From Christensenellaceae bacterium (GTDB lineage Bacteria > Bacillota > Clostridia > Christensenellales > Aristaeellaceae): a stretch of 64,000 nucleotides of DNA. Under the pieces are notes generated by a model. It was not told where the DNA came from and did no database searches. It worked only from the letters and a program-made list of their open reading frames with translations. This document shows positions 1 through 64,000 of the stretch, one piece after another (position 1 is the stretch's first letter; every line of letters begins with the position of its first letter). The translations under genes were made by a program, and so were the position numbers. Location: assembly GCA_012518615.1 (NCBI GenBank), contig JAAYRU010000002.1, positions 1-64,000 on the forward strand. Direction: 5' to 3'.

Positions 1-1
1 A

Positions 2-1033
2 GCAAATACCCATAAAAAGCGCCGTGAGCTAGCGCATAAAGAAGCCAAGTTTTATGAAGAGAAGTTAAAGGAAGAGATAAACTGTGATCGTGCTAGCCAT
101 GGTAAGAAACCATTTAAGGATAAGGACGATAAAACAGATGATGATTCAGGAAGTAGTGAAGTAAAAGAAATCAAGGTAAGTACTACAGATCCAGAAAGTG
201 GTTGGTTCCACAAGGGAGAACACAAACAAGTATTTGCCTATGGAGTAAGCACCGCTTCTGATAAGCATGGTTGGATTCTAGGCTACGATGTAAACCCCGG
301 AAACAAACACGACAGCACAACATTTTTAGGATTATTCAACAAACTTCAAGACATGGATATAAAAACGCTAATAGGAGATTCCGCATACAAGACACCAGCC
401 ATTGCTAAGTTTCTAATAGATGCAGATATTACACCAGTGTTTCCCTATACTCGTCCAAAGACCAAGGAAGGTTTTTTCAGGAAGCATGAGTATGTATATG
501 ATGAATATTTTGACTGCTATCTCTGCCCAAACAATAAAGTATTAAAGTACAGTACGACTAATAGAAGTGGCTATCGTGAATACAAGAGTAATCCGAAAGT
601 ATGCATAAACTGTCCCCATCTATCTCGCTGCACGAACAGCGCCAACCACACCAAAGTTATTACACGTCACATATGGTCAGATTATATCGAAACTTGCGAA
701 GATATCCGACATACCATAGGGATGAAAGTTTTGTATAAGAAACGAAAAGAGACAATTGAACGAGTATTCGGCACAGCAAAAGAATACCACGGATTCAGGT
801 ACACACAGATGTACGGAAAAGCTCGTATGGAAATGAAGGCAGGGCTTACATTCGCTTGCATGAACCTCAAAAAATTAGCCAAGCTGCTTAAAGATAAGGG
901 AAAACTAGACGGAACAACACCAAACAATACGCCTTTATCTCGCTTTTTGCGCTTGAATGCTAAAAAAATTATAAATTACCTAAATTGCATTAAAAATATA
1001 TTTTTATACAAAAGCAAAACGGTTCTAGCTTAA
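2..1033 (+). CDS. IS1182-like family transposase, 5' end outside window
   Basis: The reading frame is open from the first bases of the window to the stop at 1033, so the gene is cut by the window edge and not shown to be broken. About 343 residues are visible. The part before the first internal ATG (353) reads in the same frame and contains the transposase-like stretch STTDPESGWFHKGEHKQ, followed by a GYDVNPGNKHDS segment. The DDE aspartate-type motif IGDSAYKT follows near 370-390. A Cys-rich patch (CYLCPNN, CINCPHLSRC) and the C-terminal ERVFGTAKEYHGFRYTQMYG segment are typical of IS1182-type DDE transposases. It would cut and join the ends of its own element. Family assignment is from motif memory. 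The start codon and left end are not visible. Confidence 0.85.
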   Translation, partial: ANTHKKRRELAHKEAKFYEEKLKEEINCDRASHGKKPFKDKDDKTDDDSGSSEVKEIKVSTTDPESGWFHKGEHKQVFAYGVSTASDKHGWILGYDVNPGNKHDSTTFLGLFNKLQDMDIKTLIGDSAYKTPAIAKFLIDADITPVFPYTRPKTKEGFFRKHEYVYDEYFDCYLCPNNKVLKYSTTNRSGYREYKSNPKVCINCPHLSRCTNSANHTKVITRHIWSDYIETCEDIRHTIGMKVLYKKRKETIERVFGTAKEYHGFRYTQMYGKARMEMKAGLTFACMNLKKLAKLLKDKGKLDGTTPNNTPLSRFLRLNAKKIINYLNCIKNIFLYKSKTVLA

Positions 1034-1045
1034 TCGCTAAAACCG
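1020..1045 (+). terminator. Hairpin overlapping the transposase stop codon
   Basis: CGGTTCTAGC (1020-1029) pairs with GCTAAAACCG (1036-1045) with one mismatch and a six-base loop. It covers the transposase stop. Only a weak T-rich tail (ATTTGTCT) follows, so it may be a poor terminator or a structure near the element end. Confidence 0.4.
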
Positions 1046-1110
1046 ATTTGTCTACGGTCTGAGGCGCCTTAAGTCGCCTATTTAATAAATAATATGCAAG
1101 GAGAAGAAAT

Positions 1111-1872
1111 ATGGAATCAGGAAAAGTAATGGACGCCTATCTTGAGGAAGTGATGGGCATTATCAACGCTATTCACAGCGAGGAAAAAGAAGCAATACTA
1201 ACCGCCGCCAGAATGATGGCGGAACAGGTAAAACAGGATAGGCTAATACATGTGTTCGGTCCTGGGGGACATTCAAACCTTGGCGCTATGGAAATATTCT
1301 TCCGTGCAGGCGGGCTTATGCATATCAACGCCATATTAAACCAGGAAACCATGCTAAACAACGGTGCGCTTAAATCCATGAATGTAGAGCGCCTACCCGG
1401 CTATGGAAGAATTATTATTGAAGATTACGGCTTAGGCAAGGAGGACCTGCTTATAGTTGTAAATGCGTACGGAATAAACTCCGCTACTATCGATGCTGCT
1501 CTTACCGCAAAGGAAAACGGGGCAAAGCTTATAGGCGTATGCTCATTTGAACATGCTATCAATACTCCACCGGACCATGTGGCACGCCACCCCTCAAAGA
1601 AAAATTTGCAGGATATTGTAGACTGCGCCGTTGACTGCAAAATAAAGGTTGGCGACGCAGTAATAAAGCTTGAAAACTTCGAGCAGAAAATAGGTGCGCT
1701 ATCTACATTTGCCAACGCCTATGTGCTTAACTGCATGGTGATTGAGTGCATAAACATGCTGGTAAACGAAAACATAAAGCCCCCCGTTTGGATGAGCGGA
1801 AACGCCACGGGCGGCGATGCATGGAACCAGCAGTTTATAGACCGCTTTAAGGACCGTATAAGGGTTCTGTAA
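1111..1872 (+). CDS. SIS-domain sugar-phosphate-binding protein (UPF0309-like)
   Basis: A 253-residue cytoplasmic protein with one SIS (sugar isomerase) fold. The sugar-phosphate loop is seen as VFGPGGHSNLGAMEIFFRAGG near residues 48-68, and a second strand-loop, LIGVCSFEHA, lies near 145. It resembles the UPF0309 family, whose reaction is not established. Relatives of the fold isomerise or cleave phosphosugars. AAGGAG at 1098-1103 lies seven bases before the ATG and supports the start. It faces convergently toward an amino-sugar operon, which fits a phosphosugar role. The gene begins only about 30 bases after the apparent end of an insertion sequence, so its native promoter may have been displaced. 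A strong terminator follows. Confidence 0.8.
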   Translation: MESGKVMDAYLEEVMGIINAIHSEEKEAILTAARMMAEQVKQDRLIHVFGPGGHSNLGAMEIFFRAGGLMHINAILNQETMLNNGALKSMNVERLPGYGRIIIEDYGLGKEDLLIVVNAYGINSATIDAALTAKENGAKLIGVCSFEHAINTPPDHVARHPSKKNLQDIVDCAVDCKIKVGDAVIKLENFEQKIGALSTFANAYVLNCMVIECINMLVNENIKPPVWMSGNATGGDAWNQQFIDRFKDRIRVL

Positions 1873-1880
1873 TAGTATAA

Positions 1881-1917
1881 GATAGCCATGTTTTTTTATA
1901 TGCATGGCTATCTTTTT
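1881..1917 (+). terminator. Rho-independent terminator after the SIS gene
   Basis: GATAGCCATG (1881-1890) and CATGGCTATC (1903-1912) form a perfect ten-base stem followed by five Ts. It lies between convergent genes. The stem can also form on the minus strand but has a weaker U tract there, so it mainly ends the plus-strand transcript. Confidence 0.85.
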
Positions 1918-1954
1918 ATTGTTACTTCTTTCATGTTTTTAAGAGAACTATTTT

Positions 1955-3253
1955 CTAGCGCGCTGCTTCATGCAGTGCGTTTTTTACTTCATTCAGCAAT
2001 GCTTGAGGGGCATTTTCAGAGAAAGGAGATACTTCAACCTCATAGCCCCCTTGCTTATAAGCTTCTTCTGTAGGCAGATAGCCAGAGTATCCCCCTGCAT
2101 AGCCTATTATTACAGCTTTAAGCCCTAGGCTTTTTGCGTATTTCTTTATTTCTATACCTATTTCACAGAACATCTCAAGCGGAAATGTAATAAACACAAA
2201 TTCGCCCATACTAATTAGAGATACCTTTATACTGCAGTGGGTATCACACCCCACATTTGCTATATTATCCATAATGCATTTTAGATATATTATTTCAAGC
2301 TCTATTTTTCTTTTTTCTTCTGTCGTGTTGTTTTGATATAAAGCTTCGCTTTTTTCGTCTATTTTGGCTGCTATATCCTGCAAGCTGGGTAGACCGCTCT
2401 TTAGAGGCAATAATATATCTTTTTCTATAACATCTATATTATGCGCTGGTGTGTATGCACCCTTGGAAATAATATCAATTGTTTTTTTGCTTATACTGTT
2501 TGCTATTTCCTCAGCTTTTTCATAGCTTCTAAAGCTCATATTTACACCAAGCGCGCTGTCATCACTGGAATAGCCTATGTTTATATCCCCAGCAGCGCCG
2601 TTTGTAAACAGCACCACGGCGCCACTATATTTTTGCCGCAATGCGCTATATATATACGCAGGGTAGTCGGCGGATATTTTATTGTTGTTAGCGTCAAGCA
2701 CTGTACAGTGGCAGGCGAAGTTTATAAGCATACCGCGGACTATATCATTACAATCCGTAACATATATAAAGCTTAGCTCTTTATCTACAACACTGCAGTT
2801 TGCTCTTCGATTTTTGCCTACGCCTTCTACTATGCATTGCGCAATTTTTATTATTGCTTCAAAGCTGTTTTTAATAGCTTCTTGGCAGGCTAAAGTCGCT
2901 TGACTTACAAAATAATCGTACCAGTTTTCATCAAAGGCATTAGGGTTTGAAAGAGTACTTTCCGTGTAAGGACCTGAATGTGTATGGGTAGCAATTACTA
3001 TTACTGTATCTACTCCTGTTACGCTTTTTATCTCTTTTTCAATTACAGCTGCATTTGATATTTCGCATAAATCCGCGCTTATAAGCAACAAAGAAGACCA
3101 GCCCTTTACATACATAGCCTTTACAAAAAGCGGGTCATGAACTTCGCTCGCAGGGGCTTTTCCCCAGCGAGCCGCATAACCCGCAAGGTGAACAGGCTCC
3201 TTAGGGCTTATATCCCTTTGCGAAAATCCGCAGTAAAGCGCATTATTCTGCAT
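1955..3253 (-). CDS. Neutral/alkaline ceramidase-like hydrolase
   Basis: A 432-residue protein resembling the N-terminal catalytic domain of neutral (non-lysosomal) ceramidases, zinc amidases that cleave N-acyl bonds. It opens with the typical GFSQRDISPKEPVHLAGYA segment and carries the zinc-type motif ATHTHSGP (His90, His92). It has no signal peptide, unlike secreted ceramidases, so it should act in the cytoplasm. It is the last gene of an operon with nagA (two-base gap), nagB and a sugar ABC transporter. This context suggests an N-acyl-sugar or related amide as substrate and not ceramide, but that is inference. A GGGAGAG ribosome site lies inside the end of nagA. The stop is followed by about 40 bases and the convergent terminator. 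Confidence 0.75.
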   Translation of the reverse strand: MQNNALYCGFSQRDISPKEPVHLAGYAARWGKAPASEVHDPLFVKAMYVKGWSSLLLISADLCEISNAAVIEKEIKSVTGVDTVIVIATHTHSGPYTESTLSNPNAFDENWYDYFVSQATLACQEAIKNSFEAIIKIAQCIVEGVGKNRRANCSVVDKELSFIYVTDCNDIVRGMLINFACHCTVLDANNNKISADYPAYIYSALRQKYSGAVVLFTNGAAGDINIGYSSDDSALGVNMSFRSYEKAEEIANSISKKTIDIISKGAYTPAHNIDVIEKDILLPLKSGLPSLQDIAAKIDEKSEALYQNNTTEEKRKIELEIIYLKCIMDNIANVGCDTHCSIKVSLISMGEFVFITFPLEMFCEIGIEIKKYAKSLGLKAVIIGYAGGYSGYLPTEEAYKQGGYEVEVSPFSENAPQALLNEVKNALHEAAR

Positions 3254-3255
3254 TA

Positions 3256-4434
3256 TTATATAAGCTCTCCCGCGAATATAACTTTTTTAACATCTATATC
3301 TTCATCGAATATTACTAAATCAGCGTCCATACCGGGGGCTATGCTGCCCTTGCTTTTTTCAATACCCACAGTTTTGGCGGGGGTATGGGTCATCATTTTA
3401 ACCGCGTCTATTATTGGCGCGCCGCAAAGCTTAACCATATTTCTAACCAGCCTATCAGTAGTTGCTACACTGCCCGCAAAAGCCTTGCCGTCTTTTAGTT
3501 TCGCAACGCCATCTTCTATTACTATAATCTGCTTTGAGCTTGCGTCGTATATTTCTTTAATATCGCTAGGCAGTCCCGTTGCGCCAAGCGCATCTGTAAC
3601 AAGGCATATATTTTCCGCTCCCTTAAGCTTATAGATAAGCTTAAGCAGGCTTTCGGGCAGGTGTTTTCCGTCCGCTATTATTTCAACCGTCATACCGTCA
3701 AGGAAATATGCTGCTTCAATTATACCTGCATAGCGGTAGGCGTTTATCCTGCGCACGGTAGAAGTAGCGGAATACAGGTGAGTTATGCAATTAACCCCTA
3801 TTTCATAGGCTCGCATAACATCATCGTACATAGCGTCCGAATGCCCTATTGAAAAATGCACCCCGCGCCTTATAAGTTTCCTCGCCATTTCAAGCGTGCC
3901 TTCAACTTCAGGCGCTATAGTCCACCTTAGTATAAAGGGATAATCCTCAAACAGGCTTAAATAGTCCTTCTCGTCTGGCGGCTTTAGAAAATCGGGAGAT
4001 TGCGCGCCAAGCTGCGCGGGCGACAGGTAAGGCCCTTCCATATGCACCCCCGCAATATAGGGTCCGCCTTTCATGCGCTGCATGGTTTCCTCAACGCCTT
4101 TAAGGGCGGTTCTATACATATCATATCCCGATGTAGATAGCGTAGGCACAATAGTAGTAGTCCCATGCTTTAAATGCATTTTACAGCAGGCTATGTTCTT
4201 TTCCGCATCGCCCATAAGAAAATCCGAATTATTGCCCCCATGCACATGTATATCTATAAAACCGGGGGATACATAATTGCCTTCCGCGGAAATAACTTTA
4301 TAATCCCCGCCTGTATTTTTGGGCAGGCTTTCATATACAGCTTCTATTTTGCCATCCACAACACAAATAGCGCCGCCCTTTAGTAGCCTTTCCCTAGTTA
4401 TAATGTTGCCATCTGTAATAAAATATTTACTCAT
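3256..4434 (-). CDS. nagA: N-acetylglucosamine-6-phosphate deacetylase NagA
   Basis: A 392-residue amidohydrolase that removes acetate from GlcNAc-6-phosphate to give glucosamine-6-phosphate in the cytoplasm. Family motifs are visible in order: DIHVHGG (His63/His65), HMEGPYLSPAQLGAQ (His131, metal Glu133), FSIGHSDA (metal His198), CITHLYSA (metal His219), ADGKHLP (His258) and VTDALGATG (catalytic Asp281). The length is normal. It sits directly after nagB and before the ceramidase-like gene. The ribosome site is weak (GGAA about 12 bases upstream), so translation may be modest. Confidence 0.93.
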   Translation of the reverse strand: MSKYFITDGNIITRERLLKGGAICVVDGKIEAVYESLPKNTGGDYKVISAEGNYVSPGFIDIHVHGGNNSDFLMGDAEKNIACCKMHLKHGTTTIVPTLSTSGYDMYRTALKGVEETMQRMKGGPYIAGVHMEGPYLSPAQLGAQSPDFLKPPDEKDYLSLFEDYPFILRWTIAPEVEGTLEMARKLIRRGVHFSIGHSDAMYDDVMRAYEIGVNCITHLYSATSTVRRINAYRYAGIIEAAYFLDGMTVEIIADGKHLPESLLKLIYKLKGAENICLVTDALGATGLPSDIKEIYDASSKQIIVIEDGVAKLKDGKAFAGSVATTDRLVRNMVKLCGAPIIDAVKMMTHTPAKTVGIEKSKGSIAPGMDADLVIFDEDIDVKKVIFAGELI

Positions 4435-4494
4435 ATAAATTCTATTATTCCTCTATTTTTTACAATATATTGTGCTATTTTAGTTTTTTTATTT

Positions 4495-5244
4495 TTAAAT
4501 AACTTTTCCATCAACTATATCTATTTTAGATGCAGAATCCTTATCCAGATACAGTGTGCAATCAGGGTGTTCACGAAGTTTAGTAGCAGGCACCATGGGG
4601 CTAATTTCCTCAAGCAATGTATTTCTAACAGCCTCAGCCTTTACCGCGTAAGGCACGGGCGATACTATTTTCGTGCAGCGCATTATCTGTTTTACAGTCA
4701 TAGATATTGCCTGTTTTGGCACATCGTCTATAGTAGCAAACCAGCCCTCTCCAACCTGCTGCATCTTACATTTATCGTCCAGATTTACGATTTTGTATGC
4801 GTCATCACAGTCAAAATCCGCAGGGGGGTCATTAAAGGCTATGTGGGCATTTTCCCCTATGCCTATGACTCCTATGTCTATTGTTTTGCCCAACATAAGT
4901 TCATTTAGCTTTGCAATATTCTCCTGTACATCGCCTTCTCCCTGTACAAATACTGCATTTCCAAGAGGTACTTTGGAAACAAACCTTTCCTCTAGGTATT
5001 TTATAAAGCTTGCGGGGTGGGTTTTAGGCAGGTTTACATATTCATCTAAATGGAACATAGTTACCTTTGCCCAATCAACATCCCCTTTTATAAGCGCCTC
5101 AATAGTATAGAACTGCGATTTGCCTGTTGATAAAAGCAGGTTAGCTTCTCCCTTTTCGGCTATGTTTTTGTTTAATACTTCCGCAATTTCCTTTGCGGCA
5201 GCTTGTCCCAGCAGCATAGGGGTATCAAAAATTTTAATTTCCAT
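4495..5244 (-). CDS. nagB: Glucosamine-6-phosphate deaminase NagB
   Basis: About 249 residues. It converts glucosamine-6-phosphate to fructose-6-phosphate and ammonia. Motifs include LLLSTGKSQ (phosphate loop), FHLDEYVNL with the catalytic Asp, and GIGENAHIAFNDPP, the equivalent of the E. coli GHIAFNEP loop with Asp replacing Glu. I place the start at 5244 because AAAGGA lies seven bases upstream. An alternative ATG at 5259 overlaps the stop of the upstream permease as ATGA but has its Shine-Dalgarno touching the start. The gene belongs to the amino-sugar operon and feeds NagA's product into glycolysis. A divergent paralogue is encoded at 15776-16534. Confidence 0.88.
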   Translation of the reverse strand: MEIKIFDTPMLLGQAAAKEIAEVLNKNIAEKGEANLLLSTGKSQFYTIEALIKGDVDWAKVTMFHLDEYVNLPKTHPASFIKYLEERFVSKVPLGNAVFVQGEGDVQENIAKLNELMLGKTIDIGVIGIGENAHIAFNDPPADFDCDDAYKIVNLDDKCKMQQVGEGWFATIDDVPKQAISMTVKQIMRCTKIVSPVPYAVKAEAVRNTLLEEISPMVPATKLREHPDCTLYLDKDSASKIDIVDGKVI

Positions 5245-5255
5245 TTCTTTTCCTT

Positions 5256-6110
5256 TCATCCTTTAACAGCCCCGGATAATAGTCCCGATACGAGGCTCCT
5301 TTGGAATATCATAAACATTATTATAGGCGGCAGCATAGCAAGCGTAACAACTGCGCCAAGCACGCCAAACTGCCAGCCTCCTTCGCCTTTTAGTAGCGTA
5401 ACGCCAACTGATATAGTCATAGCGCTTTCCCTTGTTACTAGGGTTTTAGATAGCATATATTCGCCCCAGATATTGTAAAAAGTAAATATAGTAACTATGG
5501 ATAGCCCTCCGGTTGATGCGGGCAGCATTATATGCATCCATGTTTCAAAAACATTGCAGCCGTCTATAGTTGCCGCTTCTTCAATTTCGTCGGGTATTTC
5601 AATATACACGCTGCGCATAATAAGCAGGCAAAACGGCACGACTGTAGCAACACAGGGCAGTATAAGCCCAATGTTTGTATTTAAAAGCTTTAAATTGTAC
5701 TCCATAATATATATGGGTATTAGAAGCACCGCGAGGGGAAAGGTCATCATGAATAATATTATTGAAAGCATTATGCCCCTGCCTCTGAAGGGCAGTTTTG
5801 CAAACGCGTATCCTCCAAGTGAACAGAATACTATCGTAAGTAGTACCGAGCTTATGGTAACTATAAGGCTGTTCTTAAAATAAGCGCCGAACTTGCCAAA
5901 CCTATCAAAAATATACTGATAATTATCAAAATGTATACTCCTTGGAAAAAATGTCATATTAGCTGAGAGAATCTGGCTTTCAAGCTTAACTGAGTTGAAC
6001 ATTGCAAGGAATATAGGGGTCAGCATTATAAAGGCTATAACCGCCATAAGTATATAAAGCCCTATATGCCTTGCGCGCTTTACAACTTTACTTATACTTA
6101 TCTGTGTCAT
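5256..6110 (-). CDS. Carbohydrate ABC transporter permease, MalG type
   Basis: A 284-residue membrane protein with about six transmembrane helices. It carries the cytoplasmic EAA loop, seen as EEAATIDGCNVFETW, that docks the ATPase subunit. It pairs with the MalF-type permease at 6120-7022 and the binding protein at 7082-8359. No ATPase gene is present, so the transporter probably uses a shared MsmX-type ATPase encoded elsewhere, as is common in Bacillota. GAGGTGGA precedes the ATG. Its C-terminal AVKG is typical of MalG proteins. The substrate is probably an amino sugar or its oligomer, from the linked nag genes. Confidence 0.9.
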   Translation of the reverse strand: MTQISISKVVKRARHIGLYILMAVIAFIMLTPIFLAMFNSVKLESQILSANMTFFPRSIHFDNYQYIFDRFGKFGAYFKNSLIVTISSVLLTIVFCSLGGYAFAKLPFRGRGIMLSIILFMMTFPLAVLLIPIYIMEYNLKLLNTNIGLILPCVATVVPFCLLIMRSVYIEIPDEIEEAATIDGCNVFETWMHIMLPASTGGLSIVTIFTFYNIWGEYMLSKTLVTRESAMTISVGVTLLKGEGGWQFGVLGAVVTLAMLPPIIMFMIFQRSLVSGLLSGAVKG

Positions 6111-6119
6111 ATATCCACC

Positions 6120-7022
6120 TCACACCTTTTTGCTTATGCGCATATTGAGCAGCGACAGAGCCATTATCAATATACTCATAATAAAGCCTAGCGCCGCGCC
6201 ATAGCCCATCTCTAAATAGGTAAATGACTGCCTATACACATACATATACATAACCGTTGTAGCCGTGCCCGGTCCGCCCCAAGTAACGAGCGACGGAACT
6301 ATATATACCTTTAGCGCCTGCAGTATCGCCCATATGCCCGTTACGGCGAATGTTTCTCTTAGGTTAGGCAGTATTATGCTAAACAGAGTTCTAAAACCGG
6401 TAGCGCCGTCAACTATGCCGGCTTCAAGCATATCTTCCGGCAAAGCTTGTAGACCGTTTAAAAATAATATGGTTTCAAAGCCAACAGTTGCCCAAACCGA
6501 TACTACAACTATGCTTATCATAGCCCATGGGTTTGTTGAAAGCCATTCTCTAGTTAAACTCCCCACACCTAAAATATCCGCAAGGAAATAATTTAGCAAA
6601 CCGTAGTTTTTTTGCAGAATCCAGTTGAATATAAAACTGCTAAGGGATAGCGGAATAACAATAGGCAAAAAATACGCAGTGCGGAAAACGCTAGTCTTTC
6701 CCTTTGCGTAGAATAGCATAAGCGCAAGTATAAGCCCGCCCAGCATAACTAAAACAAAGTATAAAACCGAATAGACCGCAGTAACGCCTATACTGTCTAT
6801 AAAAGCAGAGTCTTGGAAAGCTTTTACATAGTTCTCCATACCTATAAACTGAGGCTTAGTATCAAAAGCGAAGTTGTACTTAGTTAAGCTAAGGTATAGG
6901 GAAGCGAAAAGCGGGTATATCATAAAAACCGTTGCTAACAGAAAGGCAGGAAGCACAAAAATAACTCCGTACCGTGCTTTTGTCCTCTGCCTAGCTGAAA
7001 GAGAGCGTTGAAATTTCGCCAT
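6120..7022 (-). CDS. Carbohydrate ABC transporter permease, MalF/UgpA type
   Basis: About 300 residues with six predicted membrane helices. The EAA loop reads LEAGIVDGATGFRTLF. It forms the membrane channel with the MalG-type permease ten bases downstream. I place the start at the ATG at 7022 because GGAG lies eight bases upstream. The in-frame GTG at 7031 has no suitable ribosome site. A stable hairpin in the gap after the binding-protein gene may lower permease expression relative to the binding protein. Confidence 0.9.
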   Translation of the reverse strand: MAKFQRSLSARQRTKARYGVIFVLPAFLLATVFMIYPLFASLYLSLTKYNFAFDTKPQFIGMENYVKAFQDSAFIDSIGVTAVYSVLYFVLVMLGGLILALMLFYAKGKTSVFRTAYFLPIVIPLSLSSFIFNWILQKNYGLLNYFLADILGVGSLTREWLSTNPWAMISIVVVSVWATVGFETILFLNGLQALPEDMLEAGIVDGATGFRTLFSIILPNLRETFAVTGIWAILQALKVYIVPSLVTWGGPGTATTVMYMYVYRQSFTYLEMGYGAALGFIMSILIMALSLLNMRISKKV

Positions 7023-7048
7023 TAAATCCACTCCATTTTTTTAATATT

Positions 7049-7070
7049 GGGGCGACATTGCTGCCGCCCC
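7049..7070 (-). other. Intercistronic hairpin between binding protein and permease
   Basis: On the minus-strand RNA a nine-pair stem (one G-U pair) closed by a GCAA tetraloop fills the gap between the binding-protein stop and the permease. It lacks a U tract, so it is better read as an mRNA stabiliser or partial stop that keeps binding protein in excess over permeases. A similar structure sits at the same place in the second transporter operon. Confidence 0.6.
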
Positions 7071-7081
7071 TATGGGCGCTA

Positions 7082-8359
7082 TTAATAAGCGCTCTTTTCC
7101 ATGCTGTCAATTACCGCCTGGAGTTTGTCCATGCACTCATCAAGTGTTATGGCTTCATCAAGGTAAGACTGGATAATCGGGTGCAGCTCTGTGCTGAGCT
7201 TGGTTGCGCCCTTATATTTGGGTGTGCAGACTGAATTGTTCGCGACAACTTGCAGGAACTGCCAGTCCTTAAGTTCGGCATTTTCAAAGTACCTTGCGAG
7301 TGCCGGCATTTTGCCGTATACGTTTAGGGTTCCGGTCTGGCTGTTTTTGCCAAGCAGACCTTCCTTTATAAACTGCGCTGCCAGTTTGGGGGATTTGGTT
7401 GCTCTGGGTATTATGGCAACGGTAGAGAAGCCGTAGGAGCCGTTTTCATAGCCGCCGGGGAAGCAGCTTAGCGATGCAGTGCCGGGACCTAGGTTTACAT
7501 CTGCCTCTACAAAGGCGCCGCCGGTTTCAAGCAGCAGTGAAGTAATACCTGCCTTAAAGCTGTTTCTTCCAGCCATGTTGTCGGCATAGGTTTCCTTAGA
7601 GAATATACCTTCCTTTGCGCCCTTCTGCCATACTTCAAGCATTTTCCTGAAGTTTTCAGATTCAAAGCTCAGAATGCCATTCTCATCGTAGATTGTGCCG
7701 TCCATACCCTGTTTTGCCGCGATAAGCGTCGCAAATGTTGAAGAGCCCCACTGTATAACCGCGCCCTGAGTGGCAACCTTGCCATCTTCAACCTTGTGCA
7801 GTTTCTTTGCATACTCGTATACATCGTCCCAAGTTGCGGGCATTACGGGAGCATCCCTATCTTCGTCCCATAGACCCGCTTCCTTCATGGCTGCGTTGTT
7901 GCAGTTCATAGCATAGGCTTCGCATATGATGGGCATACCGTATTGTTTGTCGTTAATAGTACCGTCAAGAAGACCGACGCCTAGGAAATCTTCCTTAGCA
8001 AAGCCTTCTTCTTCGAAGAATTTAAGGTCTTCTTCAAAGTCATACAGCAAATCCCTTGAAACGAACTGCGCTGCGTTGTTGGCATCGCCAATTAGCAGTA
8101 CATCAACATCGGTTTCGCCGTTCATCCAGTTTACCGCATATGTGGGTAAGCTGGCATAGTCCGGCAAGGTTTCAATTACCACTTCCACGCCGGGGTGGTC
8201 CTTCTCGAATTGCGCCGCCGCTTCTTCGATGAAGATTTTGGTTATCTGCCATGATAGACCCATAACCGTTATCTTCTGGGGTTCTTCCTCCGCTAGTGCC
8301 ACTGAGCCCATGCTCATTAGCATTGCAAGGATCATCATTACGCTTAGTATTTTCTTCAT
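7082..8359 (-). CDS. Extracellular sugar-binding protein of ABC transporter
   Basis: A 425-residue family-1-like solute-binding protein. It captures sugar outside the membrane and passes it to the permeases encoded downstream. The signal peptide (residues 1 to about 23) ends VALA-E and contains no cysteine, so it is a signal peptidase I substrate and not a lipoprotein. The mature part shows the usual ITVMGLSWQITKIFIEEAAAQFEKDHPG opening, quoted here only as its general pattern of a first strand followed by a long helix. It is the first gene of the nag operon. Its leader shares a 72-base conserved segment with the binding-protein gene at 13016-14248. GGAGG precedes the ATG. Confidence 0.9.
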   Translation of the reverse strand: MKKILSVMMILAMLMSMGSVALAEEEPQKITVMGLSWQITKIFIEEAAAQFEKDHPGVEVVIETLPDYASLPTYAVNWMNGETDVDVLLIGDANNAAQFVSRDLLYDFEEDLKFFEEEGFAKEDFLGVGLLDGTINDKQYGMPIICEAYAMNCNNAAMKEAGLWDEDRDAPVMPATWDDVYEYAKKLHKVEDGKVATQGAVIQWGSSTFATLIAAKQGMDGTIYDENGILSFESENFRKMLEVWQKGAKEGIFSKETYADNMAGRNSFKAGITSLLLETGGAFVEADVNLGPGTASLSCFPGGYENGSYGFSTVAIIPRATKSPKLAAQFIKEGLLGKNSQTGTLNVYGKMPALARYFENAELKDWQFLQVVANNSVCTPKYKGATKLSTELHPIIQSYLDEAITLDECMDKLQAVIDSMEKSAY

Positions 8360-8365
8360 GAAATA

Positions 8366-8437
8366 CCTCCTTTTATTTTACACCCGATTTTTCGGATGCA
8401 ATTTCCTAAGTAAAATCCTATCAGCTTATTTGCTTAA
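8366..8437 (-). promoter_or_regulatory. Conserved leader repeat A with hairpin before the ribosome site
   Basis: This segment matches 14256-14327 with only a handful of differences. On the minus strand it contains a hairpin, CATCCGA-AAAA-TCGGGTG, about nine bases before the GGAGG. The other copy has TCGGATG, so the single change swaps an A-U pair for a G-U pair and keeps the stem. It probably belongs to a 5' untranslated region that controls stability or translation of the binding protein. Confidence 0.6.
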
Positions 8438-8482
8438 TCTATAGTCTGATAATTTAAAAATAAAAATTGTCTTAATATCCCC

Positions 8483-9781
8483 CTATTTACACAGTAATTC
8501 CGGCGCATACTGCTTGTACAAAAGCTCTAATATAAGAATTAGATTTCGTGTAATGTGGAAAGGGTCTTTAACAGGCAAGGCGACAACCTTTTCTTGAGGC
8601 TTGCCCTCGCGAGTTAAAATCTGTACCCATTCTTTTATTTCTCTATCTGGATTTGGAAATGTTGAGAAAGTATACTCAAATATTCTATCGTGCCATTTTA
8701 AAAACTCATCATTTCCGCTTATAAAATAGCATAACAGGGTTGAATAAAGCGCTTCGGAGTGAATCCACCACAATTTATCTCCCCAGCCTGAAAGCTGCTT
8801 TGTCATAGGCTCATCAGCAACGCCATCTAAAATACCTATAGGTTCGCCCCCGTCAATAGCGCAAAAATGCAGAATGCCGCCGTATTCCGTGTCCCAGCCC
8901 CTTTCAAGCGCGTTTAGGGCTACGGGAATAATAATTTCTTTCCAACTAGGGTTAGAAGTAAAATTGGCAGCGTCTATTAAAAACCACACATCCTCGAGTG
9001 TATGTCCGGGGTTCATATGCTGCCCTAATATTTGCGGGAAAACTTTATTATCGGAAGTAATCACCTCGCGCATGATATAGTTTTCATCAACAAAATTTTC
9101 TAATATATCTGACGCAAAACCTTCAAGGTTTTGTCTGATAGCGCTTACATCTTCCTTGGCAAGCCGCTTAGCAGTTTTAAGCAATTCACAGCTTACATTT
9201 GAAAAAATCATAGGGATTCCATGCGCGCGGTATTTCTTACTCAAGGGATAAGGCAGGGTATGATAATCATTATTTTTTAGGCGGACAAGCGCGTTGTCAT
9301 ATAGCTTTTTAGCGAAATTATACGCTTTAATATCTTTGCTTATTGACGCAAATTTAGAAAGCCCTAAAATAACAAAGCAGTCTGCATATATGCTCATATC
9401 AAGCGGCATGTCTGCCTCTATCCTCTTATGAGTGCCATCACGCTCCATTAAAAAGACACATCTATAATCCTCAGGCGATATTAGGCAATGTTTCATTAAA
9501 AATTCCGCGCCCTGTTTTGCTAATTCGTAAAAAGCGCTTCTCTCTTCTTCATCAAAAATAGGGCAGGGAGTTGCATACAGCTTTGAAAACATCCACACAA
9601 ACCTACCTTGACTCCATGTATATTTATCATATGAAACAAGGTTTTTCCCGAAGTTATCGAAGCAATTCAAAAACCCGCCGTGTATTTTATCATGGCATCT
9701 CTTAAGCCAAAAATATAATATATTTGATTTTAACTCGTTCTCATAAAAGCCTATAAGCTTTATAAACTCAATATTATCCAT
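8483..9781 (-). CDS. AGE-family sugar 2-epimerase
   Basis: A 432-residue (alpha/alpha)6-barrel protein of the N-acylglucosamine 2-epimerase/cellobiose epimerase family. Family features include the KIHGGFLNCFD segment near residue 32, WSQGRFVWMFSKLY, LGQHMNPGHTLEDVW, TEYGGILHF and KLWWIHSEALYS, which supply the aromatic and His active-site residues. Typical members interconvert GlcNAc and ManNAc or epimerise the reducing glucose of disaccharides. The nag context favours an amino sugar, but this is not proven. It is the last gene of the operon that begins at the binding protein at 13016-14248. GGAGAG precedes the ATG, and the gene starts 14 bases after the larA-like stop. Confidence 0.85.
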   Translation of the reverse strand: MDNIEFIKLIGFYENELKSNILYFWLKRCHDKIHGGFLNCFDNFGKNLVSYDKYTWSQGRFVWMFSKLYATPCPIFDEEERSAFYELAKQGAEFLMKHCLISPEDYRCVFLMERDGTHKRIEADMPLDMSIYADCFVILGLSKFASISKDIKAYNFAKKLYDNALVRLKNNDYHTLPYPLSKKYRAHGIPMIFSNVSCELLKTAKRLAKEDVSAIRQNLEGFASDILENFVDENYIMREVITSDNKVFPQILGQHMNPGHTLEDVWFLIDAANFTSNPSWKEIIIPVALNALERGWDTEYGGILHFCAIDGGEPIGILDGVADEPMTKQLSGWGDKLWWIHSEALYSTLLCYFISGNDEFLKWHDRIFEYTFSTFPNPDREIKEWVQILTREGKPQEKVVALPVKDPFHITRNLILILELLYKQYAPELLCK

Positions 9782-9795
9782 TGTTACTCTCCGCT

Positions 9796-11067
9796 TTATT
9801 CATATAAGAAGGTTTCAGCGCCATTTGATAGCGCGCCTATGCGGCAATTAGGGTTTTCCGCTATAAGGCTATCAATAAGGGATTGAAATTCCGCAACATT
9901 ATAATGCTCACAGCCGCATTGCCTCATATCTTCCGCGCTTACGCCGTCGCTTACTACAATTAGTCTTCGCCTGCGGCGGAGTTTAGACATGCTATTGCCT
10001 ACCGCAAGCGCCAAAGGGTCATCTACTGTTTTACCTGAGATACACTCACGAACGGCACTATCCCCATCATCTCGCCCCATGCATTTTGGGTATTCGGGGT
10101 GAGGACCCACGCCCTCATAATTAGGGCTAAGTAGTATCATAATCCCTCCCCTATCGCCTTTAACGGCAGCTTCCGCTGCGTACAAGGCCTTTGGGGATTG
10201 CCAAAAGTCTTGGTCAGCGGGGTGAGATGATGCAATCATAATATCCGCCTTCTCGGTAACCTTGAAACCTATAATCTCTTTTCCTCTGCGTACGCCCTCT
10301 CTATGCGCCTTTACATAGTGACCAGCAACTACATCAACAATTTCCGCCTTGGCGTTGAGTACCACATTGATTATAAAATCAAGCCCAACGGAATCCACCC
10401 ATTGCTCCATCATGTCACGAATAGGCGTTGTATCAAGTCCATATAAGTTTTCATCATATAATGATGCCACAAGGTGAAAATATGCCACTGTTTTTTCGCC
10501 CGCAACGCCGGGATATATTATTTTTCCGCCGCCTCCCCAGCCCATTACAGGGTGTGGTACAAGGCAGCCTATACCTATATGTATATCCGAATCCATTACG
10601 GCTTTAGTAACTAAAATATCTACGCCTTCAGGGGTTTTACCAACATATGTAAGCCCCTCGGGTTTGCGAAACTCTGAATTAATAACTCGATAGTTATTAT
10701 ATATATCAGCGCCTACACGCTCTTTTAACTCTTCTTCAGTCATATAGCGGTGGCTGCCCAGCGCCGCTACTATAACTATGTTTTTAGGCAGCGCACCAAA
10801 GCTTAATAAATGTGATAATAATATGGGAAGTATGGTAGATATAGGAGTTGGTCTTGAAATATCATCTATAATAATTGCTATTGTTTTTTCATGGCTAATA
10901 ATATCTTCCAGTCTAGACCCGCCAATAGGATTTGAAACCGCTTCTTCTATCAATTTTTCAAGGTCTACACATGGATTTACAAATTCAGGGTCCATCATCC
11001 CAATAAAATTCTTTTTGGGAATATTTACAGAAACCTTTTCTTTTCCATAGGGTAAAGTAATCAACAT
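9796..11067 (-). CDS. LarA-family nickel-pincer racemase/epimerase (copy 1)
   Basis: About 423 residues, homologous to lactate racemase LarA (DUF2088). Members use a nickel-pincer nucleotide to racemise or epimerise 2-hydroxyacids and sugar acids. The key positions are intact: DD-x-SRPTP near 68-75, GSHRY (His106), VPHPVMGW (His172), GGGGK (Lys182, cofactor attachment) and AYFH (His198), close to L. plantarum numbering. I chose the ATG at 11067, eight bases after AAGGAG, over an upstream TTG. It lies between the sugar permeases and the AGE epimerase, so a sugar acid is more likely than lactate. Cofactor genes larB, larC and larE are not in the window. A second copy is at 14482-15756. Confidence 0.85.
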   Translation of the reverse strand: MLITLPYGKEKVSVNIPKKNFIGMMDPEFVNPCVDLEKLIEEAVSNPIGGSRLEDIISHEKTIAIIIDDISRPTPISTILPILLSHLLSFGALPKNIVIVAALGSHRYMTEEELKERVGADIYNNYRVINSEFRKPEGLTYVGKTPEGVDILVTKAVMDSDIHIGIGCLVPHPVMGWGGGGKIIYPGVAGEKTVAYFHLVASLYDENLYGLDTTPIRDMMEQWVDSVGLDFIINVVLNAKAEIVDVVAGHYVKAHREGVRRGKEIIGFKVTEKADIMIASSHPADQDFWQSPKALYAAEAAVKGDRGGIMILLSPNYEGVGPHPEYPKCMGRDDGDSAVRECISGKTVDDPLALAVGNSMSKLRRRRRLIVVSDGVSAEDMRQCGCEHYNVAEFQSLIDSLIAENPNCRIGALSNGAETFLYE

Positions 11068-11141
11068 CAATTGAGCTCCTTTTAATAAATCTATTTACAA
11101 AGCTAATATTGTTTCAGCTTGAAACCGCAAGAATAAAATCA

Positions 11142-11990
11142 TTATTTAATCGCTCCCTTTGTAACATCTCCGGTAATATATTTTCTTATGGAAATAAAGA
11201 GAATAACCAACGGAGTTGTTGCAATTGTCGCCCCCGCCATAACCAGATGCCAAGGAATACCTATTGCAGGGTTGTTTTTTAGAATTTCGTATAGCTTTAC
11301 TATTATAGTCTTCTTGGATGTTGAAGCTGTAAAAGTAAAGGCAAACAAGAACTCATTCCATGTACGGGTAAAAGCAAATATTATTGCAACTGCAATGCCC
11401 ATAGAAGCAATCGGCAGTGATATTCTAATCAGCGCTTGAAACCTGCTGCAGCCGTCTATCTTTGCGGATTCAAGCACCTCAACCGGTACATTGTCAAAAC
11501 TGCTCTTTAGCATTAATACGATAAATGCCAAGTTAAAAGTTACATTCATCAGAACTAGGCTAACATGATTATCAATCAAGCCCCAGTTGTTCATCTGTTG
11601 ATATAGAGGTATTATTACTATTATTGGTGCAAACATCTGACTAACTAACACTAAATAATATATTATATCCTTAAACCAGTAATCCAGCTTAGACATAGCA
11701 TAGGCAGCGGGTATGCCTATTAACAATATGGTTATTATAGTGCCTATTGCAACTATTATGCTGTTTTTAAAGCCCACGAGTATATCCATTTTTTCGAATA
11801 CTTCAATGTAGTTTTCCCAAGCAGGCTCGCTTGGCAGCCACCTAACAGGTCTTGAAAAAACTTCATTCGCGGGTTTAAGCGAAACTGTTATCATTGCCAC
11901 GACCGGAAAGAACAAAAATACAATCATAGCAATTACAACCAGCGCAAGCAGAAATTTATATGCCCTTTTGCGAATCTTATTTCTATTCAA
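11142..11990 (-). CDS. Carbohydrate ABC transporter permease, MalG type
   Basis: A 282-residue protein with about six membrane helices and the EAA loop LESAKIDGCSRFQALI. Its start overlaps the end of the MalF-type gene by eight bases, showing translational coupling, and AAGGAGG precedes the ATG. Together with 11983-12864 and the binding protein at 13016-14248 it forms the second sugar importer of the window. No ATPase gene is present. Confidence 0.9.
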   Translation of the reverse strand: MNRNKIRKRAYKFLLALVVIAMIVFLFFPVVAMITVSLKPANEVFSRPVRWLPSEPAWENYIEVFEKMDILVGFKNSIIVAIGTIITILLIGIPAAYAMSKLDYWFKDIIYYLVLVSQMFAPIIVIIPLYQQMNNWGLIDNHVSLVLMNVTFNLAFIVLMLKSSFDNVPVEVLESAKIDGCSRFQALIRISLPIASMGIAVAIIFAFTRTWNEFLFAFTFTASTSKKTIIVKLYEILKNNPAIGIPWHLVMAGATIATTPLVILFISIRKYITGDVTKGAIK

Positions 11991-12864
11991 ATGATACCTC
12001 CTTGTTTTTCGACCTTACATACAGAACGGAGAATATTGATAGAATAATAAAGCAAATTATGCTTATAGCTGAAGCGTATCCTCTGTTGTTAAATTCAAAG
12101 GCATTCTGATAAACAAGGTTTACAAGGATTGAAGATGAATTAGCAGGGCCGCCGGTAGTCATCATATAAATAACATCAAACGAGTTAAAAGCCCATATAC
12201 CTATTAGCAGCGCCAGCGTCCTTACATCGGTAAATATTAAATGTATAGTAATGTGAAAGAATTTTCTTAAATGCCCCGCTCCGTCTATAGACGCCGCCTC
12301 ATATATATATGTTGGAATAGAATATAAGGACGCCAATATATTTAGCGCGCAAAACGGAGCAACCGCCCATACATTTACAATCAGCACCGCCAAAAGCGAT
12401 GTTGCGGGGTTGCCAAGGAAAGACATAGGTCTTTCCAAGATATTTAAATCAAGCAATAATTGAGTTATATGCCCAAAGGTTGGGTGGTACATAAGCCTCC
12501 ATACCACGCAGGACACAGCCGCCGGCATGGCGTAAGGTATCAACATTACCCCAGTAAGAACACGCTTGCCAACAAAATTATTATAAAGGACAAGCGCCAT
12601 CAATAGACCTATAAGAATTTTCGCGGCAACGCCTACAAAAACCCATATAAAAGTGTTTTTGAGTACCATGGAAGCATCTTTACTGTTGAAAAACTTGATG
12701 TAATTATCAAACTGTATAAATTCAACATCGCCATTCGCTTTTATTTGAAGAAATGAGTTTTCAAAAACCTGTATTATAGGACTTAATATAAAAACGCCAA
12801 AAAATATCAACATCGGCAAGACGTATAATAAGTTTGTTGTTTTTATTATATTATCCCTTTTCAT
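11983..12864 (-). CDS. Carbohydrate ABC transporter permease, MalF type
   Basis: A 293-residue membrane protein with about six helices. The EAA loop reads YEAASIDGAGHLRKFF, and the typical MTTGGPANSSSILV segment lies near the C-terminus. TGGAGG precedes the ATG. It is separated from the upstream binding-protein gene by about 150 bases holding two hairpins, which may reduce permease expression. Confidence 0.9.
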   Translation of the reverse strand: MKRDNIIKTTNLLYVLPMLIFFGVFILSPIIQVFENSFLQIKANGDVEFIQFDNYIKFFNSKDASMVLKNTFIWVFVGVAAKILIGLLMALVLYNNFVGKRVLTGVMLIPYAMPAAVSCVVWRLMYHPTFGHITQLLLDLNILERPMSFLGNPATSLLAVLIVNVWAVAPFCALNILASLYSIPTYIYEAASIDGAGHLRKFFHITIHLIFTDVRTLALLIGIWAFNSFDVIYMMTTGGPANSSSILVNLVYQNAFEFNNRGYASAISIICFIILSIFSVLYVRSKNKEVSFE

Positions 12865-12891
12865 TAATATGCCTCCATTTTATTATGGAAC

Positions 12892-12945
12892 CCGGAGATA
12901 GAGTGTGTTTACCCTATCTCCGGTATACAGAGAATTACACTCTGT
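12892..12945 (-). other. Two intercistronic hairpins after the binding-protein gene
   Basis: CCGGAGATAG (12892-12901) and CTATCTCCGG (12914-12923) form a perfect ten-base stem with a 12-base loop. A second small stem, ACAGAG/CTCTGT, lies beside it (about 12927-12945). Neither has a strong U tract on the minus strand. They most likely protect the binding-protein mRNA 3' end or partly stop transcription before the permeases. Confidence 0.6.
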
Positions 12946-13015
12946 TTGTTTTAGAATAAGAACTAATCAAAGCTTTAAGCTTAGGATTTAATTCAAATTC
13001 CAAAAGATTTGCCTA

Positions 13016-14248
13016 TTATTGGGCAGCCAATACCTCATTGCAATCTTTTTCAGCCGCTTCAAAGGCTTCCGCAGCCGTCAATTGACCGAATACCGCCTTT
13101 GTTACATTGTCCGCCATTATTTTCTGAATTTCTTCCCAGCAGGTTATAGAGGGCTTAAACTTAGCAATAGGCTCCATAGCTGCAAAGGGCGCTACAAACA
13201 CATTCGCTTCATCAGTGAATATAGGCATTTCTTTATAATAGCTGGCTTGATTGGGTACAAAGCCCGCCTTGTCTATTACAACGCCCTGATATTTCGCCTG
13301 ATGCCAGAACTCCAGCCATTTTGCGGTAATATCCTGATTGCCGGTATTAAACACCAAGTCCACATCCATTACGCCATATGAATAGGCTTCTCCGCCGGGG
13401 CCTTTTAGGGGCTGCAGTATCGTAGCCCAATCATAGTTTTCACCAGCTGCTTTAAGCGCGGCTAAGCCTTGCGCGTTATGAACATAAGCGGCAGCGGTTT
13501 GAGTTGTAAAGTTAGACTGGGTTTCGTTTATAGTCGCTTCGCCATAGTCCGGTACTGCATATTTAGCAAGGTCTACATACATCTGTAAGGCGGCAACGCC
13601 TTCTTCGGTATTAAAGGCTACGGTTTTTTGATCTTCACTTAGAACATCCGCACCATACGCCCATAGGATAGGAAGGAAGCAGTCAATTGTGTTTTTGGGA
13701 TGACCCGCAACTAAAGTATAGGCGTAGGGACAGGTTTTGCCGCAAAGCTCAGGCGCAAGCTCTAGCAAGCCTTCCCAAGTAGTCGGGGGTTCATCGCTTA
13801 CTTCATCAAAAGCAGTCTGGTTAATCAGTATGGAGCGGACGGACATATACGACGGCATTGCCCAAAGCTCTCCATTTACGGAACAGACATCCCTCGCGGC
13901 TTTAGAAAAATCATCATACAATTCTTTGCTGATTAAATCATCTATAGCCACGGTATATCCCGCCTCTTTGAACTGTACAGTCCAAGAACTGAAACCATAC
14001 ATGGAATCCGGCATATTACCGGCTTCAGCAAGCGTTAGTATCTTTGAATAAGCGTCAGAATAGGACCAGCTTTCAAGGTTTACCTTTACGCCTTCCTTTT
14101 CCTCAAAAGCTTTCGCCGCTTCCTCTAGCAACTCCATACCTGTGTTGCCAAGAGTTACATAGGTTATCTCTTTAGTTTCCGCAACGGTTGGTAGCACAAG
14201 TACCATCACGAGGCTCAAAGAGAGTAGTACCAACAGCATTTTTTTCAT
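13016..14248 (-). CDS. Extracellular sugar-binding protein of ABC transporter
   Basis: A 410-residue solute-binding protein, first gene of the operon with permeases 11983-12864 and 11142-11990, LarA copy 1 and the AGE epimerase. The signal peptide of about 23 residues ends TVA-E with no lipobox cysteine. The mature protein has the expected alternation of strands and helices, and the YSFGVMD-type and PNQASYY segments of family-1 binding proteins near the C-terminus. Its leader carries conserved repeat B and an extended -10 promoter upstream. The substrate is not known. The neighbours point to a sugar, amino sugar or sugar acid conjugate. Confidence 0.88.
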   Translation of the reverse strand: MKKMLLVLLSLSLVMVLVLPTVAETKEITYVTLGNTGMELLEEAAKAFEEKEGVKVNLESWSYSDAYSKILTLAEAGNMPDSMYGFSSWTVQFKEAGYTVAIDDLISKELYDDFSKAARDVCSVNGELWAMPSYMSVRSILINQTAFDEVSDEPPTTWEGLLELAPELCGKTCPYAYTLVAGHPKNTIDCFLPILWAYGADVLSEDQKTVAFNTEEGVAALQMYVDLAKYAVPDYGEATINETQSNFTTQTAAAYVHNAQGLAALKAAGENYDWATILQPLKGPGGEAYSYGVMDVDLVFNTGNQDITAKWLEFWHQAKYQGVVIDKAGFVPNQASYYKEMPIFTDEANVFVAPFAAMEPIAKFKPSITCWEEIQKIMADNVTKAVFGQLTAAEAFEAAEKDCNEVLAAQ

Positions 14249-14255
14249 GAGTATT

Positions 14256-14327
14256 CCTCCTTTTATTTTACATCCGATTTTTCGGATGCTATTTCCTTAG
14301 TAAAATCCTATCAGCTTGTTTGCTGAT
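14256..14327 (-). promoter_or_regulatory. Conserved leader repeat B with hairpin before the ribosome site
   Basis: The second copy of the leader seen at 8366-8437. The minus-strand hairpin CATCCGA-AAAA-TCGGATG is perfect here and lies just upstream of GGAGG. Conservation drops off upstream, which marks the element's limits and suggests a shared regulatory leader and not a recent duplication of the whole operon. Confidence 0.6.
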
Positions 14328-14407
14328 TTATCCGATAGCAGAGTTCGTAAAAACAACATTTCCTCTTATTGGCAAGCCCTAATATATTATCCACATGCTT
14401 ATTAGTT

Positions 14408-14438
14408 ATTATAACATAACTATGTGCTTATTTGCCAA
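14408..14438 (-). promoter_or_regulatory. Candidate promoter of the second sugar operon
   Basis: Read on the minus strand: TTGGCA, 19 bases, then TATAAT preceded by TG (extended -10). It lies about 160 bases upstream of the binding-protein ATG at 14248, so the transcript would include leader repeat B. The spacing is long, but the extended -10 compensates. Confidence 0.5.
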
Positions 14439-14481
14439 AAACCCCCAAAATATAGAGATAGTTTTCACATTAGGTACTCCT

Positions 14482-15756
14482 TTATTCATACAATAAAGTT
14501 TTTGCCCCATTAGATATTGCAGCTATGCGGCAATTGGGGTTTTCTGATATAAGCTTATCAATTAAGTGTTGAAACTCCGAAACCCTATAATGCTCACAAC
14601 CGCATTGCTTCATTTCTTCCGCACTTACTCCATCGCTTACTACAATTACCCTTCGTCTGCGGCGGAGCTTAGATATACTGTTGCCTACCGCAAGCGCTAG
14701 GGGGTCATCTACCGATTTACCCAAAATACACTCTCTAACAATTTCGTCGCAATCATCTTTCCCTATCCATTTTGGGTAGTCTGGGTTGGGACCTATGCCC
14801 TCGAAATTGGGGCTAAGCAGTATCATTATCCCGCCCCTATCGCCTTTGACTGCAATCTCTGCCGCTTGCAACGCCTTTGTGGATTGCCAAAAGTCTTGGT
14901 CGGCAGGGTGAGATGAGGCAATCATAATATCCGCCTTCTCCGTAAGCTTATAGCCTACTATTTGTTTTCCTCTGCGTACGCCCTCTCTATGCGCCTTTAC
15001 ATAGTGCCCCGCTACTACATCCACAATTTCCGCATTTTCATTTAATAACACATTAACTATAAAATGAAGCCCAACGGAATCTACCCATTTTTCCATCATG
15101 TCGCGAATTGGCGTAGTGTCCATGCCATAAAAGCAGCCTTCATACAGTGATGATAAAAGGTGAAAATACGCCACTACTTTTTCGCCCGCAACGCCGGGAT
15201 ATATTATCTTCCCGCCGCCGGCCCAGCCCATTGTAGGGTGCGGCACCAGACAGCCTATACCTATATGTATATCCGTATCCATTACGGCTTTAGTAACCAA
15301 AATATCTACGCCTTCGGGGGTTTTGCCTACATATGTAAGCCCCTCGGGCTTTCGAAACTCAGAATTAATTACGCGGTAATTCTCGTAAATTTCATCTCCT
15401 ACACGCTTTTTTAATTCTTCTTCAGTCATATAGCGGTGGCTACCTAGCGCCGCTACAATAACTATGTTTTCTCTTACCGCGCCAAGGCTTAATAAATGCG
15501 ACAGTAGAATAGGAAGTATAGTAGATATAGGGGTTGGCCTTGAAATGTCATCTATAATTATTGATATGGTTTTTTCGGATGTAATAATATCTTTTAGCTT
15601 CGCCCCGCCAATAGGGTTTAAAATAGCGGCTTCTATAGATTTTTCAGGGTCGGCACATGGCACCGCAAACTCAGGGTCCATCATACCTATGAAGTTATGC
15701 TTTGGGATAGTTACAGACACTCTGTCTTTCCCATAGGGTAGGTTTATTAACTCCAT
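14482..15756 (-). CDS. LarA-family nickel-pincer racemase/epimerase (copy 2)
   Basis: A 424-residue paralogue of the protein at 9796-11067, similar over its whole length. All LarA cofactor and catalytic positions are kept: DD-x-SRPTP, GSHRY (His107), VPHPTMGW (His173), GGGK (Lys183) and AYFH (His199). AAAGGAG precedes the ATG. It lies 20 bases downstream of the NagB paralogue, forming a two-gene unit transcribed before the second sugar operon. The copies differ mostly in surface segments and near residues 205-235, which may mark different substrates. Lactate is unlikely given the sugar context, but the true substrate cannot be read from the sequence. Confidence 0.85.
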   Translation of the reverse strand: MELINLPYGKDRVSVTIPKHNFIGMMDPEFAVPCADPEKSIEAAILNPIGGAKLKDIITSEKTISIIIDDISRPTPISTILPILLSHLLSLGAVRENIVIVAALGSHRYMTEEELKKRVGDEIYENYRVINSEFRKPEGLTYVGKTPEGVDILVTKAVMDTDIHIGIGCLVPHPTMGWAGGGKIIYPGVAGEKVVAYFHLLSSLYEGCFYGMDTTPIRDMMEKWVDSVGLHFIVNVLLNENAEIVDVVAGHYVKAHREGVRRGKQIVGYKLTEKADIMIASSHPADQDFWQSTKALQAAEIAVKGDRGGIMILLSPNFEGIGPNPDYPKWIGKDDCDEIVRECILGKSVDDPLALAVGNSISKLRRRRRVIVVSDGVSAEEMKQCGCEHYRVSEFQHLIDKLISENPNCRIAAISNGAKTLLYE

Positions 15757-15775
15757 GTGCGCTCCTTTCTAAAAT

Positions 15776-16534
15776 CTATTTTACTTCGCTAAGCTTGCTT
15801 GCAGCATCCTTATCTAAGAAGAGATAAGCCGAACTGTGCGTACGCAGTATAGATGCCGGGCAGCTTTCGTCTATATCGCCCTCAAGCATGTTTTTTGTAG
15901 CCTCCGCCTTGTTAAGCCCGGGGACGGTACATAGTATGTATTTGCTCTTAATAAGCGTGGGGATAGTAAGCGTTATCGCGTGGGTAGGCACTTCATCTAT
16001 GGTATTGAACAGCTTTTCATTTACCTGCTGTTGGCGGCACATATCATCAAGCTCTACTACCTTTACAGCTTTTTCGTCGTTAAATTCCGCGTTTATGGGG
16101 TCGTTGAATGCTATATGTCCGTTTTCGCCTATGCCCATAAAGCATATATCAGGCGGGTTTTCTGATATAAGTATATCATACCTCTTAGCATCTTCGCCAA
16201 CATTGCCCATATAATATATGTTTTGGAAGGGAAGCTTGCTAAATAGCCTATCCTTTAGGAATTTAGAAAACTGCTGAGGCGCGTCGTCCGCCAGCCCTAT
16301 GTAGTTATCCATATGGAAGGCGTTTACTCTTTTCCAGTCTACGGATTTTTCAGACACCAGCCTTTCCATCATCTCCGCCTGCGAGGGAGCGGCTGCGAAT
16401 ATAACATTTACTTCCTCTTTACTTTCAAGCAGCTCTTTTAGAAAGCAAATGCCCTTTTCGGCAGCTGCAATTCCCATATCCCTGCGGTTATCATGTACGC
16501 TTACTTTGAGCTTGTCCTTTGTAAAAGTACTCAC
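15776..16534 (-). CDS. Glucosamine-6-phosphate deaminase-like protein (NagB paralogue)
   Basis: A 252-residue member of the NagB/6-phosphogluconolactonase-type fold. It begins with GTG six bases after AAAGGAG. The GIGENGHIAFNDP loop is kept, but the phosphate loop is FAAAPSQ and not STGKSQ, and the catalytic segment reads FHMDNYIGL where the first copy has FHLDEYVNL. The aspartate base remains. These changes suggest a related but different aldose/ketose phosphate. It is the first gene of a unit with LarA copy 2 and is divergent from the third sugar transporter. A TTGAAA-N18-TATAAT promoter lies upstream. Confidence 0.78.
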   Translation of the reverse strand: MSTFTKDKLKVSVHDNRRDMGIAAAEKGICFLKELLESKEEVNVIFAAAPSQAEMMERLVSEKSVDWKRVNAFHMDNYIGLADDAPQQFSKFLKDRLFSKLPFQNIYYMGNVGEDAKRYDILISENPPDICFMGIGENGHIAFNDPINAEFNDEKAVKVVELDDMCRQQQVNEKLFNTIDEVPTHAITLTIPTLIKSKYILCTVPGLNKAEATKNMLEGDIDESCPASILRTHSSAYLFLDKDAASKLSEVK

Positions 16535-16641
16535 TACTGTTCTCCTTTATAAATAAGATAAGCTGATATGCCCTTTTGCGTTTGTCAAAAACAATTAATA
16601 AGACAATCCAAACAAAAGCGCCATTAATTTGATGTGCTCGT

Positions 16642-16671
16642 ATTATATGATGCCTTTCCCGCCTTTTTCAA
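16642..16671 (-). promoter_or_regulatory. Promoter of the NagB paralogue
   Basis: On the minus strand, TTGAAA and TATAAT are 18 bases apart. The start of transcription would lie about 100 bases before the GTG at 16534. Confidence 0.6.
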
Positions 16672-16708
16672 TATATATTTGCGCTTTAATCCTTAGCGAA
16701 TTTTTGTA

Positions 16709-16738
16709 TTGACTGTATTTGTGTTTTAATGATATAAT
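16709..16738 (+). promoter_or_regulatory. Distal promoter of the LplABC-type operon
   Basis: TTGACT, 18 bases, TATAAT on the plus strand, near consensus. It would give a leader of about 215 bases before the GTG at 16960. Confidence 0.6.
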
Positions 16739-16874
16739 ATTTTTTGGTATGTTAATATAATATCTATCTTCCGCATCTTTTTTTTGCATAAAAACTTAAA
16801 ATTATAAACACAAAAAAAGCTATGTAAATCCACAATAAACAGGGTTTTTCGCGCTTTCTCCCCTTCCCCCGCTA

Positions 16875-16903
16875 TTGACAAAATACGGTGCTTTTAGTAT
16901 ATT
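16875..16903 (+). promoter_or_regulatory. Proximal promoter of the LplABC-type operon
   Basis: TTGACA, exactly 17 bases, TATATT. This is the best sigma-A-type match in the window. Transcription would begin near 16910, about 50 bases before the start codon. Confidence 0.7.
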
Positions 16904-16959
16904 GAACTCGATAACAGATGATATGCACCGCCTTTGCGGTTTGTTGGAAAGGAGTACTT

Positions 16960-17889
16960 GTGCAGAGGAATTTTTCCACGCGATGGACTAAAATACGCAG
17001 CAATATATGGCGTAACCGTTATATATACATGATGGTAATACCTGTGCTTGTGTATCTAGCGCTATTTAAATATATGCCTATGTGGTTCTTAAGAACCTCT
17101 TTTTATGATTATAAGCTGCTAAAGGGCTTTGACGGCAGCAAGTTTGTAGGGCTTAAGTGGTTTAAGCGCCTTTTCTCAAACCCTAACCTGCTTAAATATA
17201 TAGGCAACACCTTAAGGCTTAACATAAGCGCGATGGTTTTTTTGTTCCCTCTGCCTATGATATTTGCCATACTACTAAACGAACTTCAAAGCAATCGGTT
17301 CAAAAAAACAGTGCAAACTATTTCCTACCTACCGCACTTTGTATCCACTGTTGTGCTCGTATCAATGATTACTACCATAGTATCGCCTAGCCTTGGCATA
17401 ATAGGCAAACTTGTAAGGGCTGCGGGCGGCACGCCTGTAAATTATTTGGCAGACCCTAATTATTTCGTGCCTATAAATGTTATTTCGGGCGCATGGCAGT
17501 CCGTGGGCTGGGACGCGGTTATATATGTTTCGGCGCTTTCCAGTATAGACCCCGGGCTATATGAAGCCGCACGCATAGACGGCGCAGGCAGGTTTAAGCA
17601 GATACTGCATGTAACCCTGCCCGGTATACTGCCCACATTTGTAATAATATTCATAATGCGTATGGGACAGATGCTAAACGTAAACTTTGAAAAAGTATAC
17701 CTGCTTCAAAACAACTTAAACCTGCCCGCCTCCGAGATGCTGCCTACATTCTCATACAAAACAGGTATGGAAAGCCGCAACTACGGCTATGCAACTGCGG
17801 TTGGCATGTTCAACTCCGTTATAAGCCTTATGCTTGTTATAATAGCAAACAAGATAAGCAAGCGCGTGTCGGATATTTCCCTTATGTAG
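16960..17889 (+). CDS. ABC transporter permease, LplB type
   Basis: About 309 residues with six membrane helices. It is the first gene of an LplB-LplC-LplA-type sugar importer. The EAA loop reads YEAARIDGAGRFKQIL. I chose the GTG at 16960 because AAAGGAG lies five bases upstream. The longer frame from the ATG at 16918 would overlap this ribosome site and adds a poor N-terminus. The typical LplB features NRYIYMMVIPVLVYLALF and a long periplasmic loop are present. Isoleucine is very often coded by ATA here. It is followed by the LplC-type gene after ten bases. Confidence 0.88.
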   Translation: MQRNFSTRWTKIRSNIWRNRYIYMMVIPVLVYLALFKYMPMWFLRTSFYDYKLLKGFDGSKFVGLKWFKRLFSNPNLLKYIGNTLRLNISAMVFLFPLPMIFAILLNELQSNRFKKTVQTISYLPHFVSTVVLVSMITTIVSPSLGIIGKLVRAAGGTPVNYLADPNYFVPINVISGAWQSVGWDAVIYVSALSSIDPGLYEAARIDGAGRFKQILHVTLPGILPTFVIIFIMRMGQMLNVNFEKVYLLQNNLNLPASEMLPTFSYKTGMESRNYGYATAVGMFNSVISLMLVIIANKISKRVSDISLM

Positions 17890-17899
17890 GCGGTGCGAT

Positions 17900-18811
17900 A
17901 TGGCTAAGGTAAAAAACAAGTACTTCATAAAGCGCTCAAGGGGAGAGAAAATATTCAACGTATTCAATGTAATACTAATGCTTATGCTTGTTATGTTCTT
18001 CCTTTTTCCGCTGTTTAATGTGGTTTCTATTTCATTAAGCAACGAACATGCTGTACTAAGGGGCGATGTTACCATATTCCCCGTAGGTTTTAACGGGCAG
18101 GCATACAAAAAGATATTCACCCACGCAAGTTTATGGACAGCAATAAAAAACTCCATAATAGTAGCGGGTGTTGGCTGCGTACTTAGCATACTGGCGCTAT
18201 CCATAGCGGCATATCCGCTTGCGTTTGGCAATTTCTACGGCAAAAAGCTATACAATATTTTAATACTTATAACCATGTGGTTTAACGGGGGTATAATACC
18301 CACCTTCCTTACCATATCCAACCTAGGGCTGCAAAACAGCCTATGGTCGCTTATACTTAACAGCCTTATAAGCGCATACTATGTAGTAATAGTACGCAGC
18401 TATTTTGAAAGCCTGCCGGAATCCATAGTAGAATCCGCCAAAATAGACGGCGCGAACGATTTTAAAATACTATTCCAGCTTATTATACCGCTTTCAAAGC
18501 CCGTGCTTGCAACAGTTGCCCTATGGGTTATAGTAGGCCACTGGAATGACTTTTTGAACCCCCTGCTGTTTATAGGCGCAAGGGATAAATTCACCCTGCA
18601 ATTAGTGCTAAAGGAAATGGTGCTAGACGCTGAAAGCAGCGTATATTCCATATCCGCCGGCGGCGACAGCGACACTGTAGGCGCCGCGGCGCTAGGTCAA
18701 CAGATACGAAACGCCGTGCTTGTAGTATCCATGATACCTATGGTTGTGCTGTACCCATTTTTACAAAGGTATTTTATAGAGGGTATTACGCTCGGCGCGG
18801 TAAAAGGCTAG
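17900..18811 (+). CDS. ABC transporter permease, LplC/YtcP type
   Basis: A 303-residue permease with about six helices and the EAA loop VESAKIDGANDFKILF. The N-terminal LFPLFNVVSISLSN and the C-terminal EGITLGAVKG are typical of LplC proteins. It pairs with the LplB-type gene just upstream and the binding protein just downstream. AGGCGGTG precedes the ATG. Confidence 0.9.
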   Translation: MAKVKNKYFIKRSRGEKIFNVFNVILMLMLVMFFLFPLFNVVSISLSNEHAVLRGDVTIFPVGFNGQAYKKIFTHASLWTAIKNSIIVAGVGCVLSILALSIAAYPLAFGNFYGKKLYNILILITMWFNGGIIPTFLTISNLGLQNSLWSLILNSLISAYYVVIVRSYFESLPESIVESAKIDGANDFKILFQLIIPLSKPVLATVALWVIVGHWNDFLNPLLFIGARDKFTLQLVLKEMVLDAESSVYSISAGGDSDTVGAAALGQQIRNAVLVVSMIPMVVLYPFLQRYFIEGITLGAVKG

Positions 18812-18864
18812 CTTTGTAGCGGGGGCTTACCCTGCTTCAATATAATTATTATAAGGAGGAAGAC

Positions 18865-20484
18865 ATGAAAAGACTTCTATCTCTGCTGCTCGCTCTTTCT
18901 ATGCTAATGGGGCTTTCAATAGCCATAGCGGAAACAGCGACCAGCGCACCGGATCCCAAAACCATACTCGATGGTGTAACGCTTGAGCCATCCAAGGGGC
19001 TTTACCTTGATGAGCACCTTGAAATCAGCGGCATGGGCATACACTTCAACAACTACCCCACGGAGTTTGACGGCTGCTACTACTTCCAGGCGATAGAAAA
19101 ACTTACCAACGCAAAAATAGTTATAGACTGGAGAACCGCCGATGGCTATGACACTCAGGTCGCAACCACCCTCGCCTCCGGCAAATTACCGGATATTATG
19201 GGCGCGGGCTCCTACGGCGTACTAAACCTAGCTAACGAAGGCGCAATAGTGGCGCTTGACGACTATCTGCACCTTATCCCCAACATAGTGGAAGCGGTTG
19301 GCGAAAAGCGCATGGCGGACTGGCGCCAAGCGGACGGCCATATCTACACCCTGCCCACTATAGTTGACGTGCCCGGCTCACAGAGCGTAATGGTACGCCA
19401 GGACTGGCTTGATAAACTGGGCCTTGAAGTACCCACAAATTGGGACGAATGGCTCACGCTATGGCGCGCAATCCGCGATAATGACCTTAACGGCAACGGC
19501 GACAATACAGATGAAATCCCCTTAGCGCTTGAAATGGGCCAGAGCGGCGAGCGCTGCATGGCAAGCCTGCTCAACGCCTTTGGCATAGCCGCCTCCGCGG
19601 ATACTCAGTTCTGCGTACTTGAAGACGGCACATACACAATGGTATACGAGCATCCTCGCTACTTTGAGTTCCTGCAGGCTGTACAGGATATGTACAAGGA
19701 AGGTCTTATAGACCCCGAGTTTACAATGCGTAAACAGGCGGAGCTATTCACCGCTATGGATACAGGTCTTGTCGGCACGGCGATGACATGGGCGGAGCGC
19801 GCAAGGCTATCCACCTATACCAACCGTGAAAGCGGCAACGAAGACGCGCTATGGACATGCGTTGCGCCCATAGTAGGCCCCTATGGCGACCAGATGACTC
19901 AAGAGCGCAAGGCAGTAACATCAGTATGGTGCATAACCACCGCAGCTGAAGAAGCCGGCAAGGTTGAGGATATCCTTAAGGTATTCAACTGGAACTACGG
20001 CAAAGAAGGTCTAATCCTTTACAACTACGGCATAGAAGGCAAGACATATGACATAGTTGACGGCAAATATGTATTAAAGCCCGAAATCGTCAAAAACGGC
20101 TTTGTAGACTACCGCGCAACCGGTATGGAATATGAGCCCTTCGGCGGTCGCTGGTTTACAGACGCATTCACGCAGTGCCTGTTCGCCGGCCAGAACATTG
20201 ACGAGCTGGACGACGCTTCCCAGTCCTTCTACAACGGCCTAGCGGTTGTAAACAACGACTATTTCTACCCCATGCCCCAGACGCTTGAAACAGAAGCCTA
20301 CACTGAATATAGGGGAGAGCTTATAACAGGCGCCGCAGGCGTATGCGTACTGAGAGACCAGTGCATAGCCGGGCAGATAACAGTTGACGAGTTCAAGGAA
20401 AAATACGAAGCCCTGAAAGACATGGGCCTGCAAGATGTAATAGACCAAGGCGCAGAAGCCTATGCAAAAATTATGGGTGAGTAA
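18865..20484 (+). CDS. Extracellular solute-binding protein, LplA type
   Basis: A 539-residue binding protein, the larger class that accompanies LplB/LplC permeases and often binds oligosaccharides. The signal peptide of about 22 residues ends AIA-E, again without a lipobox cysteine. An aromatic and acidic ligand cleft is suggested by many W, Y and D residues, and a calcium-binding-like DNDLNGNGDNTDE stretch lies near residue 210. AAGGAGG precedes the ATG by six bases. The gene ends in a clear terminator, so the operon has three genes and relies on an ATPase from elsewhere. Confidence 0.88.
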   Translation: MKRLLSLLLALSMLMGLSIAIAETATSAPDPKTILDGVTLEPSKGLYLDEHLEISGMGIHFNNYPTEFDGCYYFQAIEKLTNAKIVIDWRTADGYDTQVATTLASGKLPDIMGAGSYGVLNLANEGAIVALDDYLHLIPNIVEAVGEKRMADWRQADGHIYTLPTIVDVPGSQSVMVRQDWLDKLGLEVPTNWDEWLTLWRAIRDNDLNGNGDNTDEIPLALEMGQSGERCMASLLNAFGIAASADTQFCVLEDGTYTMVYEHPRYFEFLQAVQDMYKEGLIDPEFTMRKQAELFTAMDTGLVGTAMTWAERARLSTYTNRESGNEDALWTCVAPIVGPYGDQMTQERKAVTSVWCITTAAEEAGKVEDILKVFNWNYGKEGLILYNYGIEGKTYDIVDGKYVLKPEIVKNGFVDYRATGMEYEPFGGRWFTDAFTQCLFAGQNIDELDDASQSFYNGLAVVNNDYFYPMPQTLETEAYTEYRGELITGAAGVCVLRDQCIAGQITVDEFKEKYEALKDMGLQDVIDQGAEAYAKIMGE

Positions 20485-20511
20485 TCCATAATATTACAGC
20501 ATAAACTAGCC

Positions 20512-20541
20512 GCCATTCCCATATGGGAATGGCAGTTTTGT
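20512..20541 (+). terminator. Terminator of the LplABC-type operon
   Basis: GCCATTCCC (20512-20520) and GGGAATGGC (20525-20533) form a perfect nine-base stem with an ATAT loop, followed by AGTTTTGTT. Confidence 0.85.
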
Positions 20542-20601
20542 TATAAAAGCAATATAGTATTACACATTTTATTTTTTGCTCAACAAATTCTAATTTATCA
20601 T

Positions 20602-21459
20602 TTATTCTTCCTTAGAATTGTCTTCTGTTTTATATGCAACATCTTCAATAAGCTTAGAAAAATCAAGGGCGTTCCTTTGGGTAATAACAGGTTTTCCCGT
20701 CCTTGCTTCAATATCTTTTCTTGCATTTCCAGCAACAGTTCCACCCTCTTTAGCAAGCTCTTTATTCTCTTCTAATCCTAGGGGATTAAGGGCTTGAGTT
20801 AATTCAGTTGTAGTTGCCTCTGCAAGCATATTAAGAACAAGCTCCAAAGTAGACATATTATCCCTAAGATTTTCTTTCTTAAGATTTTTGAAATCCTTGT
20901 ATTGGCGAGTTGTCATCCCTGACCATGCTTTAGAAATTTCATTAGTGAGGATAGCGTATTCCACGCCTTCCTTTACACCGTGGTCTTTCCAAGCATCTGT
21001 CAGTTCTTTTCTAACCTGTATAGCTTGAAGTCTTTGATTAATCCATTCTCTGGAATAACCCTTTTTAAGATATGTTTGAAGAGCTCTATCTATAGTAAGT
21101 TCAGGGTCGATAATCTCATCAATTCTTTCTTTTCCCACTTCTGCTAACCACATTTTGAACGGTTCAGCTTTAGGCGACGGAATGGATTGAATTATACGAA
21201 AAATACCCTGAATATCTGCGACATCGGTGCTGTATTTTTTTCCATCTGAAGACTCCAATTTCAGTTGTCGACAAAATGTCGACAACTCAGATTTCTCATC
21301 TTCCGTCATCCTCTTCTTCACTCGATACCAATAATCTCTTGGGTTTTTGCTATCGGTCAAAACAGCAACAACATCAACAACCGAAAAGTACCATTCTTCT
21401 TTTTCGTTATCCCAAACAGAGCGTATTTCCTTGTTTTCATAAAGTTTTATCTCATTCAT
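20602..21459 (-). CDS. BRO-N domain protein (DinD/antirepressor-like)
   Basis: A 285-residue protein with an N-terminal BRO-N domain (residues 1 to about 110: IRSVWDNEKEEWYFSVVDVVAVLT, described here by its RSVWD...WYFSVVDV pattern). Its C-terminal half resembles DinD-like proteins, ending in a GGTVAGNARKDIEARTGKP segment. BRO-N domains bind DNA in phage antirepressors. DinD-type stand-alone copies are common in Clostridia, and their role is unclear. No other phage genes flank it, so this is a single accessory gene and not a visible prophage. GGAGG lies somewhat far (14 bases) from the ATG, and a closer TTAGG is also available. An extended -10 promoter lies upstream. Confidence 0.8.
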   Translation of the reverse strand: MNEIKLYENKEIRSVWDNEKEEWYFSVVDVVAVLTDSKNPRDYWYRVKKRMTEDEKSELSTFCRQLKLESSDGKKYSTDVADIQGIFRIIQSIPSPKAEPFKMWLAEVGKERIDEIIDPELTIDRALQTYLKKGYSREWINQRLQAIQVRKELTDAWKDHGVKEGVEYAILTNEISKAWSGMTTRQYKDFKNLKKENLRDNMSTLELVLNMLAEATTTELTQALNPLGLEENKELAKEGGTVAGNARKDIEARTGKPVITQRNALDFSKLIEDVAYKTEDNSKEE

Positions 21460-21575
21460 TTTAGCCTAATAATCCTCCAATATTGCTCCAATAAAGGCGT
21501 AAAGGTTATAAACCGTTAACGAAAAAAATACACCATATGTTCTATCAGCCTTAAGACTCTGTTGACGGATAGCCA

Positions 21576-21584
21576 ATTATAACA
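21576..21584 (-). promoter_or_regulatory. Extended -10 promoter of the BRO-N gene
   Basis: TGTTATAAT on the minus strand, about 115 bases before the ATG. No good -35 is visible, which is tolerable for an extended -10 promoter. Confidence 0.45.
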
Positions 21585-21619
21585 AAACACTCAAAAGAGG
21601 GATAGCACCCACTCCACAC

Positions 21620-22777
21620 CTAATCAATACACCTTCTATCGGGCATTATTCCTTCATAAACCTTTCTTTTCTTGTCTTCATACATAGAATCATCGATTTT
21701 CTTAAGAAAATCATCTATTGACTCACGCTTATTATTGTATGTACCGCAACCGATTGAAAAATTTATCGCATAAGGTGTATTTTCCGATTCATTGAACAAT
21801 GCCGCCTTATTATTAATGGTATCAATCATATCTATAATTTCTTTATGAGATTTTACATTCATTAATATAATAAACTCATCGCCCCCGTACCTGCAAGTTA
21901 CCCCTTTATCTCCCACAGCTGTATGTAACATTTTTCCAACTTTAGAAATAGCGTCATCTCCTACGCTATGTCCGAATCTATCGTTTATGCTTTTGAAATT
22001 ATTAATGTCTAACATAATTCCGGCGGTTAATCCAGCATTATCCTTTTTATCGCCTAACACTAACAATAAGTTGTTTAAGTACTGTCTGTTAAACAGTCCC
22101 GACAGCTGGTCTACATAAGACGATTCGTTTTGAAGATTGACATATAAAGAAATCAACCCGACAGACGCGCCAAGCCACACAAGTGAGTATCCATAGAATA
22201 AAAACTGCAACAAGCTTCCAAGCACAATAGGCGCAATAAACATGGAAACAGGCAGAAACAAACGCTTTTGCGTCTTTCCCCGATGCATATATATTAATAT
22301 AACCGCATAAGCCATATAAAAATATGTAACAACATAAGGAATGATATTTAAATTTGTTCTATGATAAACATTATATTGGTCGATTTCATAAAATACGGGT
22401 GTAAATATGTTTATTAAGCAGCCGATTATAGTTAGTATAGAGGGTATAGCCATAAAAGGGTATATTCGCTTTATTCTTTTAATGTCCGCAAACAACTTAA
22501 AGTCCGAATATATTATCGAAAAATAAACTAATAAAGTACTGTTACTGAACAAAATGGCGTTTAGCACCAATGAAAACGTACGATATTCCATTTTGCCATC
22601 CATCAAAAAAGTAACCACTTCTATAATACATTGAATAATATTAATGAATACCATCCCGAAGAACATCTTTTCGCCAAGCAATCCATGACGTATTGATTTT
22701 TTTGAACTAAAAATAATAACTAGTAACAACAGTATCGCTGTTCCGTTTGCAATAAATATCGCCGGAAAATTAACCAT
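21620..22777 (-). CDS. Membrane diguanylate cyclase, GGDEF (copy 1)
   Basis: A 385-residue protein with seven predicted N-terminal membrane helices (to about residue 210) and a C-terminal GGDEF domain that would make cyclic di-GMP in the cytoplasm. The active-site motif is intact (CRYGGDEFIIL), and LDINNFKSINDRFGHSVGDD is the metal/nucleotide-binding segment. At the inhibitory I-site position the sequence is GDKG and not RxxD, so product inhibition is probably lost. GAGGAGG precedes the ATG. The protein is closely similar to the gene at 23189-24352, evidence of a tandem duplication. No EAL or HD-GYP protein is encoded in the window. Confidence 0.88.
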   Translation of the reverse strand: MVNFPAIFIANGTAILLLLVIIFSSKKSIRHGLLGEKMFFGMVFINIIQCIIEVVTFLMDGKMEYRTFSLVLNAILFSNSTLLVYFSIIYSDFKLFADIKRIKRIYPFMAIPSILTIIGCLINIFTPVFYEIDQYNVYHRTNLNIIPYVVTYFYMAYAVILIYMHRGKTQKRLFLPVSMFIAPIVLGSLLQFLFYGYSLVWLGASVGLISLYVNLQNESSYVDQLSGLFNRQYLNNLLLVLGDKKDNAGLTAGIMLDINNFKSINDRFGHSVGDDAISKVGKMLHTAVGDKGVTCRYGGDEFIILMNVKSHKEIIDMIDTINNKAALFNESENTPYAINFSIGCGTYNNKRESIDDFLKKIDDSMYEDKKRKVYEGIMPDRRCID

Positions 22778-23188
22778 TTATCATACGCCTCCTCTTTACC
22801 TGTAATCATATCCCTTTTCACATTAGTACGCCGATAATAATCCGAAAACCTTTTCAAAACCGCATATTTTAAGTTTTCCTGAGTACTTCCTTAAATTATT
22901 GCGTAAAACTTAGAATTATATACAGTTAATCTACCTACAAGGCTAAAGAGCCATTTTTTAACATTTGTTTTTTATCATGTGCATAATACACACAATTATT
23001 ATATATGTTTCTTGAGTTATTTCAAGTATTTTTGGAAATTTATTTCCGCTAGTTTAAACACAAGATTATACGTCTCTTTTTCTGATGTTTTTTTCGTGCA
23101 AAACCCAAGCTAGGTTACGGAAAACAGTCTGCAACAACAAGCCGCTGAACCATTAAATGTGATGCCATATAAAGGTGATTTATATATT
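22778..23188 (-). other. Intergenic region between the two GGDEF genes
   Basis: This 411-base AT-rich gap holds the promoter listed at 22998-23025, a small stem (GGCT/AGCC, near 22940-22955) followed by Ts on the plus strand, and a leader of roughly 215 bases for copy 1. I looked for a cyclic di-GMP riboswitch and saw no convincing match. No gene is visible. Confidence 0.55.
22998..23025 (-). promoter_or_regulatory. Promoter of GGDEF copy 1
   Basis: On the minus strand, TTGAAA and TATAAT are separated by 16 bases. The leader to the ATG at 22777 would be about 215 bases. Confidence 0.5.
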
Positions 23189-24352
23189 TTATATATTGCA
23201 TCTTCTATCGGGAATTGTTCCTTCGCAAATTTTTCTCCTTTTCTCTTCATACATAGAAGTATCGATTTTCTTTAAAAAATCGTCTATTGACTCACGCTTA
23301 CTATCGTATGTACCATAACCGATTGAAAAATTTATATTATAAGGTTTCTTTCCTGATTCATTTAGCGCTGTTTCTAGTGTTTTAATAACATCAATCATGT
23401 CAATAATTTCTTCCTGAGAATTTACATCCATTAAAATAATAAACTCATCGCCACCATACCTGCATATTACCCCTTTTTCACCCACAGCTTTATGTAACAT
23501 CTTCCCAACTGTAGAAATAGCATCATCTCCTACGCTATGACCAAATCTATCATTTATGCTTTTAAAACTATCAATATCTAACATGATTCCGGCAGTTAAG
23601 CTGGCAGTATCCTTTCTTTTACTATACATTAACAATAAGTTGCCTAAGTACTGTCTGTTAAATAATCCCGATAGCATATCTACATAAGAGGCTTCATTTT
23701 GAACATTGATGTATAAATAAATCATCCCTAAAGACACGCCGAGCCAAACAAGAGAGTATCCATAAAAGAAGAACTGCAAAAGACTTCCAATCAAAATAGG
23801 AATCATAAACATAACAGCAGGAAGAAACAAATATTTATGTACTTTCTTTCGATACGAATAGATTAATATAACCCCATATGCTAGATATAAATAAGTAACG
23901 GCATATGGAATTATGTATAAATCCGTCCTCTGATAAATATTATTATTATCAACCACAAAAAATACAGGCGTCACTAAGTTTATTAAGCAGCCGATTATAA
24001 TTATTACCGCGGGTATAGCTACAAAAGGGTATATCCGCTTGATTCTGTTTATATCTGTAAACAGCTTATAATCTACATATATTGTCCAAAAAAAGGCAAA
24101 AACAATATTAGCAATGAATAAAATGGCGTTTAGCGCTATCAACAAGGCATGATATCCGAATATCATTTTGCCATCCATCAAAAAAACAACAGTTTCTATA
24201 ACGCATTGCACAATATTTAAAATAACCATAGTAAAGAATATCTTTTCGTCAAGCAAAACATGGCGCAGTGGTCTTTTGAAACTTAACAAAATAATTAACA
24301 ATAACATTACTGCTATTCCATTTGCAATGAATATCGCCGGAAGATTAATCAT
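23189..24352 (-). CDS. Membrane diguanylate cyclase, GGDEF (copy 2)
   Basis: About 387 residues from the ATG at 24352, chosen because GAGGAGGTG lies eight bases upstream. A longer frame to 24490 adds 46 residues that have no counterpart in copy 1 and cross the promoter. There are seven predicted membrane helices, then a GGDEF domain with intact CRYGGDEFIIL and LDIDSFKSINDRFGHSVGDD. The I-site position is GEKG, so feedback inhibition is probably absent. Sequence and leader are homologous to copy 1, so the duplication included the ribosome-site region. The signal sensed by the membrane part is unknown. Confidence 0.88.
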   Translation of the reverse strand: MINLPAIFIANGIAVMLLLIILLSFKRPLRHVLLDEKIFFTMVILNIVQCVIETVVFLMDGKMIFGYHALLIALNAILFIANIVFAFFWTIYVDYKLFTDINRIKRIYPFVAIPAVIIIIGCLINLVTPVFFVVDNNNIYQRTDLYIIPYAVTYLYLAYGVILIYSYRKKVHKYLFLPAVMFMIPILIGSLLQFFFYGYSLVWLGVSLGMIYLYINVQNEASYVDMLSGLFNRQYLGNLLLMYSKRKDTASLTAGIMLDIDSFKSINDRFGHSVGDDAISTVGKMLHKAVGEKGVICRYGGDEFIILMDVNSQEEIIDMIDVIKTLETALNESGKKPYNINFSIGYGTYDSKRESIDDFLKKIDTSMYEEKRRKICEGTIPDRRCNI

Positions 24353-24379
24353 TTCTAACGCACCTCCTCTTTGCCTGTA

Positions 24380-24408
24380 ATTATATCCGTTTTCACTACA
24401 CTGTTCAA
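24380..24408 (-). promoter_or_regulatory. Promoter of GGDEF copy 2
   Basis: TTGAAC, 17 bases, TATAAT on the minus strand, ending only about 28 bases before the ATG. The aligned place in copy 1 reads CGGCGT for the -35 and TATGAT for the -10, so this promoter has decayed there. Confidence 0.6.
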
Positions 24409-24529
24409 TTAAAATACGCCAAAAACCTTTTTTAGACAAAATATGCGTATAAGGGCAGCTTATACATAAAAAACAATTCCTGCGGGACACAATCCGCCCT
24501 GTGATATTCGCTCAGCTTTGTGCTTTTTA

Positions 24530-24538
24530 TGTTATAAT
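24530..24538 (+). promoter_or_regulatory. Extended -10 promoter of the flavoprotein gene
   Basis: TGTTATAAT on the plus strand, 34 bases before the TTG start. No matching -35 at 16-18 bases was seen. Confidence 0.5.
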
Positions 24539-24572
24539 TTATACTGTATATTAATAAAGGAGGAGAACACAT

Positions 24573-26441
24573 TTGAGAAAACGTATCATTTCCCTGATTC
24601 TTTCCCTGGCAATGCTTTTGTCGCTTTCTAGCCTAGTAATGGCAGAAACATTCGAAGGCGAAGCTGAAGGCTATGGCGGCAATCTTAAGGTAGCTGTTAC
24701 CATAGAAGATGGCAAAGTAACCAATATTGAAGTGCTGGAATCCCTCGAAACCGCAGGCATTTCCGACCCCGCATTTGAAAGGGTACCCCAGGCAATTATC
24801 GACAACCAGTCCGTAGCGGTTGACACGGTAGGCGGTTGCACCCTAACTAGCAATGCCCTAATAGAAGCTGTTACAGCAGCATGGCTCGCTTCAGGCGCTA
24901 GCCTTGAAGACATATCCAAAGAAGTCGCAGTAGAAGCAGGCGAAAAAGAGCTTGAAACTAAGACTGCCGATGTAGTAATAATAGGCGCTGGCGGTTCCGG
25001 CATGACGGCAGCGGTAGAAGTACTGCGCGCAGGCGGCAGCGTACTACTTATCGACAAAATGCCCTCTATAGGCGGCAATACCATAGCAGCGGGTTCTGCC
25101 CTTAATGCCGCAGGCAGCGAAATCCAAAAGACAGGCACCATGGCAGCTTCCAGCATAGAAGCGGTTGAAGAGCTGCTAGCCCTCGAAGCCAAGAACGATG
25201 ACATGAAGCGCTGGCAGGAGAGCATCCGCAAGGATCTTGACGCCTATATCGCTTCCGGTGAAAACTATGTGTTTGACACTGTAGACCTTCACAAACTGCA
25301 AACCTACGTAGGCGGCGACTATGTTGCTAACACCGCTTTGCTTGATGTATTTGGCGATGGAGCTCCCGGCGCGCTTGATTATCTTGAAGAGCTTGGCATG
25401 GAATGGCAGCCGAGGATTACTGCGGCAGTCGGCGCTACATGGCAGCGCTCACACCAGCCCGCCCGTGTATTTGGCGGCGCAGGCAGCGACTTTGTGCTTC
25501 CCCAGTACAACTTTGTAAAGGAAAACGGCGGCGAATTTGCCCTTGAGCATAAGGCTGATGAGCTAATCGTAGAAGACGGACGAGTAGTTGGCGTAAAGGG
25601 CGCTGCAAATGACGGCACTCCCTTTGAATTCCGCGCAAACAAGGGCGTTATACTTGCAACCGGCGGCTTTGGCGCCAATGTTGAAATGCGCCAGAAATAT
25701 AACACCTTCTGGGCAACCCTAGACGAAAGCGTTCCCACAACCAACCAGCCCTGCGCAACCGGTGACGGTATTGAAATGGCGCTTGCGGTTGGAGCTAACC
25801 TAGTTGGCATGGAATGGATACAGATTATCCCCTCCGGCGATGCCAGCCTGTCCGCTTCAGTTGCGAACGAAATGTACATAAACAATGAAGGCAAACGCTT
25901 TGTAGCAGAAGACGAGCGCCGCGACGTTCTCTCCGGTGCAATACTTCAGCAGCCTGATACTTTCTGCTGGAAGATATCAAGCGGCTACTCCGTAGACGAT
26001 ATCCAGCAAGGTTACGACTACAAGGGCAACAAGATTGTAGACCTAGTTACAGCCGGAAAAGGCTACTTAGGTGATACAGTTGAAGAGCTTGCCAATGAAA
26101 TAGGCGTAGATGCTGAAAACCTTAAGGCAGAAGTAGAAACCTTTAACAAAGCCTTTAACGGCGAAATAGAAGACCCCTTCGGCCGTAAGCTCTACGAGTA
26201 CCCCATGGACAAGGGACCGTACTATGCAACTCTTTGCTATGCCAAGGTTCACCACACAATGGGCGGCGTTGAAATTAACACCAACTGTGAAGTGCTTGAT
26301 ACCGATGGCAATCCTATACCCGGCCTATTCGCCTGCGGCGAAGTTACCGGCGGCATACACGGCGGCAACCGCTTGGGCGGCAACGCAATTGCAGATATTA
26401 TAGTGTTCGGTCAGATTGCAGGTAAGAACGCTGTAAAGTAA
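24573..26441 (+). CDS. Secreted FMN-binding/FAD reductase (fumarate/urocanate reductase-like)
   Basis: A 622-residue flavoprotein. A signal peptide (to about residue 24, VMA-E) is followed by an FMN-binding domain (about 26-110) with the flavinylation-type motif DTVGGCTLTS. Its Thr would carry covalent FMN, although the usual SGAT is GGCT here. Then comes a fumarate-reductase-like FAD domain starting DVVIIGAGGSGMTAA (about residue 130), with the closing GGIHGGNRLGGNAIAD segment. Such secreted reductases pass electrons to an organic acceptor outside the cell (fumarate, urocanate, cinnamates and others), and the acceptor cannot be told here. It starts with TTG after AAAGGAGGAG. It lies just upstream of the pyruvate formate-lyase block, which fits a role in anaerobic electron disposal. 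Confidence 0.87.
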   Translation: MRKRIISLILSLAMLLSLSSLVMAETFEGEAEGYGGNLKVAVTIEDGKVTNIEVLESLETAGISDPAFERVPQAIIDNQSVAVDTVGGCTLTSNALIEAVTAAWLASGASLEDISKEVAVEAGEKELETKTADVVIIGAGGSGMTAAVEVLRAGGSVLLIDKMPSIGGNTIAAGSALNAAGSEIQKTGTMAASSIEAVEELLALEAKNDDMKRWQESIRKDLDAYIASGENYVFDTVDLHKLQTYVGGDYVANTALLDVFGDGAPGALDYLEELGMEWQPRITAAVGATWQRSHQPARVFGGAGSDFVLPQYNFVKENGGEFALEHKADELIVEDGRVVGVKGAANDGTPFEFRANKGVILATGGFGANVEMRQKYNTFWATLDESVPTTNQPCATGDGIEMALAVGANLVGMEWIQIIPSGDASLSASVANEMYINNEGKRFVAEDERRDVLSGAILQQPDTFCWKISSGYSVDDIQQGYDYKGNKIVDLVTAGKGYLGDTVEELANEIGVDAENLKAEVETFNKAFNGEIEDPFGRKLYEYPMDKGPYYATLCYAKVHHTMGGVEINTNCEVLDTDGNPIPGLFACGEVTGGIHGGNRLGGNAIADIIVFGQIAGKNAVK

Positions 26442-26478
26442 GCTATAAAACCCTACCGGATTTCCGGTACTCAACTTA

Positions 26479-26515
26479 AAAAAATCTCAGCTTATATAGC
26501 TGGGATTTTTTCTTT
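26479..26515 (+). terminator. Terminator of the flavoprotein gene
   Basis: An A-rich arm and CTCAGCT pair with AGCTGGG and a run of Ts (26505-26511), with a five-base loop. This is a standard A-stem-T terminator. Confidence 0.85.
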
Positions 26516-26598
26516 TGCTAAGAGGCATAATCCCTATACATAATTTAGAATTGGCCGATGTTTTTTGCTTTAGGTTTTTACTAAATTTCGCTTCAAAT

Positions 26599-26614
26599 TG
26601 TGAGTCTAATCACA
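26599..26614 (+). promoter_or_regulatory. CRP-type operator upstream of pflB
   Basis: TGTGA-GTCTAA-TCACA is a perfect match to the CRP half-sites TGTGA and TCACA with six bases between. Its centre (26606.5) lies 41.5 bases before the transcription start inferred from the -10 at 26636-26641, the standard class II activator position. The likely binder is the CRP-type domain encoded at 29814-30539. Confidence 0.75.
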
Positions 26615-26641
26615 GACAATATGTGGTATACTGTGTATAAT
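26613..26641 (+). promoter_or_regulatory. pflB promoter with weak -35
   Basis: CAGACA, 17 bases, TATAAT. The -35 is poor and is overlapped by the TGTGA/TCACA site, as expected for an activator-dependent promoter. The leader to the ATG is about 58 bases. Confidence 0.65.
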
Positions 26642-26705
26642 TAGTATGGTTAAGCTAACTTATGTTTAAAGCAATACTAACATATATTAAACGGAGGTAA
26701 GAGAG

Positions 26706-28955
26706 ATGTTTGAAAAAGCTTGGGCAGGCTTTACAAGAGGCAACTGGTCGGAAACTATTGACACGAGGGATTTTATCCAAAAAAACTACAAACCTTATTT
26801 AGACGATGAGGATTTTTTAACAGGTGCAAGTGAAAATACGCTCGCTCTATGGCAACAGGTGAGCGATTTGATACAGGACGAAATAAAAAATAAAACCATC
26901 ACTGTAGATACTACTAAATTCAGCGGCATAGATAACTTTGAAGCGGGTTATATAGATAAAGATAAAGAACTTATAGTAGGTCTTCAGACCGATGCACCCA
27001 TGAAAAGGATTATGAACCCCTACGGCGGTATGCGTATGGTTGAAAACTCGCTTAAAGCTTACGACATAGAAGCGCCGCAGATAATGTTTGATGATTTTAA
27101 TGAATTTAGAAAAACGCATAACCAAGGCTGCTTTGACGCATACACTAAAGAAATGAGAAGAGCAAGGTCTGCATCCCTAGTTACAGGGCTTCCCGATGCA
27201 TACGGCAGGGGCAGAATTATTGGCGATTACAGAAGAATAGCTCTCTACGGCATAGATTACCTTAAAGAGATAAAAATAAAGGACAAGGAAAACCTTGTCG
27301 GTCCTGCAACGGAGGATATGATAAGGCTTAGGGAAGAGCTTACAGAGCAGATAAGAGCCTTTGACAGCATTAAGGCTATGGCTGCAAAATACGGCTATGA
27401 TATAGGCAGACCCGCCGAAAACGCACAGGAAGCCATACAGTGGCTATACTTTGGCTACCTTGCCGCAATTAAAGAGAATAACGGCGCCGCCATGTCCCTT
27501 GGCAGAAACACTACCTTTATAGACATCTATATCGAAAGGGATTTGCAAAACGGCGCTCTAACGGAAGAACAAGCACAGGAACTTATAGACCAGCTTGTAA
27601 TTAAGTTGCGCCTTGTAAGGCATCTGCGCACCCCCGAATATGACGAGCTTTTCGCAGGCGACCCCACTTGGGTAACGGAATCCATAGGCGGCATGGGAGA
27701 AGACGGCAGAACTCTAGTTACCAAAACCGCTTACAGATTCCTGCACACGCTTGATAACATGGATACATCGCCCGAGCCCAATTTAACCGTGCTTTGGTCT
27801 GAAGATTTACCCATAGCGTGGAAAGACTACTGCGCCAAGATGAGCCTTAAAACCGGCTCCATACAGTACGAAAACGATGACCTTATGAGAAGCATTTACG
27901 GTGATGACTATGCAATCGCCTGCTGCGTATCAGCTATGAGAGTCGGCAAAGACATGCAGTTTTTCGGCGCCAGAGCAAACATAGCAAAAGCACTGCTCTA
28001 TGCTATAAACGGCGGCGTTGACGAGGTAAGAAAAGAAAAGGACGGCAGCCCCTACAAGGTTATGGATAATATAGAGCCCATAAGCACCGAATACCTAAAT
28101 TACGAAGATGTGCTAAATAACTACAAAAAAGTTATGGATTCACTTGCAGAGCTTTATGTAAACACCATGAACACCATACACTACATGCACGATAAATACG
28201 CCTATGAAGCAGGGCAGATGGCGCTGCACGATAGCGAAGTCCACAGGTACATGGCGTTTGGTATAGCAGGTCTATCTGTTGCGGCAGACTCTCTAAGCGC
28301 ATTAAAATATGCCAAGGTAAAAGCTTTAAGAGATGAAAACGGCTTAGTGGTAGACTTTGAAGTAGAGGGCGATTTCCCTAAATACGGCAATGATGACGAT
28401 AGAGCGGACGACCTTGCTGTAGGCATAACGGAATACTTCTCTAACGCCCTTAAAAAGCATGAAACTTATAGGAATTCAGAGCATACTCTGTCTATACTTA
28501 CCATCACTTCCAATGTTGTATACGGAAAGAAGACAGGCAGCACGCCCTGCGGCAGGAAAAAGGGAGAGCCTTTTGCGCCCGGCGCAAACCCCATGCACGG
28601 CAGGGATTCAAGTGGAGCCTTGGCATCGCTTAACTCCGTAGCAAAGCTCCCCTACGAATGCGTGTGCCAAGACGGCATATCCAACACCTTCTCTATAATC
28701 CCCACAACCCTTGGCAAAACCGAGTACGAGAGGACGGATAACCTAAGGAACATTATGGACGGCTACTTTAAGAAAGACGCATTCCACATAAATGTAAACG
28801 CGCTTGAAAAGGAAACTCTGCTTGACGCTATGGAGCACCCCGAAAAATACCCCAACCTTACTATAAGGGTTTCAGGATATGCGGTTAGGTTTATTCAGCT
28901 TGATAGAGAACATCAGCTTGATGTAATAAACAGAACTTTCCACGAAAAGCTATAA
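26706..28955 (+). CDS. pflB: Formate acetyltransferase (pyruvate formate-lyase)
   Basis: A 749-residue glycyl-radical enzyme converting pyruvate and CoA to acetyl-CoA and formate without oxygen. The catalytic cysteine pair lies in [10 protein letters not shown] (Cys406 and Cys407 by coordinate). The glycyl-radical motif [10 protein letters not shown] puts the radical glycine at residue 724, near the C-terminus as expected. The length is close to E. coli PflB (760). ACGGAGG precedes the ATG. The gene is followed by a hairpin and then by its activase, which is fused to a CRP-type regulator. Confidence 0.96.
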
Positions 28956-28970
28956 TTTTCTATTAGCATT

Positions 28971-29002
28971 AAATAAAGCCCTAAATACTTGGGGCTTTAT
29001 TT
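28971..29002 (+). terminator. Hairpin between pflB and its activase gene
   Basis: AAATAAAGCCC (28971-28981) and GGGCTTTATTT (28992-29002) form a perfect 11-base stem with a ten-base loop. The stem ends in T-rich sequence but without a long T run, so it may terminate only in part and set a high ratio of PflB to activase. Confidence 0.7.
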
Positions 29003-29033
29003 ACATAATATTACATATGAAGGGGCGATAACA

Positions 29034-30539
29034 TTGCAAAAGCAAGGAACAGTAGGTTTCATACACTCTATAGAAACATTCGGGCTGCTCGACGGTCCCG
29101 GGGTTAGAACTATATTTTTCCTGCAGGGCTGTCCCTTAAGATGCGCCTACTGCCACAACCCGGACACTCAAGATGTAAAAAAGACTAACCCCTATACCCC
29201 TCAGGAGATACTGGAAACCGTTAATAAATATAAATCCTACCACGGGAGCGATGGCGGAGTAACTTTTTCAGGGGGAGACCCGCTTTTGCAGGGTAAATTC
29301 CTAGCTGAAACCGTGCAGCTGCTAAAGAAAAACGGCATAAATGTAGTGGTTGATACATCCGGTTTTGGCGATAAAAGGTATTACAAGGATATATTCCCCT
29401 ATGTAGATACCCTGCTGCTTGATGTAAAAGCCTTTGATAAAGAAAGCTTTAAAAAACTGGTGGCGGGAAACTTTGATACCTTTATAGATTTGATAAATTC
29501 CCTTCCTGATTACGGTTTTAACGGGCAGATATGGATAAGGCATGTTATGGTACCTGGGCTTTCCGACAACGAAGAATCCATGAGGAAGCTAATAAAAACG
29601 GTAGAACCTATAATGCCTTATATAGAAAGGATAGAGATACTGCCATACCACACTATGGGTATCGCAAAGTATGAAGAGCTAAACCGCCCCTATCTTTTAG
29701 AAAATGTTCCGCCTATGGATAAAAACAAGGCTAAGGATTTTGAAATATACGCAAACAGAATATACGCTGAAAGAGTGCAGGAATTAAGAAGCGAACAAAA
29801 GGAGCGTGATAAAGTGCAAAATAGCGCAAATGACATAGTATATTCAGATAAGGAAAAATACAGGGATATTATATTCAACGATGAAAGCCTGTTTGAAAAT
29901 GTTTCGCCAGAAATAAAGGATGAAATATTCGATAAGCTTATTATTTCTAATGTGGAAAGAGGCGACTTTATTTTCCAAAGCAGCGATAGAGCCTTAAATA
30001 TGTATGTAATTCTAGACGGGGAAGCTAAAATATATTACAACACGCTTGAGGGCAAGGAGCAGATTTATTACATATATAAAAAGGGCGATTTTATAGGCGG
30101 GCACAACCTGCTAAGCGGGGAAGATTATCTATATAACGCTCAAGCCATATCCAAGGTGACGGTGCTTTCCATATCTAAGGAAATTTTTGATAAATATATG
30201 CTGGATAATCCGAAGGTTTTAAGAAAAATACTAGCCAAAAGCTTTGAAAGAATTAGACATGCAGAAAACTTGGTTTTGAGGCTTTCAACCACAAATACAT
30301 CATTAAAAGTTGCGGCGCTACTGCTAAAGCTTATTGAAAGGCAAAACCTAGAGTATGAAGATAATATAGAATTAAACCTTTCCCTAACCCGCGAGGAGCT
30401 TGGAAACTATTCCGGTCTTACAAGGGAAACCGTAACAAGAAAGCTTTCCGAATTTAAGGAGCTTGGCTATATAGATATAATAGGCAACAAGACCATAGTA
30501 ATAAAAGACATGGAAATGCTTAAAAATTACAGCATGTAA
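29034..30539 (+). CDS. Pyruvate formate-lyase activating enzyme fused to CRP/FNR-type regulator
   Basis: A 501-residue fusion. Residues 1-260 are PflA: a radical-SAM CxxxCxxC motif at Cys33, Cys37 and Cys40 (GCPLRCAYCHNP), a GGVTFSGGDPLLQ segment and the normal PflA length. Residues 261-501 are a whole CRP/FNR-family protein: a cyclic-nucleotide-type beta barrel (about 285-395), a long dimer helix and a helix-turn-helix with SGLTRETVTRKLSEF. The recognition helix keeps the R-E-x-x-x-R of CRP. The regulator half has no cysteine, so it is not an FNR-type iron-sulfur sensor, and CRP's cAMP-contact Glu and Arg positions are not kept. I chose the TTG at 29034 because AGGGG lies eight bases upstream. 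An internal AAAGGAG-GTG at the junction may also give a free regulator. Confidence 0.88.
   Translation: MQKQGTVGFIHSIETFGLLDGPGVRTIFFLQGCPLRCAYCHNPDTQDVKKTNPYTPQEILETVNKYKSYHGSDGGVTFSGGDPLLQGKFLAETVQLLKKNGINVVVDTSGFGDKRYYKDIFPYVDTLLLDVKAFDKESFKKLVAGNFDTFIDLINSLPDYGFNGQIWIRHVMVPGLSDNEESMRKLIKTVEPIMPYIERIEILPYHTMGIAKYEELNRPYLLENVPPMDKNKAKDFEIYANRIYAERVQELRSEQKERDKVQNSANDIVYSDKEKYRDIIFNDESLFENVSPEIKDEIFDKLIISNVERGDFIFQSSDRALNMYVILDGEAKIYYNTLEGKEQIYYIYKKGDFIGGHNLLSGEDYLYNAQAISKVTVLSISKEIFDKYMLDNPKVLRKILAKSFERIRHAENLVLRLSTTNTSLKVAALLLKLIERQNLEYEDNIELNLSLTREELGNYSGLTRETVTRKLSEFKELGYIDIIGNKTIVIKDMEMLKNYSM
29798..29816 (+). promoter_or_regulatory. Internal ribosome site and GTG at the activase-regulator junction
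   Basis: AAAGGAG (29798-29804), nine bases, then an in-frame GTG (29814) exactly where the CRP-type module begins. A TGA (29807) in another frame lies between them. The arrangement looks like the remains of two separate genes joined by loss of frame, and it could still start a free 241-residue regulator. Confidence 0.6.
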
Positions 30540-30736
30540 ACGCCCTAATCTGTATTCATATATTATACTATGTTGCCTTTAACACAGCGCTTTCTGATGC
30601 GCCTTTTCCTCTTTGGCTTTGCCTTGGTAAAACACCATAGGAACCGCTAGACTGCTTCACGAAGCTTCACCAAACTGAAAAAATCGCTACAATAAAATCA
30701 CTATTCTAAAAGCAACAGAGTATTACAGGCTTACTG

Positions 30737-31339
30737 CTAAAGGTTTTTTCCTGTAAAGCCTTTGACATCACGCCGTGACAAAACCGTTCTTTCTTTCGGA
30801 ATATCGCCATCAATAAATAAAGCGCTTCTCAGATAATCAGATACATAATTGTGGTGATGCTCGTTTTGCATTGCCGCATATCCCGGAAAAGGCGAAACTC
30901 CTTTTTTTACCTTATAGGGATTGGCGCAAAACAAACCACCGTTACCCATAATTTTCCAGCCTATACCCGCAGCAAAAAAGCATATGAACCCAAGTATAAG
31001 AATCCATACTTGCGGATTATCTAATATTATATACTGAACCGCGGCAAAAACTACGCCAAGCGCCCCTAAAACTATCATTATTCTTGCAATTAGCAGTTCC
31101 AGATATAGCCCTCGATAAGTACAGTACATGCATACCGCTCCGGTATGCTCCCGAACATCGGTATATTTAGTGTTGCTTACGGTAGTTGTTACTATTTTGC
31201 CGGCTCCCCAATCCCTTTCGCTCTTGCTGCTCACAATATTTGTTGCTCCCTTGATTCCGGTATAATAGTTAGCAAAACTCAATTCTGACCCACATTTTGG
31301 ACATGTCGCAACACTTGTGTCGGTTGAACAATAAGCCAT
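30737..31339 (-). CDS. Hypothetical zinc-ribbon membrane protein
   Basis: A 200-residue protein of unknown function. The N-terminus has CPKCG (residues 14-18) and a later CMYC pair, together a likely zinc ribbon. Two predicted membrane helices follow (about 83-130, LLIARIMIVLGALGVVFAAV and WILILGFICFFAAGIGW). The C-terminal third is polar. AAAAGGAGG precedes the ATG. It lies about 57 bases downstream of the secreted hypothetical protein at 31396-32331 and probably belongs to the same transcription unit. Confidence 0.7.
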   Translation of the reverse strand: MAYCSTDTSVATCPKCGSELSFANYYTGIKGATNIVSSKSERDWGAGKIVTTTVSNTKYTDVREHTGAVCMYCTYRGLYLELLIARIMIVLGALGVVFAAVQYIILDNPQVWILILGFICFFAAGIGWKIMGNGGLFCANPYKVKKGVSPFPGYAAMQNEHHHNYVSDYLRSALFIDGDIPKERTVLSRRDVKGFTGKNL

Positions 31340-31395
31340 GACATATTCCTCCTTTTATAGTACAAATATATTTTTCTTATTATATTCTGTATAGG

Positions 31396-32331
31396 CTATT
31401 TGTCAAACGCTACGGAGCTTACAACTGTTTCCGCATGGCTTACGGCTTCTTCCCCTATAAACATAAGCGCTAAGGCTATGCGCCCTTGCCCTATTACATA
31501 GTACGCCAAGGGACCTGCAGAGGTATCTCCGGTTATTAGAGCAGCGTTCCAATCGCCAACGGTTACCATACTGGGATTAGCTTCAATTTTTGTTGATTTT
31601 GGCAGATTTGCAGAAGCTATAGAAGGAGCCAAATCTTCGCTATACTGCACATCAAGCGCATAGGTTCTGGCAGCTATAGCATCGTTTGGGTTTGCTCCAT
31701 TTATAAACATAGCGCCTGTTGTATGCTCCTGCGAAAAATAACCTTTAGGATATTTAAGACCAAAGCCTTCCGCCTTCCAGCTGTTGTAATCATCGCCTTC
31801 TGCCCCTTTTTCCATTCTGCTGCCCGTAAGCTTTATAGTGGAGAGTATTTTATCTTCCTCAGCCTTGACACTCTCACCTATAAATACAAAAATTACCAAG
31901 GTGTTCTCACCCCATAGATATACAATATGAGAGGACGGCACTCCTGCCACATTGCCAAAAGCCCTAAAGCCTTTGAGTCCGCTATATTCTATAATTTCGT
32001 AGCTTCCGTCAAATGTAATATATTTGCCTAAACCGTATTTACCTTCTTCTATTATTTCCAAAATTTTGGATTCATCTATTTCATCGCTGCCTATATATCT
32101 AGAGTATATATCTCCGGTAATTGCAAATGTCATAACGCCTTCGTCCTTACCCTCTATTCTAAGGGTAATGCTGCCGTCCTTTGCCATGCCCTGTTTCCAT
32201 GCGGCAGGATAGCTGAAGCTATACTGAGGGTCATCGTATTGTACATAGCCGTCTGTTGCCAACGCTAAGCCTATGTTTAGGGCAAACACAAACACTATAA
32301 GTAGGGAAAGTGCTTTTTGTAAGTTTTTCAT
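31396..32331 (-). CDS. Hypothetical secreted protein with two PsbP-like repeats
   Basis: About 311 residues from the ATG at 32331, chosen because AAAGGAG lies eight bases upstream. A longer frame to 32406 would overlap the upstream gene. A signal peptide of about 25 residues (LALA-T) without lipobox is followed by two similar halves. Each half begins with a Y/F-x-YP motif (FSYPAAW near residue 37, LKYPKGYF near 190), as in PsbP-like or DUF1795-type domains. Function is unknown. It lies 43 bases after the membrane protein gene at 32375. Confidence 0.7.
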   Translation of the reverse strand: MKNLQKALSLLIVFVFALNIGLALATDGYVQYDDPQYSFSYPAAWKQGMAKDGSITLRIEGKDEGVMTFAITGDIYSRYIGSDEIDESKILEIIEEGKYGLGKYITFDGSYEIIEYSGLKGFRAFGNVAGVPSSHIVYLWGENTLVIFVFIGESVKAEEDKILSTIKLTGSRMEKGAEGDDYNSWKAEGFGLKYPKGYFSQEHTTGAMFINGANPNDAIAARTYALDVQYSEDLAPSIASANLPKSTKIEANPSMVTVGDWNAALITGDTSAGPLAYYVIGQGRIALALMFIGEEAVSHAETVVSSVAFDK

Positions 32332-32374
32332 TGGTTTTTCTCCTTTTAATATTAAACATTCTATAAAGCTATAC

Positions 32375-33247
32375 TCAACTATACCTTTGGCGAATAATAT
32401 ACACAAAGCCTACAACAAGTACAAGCATAATTGACATAAATATGTTCCATTTTTTGGCGCCTTTAAGCTCCACTTCCGCCACATCGTCAAAGGGGTGCTT
32501 GGCAGCCCTAAGAGCCTTTCTAAGCGGCACTATGCCTAGAAAATAGCACCAGAAATTGCTTATACTCCATAGCACCATGCCTATTTTAAGCGGGCGCACT
32601 CTTTTTTTACCCGGCTCCGCTACTTTATAATTGGTGTCAGGGTTTTGTTCAAGCACTATGCCTTGACCCGCTTTAAACAACAGGTCTATGCGAATTACGC
32701 CGTTTTCAGGCGCGTCAAACACTATACTTTTCTCGGTTACACCATCGCATACTGCGCTCAATGTGTTTTGCGCTAGCTTAAGGCTTATTTGCTGCACATC
32801 TCCCCTGCCAAGGGGAGTAAGCTCCCTGCCATTTAAAGTAAGCCTTATTTTGTTTGCAGAGCCTATTATGCCCTGCTTATGTACTATGTATAGCTTGGCG
32901 GGGGTATCAAGCTTCTCGCCTTCGGCTTCTATACGGGCAACTTCCGCTTTTTTCTCTTCTTCCTGCTGTTTTGCAGCTGCAAGCTCTGCAGGTTCTCCCT
33001 TTATCGCTCCTATAAGAGCGCCTACTTCGCTTATAATAATCAGAGCAAGCAAGCCTATAACCGCATAGGGCGGCAGCTCTAGGGTTCCAAAAAGCGCTAT
33101 ACGCCCGCCATCATTCATAACGCCAATAGCCCAAATAAGTATACCGACAGACCAAATAATATCGTATACCGCGCCTGCCTTTCTTGATTTGCTTTTTATA
33201 AGCGTTCCTAAAAAGAATAGTGGTACAAATAGTTGCATAGGTGACAT
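32375..33247 (-). CDS. Hypothetical membrane protein
   Basis: A 290-residue protein with two or three N-terminal membrane helices, a charged coiled stretch (about 85-110, KQQEEEKKAEVARIEAE), a soluble beta-rich domain (about 115-215) and two C-terminal helices. I do not recognise a family. AAGGAGG precedes the ATG. It heads a three-gene unit with the secreted repeat protein and the zinc-ribbon protein, suggesting a shared envelope role. A TATAAT lies about 55 bases upstream, but no convincing -35 was seen. Confidence 0.65.
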   Translation of the reverse strand: MSPMQLFVPLFFLGTLIKSKSRKAGAVYDIIWSVGILIWAIGVMNDGGRIALFGTLELPPYAVIGLLALIIISEVGALIGAIKGEPAELAAAKQQEEEKKAEVARIEAEGEKLDTPAKLYIVHKQGIIGSANKIRLTLNGRELTPLGRGDVQQISLKLAQNTLSAVCDGVTEKSIVFDAPENGVIRIDLLFKAGQGIVLEQNPDTNYKVAEPGKKRVRPLKIGMVLWSISNFWCYFLGIVPLRKALRAAKHPFDDVAEVELKGAKKWNIFMSIMLVLVVGFVYIIRQRYS

Positions 33248-33387
33248 TGTGTTTTCCTCCTTAAGGCATAGCCTTTAATTTTGTACCATTATAAAGCTTA
33301 AATACGCGCCTATGGCGTGCAAATTGCACAGTTTTTTAATTTTTTTGTTGATATGTTTGCTGTGTTTGCCCTCCGATTTTTCTGACC

Positions 33388-33493
33388 TATAAGGTCTGAA
33401 ACTATGCTATTTTTAGAAGTTTCGGACTTATATCGTCTTAAACTGTTGACTTTTTAGAAGTTTCGGGTATAATAAGTCTGAAACTTTAGGAGG
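33388..33493 (+). promoter_or_regulatory. Repeat-rich promoter/operator of the DUF4143 ATPase gene
   Basis: TTGACT (33446-33451), 16 bases, TATAAT (33468-33473), then AGGAGG at 33488-33493. Around and inside it are several copies of one motif in both orientations: TATAAGGTCTGAAACT (33388), AGTTTCGGACTTATA (33418), TATCGTCTTAAACT (33431) and the pair AGTTTC (33459) / GAAACT (33480). The last pair brackets the -10 and transcription start, so a bound protein would block transcription. Confidence 0.7.
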
Positions 33494-33499
33494 TGTAAT

Positions 33500-34711
33500 A
33501 TGGCAAAGCTAATAAACCGCCCTGAATACCTAAATCAGCTTATACAAAATAGAGATGTAGATCTTGTAAAGATAGTAACGGGTATCCGCAGGTGCGGAAA
33601 ATCCTCTCTGCTAGACTTGTTTCACCAATATCTACTGGATAGCGGAGTATCTGAAAGCAATATTATACATATTAATTTAGAATCCCTAAGCTTTAGACAG
33701 CTATCCGATTATTTAAGCTTTTATGATTATGTTAGCGATAATATACCGCCCAGCGGTAAAACATATCTAATTTTTGATGAGCTTCAGGTGGTTGAGCACT
33801 GGGAAAAGGCGATAGAATCTTTCCGGCTGGATTTTGATGTAGATATATATATAACAGGCTCTAACGCTTACCTATTATCCACAGAATTTTCCACCTACCT
33901 TTCCGGAAGATATGTAGAAATACGCATGTTACCGCTATCTTTTAAAGAGTTTCTTACTTTTTATAGCTTTGCGCCTAATATTACAATAGAGGAAAAGTTT
34001 CAAAGGTACCTGCAATTTGGCGGTATGCCAATACTTAGGGAATATAACTTTAACGAAGCTAGAATAAACCAAGCCTTAGAAGGCATATACTCAACCATAG
34101 TACTTAGAGATATTGTGGGGCGCAATAAGCAAATAGACCAAGACACTCTGCATAAAATAATGCTGTTTTTATGTTCAAATATAGGCAGCATAACATCTCC
34201 AAATAACATAGCCAATGTATTATCTAGCGACAAGCGCAGCAATATAGCAGGCAAAACGGTAAACAGATACATATCTCTGTTAAATAATGCCTTTATTTTT
34301 TACTCTGTCGGACGATATGATGTAAAAGGCAAACAGCTATTAAAAACACTTGAAAAGAACTACATTACAGATATAGGTTTTCGCAATATGTTGCTTGGCT
34401 ACAGGGATACGGATAGGGGGCATATACTTGAAAACATAGTGTTTTTAGAACTGCTCCGCCGTGATTACAGGGTTTATATAGGCAAGGTAAGCGAAAATGA
34501 AATAGACTTCGTGGCTGAAAAGCCCGATGATAAACTCTACATACAGGTTACAGAGAGTATGCAATCCCCCGAAACGCGGGAAAGAGAGCTTAAACCTTTA
34601 AATATGATACCTGATAATTATGAGAAAATAGTATTATCTATGGATAGAAGCTATATAAATTCCTATGGCGGAATAAGAAGCTTATATTTAATTGATTGGC
34701 TTTTATCATAG
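33500..34711 (+). CDS. AAA ATPase with DUF4143 domain
   Basis: A 403-residue protein of the AAA_14/DUF4143 group. Walker A is GIRRCGKSS (about residue 27), Walker B is YLIFDELQ (about 93), and sensor-like ITGSNAYLLS follows. The C-terminal DUF4143 (about 195-360) includes a nuclease-like segment with ENEIDFVAE near 333 that resembles PD-(D/E)XK folds. The cellular role of the family is not established, and many such genes occur as scattered accessory loci. AGGAGG precedes the ATG. The repeated GAAACT/AGTTTC sites over its promoter suggest tight local control, perhaps by its own product. It appears to be a single-gene unit. Confidence 0.85.
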   Translation: MAKLINRPEYLNQLIQNRDVDLVKIVTGIRRCGKSSLLDLFHQYLLDSGVSESNIIHINLESLSFRQLSDYLSFYDYVSDNIPPSGKTYLIFDELQVVEHWEKAIESFRLDFDVDIYITGSNAYLLSTEFSTYLSGRYVEIRMLPLSFKEFLTFYSFAPNITIEEKFQRYLQFGGMPILREYNFNEARINQALEGIYSTIVLRDIVGRNKQIDQDTLHKIMLFLCSNIGSITSPNNIANVLSSDKRSNIAGKTVNRYISLLNNAFIFYSVGRYDVKGKQLLKTLEKNYITDIGFRNMLLGYRDTDRGHILENIVFLELLRRDYRVYIGKVSENEIDFVAEKPDDKLYIQVTESMQSPETRERELKPLNMIPDNYEKIVLSMDRSYINSYGGIRSLYLIDWLLS

Positions 34712-34810
34712 AGCCATAATTTCCTTATATATTCAAGCTAAAATATGTTATAAAAAAGCCGATCAGACTTGATAAGAAAAAGCCTGTTGTTTTATTTTAC
34801 ATCATAGGCG

Positions 34811-34871
34811 TGCATGCGTACAATGTAATGCATATCCTTATGCAGCATAGCTTTAATTATGTATGCGTACA
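34811..34871. repeat. Short direct repeat pair in the gap after DUF4143
   Basis: TGCATGCGTACA (34811-34822) and TGTATGCGTACA (34860-34871) differ at one base. They lie in the 196-base gap at the edge of the Liv/Tm-1 region. No gene is visible in the gap. The meaning is uncertain. Confidence 0.35.
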
Positions 34872-34907
34872 CCACAGCGGTACACACTTTTACCAATCCA
34901 CCCACTC

Positions 34908-35852
34908 TTATAAAACACCAAATACTTTGAACAAGTAAATTGCGATTCCTGATGTGAAACAATATGTAACGGAAGAAATAGAAATTATTTCTCCGGTAAA
35001 AATATAGTCACTTTTCATTCTCCTAGACATTGCATATCCTGTTACAGTTCCTGGAGTTCCAAGAATGAAAAAAACAGTTAAAATTTCAATGCTAGAAAAC
35101 CCGAGTAAAAACATTGGTAAAACTCCAATAGCCGGTAGTAGAAGCATCTTGATTAATAAGCAGTAATTGAGGTGTTCTTTATCATTTTTTAACTGTGTAA
35201 TCGACAATTGTGACCCAATGGAAATCAATGCTAAAGGAGTTGCTGCCCCCGCAAGATAATTGTTAACCGTTTTAATTGGTGAAAAAATTGGAATTTTCAG
35301 CAAATTAACAATCAATCCCAGTAAGACTCCGATAATTATGGGATTCATTACAGCATCACATATAATTGATAAAGGTGCGATTTTCTTTGATTCTGACGAG
35401 AAAATTGAAAACACAACACTAGACATAATATTTGATAAAGGCACGGTAATAATAAACGATATGAAAAACGGCGAGAGTTTGTTATCTGGAAACAAGCTTT
35501 GCATCACCATTGCACCCATTAGAACAGGATTCGTACGAAAAGCACCTTGAATAAAAGCTCCACATCGAGCAGGATTTTTTATGAATTTCGGCACGATGAT
35601 CATTAATATAATCGGTGGTATGATCATTATTAATACCAAATAAATAGCAAACCTTAAACTAAGTACATTGCTCGTTTCGATGCTTGACATTTGATTAAAA
35701 AGATATACTGGAAAACCAATTGAAAACGCAAGATTAGTTGCCGTATCACTAAAAGAACTGTTAATAATGTGTTTTTTCTTTAGAAATAATCCTAATGATA
35801 AAATCATTAGGATTGGTAACACGGCGTTCAAGCTTAATAGTACTATTGACAC
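34908..35852 (-). CDS. AEC-family (auxin efflux carrier-like) transporter
   Basis: A 314-residue membrane protein with about ten helices in two halves, matching the bacterial AEC family, whose known members move malonate, malate and other organic acids. It starts with GTG after GGAGGAG. It is the last gene of the nine-gene Liv/Tm-1 operon, 34 bases after the second TIM-barrel gene. This suggests that it exports an organic acid product or imports a related substrate, as an inference from context. Confidence 0.82.
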   Translation of the reverse strand: MSIVLLSLNAVLPILMILSLGLFLKKKHIINSSFSDTATNLAFSIGFPVYLFNQMSSIETSNVLSLRFAIYLVLIMIIPPIILMIIVPKFIKNPARCGAFIQGAFRTNPVLMGAMVMQSLFPDNKLSPFFISFIITVPLSNIMSSVVFSIFSSESKKIAPLSIICDAVMNPIIIGVLLGLIVNLLKIPIFSPIKTVNNYLAGAATPLALISIGSQLSITQLKNDKEHLNYCLLIKMLLLPAIGVLPMFLLGFSSIEILTVFFILGTPGTVTGYAMSRRMKSDYIFTGEIISISSVTYCFTSGIAIYLFKVFGVL

Positions 35853-35886
35853 TTAACCACTCCTCCGGATTATACAAACAATTAAA

Positions 35887-36717
35887 TCAATATAATCTAT
35901 TTAGCCTAAACTGTCTGGCCATTTCAGTGATGCTTTCTTCCATTGGTATCCTATCGGTTGCAGATCCACCAAGAAAGCCTACTACATTGGTTAGTTCATT
36001 TAAGATTTGCCTAACGATTTTGGGATTAGACAAAATACCGCCATGGCAAATAACAATTCGATCAAAATCAATAGAATGTACAGTGTCGGCAATTTCTTGG
36101 ATTTTTAATATTGACATTTCTCTAGAATATGTAGTTTTTGCTCCAACTGTTCCTCCAGTTGTTAATCCTAAATCTGCAATAATAATATCCGCACCAGCTT
36201 GGGTCATTAGTTCCGCTTGCTTTTTATTAAAACAAAAAGCAATGGTTGGGATATCCTGGTCATGAGCGTACTGAATTAAATCCACTTCTTTGTCATATCC
36301 AATCCCTAGTTTCTTAAAGTTTTCTGCATTAAAATCATCCCAGAACCCTACTGTTGGCGAGTTACAAACTCCTGCAACCCCCATTTCTAACAGTTGCTTA
36401 ACTATTAATGTATGCGATTCAAAGGGTTCTTGTGCTGTAACGCCAGCAAAAACAGGCGTACTTCCAGAAACTGGTAATATCTCCTTAACTTGCTGAATTA
36501 AATTGTTTGTAGAATTAGAGAATGCTAAAAATCCACCTATTGAACCATGACCTCCCATTCTAAATTTCGCTGGATTATCTACAACAATAAAATCCGCACC
36601 TGCATATGCTTGGCATTTGGCAACAAGACCTATTCCTGCAGAAGTACCAATCAAAGCTTTTTTTGATTTGATTACATTTTTGAAACCCGAGAGTACTTTT
36701 ACACGATCATTCTTCAT
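35887..36717 (-). CDS. TIM-barrel 'phosphoenolpyruvate hydrolase-like' protein (copy B)
   Basis: A 276-residue protein of the family annotated as phosphoenolpyruvate (phosphonopyruvate) hydrolase-like. It is related in sequence to the C-terminal half of the plant Tm-1 protein. Typical segments are LIGTSAGIGLVAKCQAYAGADFIVV (described as G-x-G-L-x-A-K-C near residue 22), IIADLGLTTGGTVGA and ICHGGILSNP. Catalysis has not been established for this family, and the name rests on structural likeness to the isocitrate lyase/PEP mutase superfamily. It is 11 bases downstream of the paralogue copy A, and AAGGAG precedes the ATG. Confidence 0.82.
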   Translation of the reverse strand: MKNDRVKVLSGFKNVIKSKKALIGTSAGIGLVAKCQAYAGADFIVVDNPAKFRMGGHGSIGGFLAFSNSTNNLIQQVKEILPVSGSTPVFAGVTAQEPFESHTLIVKQLLEMGVAGVCNSPTVGFWDDFNAENFKKLGIGYDKEVDLIQYAHDQDIPTIAFCFNKKQAELMTQAGADIIIADLGLTTGGTVGAKTTYSREMSILKIQEIADTVHSIDFDRIVICHGGILSNPKIVRQILNELTNVVGFLGGSATDRIPMEESITEMARQFRLNRLY

Positions 36718-36728
36718 TTTTTTACTCC

Positions 36729-37559
36729 TTATGTCAATGAAATAGCTTTAAATTCTTTTACCCTTGCGATTACAGCATTTTCTGTAGGTATTCTCTCAGC
36801 AGAGGATGCCCCATAAAAACCGCTTACCTCTTTTACCCGATCATAGATATATTGCGCATCTGCTGGTTCTGAAATTGATCCTCCATGACAAATCACAATG
36901 ACATTAGGATTCCTTTGTTTTGCTGTGGAGGCAATCATTGAGATCTTCTCAACGGACTCGTCTAGAGAGTTAGCAACGCCAGCTCCAATTAGTCCTTTTG
37001 TGGTAAGTCCCATGTGAGCAACGACGATGTCTGCACCAGCATCAACCATTTGTTTGGTTTGCTCAACATTAAAGCAATAGGGAGTAGTCAGCAGACCCAT
37101 ACGGTTTGCCAAGGAAATCATTTTAACTTCTTTATCATACCCATATCCAGTCTCTGTAAGTTGAGCATAGAACATTTCATCATAGAAGGGATTTCCTACA
37201 GTCGGGAAATTTTGAACACCATCAAAACCAAGTTCCTGGATTTCCGCCAGATATCTATCCATTTTTCTGTAAGGATCGGAAGCAAATACACCAGCTAATA
37301 CCGGCGTCTCTTTAACAACCGGCAAAACCTCTCTTGCCAAGTCTAGAATGATAGAATTTGCATCGCTAAACGATAATCTGCCACTTGATGAACCCCTTCC
37401 TGCCATTCTAAACCATCCAGAATTATAAACAATTATCATGTCTGCCCCGCCAAGTTCAGCACATTTCGCTGACAATCCGGTTCCTGCTCCAGATCCTGTT
37501 AATGGGATTTTTTGTGCAATTTGGTTTCTGTAACGCTCAAGAATTTTGTCTTTACTCAT
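36729..37559 (-). CDS. TIM-barrel 'phosphoenolpyruvate hydrolase-like' protein (copy A)
   Basis: Also 276 residues and aligned end to end with copy B. It shows GSGAGTGLSAKCAELGGAD near residue 22, FPTVGNPFYDEMF, VVAHMGLTTKGLIGA and VICHGGSISEP. Copy A has FRMAGRGSSSGRLSF where copy B has FRMGGHGSIGGFLAF, so the entrance loop differs. The two may form a mixed oligomer or act on successive intermediates. It lies 28 bases after the Tm-1-like gene. AAAGGA precedes the ATG. Confidence 0.82.
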   Translation of the reverse strand: MSKDKILERYRNQIAQKIPLTGSGAGTGLSAKCAELGGADMIIVYNSGWFRMAGRGSSSGRLSFSDANSIILDLAREVLPVVKETPVLAGVFASDPYRKMDRYLAEIQELGFDGVQNFPTVGNPFYDEMFYAQLTETGYGYDKEVKMISLANRMGLLTTPYCFNVEQTKQMVDAGADIVVAHMGLTTKGLIGAGVANSLDESVEKISMIASTAKQRNPNVIVICHGGSISEPADAQYIYDRVKEVSGFYGASSAERIPTENAVIARVKEFKAISLT

Positions 37560-37587
37560 TTACTTTTTGTCCTTTCATTAATTATTA

Positions 37588-38823
37588 TCAATACTGATCA
37601 GTAGAAGCTTTAATCAAACTATCTAGGCAATTTGCAGCCTTTAACGCAAACTCCTTATCATTCACACTACAATTTATGGCTTCAACTCTTACAAGCGGGT
37701 TACTTATACCATTTTGAAGTGTATCAAACAAAACTTTGTTTGCTTGAGGATTATACATAGGCTTGCCAGGTGCATCAACCTCAGAAAGTCCCTTAATTGG
37801 TAAAAGCAACGCACAATTTACTTTTGCCTTATTTAATACTTGTACCATGTAAGTTCCGGACTTATAAAGATCCTCAGCATTCGTTCTAAAATGTGAAGGT
37901 TTGTTACTGTGTGAGTAAATAACTCTATCGGAGTATTGGAGAAAATTATTGGTTGATACCATATCCATGGCTCCCGGACATAGAACACAAGGTAAACCTT
38001 TTTCAATTGCTCCATACAGTCTGCCCTCCCCCGGATTGCTATATTCAACATCTAAAACATAAGAATTTACCTCGGGTAAAGTCATATCTAAGATTCCATC
38101 AAAGAAATCCTGTCGTATCAAAGACTCCATGGCTTTTCCACCTTGACCTGTTGCGTGGAATGTGGTTACTTCATAGCCCAAAGACTCCAGATGTTTTCGT
38201 GCAATTACGACTCCTTTAGTGGTTAGCCCATACATTGTCATGGCAATTCTTTTCTTAGTTTTCTGTTCAACTTGCAATTCCTTACTTGATCTGGCCGCAC
38301 CAACAACTGCTCCTGCAGCCTCACAAATTACCCTCTTTAATAGCGTGTTTATACCAGCAATGTCAACAACAGAATTGATAATTAACATATCTTTTATCCC
38401 AACATAGTCCGCTATTCGAGTTGCTCCTCCGAGGGTTGATACTATCACCTTTGGAAATCCAATGGGTAAATCACGCATTACTTCAGCAGATATTGTAGTT
38501 CCGCCACTCCCACCCATTCCTATTATTCCATCTATTTTTCCCGTATTATATAGGTTATTAACAATAGTCCTAGCGCAGTTTATTACCTGAGGCATAGCTG
38601 TTTTTCGATCCATATTCCGTATGTTTTCATTGGAATTGTATGAATGTCCCAATAATTCAATACATGAATAATCTACTTTCATAGCTTCTTGCATTGTTCT
38701 CATGCTTACATCTATAATAAGACATCCTGCGTTAAGACTTTCAATGCTCTCACGAAGATATTGAAATTCATCAGGTTTCGTATCAAGCGTCCCAATTACC
38801 GCAATGTTCACAAAATTATTCAT
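37588..38823 (-). CDS. Tm-1-like ATP-binding protein (UPF0261)
   Basis: About 411 residues, the bacterial counterpart of the N-terminal half of tomato Tm-1. Characteristic parts are IGTLDTKPDEFQYLR near the N-terminus, GMGGSGGTTISAEVM (nucleotide loop, about residue 105), VSTLGGATRIADYVG and NSVVDIAGINTLLKR. Known structures of the family bind nucleotide. The reaction in bacteria is not known to me. I chose the ATG at 38823 because GAGGGG lies eight bases upstream. Two earlier in-frame ATG/GTG codons are closer to that site. It overlaps the end of the LivM-type gene by eight bases, so it is translationally coupled to the transporter. Confidence 0.87.
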   Translation of the reverse strand: MNNFVNIAVIGTLDTKPDEFQYLRESIESLNAGCLIIDVSMRTMQEAMKVDYSCIELLGHSYNSNENIRNMDRKTAMPQVINCARTIVNNLYNTGKIDGIIGMGGSGGTTISAEVMRDLPIGFPKVIVSTLGGATRIADYVGIKDMLIINSVVDIAGINTLLKRVICEAAGAVVGAARSSKELQVEQKTKKRIAMTMYGLTTKGVVIARKHLESLGYEVTTFHATGQGGKAMESLIRQDFFDGILDMTLPEVNSYVLDVEYSNPGEGRLYGAIEKGLPCVLCPGAMDMVSTNNFLQYSDRVIYSHSNKPSHFRTNAEDLYKSGTYMVQVLNKAKVNCALLLPIKGLSEVDAPGKPMYNPQANKVLFDTLQNGISNPLVRVEAINCSVNDKEFALKAANCLDSLIKASTDQY

Positions 38824-39838
38824 GCACATCACCCCTCATACCACTTTCAAGAGATACCATTTTTCTTTTGCGAAAAAGATTATTATATAACTTATAGATT
38901 TCGCCTAAAATCCCATTAGGAATTAAAAATACAGCAATAATAAAAAGACCTCCTATAATCGCATCATCAAAGCGAGTATATCGACTGATAAAGTTTGACA
39001 GCATTAAATAGATAGCTGCTCCTAGTAACCCGCCTTCTAAATATTCTGCTCCACCTATTATGCACATGAAGAGACACATAAGTGAATACTCAGTCTTAAC
39101 ATAATCAGGCGCCATGGTGGCAAAAAAATTGGCTTGCAAAATTCCTGCAATTCCCGCAAACAAGCTGCTAATAACCACAAGTACAATACGAATAACATTT
39201 ACATTAAACCCAAGAGAACTCATCTTCGTTTTGTTGTCCCGCATTCCTTGAATTGCAATCCCAAAAGGTGATTTAACCAATCTTTTTAAGAAAAAATAAC
39301 TTATTGGAACTATAAACGCAATGATATAGAAAGTGTTCCCTGTACCACTGTATGTTTTTCCATTAATGGTAGGACCCTTTATGCCAATGATACCATTGAA
39401 GCCCCTAGTAATATCTGTTAGTTGTAAGGAGCTTAAATGAACCAAATTGGCTAATGCAATACTCATCATCATAAACACAATTGAGCTTGTGCGAACAGAT
39501 AACCCCCCAAATAGCAGACCTGCAGTCATGACTACAAACAATCCAATTAGCACAGCAGCACCATATGAACCTTTCATGCTAACTCTATATATTGCAAATG
39601 CGTATCCGGCAATACCTGCAAATCCCGCTTGGGATAGTGATGTAAGACCACCGAACCCCATTATGAGGTTCAGACTCATGGTCATTAATCCCATATACAT
39701 AATTCTAGATATCATGTATATTGTAAAACGAGAAGATATTTTAGGTAAAGACCAAAGTATAAAAATGGATAATATTAAAACAATTAACTGCAACATGGTT
39801 CTTGTTTTTTTGCCAAATCGAAAATTACTCTTTCTCAT
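38816..39838 (-). CDS. livM: Branched-chain amino acid-type ABC permease, LivM
   Basis: A 340-residue permease with about nine to ten helices and the LivM signature region (NLIMGFGGLTSLSQAGF, residues about 58-75, and SPFGIAIQGMRDNKTKMSSLG). It forms the channel with LivH, whose stop overlaps its start as ATGA. Liv-type transporters carry amino acids, urea, amides and also aromatic or organic acids, so the substrate here is open. The linked Tm-1-like and TIM-barrel genes imply a catabolic substrate. Confidence 0.9.
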   Translation of the reverse strand: MRKSNFRFGKKTRTMLQLIVLILSIFILWSLPKISSRFTIYMISRIMYMGLMTMSLNLIMGFGGLTSLSQAGFAGIAGYAFAIYRVSMKGSYGAAVLIGLFVVMTAGLLFGGLSVRTSSIVFMMMSIALANLVHLSSLQLTDITRGFNGIIGIKGPTINGKTYSGTGNTFYIIAFIVPISYFFLKRLVKSPFGIAIQGMRDNKTKMSSLGFNVNVIRIVLVVISSLFAGIAGILQANFFATMAPDYVKTEYSLMCLFMCIIGGAEYLEGGLLGAAIYLMLSNFISRYTRFDDAIIGGLFIIAVFLIPNGILGEIYKLYNNLFRKRKMVSLESGMRGDVHE

Positions 39839-40704
39839 TGTTTCCTAACCTCTTTCACAAATAAGCCTTGCGGCTTTAGTACAAGTACTGCCATAACAAA
39901 CGAAAAAACTATGATGGTTGATATGTTTGGGACATATGCACTAGTAAAGCTATCTAACAAACCGATCATGAGTGCAGCTAACGCTGCTCCTTCAATACTG
40001 CCACGACCACCAACAATTATCACCATCAATGCAAGCATTTGCATAGAACCGGCACCATCAGTAGAAAAGCTAACCATAGTGCCCCCCAAAACGCCGGCTA
40101 GACCAACAAGAAAACCTGAGAAAGCAAAAACACCTAAAAATATTAATTCAATATTGATACCTAGTGACGAAACCATATCTCTGTCATCCACTCCAGCTCG
40201 GATAATTTGACCTACCTTTGTCTTCTTTAGAATGATTAGAATAAGAATTAATTCTGCTATAGCAACTACAAGCACAATTAAACGGGAATATGGATATGTT
40301 AATTCACCAAGTTGGAAAGTGCTTCCGACTATGCCTTCCGGACTAAATGCTTTTGCTTCACCTCTTGTTAGCTCAATACTCAGATCAGTGAATATCCAGG
40401 AAACACCAATGGATATCATAATTCCCAGTATAGGGTTTCCATATGCCTTATTATATAATGCTAACTGGAGTAGAAATGCGACTAGCATCATCACTACGCC
40501 AGCTCCCAATAGTGCTAAAACCCAATTATGATTTGATATTTTATAAAGAAGCCAGCCAACTGATGCACCAAGAATGTACATACTTCCATGCGCCATATTG
40601 ACCATTCTCATTAATCCAAAAACCAGCGTTAATCCACTCGCAACAACAAAGAGAAGGCCAGCATAAGTTATTCCGTTTAACAACAATGTCAAATTATATA
40701 TCAT
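39835..40704 (-). CDS. livH: Branched-chain amino acid-type ABC permease, LivH
   Basis: A 289-residue permease with about eight helices. The N-terminal LNGITYAGLLFVVASGLTLVFGLMRMVNMAHGS pattern (G-L-T-L-x-F-G and N-x-A-H-G) is typical of LivH, and the coupling segment VGQIIRAGVDDRDMVSSLGI is present. TGAGGA precedes the ATG. It lies 21 bases after livF. Confidence 0.9.
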   Translation of the reverse strand: MIYNLTLLLNGITYAGLLFVVASGLTLVFGLMRMVNMAHGSMYILGASVGWLLYKISNHNWVLALLGAGVVMMLVAFLLQLALYNKAYGNPILGIMISIGVSWIFTDLSIELTRGEAKAFSPEGIVGSTFQLGELTYPYSRLIVLVVAIAELILILIILKKTKVGQIIRAGVDDRDMVSSLGINIELIFLGVFAFSGFLVGLAGVLGGTMVSFSTDGAGSMQMLALMVIIVGGRGSIEGAALAALMIGLLDSFTSAYVPNISTIIVFSFVMAVLVLKPQGLFVKEVRKQ

Positions 40705-40725
40705 CGTATTATCCTCATAACAATA

Positions 40726-41439
40726 TCAGCCAATACCTAATAGTTTTCGGCTTAGTTCTGCATTATTTCGTAATTCTCTTAGGGAGCCTGAAAAGGCGAT
40801 TTGACCATTCACCATTACATTAGTAGAGTCAGTTACTCGTTCACAAAAGTTGAGATCCTGCTCGACAATGAGTATATTCATGTTTTCCTTACGAATTTTC
40901 TCAAACACATCAACCAATTGGTCAATGATTGTTGGAGCAAGCCCTTCCGAAGGTTCATCAAGAAGCAACAACCGAGGATTGAGTACAAGTGCACGACCAA
41001 TTGCGAGCATCTGTTGCTCTCCGCCAGATAAAGATGTGCCATATAAATCTTTTCTTTCATAAAGCCTTGGAAATAAATCGTAGACTCTATCGCTAGACCA
41101 TCTGTTCTCTTCACTACTAAAGCCGCTGCTAGCACAAAATGTGAGATGTTCATCTACAGTTAAAGATGGAAAGTTTCTTCTCCCTTGAGGAACATATCCA
41201 ATACCTTTCTGGGCTATCTGATAAGGTTTCAAACCAACAATTTCTTGACCAAAAAACTTGATAGAACCTTTTGTACTTACTAATCCCATTATCGCTTTCA
41301 TCAAGGTTGATTTACCCATTCCATTCCTACCAATTATTGAAGTAACTCCAGAGTCCAAAAGAAGATTAACGCCCTGCACTATATGTAACTTATCGTAATA
41401 GGCTTCTACATTATTGAGTGTCAATACTGATTCATGCAT
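40726..41439 (-). CDS. livF: Branched-chain amino acid-type ABC ATPase, LivF
   Basis: A 237-residue ATPase with Walker A GRNGMGKST, signature LSGGEQQMLAIGRAL and Walker B LLLLDEPSEGLAP, which is the LivF form. It powers the permease pair. Its start overlaps the livG stop by eight bases. Confidence 0.93.
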   Translation of the reverse strand: MHESVLTLNNVEAYYDKLHIVQGVNLLLDSGVTSIIGRNGMGKSTLMKAIMGLVSTKGSIKFFGQEIVGLKPYQIAQKGIGYVPQGRRNFPSLTVDEHLTFCASSGFSSEENRWSSDRVYDLFPRLYERKDLYGTSLSGGEQQMLAIGRALVLNPRLLLLDEPSEGLAPTIIDQLVDVFEKIRKENMNILIVEQDLNFCERVTDSTNVMVNGQIAFSGSLRELRNNAELSRKLLGIG

Positions 41440-42199
41440 ACTTTTTTCCCCCTAGATAAATCTCTTGAACATATGGATTGTTTTGAATTTCAAGGGGAGT
41501 ACCAATATCAACAATTTCTCCATTCATCATTACAATAACACGCGTTGCCACAGCAAAGGCAAGTTCCATATTATGTTCAACCAAAACTAGGGTAATGTCA
41601 CTATCCAAACCCATCAACAAATCTTGAATGATTAATCTCTCGTTGGCAGACAGACCGGAAGATGGTTCATCAAGTAGTAAGAGCTGGGGATGACATATTA
41701 ATGCTAATCCCACCTCTAATTGTCTTCTTTCTCCATGAGAGAGATTTGCTACCATTTCGTCTATTTTCTTGGATAGTTGAACTGTTTTACAGATTTGTTC
41801 GATTTGTTCAGTGTAGGCAGCCGTATCCTTATAATTTGTAAATAAATTCATCTGTTTTGACATGGGCATCGCTCCAAGCAAGCTAAGATAGAAATTTTGT
41901 CGAATTGTAAGTTTATTAAACAATGCAGTGCCTTGATATGTTCTTCTAAGTCCAAGTTTTGATCTATTACGAACACTCATTTTGCTTACATCATGTCCAA
42001 AAATTTCGATTTTTCCAGACGAAAGTGGTAAGTCTCCACAAATCAGGTTGAAAAGAGTTGATTTTCCGGCACCGTTTGTTCCTATTATCAAACAACGTTC
42101 GCCATACGCGATGTCAAAAGAGACATCGCGTACAGCAACAGTTCCCCCAAAGCTCTTGCTTACTTGGGCTACAGATAGAATTGGTTGAGTTATATTCAT
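41432..42199 (-). CDS. livG: Branched-chain amino acid-type ABC ATPase, LivG
   Basis: A 255-residue ATPase with Walker A GTNGAGKST, signature LSHGERRQLEVGLAL, Walker B LLLLDEPSSGLS and a H-loop VEHNMELAF. The C-terminal extension with IQNNPYVQEIYLGG is typical of LivG. AGGAGG precedes the ATG, 61 bases after the binding-protein gene. Confidence 0.93.
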   Translation of the reverse strand: MNITQPILSVAQVSKSFGGTVAVRDVSFDIAYGERCLIIGTNGAGKSTLFNLICGDLPLSSGKIEIFGHDVSKMSVRNRSKLGLRRTYQGTALFNKLTIRQNFYLSLLGAMPMSKQMNLFTNYKDTAAYTEQIEQICKTVQLSKKIDEMVANLSHGERRQLEVGLALICHPQLLLLDEPSSGLSANERLIIQDLLMGLDSDITLVLVEHNMELAFAVATRVIVMMNGEIVDIGTPLEIQNNPYVQEIYLGGKKYA

Positions 42200-42260
42200 A
42201 CGTGGATATTCCTCCTTCTGAGCAGTAAATGTTTAGAACTTTGGTTTAATAGTTAGAAGA

Positions 42261-43511
42261 TTATTCTGCGTATTTTGCATTTCTAATTGATTCAATGGTG
42301 GGATTATTTCGATCAGGATAAGGTTGTGATGCAAACCATTCAGGATCAAATTTCCCAAACTGACTGACATTTTCGATAGTGACTAATGGGATATTTTTAT
42401 ATGTTCCGTCCTCGGTTTGGGTAACCTTAGTAATAAACACGTCACAAATATATTGGTGAGCGTCATCAAAACGGAAACGTCCCCTGTGGGATTCATAATC
42501 CGTTGCTTGTAGCGCAGCTCTGAAAGCTTCCACATCTTCAATATTACCGTCGATTTTTTCAAGAGCCATTGTGGCAATTTCAGCTCCAATATAGAAATCG
42601 CTTGCAAAGCTATTGGGATAGGAACCATGATAATCTTTAAACGTGTTAATGAAATTATTGTAAACCTCTGTTCCAATTTCGTCAGCATAATAGCTTGAAG
42701 TAATAATACCTTCATATTTGTCGGCAATATCACTGGTTAAACAAGTTGTATCAGTAAAATTTGATCCTCCCAATAGAGGCAATGTTAGGCCATATTCAGC
42801 ATACTGACCGACAAAATATATTGAGTCTATTGCTCCTACGCCACAGAAAACAGCGTCTACATTATCATATTTACTGATTGATGTAACAACCGAACTATAG
42901 TCAGTTGTTCCTTTGGTAAACCATATTTTGTCAACTATGTTTCCACCAGCACCGACAAATCCGTACATAAATCCTTGAACTTGACCAAATGTAAAGTCAT
43001 AATCACTTGCCACAGCTAAAACATTTCTATAACCAAGTTCATTATAGGCGTATTCGCCCAATGCCATCCCGACCTGTGCTGCAGTAGCACAGATTCTCCA
43101 AAGATTTTCTGGTGTATTGATTGTTATTTGTGTAGAACCGGATGAACCAATAATAATCGTCGCTTCATCATTATAAATTTCAGCGTATTCTCGTATTGCA
43201 GTGCCTTCTGAACCAGATCTGGGACCAATTATTATTTGACAACCATATTCGTCAACACACTTGATAAGCTTTTCAACTGCGATTGCGGCATCACTAGATG
43301 TATTTTCATGGAAAATCTCTACAGGACGTCCGCAAATTGTACTACCATGTTGTTCAAAGAAAAGGTCAACTGCGGCATGAACCATCATACCTACTGCATC
43401 AGCATTGTTGGATAAAACACCAATACGAATGGGATCTTTTTCCGCAACTGCTATCCCAGTCAAACCAAGGACTAAGACAATTGCAAGAATGAAAACGAAA
43501 ATTCTTTTCAT
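42261..43511 (-). CDS. Liv-type extracellular substrate-binding protein
   Basis: A 416-residue periplasmic-binding-protein type I (LivJ/LivK family) protein. It is the first gene of the nine-gene operon. The signal peptide (to about residue 23) ends AVA-E with no lipobox cysteine, as for the other binding proteins in the window. The mature protein starts with the expected IRIGVLSN strand and keeps the IIGPRSGSEGTAI and ASDYDFTFGQVQGF loops. AGGAGG precedes the ATG. The leader of about 130 bases holds tandem 12-base repeats that could bind the divergent GntR regulator. The ligand is unknown. Confidence 0.88.
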   Translation of the reverse strand: MKRIFVFILAIVLVLGLTGIAVAEKDPIRIGVLSNNADAVGMMVHAAVDLFFEQHGSTICGRPVEIFHENTSSDAAIAVEKLIKCVDEYGCQIIIGPRSGSEGTAIREYAEIYNDEATIIIGSSGSTQITINTPENLWRICATAAQVGMALGEYAYNELGYRNVLAVASDYDFTFGQVQGFMYGFVGAGGNIVDKIWFTKGTTDYSSVVTSISKYDNVDAVFCGVGAIDSIYFVGQYAEYGLTLPLLGGSNFTDTTCLTSDIADKYEGIITSSYYADEIGTEVYNNFINTFKDYHGSYPNSFASDFYIGAEIATMALEKIDGNIEDVEAFRAALQATDYESHRGRFRFDDAHQYICDVFITKVTQTEDGTYKNIPLVTIENVSQFGKFDPEWFASQPYPDRNNPTIESIRNAKYAE

Positions 43512-43540
43512 AACTTCCTCCTAAATATACTTTACTGTCG

Positions 43541-43564
43541 TTTGGTCATTTGTTTGGTCGTTTG
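43541..43564. promoter_or_regulatory. Tandem 12-base repeats, candidate GntR operator
   Basis: TTTGGTCATTTG (43541-43552) is followed directly by TTTGGTCGTTTG (43553-43564), and a further partial copy (GTCG) precedes them. They lie about 30-50 bases before the binding-protein ATG and about 80-100 bases after the inferred transcription start. A regulator bound here would act as a roadblock. Confidence 0.45.
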
Positions 43565-43642
43565 ATGATAACTGAACACTTCATCCTTGATAGCCTTAAA
43601 TCAACGGACATCACCACCCATCATTTTCAATTGCTTATGTTG

Positions 43643-43671
43643 AGTGTAGCACAACAAAATTGAAATGTCAA
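43643..43671 (-). promoter_or_regulatory. Promoter of the Liv/Tm-1 operon
   Basis: On the minus strand TTGACA, 17 bases, TACACT. The -35 is perfect, and the -10 matches at four of six positions. Confidence 0.6.
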
Positions 43672-43903
43672 TACTGAAATTAAAAAAATATTTTTTATTT
43701 GAAATTGAATACTTATTCAGTTTTTGTCGATATTTTCTTTCAGTATAAAACGCTAAGTTTTTCGCGCTGTAAAACATTACAGACTTACGAATAGAAATCA
43801 AGTTCCCTGATTTTCTTACATAATTTAAATGGTATTGGACTTTAATTAGTGTCTATGTCATAATAATTTTGTCATTTTAATTTTTGCGAGGTGGTCTACT
43901 AAC

Positions 43904-44587
43904 ATGATTCAAAATAATAAAATAACTATAAGTGATAGTGTTTATCAGTACTTAAAGGATATGATTCTTTCTATTCAATTAAAACCTGGGGATAAAATCA
44001 ATGAGGGAGATATAGCTAAAAAATTAGGAATTAGTAGAACACCAATCCGTGAAGCTATTAGATTGCTAGCGAATGATGGTATTGTTACCATGTATCCCAA
44101 TAGGTTTGCTGAAGTTTCTAGGATAAGCGATGAACGCGTTGCTCAATTGGGTATAGTTAGAACAACTCTAGATATACTAGCGGCAAAACTCGCTGTTTTA
44201 TTTGGCAGTGATTATGATTTCACAAAAATGCACGAATTAAATGAGGAATGTAAAAAAGCATCGTTAAATAACGATGTTGCAAAGAAAATTAAGATGAATT
44301 GTGCATTTCATTTAGAACTAAGTAAAATCAGTAAAAACCTTGAACTTATTGCTATACAACAAAAACTATATTTGCAAATTGAATTTATTCAAGCATTCTA
44401 TCATGATCGAATTGAACCAACCATAGATCAGTATAATCAGCACAAAGAAATTGTTCTCGCGCTTTTCAACCGCGATGTTGACAGGTTGATCGAACTTCTA
44501 CTCATTCATGAGGGGAAATTTCATAATCTCAATGGTAACGGCTTAAAATCATTAAGAGATATACAGAGCATCTACAAGAAGTTGTAA
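43904..44587 (+). CDS. GntR-family transcriptional regulator, FCD (FadR) subgroup
   Basis: A 227-residue regulator. The N-terminal winged helix (residues 1-75) has KINEGDIAKKLGISRTPIREAIRLL, described by its L-G-I-S-R-T-P-I-R-E-A pattern. A C-terminal all-helical FCD-type domain follows (about 85-215), which in this subgroup binds organic or amino acids, often with a metal. It is divergent from the Liv/Tm-1 operon, the usual arrangement for a repressor that senses the substrate or an intermediate. GAGGTGG precedes the ATG by nine bases. Confidence 0.88.
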   Translation: MIQNNKITISDSVYQYLKDMILSIQLKPGDKINEGDIAKKLGISRTPIREAIRLLANDGIVTMYPNRFAEVSRISDERVAQLGIVRTTLDILAAKLAVLFGSDYDFTKMHELNEECKKASLNNDVAKKIKMNCAFHLELSKISKNLELIAIQQKLYLQIEFIQAFYHDRIEPTIDQYNQHKEIVLALFNRDVDRLIELLLIHEGKFHNLNGNGLKSLRDIQSIYKKL

Positions 44588-44668
44588 ATTTTCCATTTGA
44601 AAAGTATAACCATTTATTATGTAATGTATGCATTTGAAGATTATATATTGTGAATAGATAAAGGTAAT

Positions 44669-44690
44669 TCCGCACAACAATCTGTGCGGA
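44669..44690. terminator. Hairpin between convergent GntR and antiporter genes
   Basis: TCCGCACA (44669-44676) and TGTGCGGA (44683-44690) form a perfect eight-base stem with a six-base loop between convergent genes. The T tracts are weak on both sides (CTTTATATTT on plus), so it may serve as a modest bidirectional terminator. Confidence 0.55.
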
Positions 44691-44717
44691 CTTTATATTT
44701 AACTTAATTATATGGCG

Positions 44718-46304
44718 CTATTTCCCTTCCTTTATCTCTTGGAATACTACCTTATCGCCAACTTGTAGGAAGGTATTACCAAGGGGTACTACGGTTTCAT
44801 CGCCGCGCAGAACCATTATTATTATAAGGCTTTCAGGCAGGTTAAGGTCTTTAATATATTTATTCGCCCATTTATGCCCCTTAGGTATAGTGAACTCCAC
44901 AAGATCGCCGCCGCTGGTGTCAAAATATTTGGCGCCGCCGAGTACTATTGTATCTTCCTCCTCTATTACTACGCTGCCGCGGGGTACTATTGCCTTGCCG
45001 TCCCTTTCGATTTTGGCGACAATAAAGTCAAAGGTGAGGTTTAAATCCCTAACCTGAAGTCCCGCAAGGTGGCTGCCCTTTTCTATCTGGGTTTTAAGGA
45101 AGCCAACCTCCGCCTTGTCTTGGTAGTAGTTGAATGTCTGGAGCACGGTGTCGTTTGGGTCTAGCATATCAAGCTTTCTTGATGCGGGGGGCATAAGGCT
45201 ACCCTGAATGAGTGAGCTTAGCACGCATATGCCGAATACTATATGATATATATCCTTGCTAAATGGAACACCGCTGTTTACAACCATTATAGCAAAGGCT
45301 ATGGCAGCAGCGCCGCGCACACCGGCAAGGGACACCATATGCAGCTGGTTTTTGTGCAGCTTAAAGGGGAACATAAGCCCCCACACGCTTGCGGGGCGGG
45401 CGACTATAGTCATAAACAGCATAATTGCAAAGGCTATGGGAAGTGTGCTAATAAAGCCTTGGAAGTTGCTGAGTAAGCCCAGTATAAAGAAAAGCGCAAT
45501 CTGCATTATCTCGGAAAAGCCATCAAAGAAGAATACTATATCCCTCTTGCCCCTAAACTCTATATTGCCAAGGTATATACCTAGTATATACAGAGATAGA
45601 TAACCGTTTCCGCCTAGCAGGCTTGCTGTTGAGTAGGTAATAAGCATTACGGCAGCCATAAACACTGCGGAAAGCCCATCTTGAGTTACCTTCTGGTAGC
45701 GCAGGTATTTACCAAGCACAAAGGCAAACACAAAGCCCACCGCAAGCCCTATTGCCACCTGCGATAGTATAAGCAGCGGTATTGATAAGCTTGAGCCCAT
45801 TATTACCGAAAGGAATACCATGGTCATGGTATAGGCGGTAGGGTCGTTCGAGCCGCTCTCAAGCTCTAAAAGGGGAGCGGTATTGTACTTAAGGTTTAGA
45901 TTTTTTGAGCGCAGTATGTTGGATACGCTGGCATAGTCGGTTGAACCTACTATGGAGCCTACAAGCATACCTTCAAGCATAGAAAAGCCAAGTATAAAAT
46001 GACAGAACAAACCCGTAAGGAGCGCGGTTGTTACAACGCCAAGCGAGCTTAGTATTATGGCTTCCTTTGCTACGGGCTTTGTCATGTTCCAGTTGGTACC
46101 AAAGCCGCCGTAGAACATTATTATCATAAGAGCGACAGTGGCAAGCCCGTCGGCGAACTTAAAGTCATCAAAATCAAGCCCGAGCAGCCCAAAGCCCATA
46201 CCGAGTACTATAAATAACAGAAGAGCGGGTATACCGTGCTTGCTTGATATCCTTATGGCAAAAAGCGCAAGTATTAATATTATACCTACCAATAAATACT
46301 GCAT
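44718..46304 (-). CDS. CPA-family cation/proton antiporter with two TrkA-C domains
   Basis: About 528 residues from the ATG at 46304, chosen because AAGGAG lies eight bases upstream. A longer frame to 46457 crosses the promoter and is rejected. The first 390 residues form about 12 membrane helices of a NhaP2/CvrA-like potassium (or sodium)/proton antiporter, with EGMLVGSIVGSTDYASV and SGSNDPTAYTMT as the likely ion-site segments. Two C-terminal TrkA-C (RCK-C) domains follow (about 405-465 and 475-525), which in relatives bind nucleotides or cyclic di-AMP. The transported ion cannot be decided from the sequence. Confidence 0.86.
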   Translation of the reverse strand: MQYLLVGIILILALFAIRISSKHGIPALLLFIVLGMGFGLLGLDFDDFKFADGLATVALMIIMFYGGFGTNWNMTKPVAKEAIILSSLGVVTTALLTGLFCHFILGFSMLEGMLVGSIVGSTDYASVSNILRSKNLNLKYNTAPLLELESGSNDPTAYTMTMVFLSVIMGSSLSIPLLILSQVAIGLAVGFVFAFVLGKYLRYQKVTQDGLSAVFMAAVMLITYSTASLLGGNGYLSLYILGIYLGNIEFRGKRDIVFFFDGFSEIMQIALFFILGLLSNFQGFISTLPIAFAIMLFMTIVARPASVWGLMFPFKLHKNQLHMVSLAGVRGAAAIAFAIMVVNSGVPFSKDIYHIVFGICVLSSLIQGSLMPPASRKLDMLDPNDTVLQTFNYYQDKAEVGFLKTQIEKGSHLAGLQVRDLNLTFDFIVAKIERDGKAIVPRGSVVIEEEDTIVLGGAKYFDTSGGDLVEFTIPKGHKWANKYIKDLNLPESLIIIMVLRGDETVVPLGNTFLQVGDKVVFQEIKEGK

Positions 46305-46695
46305 AATTTTTCTCCTTACATAGCTTTTGCATACATTAAACACTGTATTCACGCGCCATTTTAGAGCTGTATGCGTTTGAGAATTATAAACGAAAGCATT
46401 ATTTTGTGTCAAGTTTGGGCGGTTTTTGAGGAAAAAACCGTGTGAGAAGTCAAACATTTGTGCATTCTATTATCCGCTACCTTTGTCGCATTCCTTCTGT
46501 TATACTACTCATTGAGAGAGCCTTTCTTGATAATTGTTTTTATTAATTTATATTATACCAAAGGTTCTCTCGTTTTCCTTTCTCGTGTCATAAATATATT
46601 GTAGGCTAACAAATTTTGTGTTTTTTGCGCTTAACACTATATATTTTGCATGTTGAATATATAAATTGATTCTTTACATAACTGCCCGCATGTCA
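46305..46695 (-). other. Region between copA and the antiporter gene
   Basis: This 391-base gap holds the antiporter promoter (46383-46412), a stem CGGTTTTT/AAAAACCG just upstream of it, and a 12-base stem GAGAGAGCCTTT (46514-46525) / AAAGGTTCTCTC (46560-46571) with a 34-base loop. The last could be part of the copA 3' region. No gene is visible. Confidence 0.5.
46383..46412 (-). promoter_or_regulatory. Promoter of the antiporter gene
   Basis: On the minus strand TTGACA, 18 bases, TATAAT, consensus in both boxes. It ends about 78 bases before the start codon. Confidence 0.7.
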
Positions 46696-49146
46696 TTACG
46701 GCTTGAAGCTACGCAGTCTTAACGCGTTTGTTAGAACTGACACACTACTAAATGACATGGCTAAAGCAGCAATCATCGGATTTAAGAGGGGACCGCCAAA
46801 CAAGTAAAGCAGCCCTGCTGCAACGGGTATCCCCAAGGCATTGTATCCAAACGCCCAAAATAAATTTTGCTTTATGGTACGGATGGTACGGCGGCTTAGA
46901 GCAATAGATGTAGGCACATCCATTAAATCGGAGTGCATAAGCACAATATCGGCAGATTCTATGGCAACATCAGCGCCGGAGCCAATGGCGATACCTACAT
47001 CTGCTTGAGCCAATGCCGGAGAATCATTGATGCCATCCCCAACCATAGCGACGGTTTTTCCTTCCTGCTGCAAGGCTTTGATTGCTTGAGCTTTGTTCTC
47101 CGGCAATACATCTGCAAGCACTTTTGTAATACCTGCCTCTTTTGCTATAGCTTGCGCAGTTCGGATGTTGTCCCCAGTAATCATTATTACTTCAATGTCC
47201 ATATCCATTAGTGTCTTTACTGCTCGGAAGCTACTGGGTTTCATAACATCAGCTACAGCTATAATACCAAGCAACTCCTTCTCTTTAGCAAAAAACATAG
47301 GCGTTTTACCTTGGTTTGCCAAGGCAAGGGCTTGAGGGAGCAGACTATCAACAGAAATGCTATGTTCCTCCATAAATTGACGATTGCCTGCTAAAATAGT
47401 CTGCTCCTTAATTTGAGCAGAAAGCCCACGACCTGAAACGGCGTTAAACGCAGAAACCGTTGGAAAGGAAAGACCTTTCCCCCTTGCGTAATTAACAACC
47501 GCCTTGCCCAAGGGATGCTCACTTCCGTATTCAGCTGCTGCTGCCAGAGAAAGAAGCTCTTCATGACTATAATCAGCACTTGGCAAAACATCTGTAACCT
47601 CAGGCTTTCCTTGAGTCAAAGTACCGGTTTTATCTAATACGACTACATCTATCTGATGCGCTATTTCCAGCGCCTGACCGGATTTTATAAGGATGCCGTG
47701 CTCAGCGCCCTTGCCCGTGCCAACCATAATAGCAGTAGGAGTCGCCAACCCAAGAGCGCAGGGACAGGCAATAACTAAAACAGAGATAAAAATGTTCAGG
47801 GCAAAGGACAAATCATGGGTAGAATAATACCAGACAAGGGCTGCTACTAAAGCAATCAAACTAACAACAGGCACAAAAACCCCTGACACCCGATCCGCAA
47901 GACGGGCAATTGGCGCTTTACTCCCCTGCGCCTCTTCTACTAGCCGAATAATTTTAGCTAACGCAGTATCATTACCCACTTTTTCAGCTTGTAACCTAAA
48001 AGCGCCACTGGTATTAATTGTCGCAGCATATACCTTATCTCCCGGAAGCTTATCTATAGGTATACTTTCTCCTGTAAGCATAGACTCGTCAACAGCGCTG
48101 GAGCCACTTCTTATGATGCCGTCCACAGGTACTCTTTCTCCAGGGCGTACCAGCAAGATGTCCCCCGGTTCCACCTCATGAACAGGAACAATTCGTTCCT
48201 GTCCATCTAATATTAGAGTTGCTGTTCGGGGGGATAAATCTATCAGCTTGCGTACAGCTTCACCCGTGCGTCCTTTAGAAACAGTTTCCAAGGTTTTGCC
48301 TAGCATAATCAAAGTTAGTATAACCCCGGCAGATTCAAAATATAAAGCATTAACACCCTGTTGGTCTCCAGAAAAAACCCTCCAAACACCATACAGACTG
48401 TATACAACCGCGGCACCCGTGCCAATGGCGATAAGAGAATCCATGTTTGGTCCCCCGGAAACAAGAGCTTTTACTCCCGAGGAATAGAACTTACGGCCAA
48501 TAAATACAATGGGTAGTGTCAGAATTAGCTGTGCCAGAGCATAAGCCAAGGGATGCTGAGCCGGGTCTACAAAATTCGGTATAGAAAAACCCACCATAGG
48601 TCCCATAGCCAAATATAGAAGTGGCACGGCAAAAACAGCAGCAACAATAAAACGCCGCCACATGGCACGAATTTCTTTCTGTTTTTGCTCCCTAGCTTCC
48701 TCTGTAGTAAAGTTCAGGGTTTTTTCTTGAGGTTCATAGCCCAAGTCACGGATTTTTCGCCGTAAGTCTCGCAATCGAACAATACCGGGCTGATAAATAA
48801 CCTCGGCAGTTTCTGTTGCTATATTGACAGTAGCAGAAACAACCCCCGGCATACGGGAGAGCGCTTTTTCTATCCCGTTGGAGCAAGCTACGCATGTCAT
48901 TCCCGCAATAGGTATTGAAACCTTATGGTTTTCAACTTCAAAGGCTATTTTAAACCCTGCTTTCTCTACCGCCTGTCGGATGTTCGTTTCCGTGGCGGCG
49001 CTGCCGTCATATTCTACCGTTAGTTTTTCGGTAGCTAAATTGACATTGGCGCTTTCTATCCCGGGCAGGGCGGATATTACTTTTTCCAGTCGGGCTGAAC
49101 ATGCAGCGCAGTTCATACCAAGTACTTTGAAACTTTGTTTATTCAT
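46696..49146 (-). CDS. copA: Copper-exporting P1B-type ATPase
   Basis: An 816-residue Cu(I) pump of the membrane. Two heavy-metal-binding domains come first: GMNCAACS (Cys13, Cys16) and GMTCVACS (about 83-90). Six to eight membrane helices follow, with the copper motif [14 protein letters not shown], the phosphorylation motif [11 protein letters not shown], the actuator TGES and the hinge [14 protein letters not shown]. The final membrane segment carries the second copper-site residues [10 protein letters not shown] and [21 protein letters not shown] precedes the ATG. No CopZ, CsoR or CopY gene is adjacent, and I saw no clear copper operator in the 170 bases upstream. Confidence 0.95.
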
Positions 49147-49317
49147 AGAGTCTCCTTAAAAAATTTATGCTAATACAGTAGATATTCTTGCATTAACAAA
49201 CAATGATTAGTTGCACCTAACGCGGTTCGAATATAGTATCACAGCATATAAAAAATGTAAAACTGAAGCGGTTTTTGTTAATGTTTTTTACTAATACTGA
49301 TTTGTTATACAATCAGA

Positions 49318-50178
49318 CTATTTTCCCCTAAGTATTTTGGTTTTTTGAGCGTTCTCTTTTGTATCATCCGTTTCATCGTAGCCGTCGTAAGGTGCGGCAG
49401 GGTTGTAAAACCTTTTCGAAAAAGGCCAACAAATTTTATCTATATTTGCAAATGCAAAGCTTAAATCGGAAGTATATCCGGTATGACCGGTTATAACTAT
49501 AATATCCCTCTGTTTTTCCATTATTATTCGCTTTAACCTAGTGAGAGATTGCACAGACAGCTTGTTATCCTCCGCCAAATTGCCTAAAAAGCTATATCCG
49601 CCGTCTGCGCCAAACCAAATTGTATCCCCAGTGAACAGATACTTATCATCAAGTAAATAAACCATATGCCCCCATGTATGCCCGGGCACAAGTATGCATT
49701 CTATTTTGATATCGTATATATAAAAGACCTGTCCATCATTTAATAGTATTATCTTATTATCCGTTTTTACTTTAGGAAGCTTGTATAAGCCCCAGAAAAC
49801 TTTTCTTCTAACCTCACCTGTAAGATATCTGTTTTCTACTTCACCGATATAAATTTTAGCGTGTTTAAATAGTAGTGCGCTATCTCTTTCAACCGCTCCC
49901 ATATGGTCTGTATCTCGGTGGGTAATTAGAATATGCTTAATGTCTTTAGGGTTAAGGTTAAGCCATGACATTTTTTCTTCCAAGCGGTCATAATTATAAC
50001 CGGCATCTATCATTATAGTTTTTCCGTTTTTAGTGTAAAAGAAAATATTGGCAACCCACTCCCTAAGCGATGCAACATGTTCATCTATAAAACCTGTGTT
50101 TAGAGGTTTAAAAATCCCTTTGCCTCTGAACATTCTGCTCATAACTTTCTTTTGAAAATTAGTGGCTTTTTTAGACAT
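49318..50178 (-). CDS. Metallo-beta-lactamase-fold hydrolase with altered metal motif
   Basis: A 286-residue MBL-fold protein. The usual H-x-H-x-D-H motif reads THRDTDHMGA, so the second histidine is Asp. The other metal ligands appear kept: VPGHTWGH, LFTGDTIW and VITGHTGY. The first strands carry MIDAGYNYDRL. The substrate is unknown. It is the last gene of the long iron/methyltransferase operon, 24 bases after a methyltransferase gene. GAGGAG precedes the ATG. The Asp replacement may alter metal content. Confidence 0.82.
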   Translation of the reverse strand: MSKKATNFQKKVMSRMFRGKGIFKPLNTGFIDEHVASLREWVANIFFYTKNGKTIMIDAGYNYDRLEEKMSWLNLNPKDIKHILITHRDTDHMGAVERDSALLFKHAKIYIGEVENRYLTGEVRRKVFWGLYKLPKVKTDNKIILLNDGQVFYIYDIKIECILVPGHTWGHMVYLLDDKYLFTGDTIWFGADGGYSFLGNLAEDNKLSVQSLTRLKRIIMEKQRDIIVITGHTGYTSDLSFAFANIDKICWPFSKRFYNPAAPYDGYDETDDTKENAQKTKILRGK

Positions 50179-50202
50179 ATTATCTGCTCCTCGTAAAGTG
50201 AA

Positions 50203-50880
50203 TTATTTTACGCAAACAAACCAAGCTATAGACTTTACATTGCCTATCTTTACTTGGCTGTACATGCGTTTAAGGCGCGCATTTAGGCTGTGCATGGTTT
50301 CATACGGCGGGGTAAAAAATTTAAGCCGCTGATACACATGGCGTATAATCCAATCCGTTCGTTTGCAAATACCGGTAACATAAAAACAGCCGCAAAATAC
50401 GCCGCCGCTTTTTAGCACCCTAAAGGTTTCATGATATGCCGCGTACTTGCTTGGGAAAGCGTGAAAGCCATTGAGCGAAAGCACTATGTCAAAACTGCTA
50501 TCATCAAAAGGCAGGGCTCCTACATCGCCCTGTTTAAAAGTGATATTATTAAGCTCTAATTTTTCTGCTTTTTTCTGCGCCTGAGCCATCATATCGGGCG
50601 AATAGTCAAGGCAGGTAATATCGGCGCTTGGTATTGTTTGATAAACAGGCATTGTAAGTACACCTGTTCCAACGGGAACTTCAAGAAGCCGCCCTGAAAA
50701 CCCTTCCGGTATGCCTGATAGCGCCTGAGTCTGATAATTAGCGGTATCATCTGCATTCATATCCCACACAATACGGCAAACAAGCTTGCCGAGAAGTGTA
50801 GAACAAGTAATCATGCCGTCATAAAAGCTGTTGCCGCCTGTAAGGCGGTAAGCGCTGCGTATTCTATCGTTTCTTTCCAT
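50203..50880 (-). CDS. Class I SAM-dependent methyltransferase
   Basis: A 225-residue Rossmann-type methyltransferase of the UbiE/methyltransf_11 kind. The SAM loop is LEVPVGTGVLTMPVY (Pro-Val replaces the usual Gly-Cys), followed by ITCLDYSPDMM and the post-motif VLSLNGFHAFPSK. The acceptor is unknown. GGAAAGGAG precedes the ATG. It is one of four methyltransferases in the same operon. Confidence 0.82.
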   Translation of the reverse strand: MERNDRIRSAYRLTGGNSFYDGMITCSTLLGKLVCRIVWDMNADDTANYQTQALSGIPEGFSGRLLEVPVGTGVLTMPVYQTIPSADITCLDYSPDMMAQAQKKAEKLELNNITFKQGDVGALPFDDSSFDIVLSLNGFHAFPSKYAAYHETFRVLKSGGVFCGCFYVTGICKRTDWIIRHVYQRLKFFTPPYETMHSLNARLKRMYSQVKIGNVKSIAWFVCVK

Positions 50881-50949
50881 TATAATTTAGCTCCTTTCCG
50901 CACTATAATTTTTTTATAGCGCCTAATGATAAAACGGTAATTAAAAAAA

Positions 50950-51723
50950 TTATGCATTCCAAAACCTCATAACTTCGCTATGGAAACGCTTCGGGAACAT
51001 CATCACAAGTTCGGCATGTGCTAAGCCCTTGAACTCTTTTAGTATAATCTGGGGAAATGCCTTTTTCGCATAGGCAATGTCTTTTCTTCTCGCTGCTTTT
51101 TCTTCTTCTCCATACCAATATTCAATACTCGTGTCTATTTTAGGTACAGGACAAGGCATAGGATAGTTATTAGCAGACCAGAAAACATTATATATTGTTC
51201 TTTTAGAATAGTGATTTTTCCCAAATTCATATAGCTTTTGATAATGCTCCTTGGAATCCTCTCCTTCAGGCGTCCAGCGCTGAGGCGGCATGAGTATTTT
51301 CATAAGCTTTATTGATTTAAACGCTATTCTGATTGATAAATAATCTTTTATTGCAATAAGTCGGCAAAACCATTTCGGATAGTTATACGGCGTTATTCCT
51401 GCATCAACAATAGCCTTGTTTACAGGCAACATACGATTTGCCAGCATGTACATCACACTTGCCCCGCCCATGGAAACGCCATAAGCCATATCCAAATGCA
51501 AAATACCTTTATCATGCAAATAAGAAACGGCTTGCTCAACATTCTTTTCTATGGAGATAAAGTTCGTTCCCATTTCATCATGCCCATCGGATATGAAAAG
51601 GAATACACGAAAGTCTTTCGCTAGCGCTTCTGCCGAAGGCTTAAATACCCACCACGGCTCTGCGGTACATTGAAACATAAGAAAAGTTTTTTGATTATCC
51701 TTGCCAAATTCATATACTTTCAT
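50950..51723 (-). CDS. Alpha/beta hydrolase
   Basis: A 257-residue single-domain hydrolase. The nucleophile elbow reads AYGVSMGGASVMY (Ser about 91), and LAHAELVMMFPKRF supplies the likely catalytic His near the C-terminus. No signal peptide is seen. It lies ten bases after the LCMT-like methyltransferase gene and 69 bases before the next methyltransferase. The ribosome site is weak and lies over the end of the preceding gene, suggesting translational coupling. The substrate is unknown. Confidence 0.8.
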   Translation of the reverse strand: MKVYEFGKDNQKTFLMFQCTAEPWWVFKPSAEALAKDFRVFLFISDGHDEMGTNFISIEKNVEQAVSYLHDKGILHLDMAYGVSMGGASVMYMLANRMLPVNKAIVDAGITPYNYPKWFCRLIAIKDYLSIRIAFKSIKLMKILMPPQRWTPEGEDSKEHYQKLYEFGKNHYSKRTIYNVFWSANNYPMPCPVPKIDTSIEYWYGEEEKAARRKDIAYAKKAFPQIILKEFKGLAHAELVMMFPKRFHSEVMRFWNA

Positions 51724-51732
51724 AATCCAATT

Positions 51733-52566
51733 TTACTCAAAATCCATACGATGTATATACATTTTCATTCCTTTATCGCCTATTTTTGCAAGCAGACGAT
51801 GCAAGAAGTGAATACCCGGGCTTTTCATGTCGTAATAGCCCAGCATATATCCTTTTGAAGTAACTTTAATTTTTTTAGACCAGTTCAAATCTTTTGCAGG
51901 GTTATTAACATAAAAATATCCTTCCACATCGCTTATACCCATATTTTTAATTACTGCTGCCATCATCAGCTTTAAAGCGAGCTTTCCTACGCTGTCAAAT
52001 ACTAGGCAAGCTCCAGGAAATCTTTTTGAAAGCTCCAGCGCCAAAGACTTTACTTCTTCCGTTTTAAAATAATGAAATACACCTGCAGCAAAGAAAATAA
52101 CCCCGTTAGAACCGTCAACTTTATCCATCCAAGAATAGTCATTCAAGTCGCAAGCTATATTCTTTTCTCTATCATACGCAGAAATTAATTGTTCACGAAC
52201 AGATATAACATCAGGAAAATCAATATTAACTATGCTGCATGTGCCGTTGTCGCAGGCTTTGCCTGTTTCATCCAAGCCGCAGCCTAAATTAACAACAGTT
52301 GCCTTTGGATGTTTTGCTAAATAGTTGTTGATTTCCCACATAATATCTAATTGACGCATAGCCGCTTCAAGAGCGCCGAATTGATATATGAAGGATTTTT
52401 TCTTCTTCTCTAATTCAGAAAAATCATAGTCTAACCTCTCGCATAGTCTTTCCGCAAATACATCATTATAGAGTTCAGGGAATTTTTCTGCACACATTTT
52501 TCTACCATACAAGGGAATTATAAGCGTTTCCTGAACGGTGTTTTTTTCTATCTTAACTTTTTCCAT
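51733..52566 (-). CDS. LCMT/polyketide O-methyltransferase-like protein
   Basis: A 277-residue methyltransferase of the leucine carboxyl methyltransferase-like group, which also holds O-methyltransferases of natural product pathways. The pattern is typical: an N-terminal PLYGRKMCAEKFP segment, FGALEAAMRQLDI, the SAM loop ATVVNLGCGLDETG, then IVNIDFPDVI and FFAAGVFHYF. AAGGAG precedes the ATG. Its presence beside esterases suggests that a carboxylate or hydroxyl is methylated and demethylated, which is inference. Confidence 0.83.
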   Translation of the reverse strand: MEKVKIEKNTVQETLIIPLYGRKMCAEKFPELYNDVFAERLCERLDYDFSELEKKKKSFIYQFGALEAAMRQLDIMWEINNYLAKHPKATVVNLGCGLDETGKACDNGTCSIVNIDFPDVISVREQLISAYDREKNIACDLNDYSWMDKVDGSNGVIFFAAGVFHYFKTEEVKSLALELSKRFPGACLVFDSVGKLALKLMMAAVIKNMGISDVEGYFYVNNPAKDLNWSKKIKVTSKGYMLGYYDMKSPGIHFLHRLLAKIGDKGMKMYIHRMDFE

Positions 52567-52606
52567 AGCTATATGCTCCTTCTAATATTTTTATAGTTTT
52601 GCATAG

Positions 52607-53335
52607 TCAAACAGATAGAGATTTTTCCCGGTTCTCTTTCGCTTTGCTAAGCATTAACAAGGAACCTCCCAATGCCCAAATATTACCCAATGTTAATGCG
52701 CCTACCGTAATTGCATTTACTAATGCGTGGTTGCCGAATACACTAATTGGGGTAAATAGCAAGGCTCCCACCGGCATGGAAAACACCCAGCACCAGCGAG
52801 GATAAGGGCTGAAACCTCCGCCGATAGCCCTTATATGAGCATAAGTCTGTATAATCCAGAACACAAAAAACGCTATATAGAGGGGTAAAGAAAAGTAGCA
52901 TACAAATTTAATGGAAGAGGCAAGGGCAGTTTCTAGGCTTGCCGCTGTTATATATTTATAGAAAAAGGCTGCAGCAAGAGAAGACATGTGTACACCGGAG
53001 CCGCCCAAAACTAAAAGCCCAAGCGATCCTGCACCAAACATCTTGGCGTACTTGCCGGAATAAGGCTTTATAAGTTTATATATGACAAAATGCCCGCATA
53101 CAGAAACAGGCGCACCGATAAGCCCCAAAATAGCAGAGCAGAATAACCTACTGTCAGATATAGTTAGATATTGTGAAACCAGCCCTTCTATACCGGTAAT
53201 ACTGGTATCTCTAACGCCCCAGCCTACAAGCATGTCGCCTGCAAGGTTAATAAAAGCCCCTATAATACCTATCTTCATTAAAAGGCTTGCTCTATTCCAA
53301 TTTATATTTTGTTTTGTTCTAGTACCCTTATTCAT
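52607..53335 (-). CDS. Membrane protein, DUF6796-like
   Basis: A 242-residue protein with about seven predicted membrane helices and short loops. I recognise it only as resembling an uncharacterised family (DUF6796-like), with GDMLVGWGVRD and GVHMSSLAAAFFYK segments. A small-molecule or redox role is possible but not shown. GGGGGA precedes the ATG. It lies 40 bases before the LCMT-like gene and 73 bases after the carboxylesterase gene. Confidence 0.65.
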   Translation of the reverse strand: MNKGTRTKQNINWNRASLLMKIGIIGAFINLAGDMLVGWGVRDTSITGIEGLVSQYLTISDSRLFCSAILGLIGAPVSVCGHFVIYKLIKPYSGKYAKMFGAGSLGLLVLGGSGVHMSSLAAAFFYKYITAASLETALASSIKFVCYFSLPLYIAFFVFWIIQTYAHIRAIGGGFSPYPRWCWVFSMPVGALLFTPISVFGNHALVNAITVGALTLGNIWALGGSLLMLSKAKENREKSLSV

Positions 53336-53408
53336 AATATCCCCCTTGTTTCTAGTATATCTAAGTTTTATAACTCATACTTTGCACTTGTTCACCTTTG
53401 TATAACAA

Positions 53409-54923
53409 TTAAGCGATAAACCTATCGTCTCTGCCGCGCATAAAGGATTTCATGATTTTGGTAAATATACCTGTATCCATGATTTCTTCAATTAATGCCC
53501 TTTGAGGGAAGTCTATCTGCTTAGCTTCTCTTTCTTCATAGAGGGTGATTTTGCCGTTTTCTCCAAAAGGTTCACGCCCCGGAATGCTGCCTGTTTTCAT
53601 AAAGGCAATCCAGTCATTTTGCATAATTTCCATTTGCAAAAGGTTTTTTTCTGTTGGCGTTTTGCAAATATCCTGAATGGTTCCAAAAATAAGCGGCAGT
53701 TCGGCACAGTGATACGCCCCCCTTAAGCCATTCCAAATATTGGGTACAAAGTTCATGCGGTATCCGTAGCATGACGCAAGCTTGGAATAATGCTTCATAT
53801 CCTGTAATGCCATGACATGAAAAAATGTTTCCATCATTTTAAACTGCATCTGTATGAGATTTGGATATTCTTTACGCAGCTCTTTAGCAAAACGCAACCC
53901 CACCTCTCCATAACGTTGCAGGCATTTATCTTGGAAAGCCGCTTCCTTGCTTACAATTCCCAAGCTTTTATACCATGACTTATTGTTGACCATAGCAAGT
54001 TCATCGCCTGTTGTACCCAGCATAACGGGTTTTGCGAAAAAACCTCCCCTTTCTTTTAAGCCTTTGATTTCATCTTTCAAAAACAGACCGTCTACAACAG
54101 GCATTGAAAGAAGTTCAAGCGGCATCTTCAACCGGATTAATCTTTTCCAATGAAGTGTATATAAGTCCTCTGGTTTAGAAAGATGATTGAGCTTTAAAAA
54201 ATTACCTGCAACTTTTTCCGCCTGCTCCATGGTCATGCATTCGCCTACACCGGCTGAGCACACAATTAGCTTGTCAAAGCATTGGGAGCTTTCTTCATTC
54301 ATCATTTGCGTGGATACAGATAAGCCGCCCGCAGACTGCCCCATTAGCGTAATGTTAGTGCAATCCCCGCCGAAGGCGGAAATGTTCTGGCGCACCCACC
54401 TAAGGGCGCACTGCTGGTCAAAAAAAGCGCGGTTTGCCGACAGCTTGCCATCTATAATTACGGGAATAAAACCGGGAACGGATAGTCTGTAGTTTATGGT
54501 TACAACCACTATACCTTTTGCCGCAAGATATTTCCCGTTATAAAGCGGTGTAGTGCCAGAGCCGTAGGTAAAGCCGCCGCCATGTATATAAACCAGCACA
54601 GGCTTTTTGCCATCGGTATCGCTTGTCCATACATTAAGCACAAAAGCGTTATCATCGGTTTTATCGTTTTCAGTTAAAATTTCCTTTCGCATCATAGGGT
54701 TTTTAAGGAAGAAGTTTATAAGCGGCGGAACCTTGTTTTGTGGAAAACGCATACCTACCCCTGAATTTATAGGCTGATTCTTGTAAATACTAATCATCTT
54801 TGGCATACCGAAGCGTTCTGCACTAGCATAGGGGATTCCAAGAAAGCTCTGTACATTGATGCCGTTTACTTTCTCGTTTTCATAGATAAAAGTTCCAAGT
54901 TCCAGTTCTTTTGTAGGTTTCAT
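53409..54923 (-). CDS. Type-B carboxylesterase
   Basis: A 504-residue esterase of the cholinesterase-like family. It shows the oxyanion segment YIHGGGFTYGSGT, the nucleophile elbow TLMGQSAGGLSVS and a C-terminal GAYHCAELPLIFG that provides the catalytic His. An acidic member near GTTGDELAMV completes the triad. No signal peptide, so it is probably cytoplasmic, unlike many type-B esterases. It acts on an ester of unknown identity. AGGAG lies 12 bases before the ATG. It sits between an alpha/beta hydrolase and a membrane protein gene. Confidence 0.87.
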   Translation of the reverse strand: MKPTKELELGTFIYENEKVNGINVQSFLGIPYASAERFGMPKMISIYKNQPINSGVGMRFPQNKVPPLINFFLKNPMMRKEILTENDKTDDNAFVLNVWTSDTDGKKPVLVYIHGGGFTYGSGTTPLYNGKYLAAKGIVVVTINYRLSVPGFIPVIIDGKLSANRAFFDQQCALRWVRQNISAFGGDCTNITLMGQSAGGLSVSTQMMNEESSQCFDKLIVCSAGVGECMTMEQAEKVAGNFLKLNHLSKPEDLYTLHWKRLIRLKMPLELLSMPVVDGLFLKDEIKGLKERGGFFAKPVMLGTTGDELAMVNNKSWYKSLGIVSKEAAFQDKCLQRYGEVGLRFAKELRKEYPNLIQMQFKMMETFFHVMALQDMKHYSKLASCYGYRMNFVPNIWNGLRGAYHCAELPLIFGTIQDICKTPTEKNLLQMEIMQNDWIAFMKTGSIPGREPFGENGKITLYEEREAKQIDFPQRALIEEIMDTGIFTKIMKSFMRGRDDRFIA

Positions 54924-54938
54924 AATAATTTCACACTC

Positions 54939-55859
54939 CTAAAGGTTTTTTATTAATTCTAAATATTCATCATAAGTATTTCTTGATGCCTTGTTTACCC
55001 TAGCTGCTCCATAGCAGTGGGGCATACCGGGTTCTATATGTATTTTATAATCAGCCCCCACCTTTTCTAAGTATTGCTTATATATAGGCGCTGCAAAGGC
55101 AAGGCTTTCTTTTTCGCCGTAATACAGGCGAATCTTTCCAGCATTACGGAAATCCCCATGCGCTGTATGTATAAGCCAATGCTCTAACTTTTGTCCGCCT
55201 GAATTTATCTGTCCATACGCTTCCACCCACTCAACAGGTATAAAGGGATCAACTCCCCTGTAGGATTCAAGCTGTTTTCTCTCAAGGCTGTCAGCCGGCA
55301 CATGCCCGGGGGATAATCCTATGGTTAAAGCGGGCATGGGGAGATTTTCTTTGTAGTAGTTATTCCATGAAATAATAGTCATAGCTGCAGTTCCCCCAAA
55401 GGATAGCCCTACAACTGCTATTTTTTCGTGGCTGTATTCTTTTAACATGGCTCTGTAGCTTTCAAAAACCATTTTAAAAGCTTCCGTTACGGGATACTTG
55501 GTTGTGGGAGGGTAGAAAGGATAATATATTTCCGCGTCTACCCGCTTTAAAAGTTTTTTAGCAAGCATAAGCTGGGATTGATAATAGTTATAAACCCCGC
55601 CCCCGCCGCCTATGTATAGTATGGCTCTATTTGGCGTTTGCCCTCTCTTTTTTATACGCAAGCAGTGGTAAGACTCTATCTGCGTGCGTATTTCTTGGTC
55701 TTTATATACAAGACCCCGCCTATCCTTTGGCAAACGAAAAACTTGCTTCTTGTTGTGTTTTTTAGCGTGAGCATAGATATCCTCCGCTTTTTTAGCGGGC
55801 GGACACAAATAGCAAATTAGCCACAATAGCCCCATAATAATTTTGTTGCTGAGCTTCAC
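54939..55859 (-). CDS. Alpha/beta hydrolase, acetyl-esterase type
   Basis: About 306 residues. The HGG-type oxyanion segment is YIGGGGGVYNYY, the nucleophile elbow is VVGLSFGGTAAM, and the catalytic His lies in GMPHCYGAA. An N-terminal hydrophobic stretch (about 7-20, IIMGLLWLICYLCP) may anchor it in the membrane. I chose the GTG at 55859 because AAAGGG lies ten bases upstream. A TTG at 55895 lacks a ribosome site. It is the second esterase in a row after a methyltransferase gene. Confidence 0.8.
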   Translation of the reverse strand: MKLSNKIIMGLLWLICYLCPPAKKAEDIYAHAKKHNKKQVFRLPKDRRGLVYKDQEIRTQIESYHCLRIKKRGQTPNRAILYIGGGGGVYNYYQSQLMLAKKLLKRVDAEIYYPFYPPTTKYPVTEAFKMVFESYRAMLKEYSHEKIAVVGLSFGGTAAMTIISWNNYYKENLPMPALTIGLSPGHVPADSLERKQLESYRGVDPFIPVEWVEAYGQINSGGQKLEHWLIHTAHGDFRNAGKIRLYYGEKESLAFAAPIYKQYLEKVGADYKIHIEPGMPHCYGAARVNKASRNTYDEYLELIKNL

Positions 55860-55904
55860 AGAAAATCTACCCTTTCTTATGGTTTGGTTAACCAAGCAAC
55901 ATAA

Positions 55905-56690
55905 TCATTTTTTCCCGTAAAGAATTGCAGAATGGCTTAGGCTATACAAGGCGGCTTCTTTTTTGCTCATGAACATGCCGTTGGTGGTATCTATAAGTTC
56001 AACACTTTCATAGCCCATAGAATTTAATTTGTCTATAAAAGGCTGCATATCGCCATATTTTCTTTTGGAAAAGATATCGTGTATAGCAAAGCTACCGCCT
56101 TTCTTTAAAACCCTTAGCGTTTCAAGAAGTACATTTTCCATTTTAACGCCTAGAATATTATGGTAAACATAGTTGCTTGTAACGGTATCGAAGCTCTCAT
56201 CGGGGAAATCTAATTTAACGGCATTGCCTTCTCTAAATTCAACATTGCTAACGCCTTCCGCTTTTGCATTTCTTTCACAAAGGCTTTTATTGTAGGAAGC
56301 GTATTCTTTGCCCCAACGGTCAATGCCTATAACTCTAGCTTTCGGGTTATTTTTAGCAACGGCTATGGTTAAAGCGCCGCTGCCGCAGCCTACATCCAGC
56401 GCCAAGCCATTATCCGGAACCTTAACATAGCCGGCAATACCATCAATAACATCTTTAGATAGTTTCCGTTTGCCATTATAAGAAAAAGCGCAGTACATTC
56501 TTGTCATCCAAAGGCAAATTACTGTTAGAACAATGGCGGCTATAAGAAAAACATAGCTCAGTATGGTTTTAACATCTCCATCATTCATAATAGAATTAAC
56601 TAAAATAGTTGCTATATATAGCGCAATGGCTAATATTGCCAATATATAAAGCATACTTTTAGGTACCCAGTTTTTATAATCAGGTTTCAT
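55905..56690 (-). CDS. Membrane-anchored class I SAM methyltransferase
   Basis: About 261 residues. Two N-terminal membrane helices (about 13-35 and 40-62) precede a methyltransferase domain with LDVGCGSGALTIAVAK, VIGIDRWG and the post-motif FDTVTSNYVYHNI. I chose the ATG at 56690, six bases after GAGGTG. A longer GTG start at 56699 lies inside that ribosome site. A membrane-bound methyltransferase suggests a lipid-soluble acceptor. Confidence 0.84.
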   Translation of the reverse strand: MKPDYKNWVPKSMLYILAILAIALYIATILVNSIMNDGDVKTILSYVFLIAAIVLTVICLWMTRMYCAFSYNGKRKLSKDVIDGIAGYVKVPDNGLALDVGCGSGALTIAVAKNNPKARVIGIDRWGKEYASYNKSLCERNAKAEGVSNVEFREGNAVKLDFPDESFDTVTSNYVYHNILGVKMENVLLETLRVLKKGGSFAIHDIFSKRKYGDMQPFIDKLNSMGYESVELIDTTNGMFMSKKEAALYSLSHSAILYGKK

Positions 56691-56712
56691 TTTTATCACC
56701 TCTTATAGTATA

Positions 56713-57357
56713 TTATTGAGGACAGTTAAGCTTATCGCCGACTACCCAAAAATCGCACATATCATCGCCGTTTGCCAATGTGCAATTTCTAATTAGTCTT
56801 CCCTTTACGGCTGCGAAGGTTTTATAATCCAAATCACAAAATAGATGAGTTAAATCTTCCATGTTGTTATCTTTAAAGAATTTCGCAATCGGGCATTTAG
56901 TAAAATAGTAATAACAGCCGTCTTTGTGCTTGTCCTCAAAATTAAATTCCCAAGTTTCAGGGTGTTTATCCCTGTGCTTATCAGCCCAAGCAGAATTTCT
57001 AAGTATTCTGTTTTTAAATTTATTCATGTCGCTTTCCTTATTAAGGTCAATCCTATTTAGCTTTTTAACAAGCGGAGAGTTAAATATACTGAATATACTC
57101 TCCATCATTTCTTCAAGCGTTTTTTTGGTAAAAATTTCTCTATTACCGGTTAAAAAAGAAACGAAAAGCAATGAAAAATATATGTTTGATGACATGGGAT
57201 TGTTAGAGCCGATATCATCGGCTTTATTCAACAGGCGTTTATATTCCGCTTTAGCGTTTCTGAATATAAGCCTTTTTGTTTTTTTGTCATAATGCTTTTT
57301 CAAATATTTATTGATAAGCGGTTTTAACATTATCCAGTAAATAGATTTATATTTCAT
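56713..57357 (-). CDS. L-2-amino-thiazoline-4-carboxylate hydrolase-like protein
   Basis: A 214-residue protein matching the ATC-hydrolase family. The C-terminal part has CPIAKFFKDNN, LTHLFCDLDYKTFAAVKG and CTLANGDDMCDFW, typical cysteine-containing family segments. Characterised members open the thiazoline ring of L-2-amino-thiazoline-4-carboxylic acid on the way to cysteine. Most homologues in Clostridia are untested, and the name may not describe the true reaction. AAGGAAGAG precedes the ATG. It lies between two methyltransferase genes. Confidence 0.78.
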   Translation of the reverse strand: MKYKSIYWIMLKPLINKYLKKHYDKKTKRLIFRNAKAEYKRLLNKADDIGSNNPMSSNIYFSLLFVSFLTGNREIFTKKTLEEMMESIFSIFNSPLVKKLNRIDLNKESDMNKFKNRILRNSAWADKHRDKHPETWEFNFEDKHKDGCYYYFTKCPIAKFFKDNNMEDLTHLFCDLDYKTFAAVKGRLIRNCTLANGDDMCDFWVVGDKLNCPQ

Positions 57358-57389
57358 TTCTCTTCCTTATACTTGCTTGTCATTAAAGA

Positions 57390-58007
57390 CTAATTTTTAT
57401 CAATCACCACAACCAGGCAGGGGATAAAGCCGTCTACCTCTATATAATTTGCACATGTATAGCCGGCATCAATTATAAACTGCCTATATGTTGAAAAGCT
57501 GAATGTTTCCTTAAAACATGAGCCGATTTTTCCTACCGCTTTTACAAACTTGTTTTCCTTGTTGTCGGATTTTTTATTTATATATGTAGGGATAATTATT
57601 TTGCCGCCGGGTTTACAGACCCTATAAAGCTCTTTTAAGGCTTGGTGAGGGTCATCTAATAGATGGAGAACATTAGCCGCAATTACTTTATCAAAGCTGG
57701 CATCGTTAAAGCTTAAGTTTATGATGTCTTCAACCATAAAGCGAATATTGTTATGGCTTTTACACTTGGCTTGAGTTTTTTCTACCATGTTTTTTGAAAA
57801 ATCCGTGGCGATTATATTTTTACACTTAGGTGCAATTACTCTGGTTAGCATACCTGTGCCGCAGGCGCATTCAAGCACGGTATCGGTAGAGCTGAAAAGC
57901 GGCTCTATTTCTTTACATAGGGTTTTATGCGTTTTAGCGTTTATTATATTAACAAACACATCATACACAACTGCCACTCTATCCCAGAATACTGCTTCGT
58001 TTTTCAT
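57390..58007 (-). CDS. Class I SAM-dependent methyltransferase
   Basis: A 205-residue UbiE-like methyltransferase. The SAM loop is LECACGTGMLTRVIAP, followed by IIATDFSKNMVEK and the post-motif FDKVIAANVLHLLDDP. TGGAGG precedes the ATG. It is the first methyltransferase after the ABC transporter pair, 20 bases downstream. Confidence 0.86.
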   Translation of the reverse strand: MKNEAVFWDRVAVVYDVFVNIINAKTHKTLCKEIEPLFSSTDTVLECACGTGMLTRVIAPKCKNIIATDFSKNMVEKTQAKCKSHNNIRFMVEDIINLSFNDASFDKVIAANVLHLLDDPHQALKELYRVCKPGGKIIIPTYINKKSDNKENKFVKAVGKIGSCFKETFSFSTYRQFIIDAGYTCANYIEVDGFIPCLVVVIDKN

Positions 58008-58026
58008 TTATCCTCCATATATATGG

Positions 58027-59769
58027 CTATATGCTCCAATCCGCGCCTTCTGCCTGCAGTTCCCTCATGCGCTTAAATACGCTGCCTTCTTTAGCGCAAA
58101 GTTCATAAGGGCTGCCCGCTTCCGCTACTTTGCCATCTACAAGTACAACAATTTTATCTGCCGCTTCTACGGTACGCATACGGTGCGCTATAACTAATAC
58201 CGTTTTACCTTTAAGCAGGCGTGACAAGGCGCCCTGTACCTTGGTTTCGTTTTCTACATCAAGCGAAGCTGTGGCTTCATCAAGCAGCACTATAGGAGCG
58301 TCCTTAAGCAGTGCGCGTGCAATTGAAATGCGCTGGCGCTCACCGCCTGAAAGCCTAGCGCCGTTTTCTCCAATGGGCGTTTGGTAACCATTAGGCATTT
58401 TGCTAACAAATTCATCACAGTTGGCAGCTGCAGCGGCTTTTAGCACCTCTTCATCGCAAGCTCCATGCTTACCAAGGCGGATATTTTCCATAACAGTATC
58501 GTCAAACAACACCACATCTTGGAAAACCATAGAATAATCGCTAAGCAGTACTTCAGGTTCAATAGTTGAAATATCAACACCGCCAACCTCTATAGCGCCG
58601 CCATCTATATCCCATAGCCTTGCCGCTAGGCGCGCACAGGTACTTTTTCCGGAGCCTGATGGACCTACCAGCGCTGTTACTTCGCCTTCCTTAGCGGTGA
58701 AGCTAACATTGTTTAATACCTGCTCGCTATCATAAGCAAAGCTTACATTGTTAAACACAATATCATAGTTTGAAGGCTCAAACACTTCTTTTCCCTCAGC
58801 AATAGGGGTTTCGTGTATTTCCACTAGGCGGTTTGCAGATACCTCCGAAACAAATATTTCGGCTATAAGCGCTAAGCTTTGGTCAAAGGGCGCATATATG
58901 CGTGATATTACCATCAAAAATGTGAAAAGCAGCATAAAGTCTATAGAGCCTGAAAGTATAAGCTTTGCGCCGACGAGTATTGTTGTGGCTACGCCAAGTC
59001 GCATGATAACGCTTGCGGCGTTTACAAAAAGCCCAACGGCAAGCTCACTTTGGCGCATTATGGCTTCATGGTTATCTACCTTGGCATTTAAATTATCAAG
59101 AAAAAGCTCTTCTTGGTTGGTTGCACGGATTTCCCGCATGTTTTCAAGCGTTTCCTGTATGCCGTCCGATACCGTTACAGCAGCAGTCTTTACCTTTTCA
59201 GACATGCGCCTTGAAATTTTACGGCTTCCAAACAAAAGTATAAAAGCAACAGGTACGCCCCAAAGGCAGGCAACAGCAAGCCGCCAATCCCTTATAAAAA
59301 GGATAACAGCAATTATCGCTGTAGAAACAAAAGCGCCGTATAGATAGCTTAAAACATGCGACCACACATGCTCCAGCCTGTTTACATCGCCCATAATTGT
59401 TTCAGTTAAGTCGGCAAGGTCGCGCTTGCCAAAATAGCCAAGAGGCAGTTTACGCAAACGCTCTGCAAGGCTTATACGCACATCTTTTACAGCGCCGTAC
59501 ACTAAACTGTATGTTGCCCAGTATTGTTTTGAATGGGTATAGTAAGAAACGATTATAAACCCTATAACAAGCGCAACAAAAGGTAGGGCGCTTGGCAAGG
59601 CTGCGCCATTTATTAGAGTATCGATAAACCGCTGCATTACAAGATAGAGTATGCCTATCCCACTCATTACAACAAGGTTTACAATAATAGTCCAAACAGT
59701 ACCTTTTTTTATGTTTTCAACGCCCATATCGGATAGGGCGTATTTACGCTTAAACTTATCTCCAAACAT
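58027..59769 (-). CDS. ABC transporter, fused membrane and ATPase domains (subunit 2)
   Basis: A 580-residue half-transporter with about six membrane helices (to about residue 310) and one ATPase domain: Walker A GPSGSGKST, signature LSGGERQRISIARAL, Walker B IVLLDEATASLD and H-loop VIAHRMRT. It starts directly at the end of the stop codon of subunit 1, so the pair must form a heterodimer. The type resembles YbtPQ/IrtAB siderophore transporters and related ABC pairs. The direction of transport cannot be read from the sequence alone. Confidence 0.87.
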   Translation of the reverse strand: MFGDKFKRKYALSDMGVENIKKGTVWTIIVNLVVMSGIGILYLVMQRFIDTLINGAALPSALPFVALVIGFIIVSYYTHSKQYWATYSLVYGAVKDVRISLAERLRKLPLGYFGKRDLADLTETIMGDVNRLEHVWSHVLSYLYGAFVSTAIIAVILFIRDWRLAVACLWGVPVAFILLFGSRKISRRMSEKVKTAAVTVSDGIQETLENMREIRATNQEELFLDNLNAKVDNHEAIMRQSELAVGLFVNAASVIMRLGVATTILVGAKLILSGSIDFMLLFTFLMVISRIYAPFDQSLALIAEIFVSEVSANRLVEIHETPIAEGKEVFEPSNYDIVFNNVSFAYDSEQVLNNVSFTAKEGEVTALVGPSGSGKSTCARLAARLWDIDGGAIEVGGVDISTIEPEVLLSDYSMVFQDVVLFDDTVMENIRLGKHGACDEEVLKAAAAANCDEFVSKMPNGYQTPIGENGARLSGGERQRISIARALLKDAPIVLLDEATASLDVENETKVQGALSRLLKGKTVLVIAHRMRTVEAADKIVVLVDGKVAEAGSPYELCAKEGSVFKRMRELQAEGADWSI

Positions 59770-61584
59770 TTAATTCACCTCTTTTTCGGTTGAAATGCGC
59801 CATTGCACAGCTTGGTTATAGTCAGCCCACATGTTCGCATATAGTTTGCCCGCTTCCTTAAGCTGCTCATGCGTGCCTTCTTCAACCACATGTCCGTTAT
59901 CCAGCACTATTATTTTGTCTGCGTCAACAACAGTTGAAAGCCTATGCGCTATCATAAGCACTGTGCGGTTTTTTGTAAGCGTAGCGAAGGCTTTTTGGAT
60001 GAGCACTTCGTTTTCGGGGTCTGCAAAGGCTGTCGCTTCATCAAGCACAATTATTGGCGCATCTTTTAGTATGGCGCGGGCAAGCGCAACGCGCTGCTGC
60101 TCCCCGCCGGATAGGTAAGTGCCTTCCGTGCCTATAAGCGTATCCATACCATTTGGGAGCTTAGCAATAATATCATTACATTGTGCGGCTGCAAGAGCGG
60201 CTTCTACCTGTTCCTTAGTGGCATTTGGCTTTGCGGCACGCACATTATCAAAAATGGAAGCTTTAAACAGGCGGTTGTTTTGGAACACAAAGGCTACTTG
60301 GTCCATGAGCACATGCGGATTCATATCCTTTACATCTACGCCGCCTACTTCTACAGTGCCTAAAGTAGTATCCCAAAACCTTGGGATAAGGCTTGCAGCT
60401 GTAGTCTTGCCACCGCCGGAAGGTCCTACAAGCGCTACCGTTTGCCCGGGTTCCACCTTAAATGAAACATTTTCAAGCGCAGGGAAATCCGCACCTTGGT
60501 AGGTGAAACTTACATCCTTAAACTCTATGCTGTTATCCTTGGGCATTTTAAATGTTGATGCAACTTTTAGCGTGGGGGCGTTCATTACCTGCTCAATACG
60601 ATTAAGCGCAGTTTCCGCTAACATAAGACCGCTGGAAGCAAACATTACTTTGGCAAGCGCTGTTGATACTATTGCCGAAAACACTGCATAGAAAGCAAAG
60701 TTGGTTACAAATTGAGCGAAGTTGCCGCCAGCAAGCGCGCTAGGCGCCAAAAAAAGCGCAACAGGTATTAAAAATACGAAAGCGCTATCTGTAAATGTAA
60801 GGTTAATAGATTGCGGTTTTCTGCAAACAGCGCCCTGAAAGTGTTCGGCTTTATCGCTATAATCTTCAATAGCCTGCTTAAATGCCCTGAAGGAATACAC
60901 GGTTTGCTGAAACACCTTTACCACGGGAATGCCCCGTACATATTCAGTGCCTGCCTTGCTCATATTATCCTGAGCGGCTTGGTATTCCGCTATAAACTTT
61001 GCACTTTTACCGCTCATCATTGAAAACATAGCGATGATTGAAATTACCGCCGCAAGCAGGCAGGCGGCGCCCATACGCCAGTCAAACACAAGCATTAAAA
61101 CCAGCATGGCGATGAACATTACTATCGTACCCACAACATCAGCAAGATTGTGTGCAATAAGGATTTCTGTATCTGCCGCCGCTCCATCTAAACGGTTGCG
61201 CAGAAGTCCCGTTGCATTGCTATCAAAAAAGCCAAGGGGGGCTTTCATAAGGTGTGCCATTCCATTTTTGCGTATGTTTGCTGCCGTACGGAAAGCCGCA
61301 AGGTGCGTACACATAAGTCCGGCAAAGTAAACCAAAATACCCCCTACGGCAAAGGCAAACGCTAGCCAGCCGTATGTGCTAATTCCCGTAGCCTGCGTCC
61401 AGTTTGGGGCAACGGCTATTAAATCCCTCATAGCAAGCCAAATGCATATGTAGGGCGCCATACCTAAAACCATAGACACCGCTGAAAGCGCAAGCCCTAT
61501 GTAGAAAAGCCCTTTATAATTTTCAGCGTATTGCAATAGCCTTGACACAGGCGACTGCTTCTTTTCTTTTTTCAAATCTTTCAT
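59770..61584 (-). CDS. ABC transporter, fused membrane and ATPase domains (subunit 1)
   Basis: A 604-residue half-transporter. The ATPase has Walker A GPSGGGKTT, signature LSGGEQQRVALARAI and Walker B IIVLDEATAFADPENE. This AFADPENE D-loop is found in YbtP/YbtQ and IrtA/IrtB-type importers, which is why I prefer an iron or metallophore role. The ATG at 61584 touches its AAGGAG, and a TTG nine bases downstream (61575) has better spacing, so the first three residues are uncertain. It follows the FeoC-like gene by 27 bases. Confidence 0.87.
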   Translation of the reverse strand: MKDLKKEKKQSPVSRLLQYAENYKGLFYIGLALSAVSMVLGMAPYICIWLAMRDLIAVAPNWTQATGISTYGWLAFAFAVGGILVYFAGLMCTHLAAFRTAANIRKNGMAHLMKAPLGFFDSNATGLLRNRLDGAAADTEILIAHNLADVVGTIVMFIAMLVLMLVFDWRMGAACLLAAVISIIAMFSMMSGKSAKFIAEYQAAQDNMSKAGTEYVRGIPVVKVFQQTVYSFRAFKQAIEDYSDKAEHFQGAVCRKPQSINLTFTDSAFVFLIPVALFLAPSALAGGNFAQFVTNFAFYAVFSAIVSTALAKVMFASSGLMLAETALNRIEQVMNAPTLKVASTFKMPKDNSIEFKDVSFTYQGADFPALENVSFKVEPGQTVALVGPSGGGKTTAASLIPRFWDTTLGTVEVGGVDVKDMNPHVLMDQVAFVFQNNRLFKASIFDNVRAAKPNATKEQVEAALAAAQCNDIIAKLPNGMDTLIGTEGTYLSGGEQQRVALARAILKDAPIIVLDEATAFADPENEVLIQKAFATLTKNRTVLMIAHRLSTVVDADKIIVLDNGHVVEEGTHEQLKEAGKLYANMWADYNQAVQWRISTEKEVN

Positions 61585-61611
61585 CTCCTTATTGTTCGTA
61601 TAAGAACAAAA

Positions 61612-61887
61612 TTACTTAATTTCGATTTTATCCTTTATCTCCCACAAAACAGGCACCATTACAGAAGGTTGCTTTGCAGCGCAAGCCTTACATCCGGCGC
61701 AAGCTTTACAGCTGCCTGAACAAGCAGTATTCTCCGCTCCCATAACTATTTGCGAAAGCAAGCCTTTTCTATGTAAGTACTCGATATAGCTTTGCAGCGT
61801 TTCAGGCGATATGCCACGCTGCTCGGATAATTCGTATTGAGTAAAAGTTTTACCGCTATTCAGCAGTTGTATAAGTTTTTCAAACAT
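61612..61887 (-). CDS. FeoC-like Cys-rich winged-helix protein
   Basis: A 91-residue protein. A winged helix-turn-helix (about 1-50, YELSEQRGISPETLQSYIEYL) is followed by a dense cysteine cluster, CSGSCKACAGCKAC (Cys56, 60, 63, 66, 69). FeoC proteins pair a winged helix with about four cysteines that bind an iron-sulfur cluster and protect FeoB. Here there are five, in C-x3-C-x2-C-x2-C-x2-C spacing. AAGGAG precedes the ATG. It lies 19 bases after feoB. Confidence 0.75.
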   Translation of the reverse strand: MFEKLIQLLNSGKTFTQYELSEQRGISPETLQSYIEYLHRKGLLSQIVMGAENTACSGSCKACAGCKACAAKQPSVMVPVLWEIKDKIEIK

Positions 61888-61906
61888 AGCTGTTCTCCTT
61901 ATAAAA

Positions 61907-63946
61907 TCACAGGAAAAGACCCGAGATATGGTAAACCAAAAAAGCCAGTAGAAGTGAAGTAATAAAATAATATCCTAAAATACGCAGAGTCCATTTTAGA
62001 GATCTGGTCTCTTGGTATGTAGAGGTAATAGCCATAAGACAAGGCGCATTGAATGTTACAGCAAATATGAAAGCTAAGGCTGCAGGCTGCGTAAGCGATG
62101 TAAGAAGCACGCTGCCTAAACCTGAGGCAACCTGCCCACCTGAAGCAACCGTTGCTGAAAACAGGGTATCAGCGCCCAGATATAAAGAACCCAATACGCC
62201 AAGAGCCGCTTCTTTGCTAACCATAGAGGCAAAGTAGGCAAGGAAAGTCTGCCAAGTAAAGCCCAATACCTTTGTTACAGGCTCAATAGCTTTGCCGAAG
62301 CGGTATAATAGAGTTTGCTCTTGGTTGCCTGAAGCACTGTAAGTAAGCAACCAGAAAACTAAAGAAACGACGAAAATTATCCTAAGCGCCCTAGATAGAA
62401 TATCCCATGTTCTAACAAATATTGAGCGTAAAAGCGCTTTCCAGCGCGGTCTATGATAGGGTGGAAGCTCCATAATAAGCCCGGCTCGGTCTTCCTCGCG
62501 GACTAATTTTCTCCCAAAAACCTTTGCCGTTATAAGCATATGCAGACCTGCGACAATAAAAATGGCTACAATAATAAGCGGCGCCCACGCCCCAAAGAAA
62601 AGAGAAGAAATAACAGGAACTATTGCCCAAGTAGCAGCGCAAGGCACCACCCAAGCCAGAGCAATAGTAAGCACCTTTTGCCCCCAAGAATCAATAACGC
62701 GGGTTCCGGCAGCTCCGCCGATGGTGCAACCGAAGCTTACCACCAGCGGCATAACAGCCTTGCCTTGAAGTCCCAGCCTTGCCATTGCGCTATCAAAAAC
62801 ATAAGAAACCCTAGCCATGTAACCTACTTCTTCTAAAAACCCGAATACAAGGTTTACCCCGAAAACGAAGCCTATCATAGCAACGGCAAAATATAAGGTG
62901 TTAAGCACAACTTGGTTAATAAAATTAATAAGCATTTGCGGTGCGCTTATAACAGTCAAGGCATTTGCAATCGGCTCCCCAAGTTTTGGTATCATGCTAC
63001 CAGCAAGCATTATAGGCGTTGCGGGAATAAATGAAGTGATAAGCCCTAATAGTATTATTAAAACAGCAAGCGGCTTGCCCCATCTTTGGTGAGTTGCTAT
63101 TTTATCAAACTTTGAAAGGAGTTTTTTCTCTTTCTTTTGCACAACAGCGCCTTCAAGCAGTTCATCTATCCACTTAAATTTACAGCCCGCTGTTTCTAAA
63201 GCGCCGTTTTGTACAGAGGATAACACCGTCTGTACTTCTTTATACGCTTCAAACGACAAGGTTTTATGCGCCTTTTCTAAAATAGCGGTATCGCCTTCTA
63301 TAAGTTTAGCGCTAAGCCAATCTGCGGAAAAATTGTCAATGCCTTCTTTTGGCATAAGGTTTAAAAGCTTTTCGTAACTTCCATCTTGAATGCCGCGATA
63401 CTTGGCAAACAAGGAATCGCTGTTTATTATGCTTTTTTCTTTAAAAGCTCTATCAATAGCTTTATAAAAGGCATCGTAATGCTTTGTATCTGCCGCCACA
63501 AAGGGAACTACAGGTATTCCAAGCCTTTCTTCGATTTTGGCGGCATCTATTGTTTTGCCTTGGGAATTTGCTATATCCATAAGGTTTAATAAAAGCACAG
63601 CAGGGCAATTAATACCCGCATAATCCGCCAGCATAAAAAGGCTTCTTGAAAGCTGAGAAGAGTCTGCCAATATGCATACAACATCAGCTTCGCCTGAGGC
63701 AATATAATCCCGAGTGATGATTTCCTCCTCCGAATTAGCAGATAGGCTGTAAGTTCCCGGCAGGTCTGTTACACGGTAGCGAATGCCGTTTCTATCAAAA
63801 TGCCCTTCTTTTTTCTCCACCGTTTTCCCGGGCCAGTTTCCTACCCGCTGGCGCGCCCCTGTTAAACCGTTAAACAGGGTAGATTTACCCGAGTTGGGCT
63901 GCCCCAATAGTGCTATTGTTATCCGGTTAGAACTAACTGATGTCAT
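61907..63946 (-). CDS. feoB: Ferrous iron transporter FeoB
   Basis: A 679-residue iron(II) transporter. The N-terminal G domain shows GQPNSGKST (G1, about residue 14), DLPGTYSL (G3) and LNLMD (G4). A helical spacer and about eight membrane helices with two Gate motifs follow (FGVNLVFGFLEEVGYMARV and VSFGCTIGG). The C-terminal half ends near residue 679, a normal length. GGAGG precedes the ATG, which overlaps the stop of the preceding feoA as ATGA. Confidence 0.95.
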   Translation of the reverse strand: MTSVSSNRITIALLGQPNSGKSTLFNGLTGARQRVGNWPGKTVEKKEGHFDRNGIRYRVTDLPGTYSLSANSEEEIITRDYIASGEADVVCILADSSQLSRSLFMLADYAGINCPAVLLLNLMDIANSQGKTIDAAKIEERLGIPVVPFVAADTKHYDAFYKAIDRAFKEKSIINSDSLFAKYRGIQDGSYEKLLNLMPKEGIDNFSADWLSAKLIEGDTAILEKAHKTLSFEAYKEVQTVLSSVQNGALETAGCKFKWIDELLEGAVVQKKEKKLLSKFDKIATHQRWGKPLAVLIILLGLITSFIPATPIMLAGSMIPKLGEPIANALTVISAPQMLINFINQVVLNTLYFAVAMIGFVFGVNLVFGFLEEVGYMARVSYVFDSAMARLGLQGKAVMPLVVSFGCTIGGAAGTRVIDSWGQKVLTIALAWVVPCAATWAIVPVISSLFFGAWAPLIIVAIFIVAGLHMLITAKVFGRKLVREEDRAGLIMELPPYHRPRWKALLRSIFVRTWDILSRALRIIFVVSLVFWLLTYSASGNQEQTLLYRFGKAIEPVTKVLGFTWQTFLAYFASMVSKEAALGVLGSLYLGADTLFSATVASGGQVASGLGSVLLTSLTQPAALAFIFAVTFNAPCLMAITSTYQETRSLKWTLRILGYYFITSLLLAFLVYHISGLFL

Positions 63947-64000
63947 GCTATTACCTCCACTAAAACGCCTTTACTATCTTCTCTATTAAGCGCAATTACA
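63943..64000 (-). CDS. feoA: FeoA C-terminal end, cut by window edge
   Basis: The last 18 codons of a gene read VIALNREDSKGVLVEVIA and end at a TGA that overlaps the feoB ATG. The L-N-R-x-x-x-x-G-V-L-V-E-V pattern matches the C-terminus of FeoA, the small SH3-like partner of FeoB. Only this fragment is visible, so the assignment rests on position and this short match. Confidence 0.65.
   Translation of the reverse strand, partial: VIALNREDSKGVLVEVIA

What the first reader, a model, noticed from the sequence alone, without database searches (positions are those of the whole stretch)
29034..30539. Pyruvate formate-lyase activase fused in frame to a CRP/FNR-type regulator
The sequence shows one open frame with a complete radical-SAM activase (CxxxCxxC at 33-40) and a complete CRP-family protein from residue 261. 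Activase and regulator are normally separate. Joining them would tie the enzyme that switches on PflB to the protein that controls its gene. The regulator half has no cysteines, so any oxygen or redox sensing would have to come from the activase iron-sulfur cluster or from PflB binding. That last point is inference.
Basis: partly seen in the sequence, partly recalled or inferred. Interest (0 to 1): 0.82.

Follow-up and report, generated by a model that had tools for sequence, protein, structure and literature searches.

The report
PFL activase fused to its regulator
In this bacterium and in many relatives, the protein predicted to switch on the fermentation enzyme pyruvate formate-lyase is one chain with a CRP-family DNA-binding protein that likely turns on that enzyme's own gene, through a DNA site whose full ten-letter form occurs once in this genome, directly in front of that gene.

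Summary
The fusion is real. All 120 listed relatives (of 611 hits) carry both halves in one protein. Here and in 21 of 21 other fused genomes searched, the fused protein is the only one over the PFL-activase cut-off.

New here is the likely circuit. A perfect TGTGA-N6-TCACA occurs once in the 2.2 Mb genome, at 26599-26614 before pflB, about 41.5 bp before the predicted transcription start. Its GTGA-N6-TCAC core precedes pflB in 31 of 32 fused loci and 17 of 17 unfused pflB-pflA-crp operons, but in 0 of 19 pflB genes without this regulator. A -10 box starts exactly 22 nt after the site in 38 of 48.

Most likely the protein is both sole activase and class II activator of its own operon. The cAMP pocket is replaced by conserved tyrosines and an asparagine that unfused regulators share, so the signal probably enters there, not through the activase cluster (inference). 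Fused proteins are not one clade (p-AU 0.0003), so fusion arose, or arose and was undone, more than once. Seven paper searches listed no description of it.

The parts
26599..26614 (+). Predicted operator TGTGAGTCTAATCACA (TGTGA-N6-TCACA)
   Evidence: Only match with up to 1 mismatch in the window; only perfect match in the genome; core GTGA-N6-TCAC conserved before pflB in relatives
26613..26641 (+). Predicted pflB promoter CAGACA-17-TATAAT; operator centre about 41.5 bp before the predicted start near 26648
   Evidence: 10 of 12 letters; -10 box 22 nt after the site also in relatives; start site itself not mapped
26706..28955 (+). pflB, formate C-acetyltransferase, 749 aa
   Evidence: TIGR01255 1195 bits; only PflB match at E <= 1e-100 in the genome
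28956..29012 (+). pflB-activase intergenic stretch with a 15-pair predicted RNA hairpin
   Evidence: -19.6 kcal/mol, z -6.2; not general in relatives
29034..30539 (+). Fused gene: PFL activase joined to CRP-type regulator, 501 aa, start TTG
29034..29741 (+). Activase half, residues 1-236, CxxxCxxC at 33-40
29742..29873 (+). Linker, residues 237-280, mostly one long predicted helix (230-263), low confidence at 262-269
29798..29816 (+). Possible internal ribosome-binding site AAAGGAG and GTG start (residue 261); could give a free regulator of about 28 kDa
   Evidence: Sequence; not conserved in relatives; mass
29874..30536 (+). Regulator half, residues 281-501: cNMP-type barrel and Crp helix-turn-helix with R464, E465, R469

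Best explanation
The gene at 29034-30539 encodes a single protein that is predicted to be both the cell's only pyruvate formate-lyase activase and the likely transcriptional activator of its own pflB operon. Shown: one frame with both domain sets; a fusion conserved in many relatives; a CRP-type palindrome before pflB, unique in the genome, whose core goes with this regulator in other genomes and keeps a fixed distance to a -10 box. Inferred: (1) regulator halves pair and bind GTGA-N6-TCAC; (2) bound about 41.5 bp before the start they contact RNA polymerase as class II activators and raise pflB and fused-gene transcription, a self-amplifying loop; (3) the signal is a small molecule other than cAMP in the tyrosine-rich pocket of the regulator half; (4) the activase half puts the glycyl radical on PflB as PflA does; (5) the fusion fixes activase and activator at 1:1 and makes the activase dimeric, so that the supply of PFL and of its activase rise and fall together.
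For: Fusion in 120 of 120 listed homologues and 35 of 79 regulator loci. Sole protein over the PFLA cut-off here and in 21 of 21 other fused genomes searched, of 35 fused loci at hand. Cluster cysteines invariant in 56 aligned fused proteins. Recognition helix with CRP's R180, E181, R185 (their DNA contacts recalled), matched by TGTGA-N6-TCACA, once in the genome. Core site before pflB: 31 of 32 fused, 17 of 17 three-gene, 0 of 19 without the regulator. -10 box (5 of 6 or better) at exactly 22 nt in 38 of 48; next commonest offset 4 of 48. Poor -35 boxes, mean 2.5 of 6. -41.5 is the class II place of CRP (PMC5957442, passages). Pocket: Y346, Y348, N358, E411 invariant in 35 fused, 18 three-gene and 17 unlinked regulators.
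Against: No binding, expression or activity data exist. One fused locus, L056, has no core site. One site with up to one mismatch in 64 kb is expected by chance (77 of 100 shuffles), so the case rests on place and relatives. The operator overlaps the -35 region, so repression is possible. GTGA-N6-TCAC occurs only 6 times in the genome against 14 for the reversed control: no sign of further targets. Five of ten genomes with an unlinked regulator had no PflB match, so the regulator type is not bound to PFL. L145 is a fused protein that lacks the barrel.
Confidence: 0.7

Rival explanations
1. Trigger enzyme: the activase half is the sensor. Loss of its [4Fe-4S] cluster, SAM occupancy, or docking on unactivated PflB would change DNA binding by the regulator half, so that transcription follows the state of the activase.
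For: The activase occupies the N-terminal place that carries the oxygen-sensing cluster in FNR (FNR layout recalled; A. fischeri FNR is the top solved relative of the regulator half). The regulator half has no cysteines of its own. Fused proteins are not one clade (p-AU 0.0003), so fusion may bring an advantage.
Against: Unfused regulators share operator and pocket and so work without the activase attached. The linker has a low-confidence break (262-269).
Confidence: 0.22
2. The fused protein represses pflB: it binds over the -35 region and holds the promoter shut until a signal or PflB docking releases it.
For: The operator overlaps the -35 hexamer. PutA and BirA are enzyme-repressors of their own operons (PMC6978683, passages).
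Against: The fixed 22 nt to the -10 box in 38 of 48 and poor -35 boxes (mean 2.5 of 6) are the pattern of activator-dependent class II promoters. The window's own -35 box is better, 4 of 6.
Confidence: 0.12
3. Two products: an internal start at GTG 29814 makes a free regulator beside the fusion, and the free form does the regulating.
For: AAAGGAG nine bases before GTG in frame, the longest match to the ribosome-binding consensus among 35 fused linkers.
Against: Such starts are not conserved: 10 of 35 linkers with a match of 5 nt or more, against a control fraction of 0.20 in other parts of the same genes.
Confidence: 0.15
4. Assembly or sequencing error that joins two neighbouring genes.
For: Stops TGA and TAA lie in another frame just at the junction, and three-gene operons exist in relatives.
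Against: 120 of 120 listed homologues are fused, an isolate genome (Neofamilia massiliensis, L057) among the fused loci, and P0165 reads through the junction.
Confidence: 0.01

Closest known systems
Pyruvate formate-lyase-activating enzyme PflA (E. coli, 3c8f/3cb8; TIGR02493)
   Different: PflA ends there; here a linker and a full CRP-type regulator follow
CRP (E. coli, 1g6n)
   Same: Barrel and helix-turn-helix, R180/E181/R185 kept, TGTGA-N6-TCACA site at the class II place
   Different: cAMP-pocket positions E72, R82, T127, S128 are G356, Y365, A410, E411; joined to an enzyme; only one perfect site in the genome
FNR (A. fischeri, 5cvr/9qlt)
   Same: Closest solved relatives of the regulator half
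   Different: No cysteines in the regulator half; helix R-E-T-V-T-R where FNR has V-E-T-I-S-R; an entire activase in the N-terminal place
Unfused pflB-pflA-crp operons (Tissierella creatinophila L064, Anaerococcus L086/L087/L099, Peptoniphilus L089)
   Same: Same gene order, same operator and -10 spacing, same pocket
   Different: Activase and regulator are separate proteins
Trigger enzymes PutA and BirA
   Same: Enzyme and DNA-binding regulator of its own genes in one chain (PMC6978683, passages)
   Different: Those are repressors; here a radical-SAM activase carries a predicted CRP-type activator, and gating by the enzyme's state is not shown

Membership tests
PFL-activating enzymes (TIGR02493) | Score over the curated cut-off | tested here: met
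   253.1 against 231.75 bits
PFL-activating enzymes (TIGR02493) | CxxxCxxC cluster motif | tested here: met
   C33, C37, C40, invariant in 56 aligned fused proteins
PFL-activating enzymes (TIGR02493) | PFL-type partner enzyme in the operon | tested here: met
   pflB directly upstream, TIGR01255
PFL-activating enzymes (TIGR02493) | Installs the glycyl radical | not testable with these tools
   Needs an anaerobic activation assay
CRP/FNR superfamily | cNMP-type barrel followed by Crp helix-turn-helix | tested here: met
   PF00027, PF13545, PF00325 over cut-off
CRP/FNR superfamily | Palindromic site at a regulated promoter | tested here: met
   By sequence only; binding not shown
CRP proper (cAMP receptor) | cAMP-contact residues E72, R82, T127, S128 (roles recalled) | tested here: not met
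   G356, Y365, A410, E411
FNR proper | Own cluster cysteines in the regulator | tested here: not met
   No cysteine after residue 40
Trigger enzymes (PutA, BirA type) | Enzyme and DNA-binding domain in one chain beside its own pathway gene | tested here: met
Trigger enzymes (PutA, BirA type) | State of the enzyme controls DNA binding | not testable with these tools
   Needs binding assays with cluster-free and PflB-bound protein

The most novel reading that the evidence does not exclude
A radical-SAM enzyme that reads its own working state onto DNA: the activase half, by its cluster, its SAM or its grip on PflB, gates a class II activator in the same chain, so the cell makes new pyruvate formate-lyase only while it can still activate it.
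Probability: 0.22. Interest if true: 0.88.

Novelty: new variant of a known kind. Interest (0 to 1): 0.66.

Why it matters
If right, one polypeptide both raises the supply of an oxygen-sensitive radical enzyme and charges it, tied together by a single promoter site. Nature offers the comparison ready made: fused and unfused versions with the same operator and the same unusual pocket. This makes it testable what an enzyme and its regulator gain by fusing, and it exposes a branch of CRP-type regulators with an unknown, non-cAMP ligand in fermenting anaerobes.

Tried and rejected
Frameshift artefact: rejected. Conserved dual product from an internal start: rejected for the family (10 of 35 linkers, control fraction 0.20), open for this genome. 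cAMP as ligand: unlikely. A wider regulon here: GTGA-N6-TCAC occurs 6 times against 14 for the reversed control; of the other five places none has a box with 5 of 6 letters of TATAAT at 22 nt. L138, outside long open frames, has one at 20 nt, and L139 has one at 23 nt but inside a 314-codon frame. A first scan with all ten palindrome letters chose other places in some loci and was replaced by the eight-letter core. In one search the choice of -10 favoured 22 nt on ties; one search counts offsets without that bias. Rows dropped before the counts: L112 (the window again), L114 (same genome as L054), L006 and L008 (same pflB genes as L132 and L133); L059 (three-gene) was never scored because its PflB is partial, hence 17 of 18. 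L143 and L144 repeat L072 and L083. L145, first taken as a case with an unlinked regulator (note), turned out to follow a fused gene that lacks the barrel, so only L146 and L147 are cited as such. The tree used 52 regulator-linked systems and 16 of the 19 controls; L080 was relabelled fused because its activase part is cut by the contig end. A hairpin between pflB and the fused gene is not general (5 of 15 intergenic stretches of 30-250 nt with z under -2). Papers: searches listed none that describes such a fusion (listings only; the library lacks most subscription papers). Searches were background, concerned split PFL. The dimer and the PflB complex were not modelled.

Full report

Not an artefact. 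A search of 5.8 billion proteins gave 611 hits among the scored candidates, and each of the 120 listed has Radical_SAM, cNMP_binding and HTH_Crp_2 in one protein. A scan of GTDB species genomes with the regulator half kept 79 loci: 35 fused, 18 with pflB, pflA and the regulator as three neighbouring genes, and 26 without linked pfl genes, among them one cut by a contig end (L044) and 8 distant Bacteroidota proteins (L080, cut by a contig end, is counted as fused as). Many are metagenome-assembled, but Neofamilia massiliensis (L057, fused) and several three-gene cases (Tissierella creatinophila, Anaerococcus, Peptoniphilus) are named strains. P0165, from a contig whose source is not shown, is damaged elsewhere but reads through the junction in frame.

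The activase half should work. The fused protein is the only one over the PFLA cut-off in this genome and in each of 21 other fused genomes searched, of 35 fused loci at hand. PflB has one match at E <= 1e-100 here. C33, C37 and C40 are invariant in 56 aligned fused proteins. Among 59 other genomes around this one, 20 have pflB at that level, none of the 5 of the same genus, and only G024 (the genome of L054) shows the fusion in the listed rows. The cassette is patchy, which suggests horizontal transfer or repeated loss (inference).

The operator. The recognition helix aligns with E. coli CRP at R180, E181 and R185 (R464, E465, R469), so a TGTGA half-site was expected (CRP contacts recalled). 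TGTGAGTCTAATCACA stands at 26599-26614, the only match with up to one mismatch in the window and the only perfect TGTGA-N6-TCACA in the 2.2 Mb genome (reversed control pattern 0). One such match with up to one mismatch in 64 kb is no surprise (77 of 100 shuffles), so the weight lies on its place and on the relatives. The core GTGA-N6-TCAC lies within 300 bp upstream of pflB in 31 of 32 distinct fused loci (window included; L056 is the miss), 17 of 17 three-gene loci scored, and 0 of 19 pflB genes without this regulator. Letter-shuffled upstream regions show it in 37 of 14,400 (rows before de-duplication). A box with at least 5 of 6 letters of TATAAT begins exactly 22 nt after the site in 38 of 48, a perfect one in 24 of 48; the next commonest offset has 4 of 48. 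This puts the centre about 41.5 bp before the predicted start, the class II place of CRP (PMC5957442, passages read). The -35 boxes are poor, mean 2.5 of 6, though the window's has 4 of 6. In two genomes where no regulator match follows the activase within the stretch held (L146, L147) and the regulator gene was found elsewhere, pflB still carries the core and a -10 box of 6 and 5 letters at 22 nt.

Who binds it. The genome has four places over the HTH_Crp_2 cut-off: the fusion, two CRP-sized proteins, and a match in a 458-residue frame that was not examined. At the position of E181 the two CRP-sized proteins carry serine and valine (aligned by eye), so the fusion is the best candidate.

The pocket. 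Relative to E. coli CRP, positions S62, L64, E72, G74, R82, A84, T127 and S128 are Y346, Y348, G356, N358, Y365, Y367, A410 and E411. Y346, Y348, N358 and E411 are invariant in 35 fused relatives, 18 three-gene and 17 unlinked Firmicutes-type regulators; G356 varies in the three-gene group (G10, A8), A410 in both unfused groups (A11 S5 I2; A11 S6), and Y365 and Y367 are F in 2 of 18. Of these eight positions the 8 Bacteroidota proteins share only Y346, Y348 and Y365. cAMP is therefore unlikely and another ligand likely (inference). Of ten genomes with an unlinked regulator that were searched (of 26 such loci), five had no PflB match, so the signal is probably broader than PFL; two of the other five also hold a fused locus.

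Evolution. On a tree of PflB plus activase, without the regulator's columns, 50 of 52 regulator-linked systems lie on one side of a fully supported branch; the two exceptions are three-gene loci of another PFL lineage (L093, L101). The fused label needs 4 changes, at least 3 by starred branches. Holding all fused rows as one clade is rejected (p-AU 0.0003); without L063 and L066 it is not (p 0.087) (that second group was named after the tree was seen). L063 and L066 have the shortest linkers, 36 and 30 residues. Fusion thus arose more than once, or arose and was undone. These are short-search trees, and the window's place in the regulator tree is unsure.

Operon form. In 24 of 34 fused and 10 of 18 three-gene loci the activase begins within 18 nt of the pflB stop or overlaps it (starts estimated from alignments), so co-transcription is likely. 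In this window 78 nt lie between, with a strong predicted hairpin (-19.6 kcal/mol, z -6.2) that might lower activase relative to PflB (inference; not general).

Internal start. AAAGGAG-9-GTG at 29798-29816 could give a free regulator of about 28 kDa here, but such starts are not conserved (10 of 35; control 0.20).

Literature. Seven searches listed no paper that describes an activase-regulator fusion; only listings were read. PutA and BirA are enzyme-repressors of their own operons (PMC6978683, passages). A study of CRP/FNR domains in about 6,000 genomes (PMC12531629, start of abstract and passages) has no occurrence of 'fusion' or 'pyruvate formate' in its main text.

Verdict. A real, conserved fusion that formed, or formed and split, more than once, with strong comparative evidence that its regulator half controls its own operon. 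What is sensed, and whether the state of the activase matters for it, remains open.

Noticed in passing
L093, L101, L132, L133, L146, L147: Pyruvate formate-lyase is split: the main part stops at about residue 672-683, and the glycyl-radical domain of about 80 residues matches a separate stretch just downstream. One paper search listed nothing on it.
   Followed up: partly
L145 3017-4105: A 362-residue fused protein with activase and a diverged regulator helix-turn-helix but no cNMP-type barrel; the same genome holds a full unlinked regulator (L076) and keeps the operator core before pflB.
   Followed up: partly
window 28956-29012: Strong predicted RNA hairpin between pflB and the fused gene, z -6.2; found in only some relatives.
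   Followed up: partly
L138 (G000 contig 12, 21943-21956): A second GTGA-N6-TCAC outside long open frames with a -10-like box at 20 nt; no gene of 80 or more codons begins within 350 nt. Unexplained.
   Followed up: partly
L069 5944-11232: In Miniphocaeibacter massiliensis, which had no PflB match, the unlinked regulator gene stands upstream of genes that look by eye like NADH-linked iron hydrogenase subunits, a possible other target.
   Followed up: no
L091 5916-5929: In an Ezakiella genome GTGA-N6-TCAC lies just before the unlinked regulator gene itself, without a good -10 box.
   Followed up: no
window 24573-26441: Upstream gene with FMN-binding and FAD-binding domains, of the kind seen in flavin-based fumarate-type reductases (recalled).
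   Followed up: no
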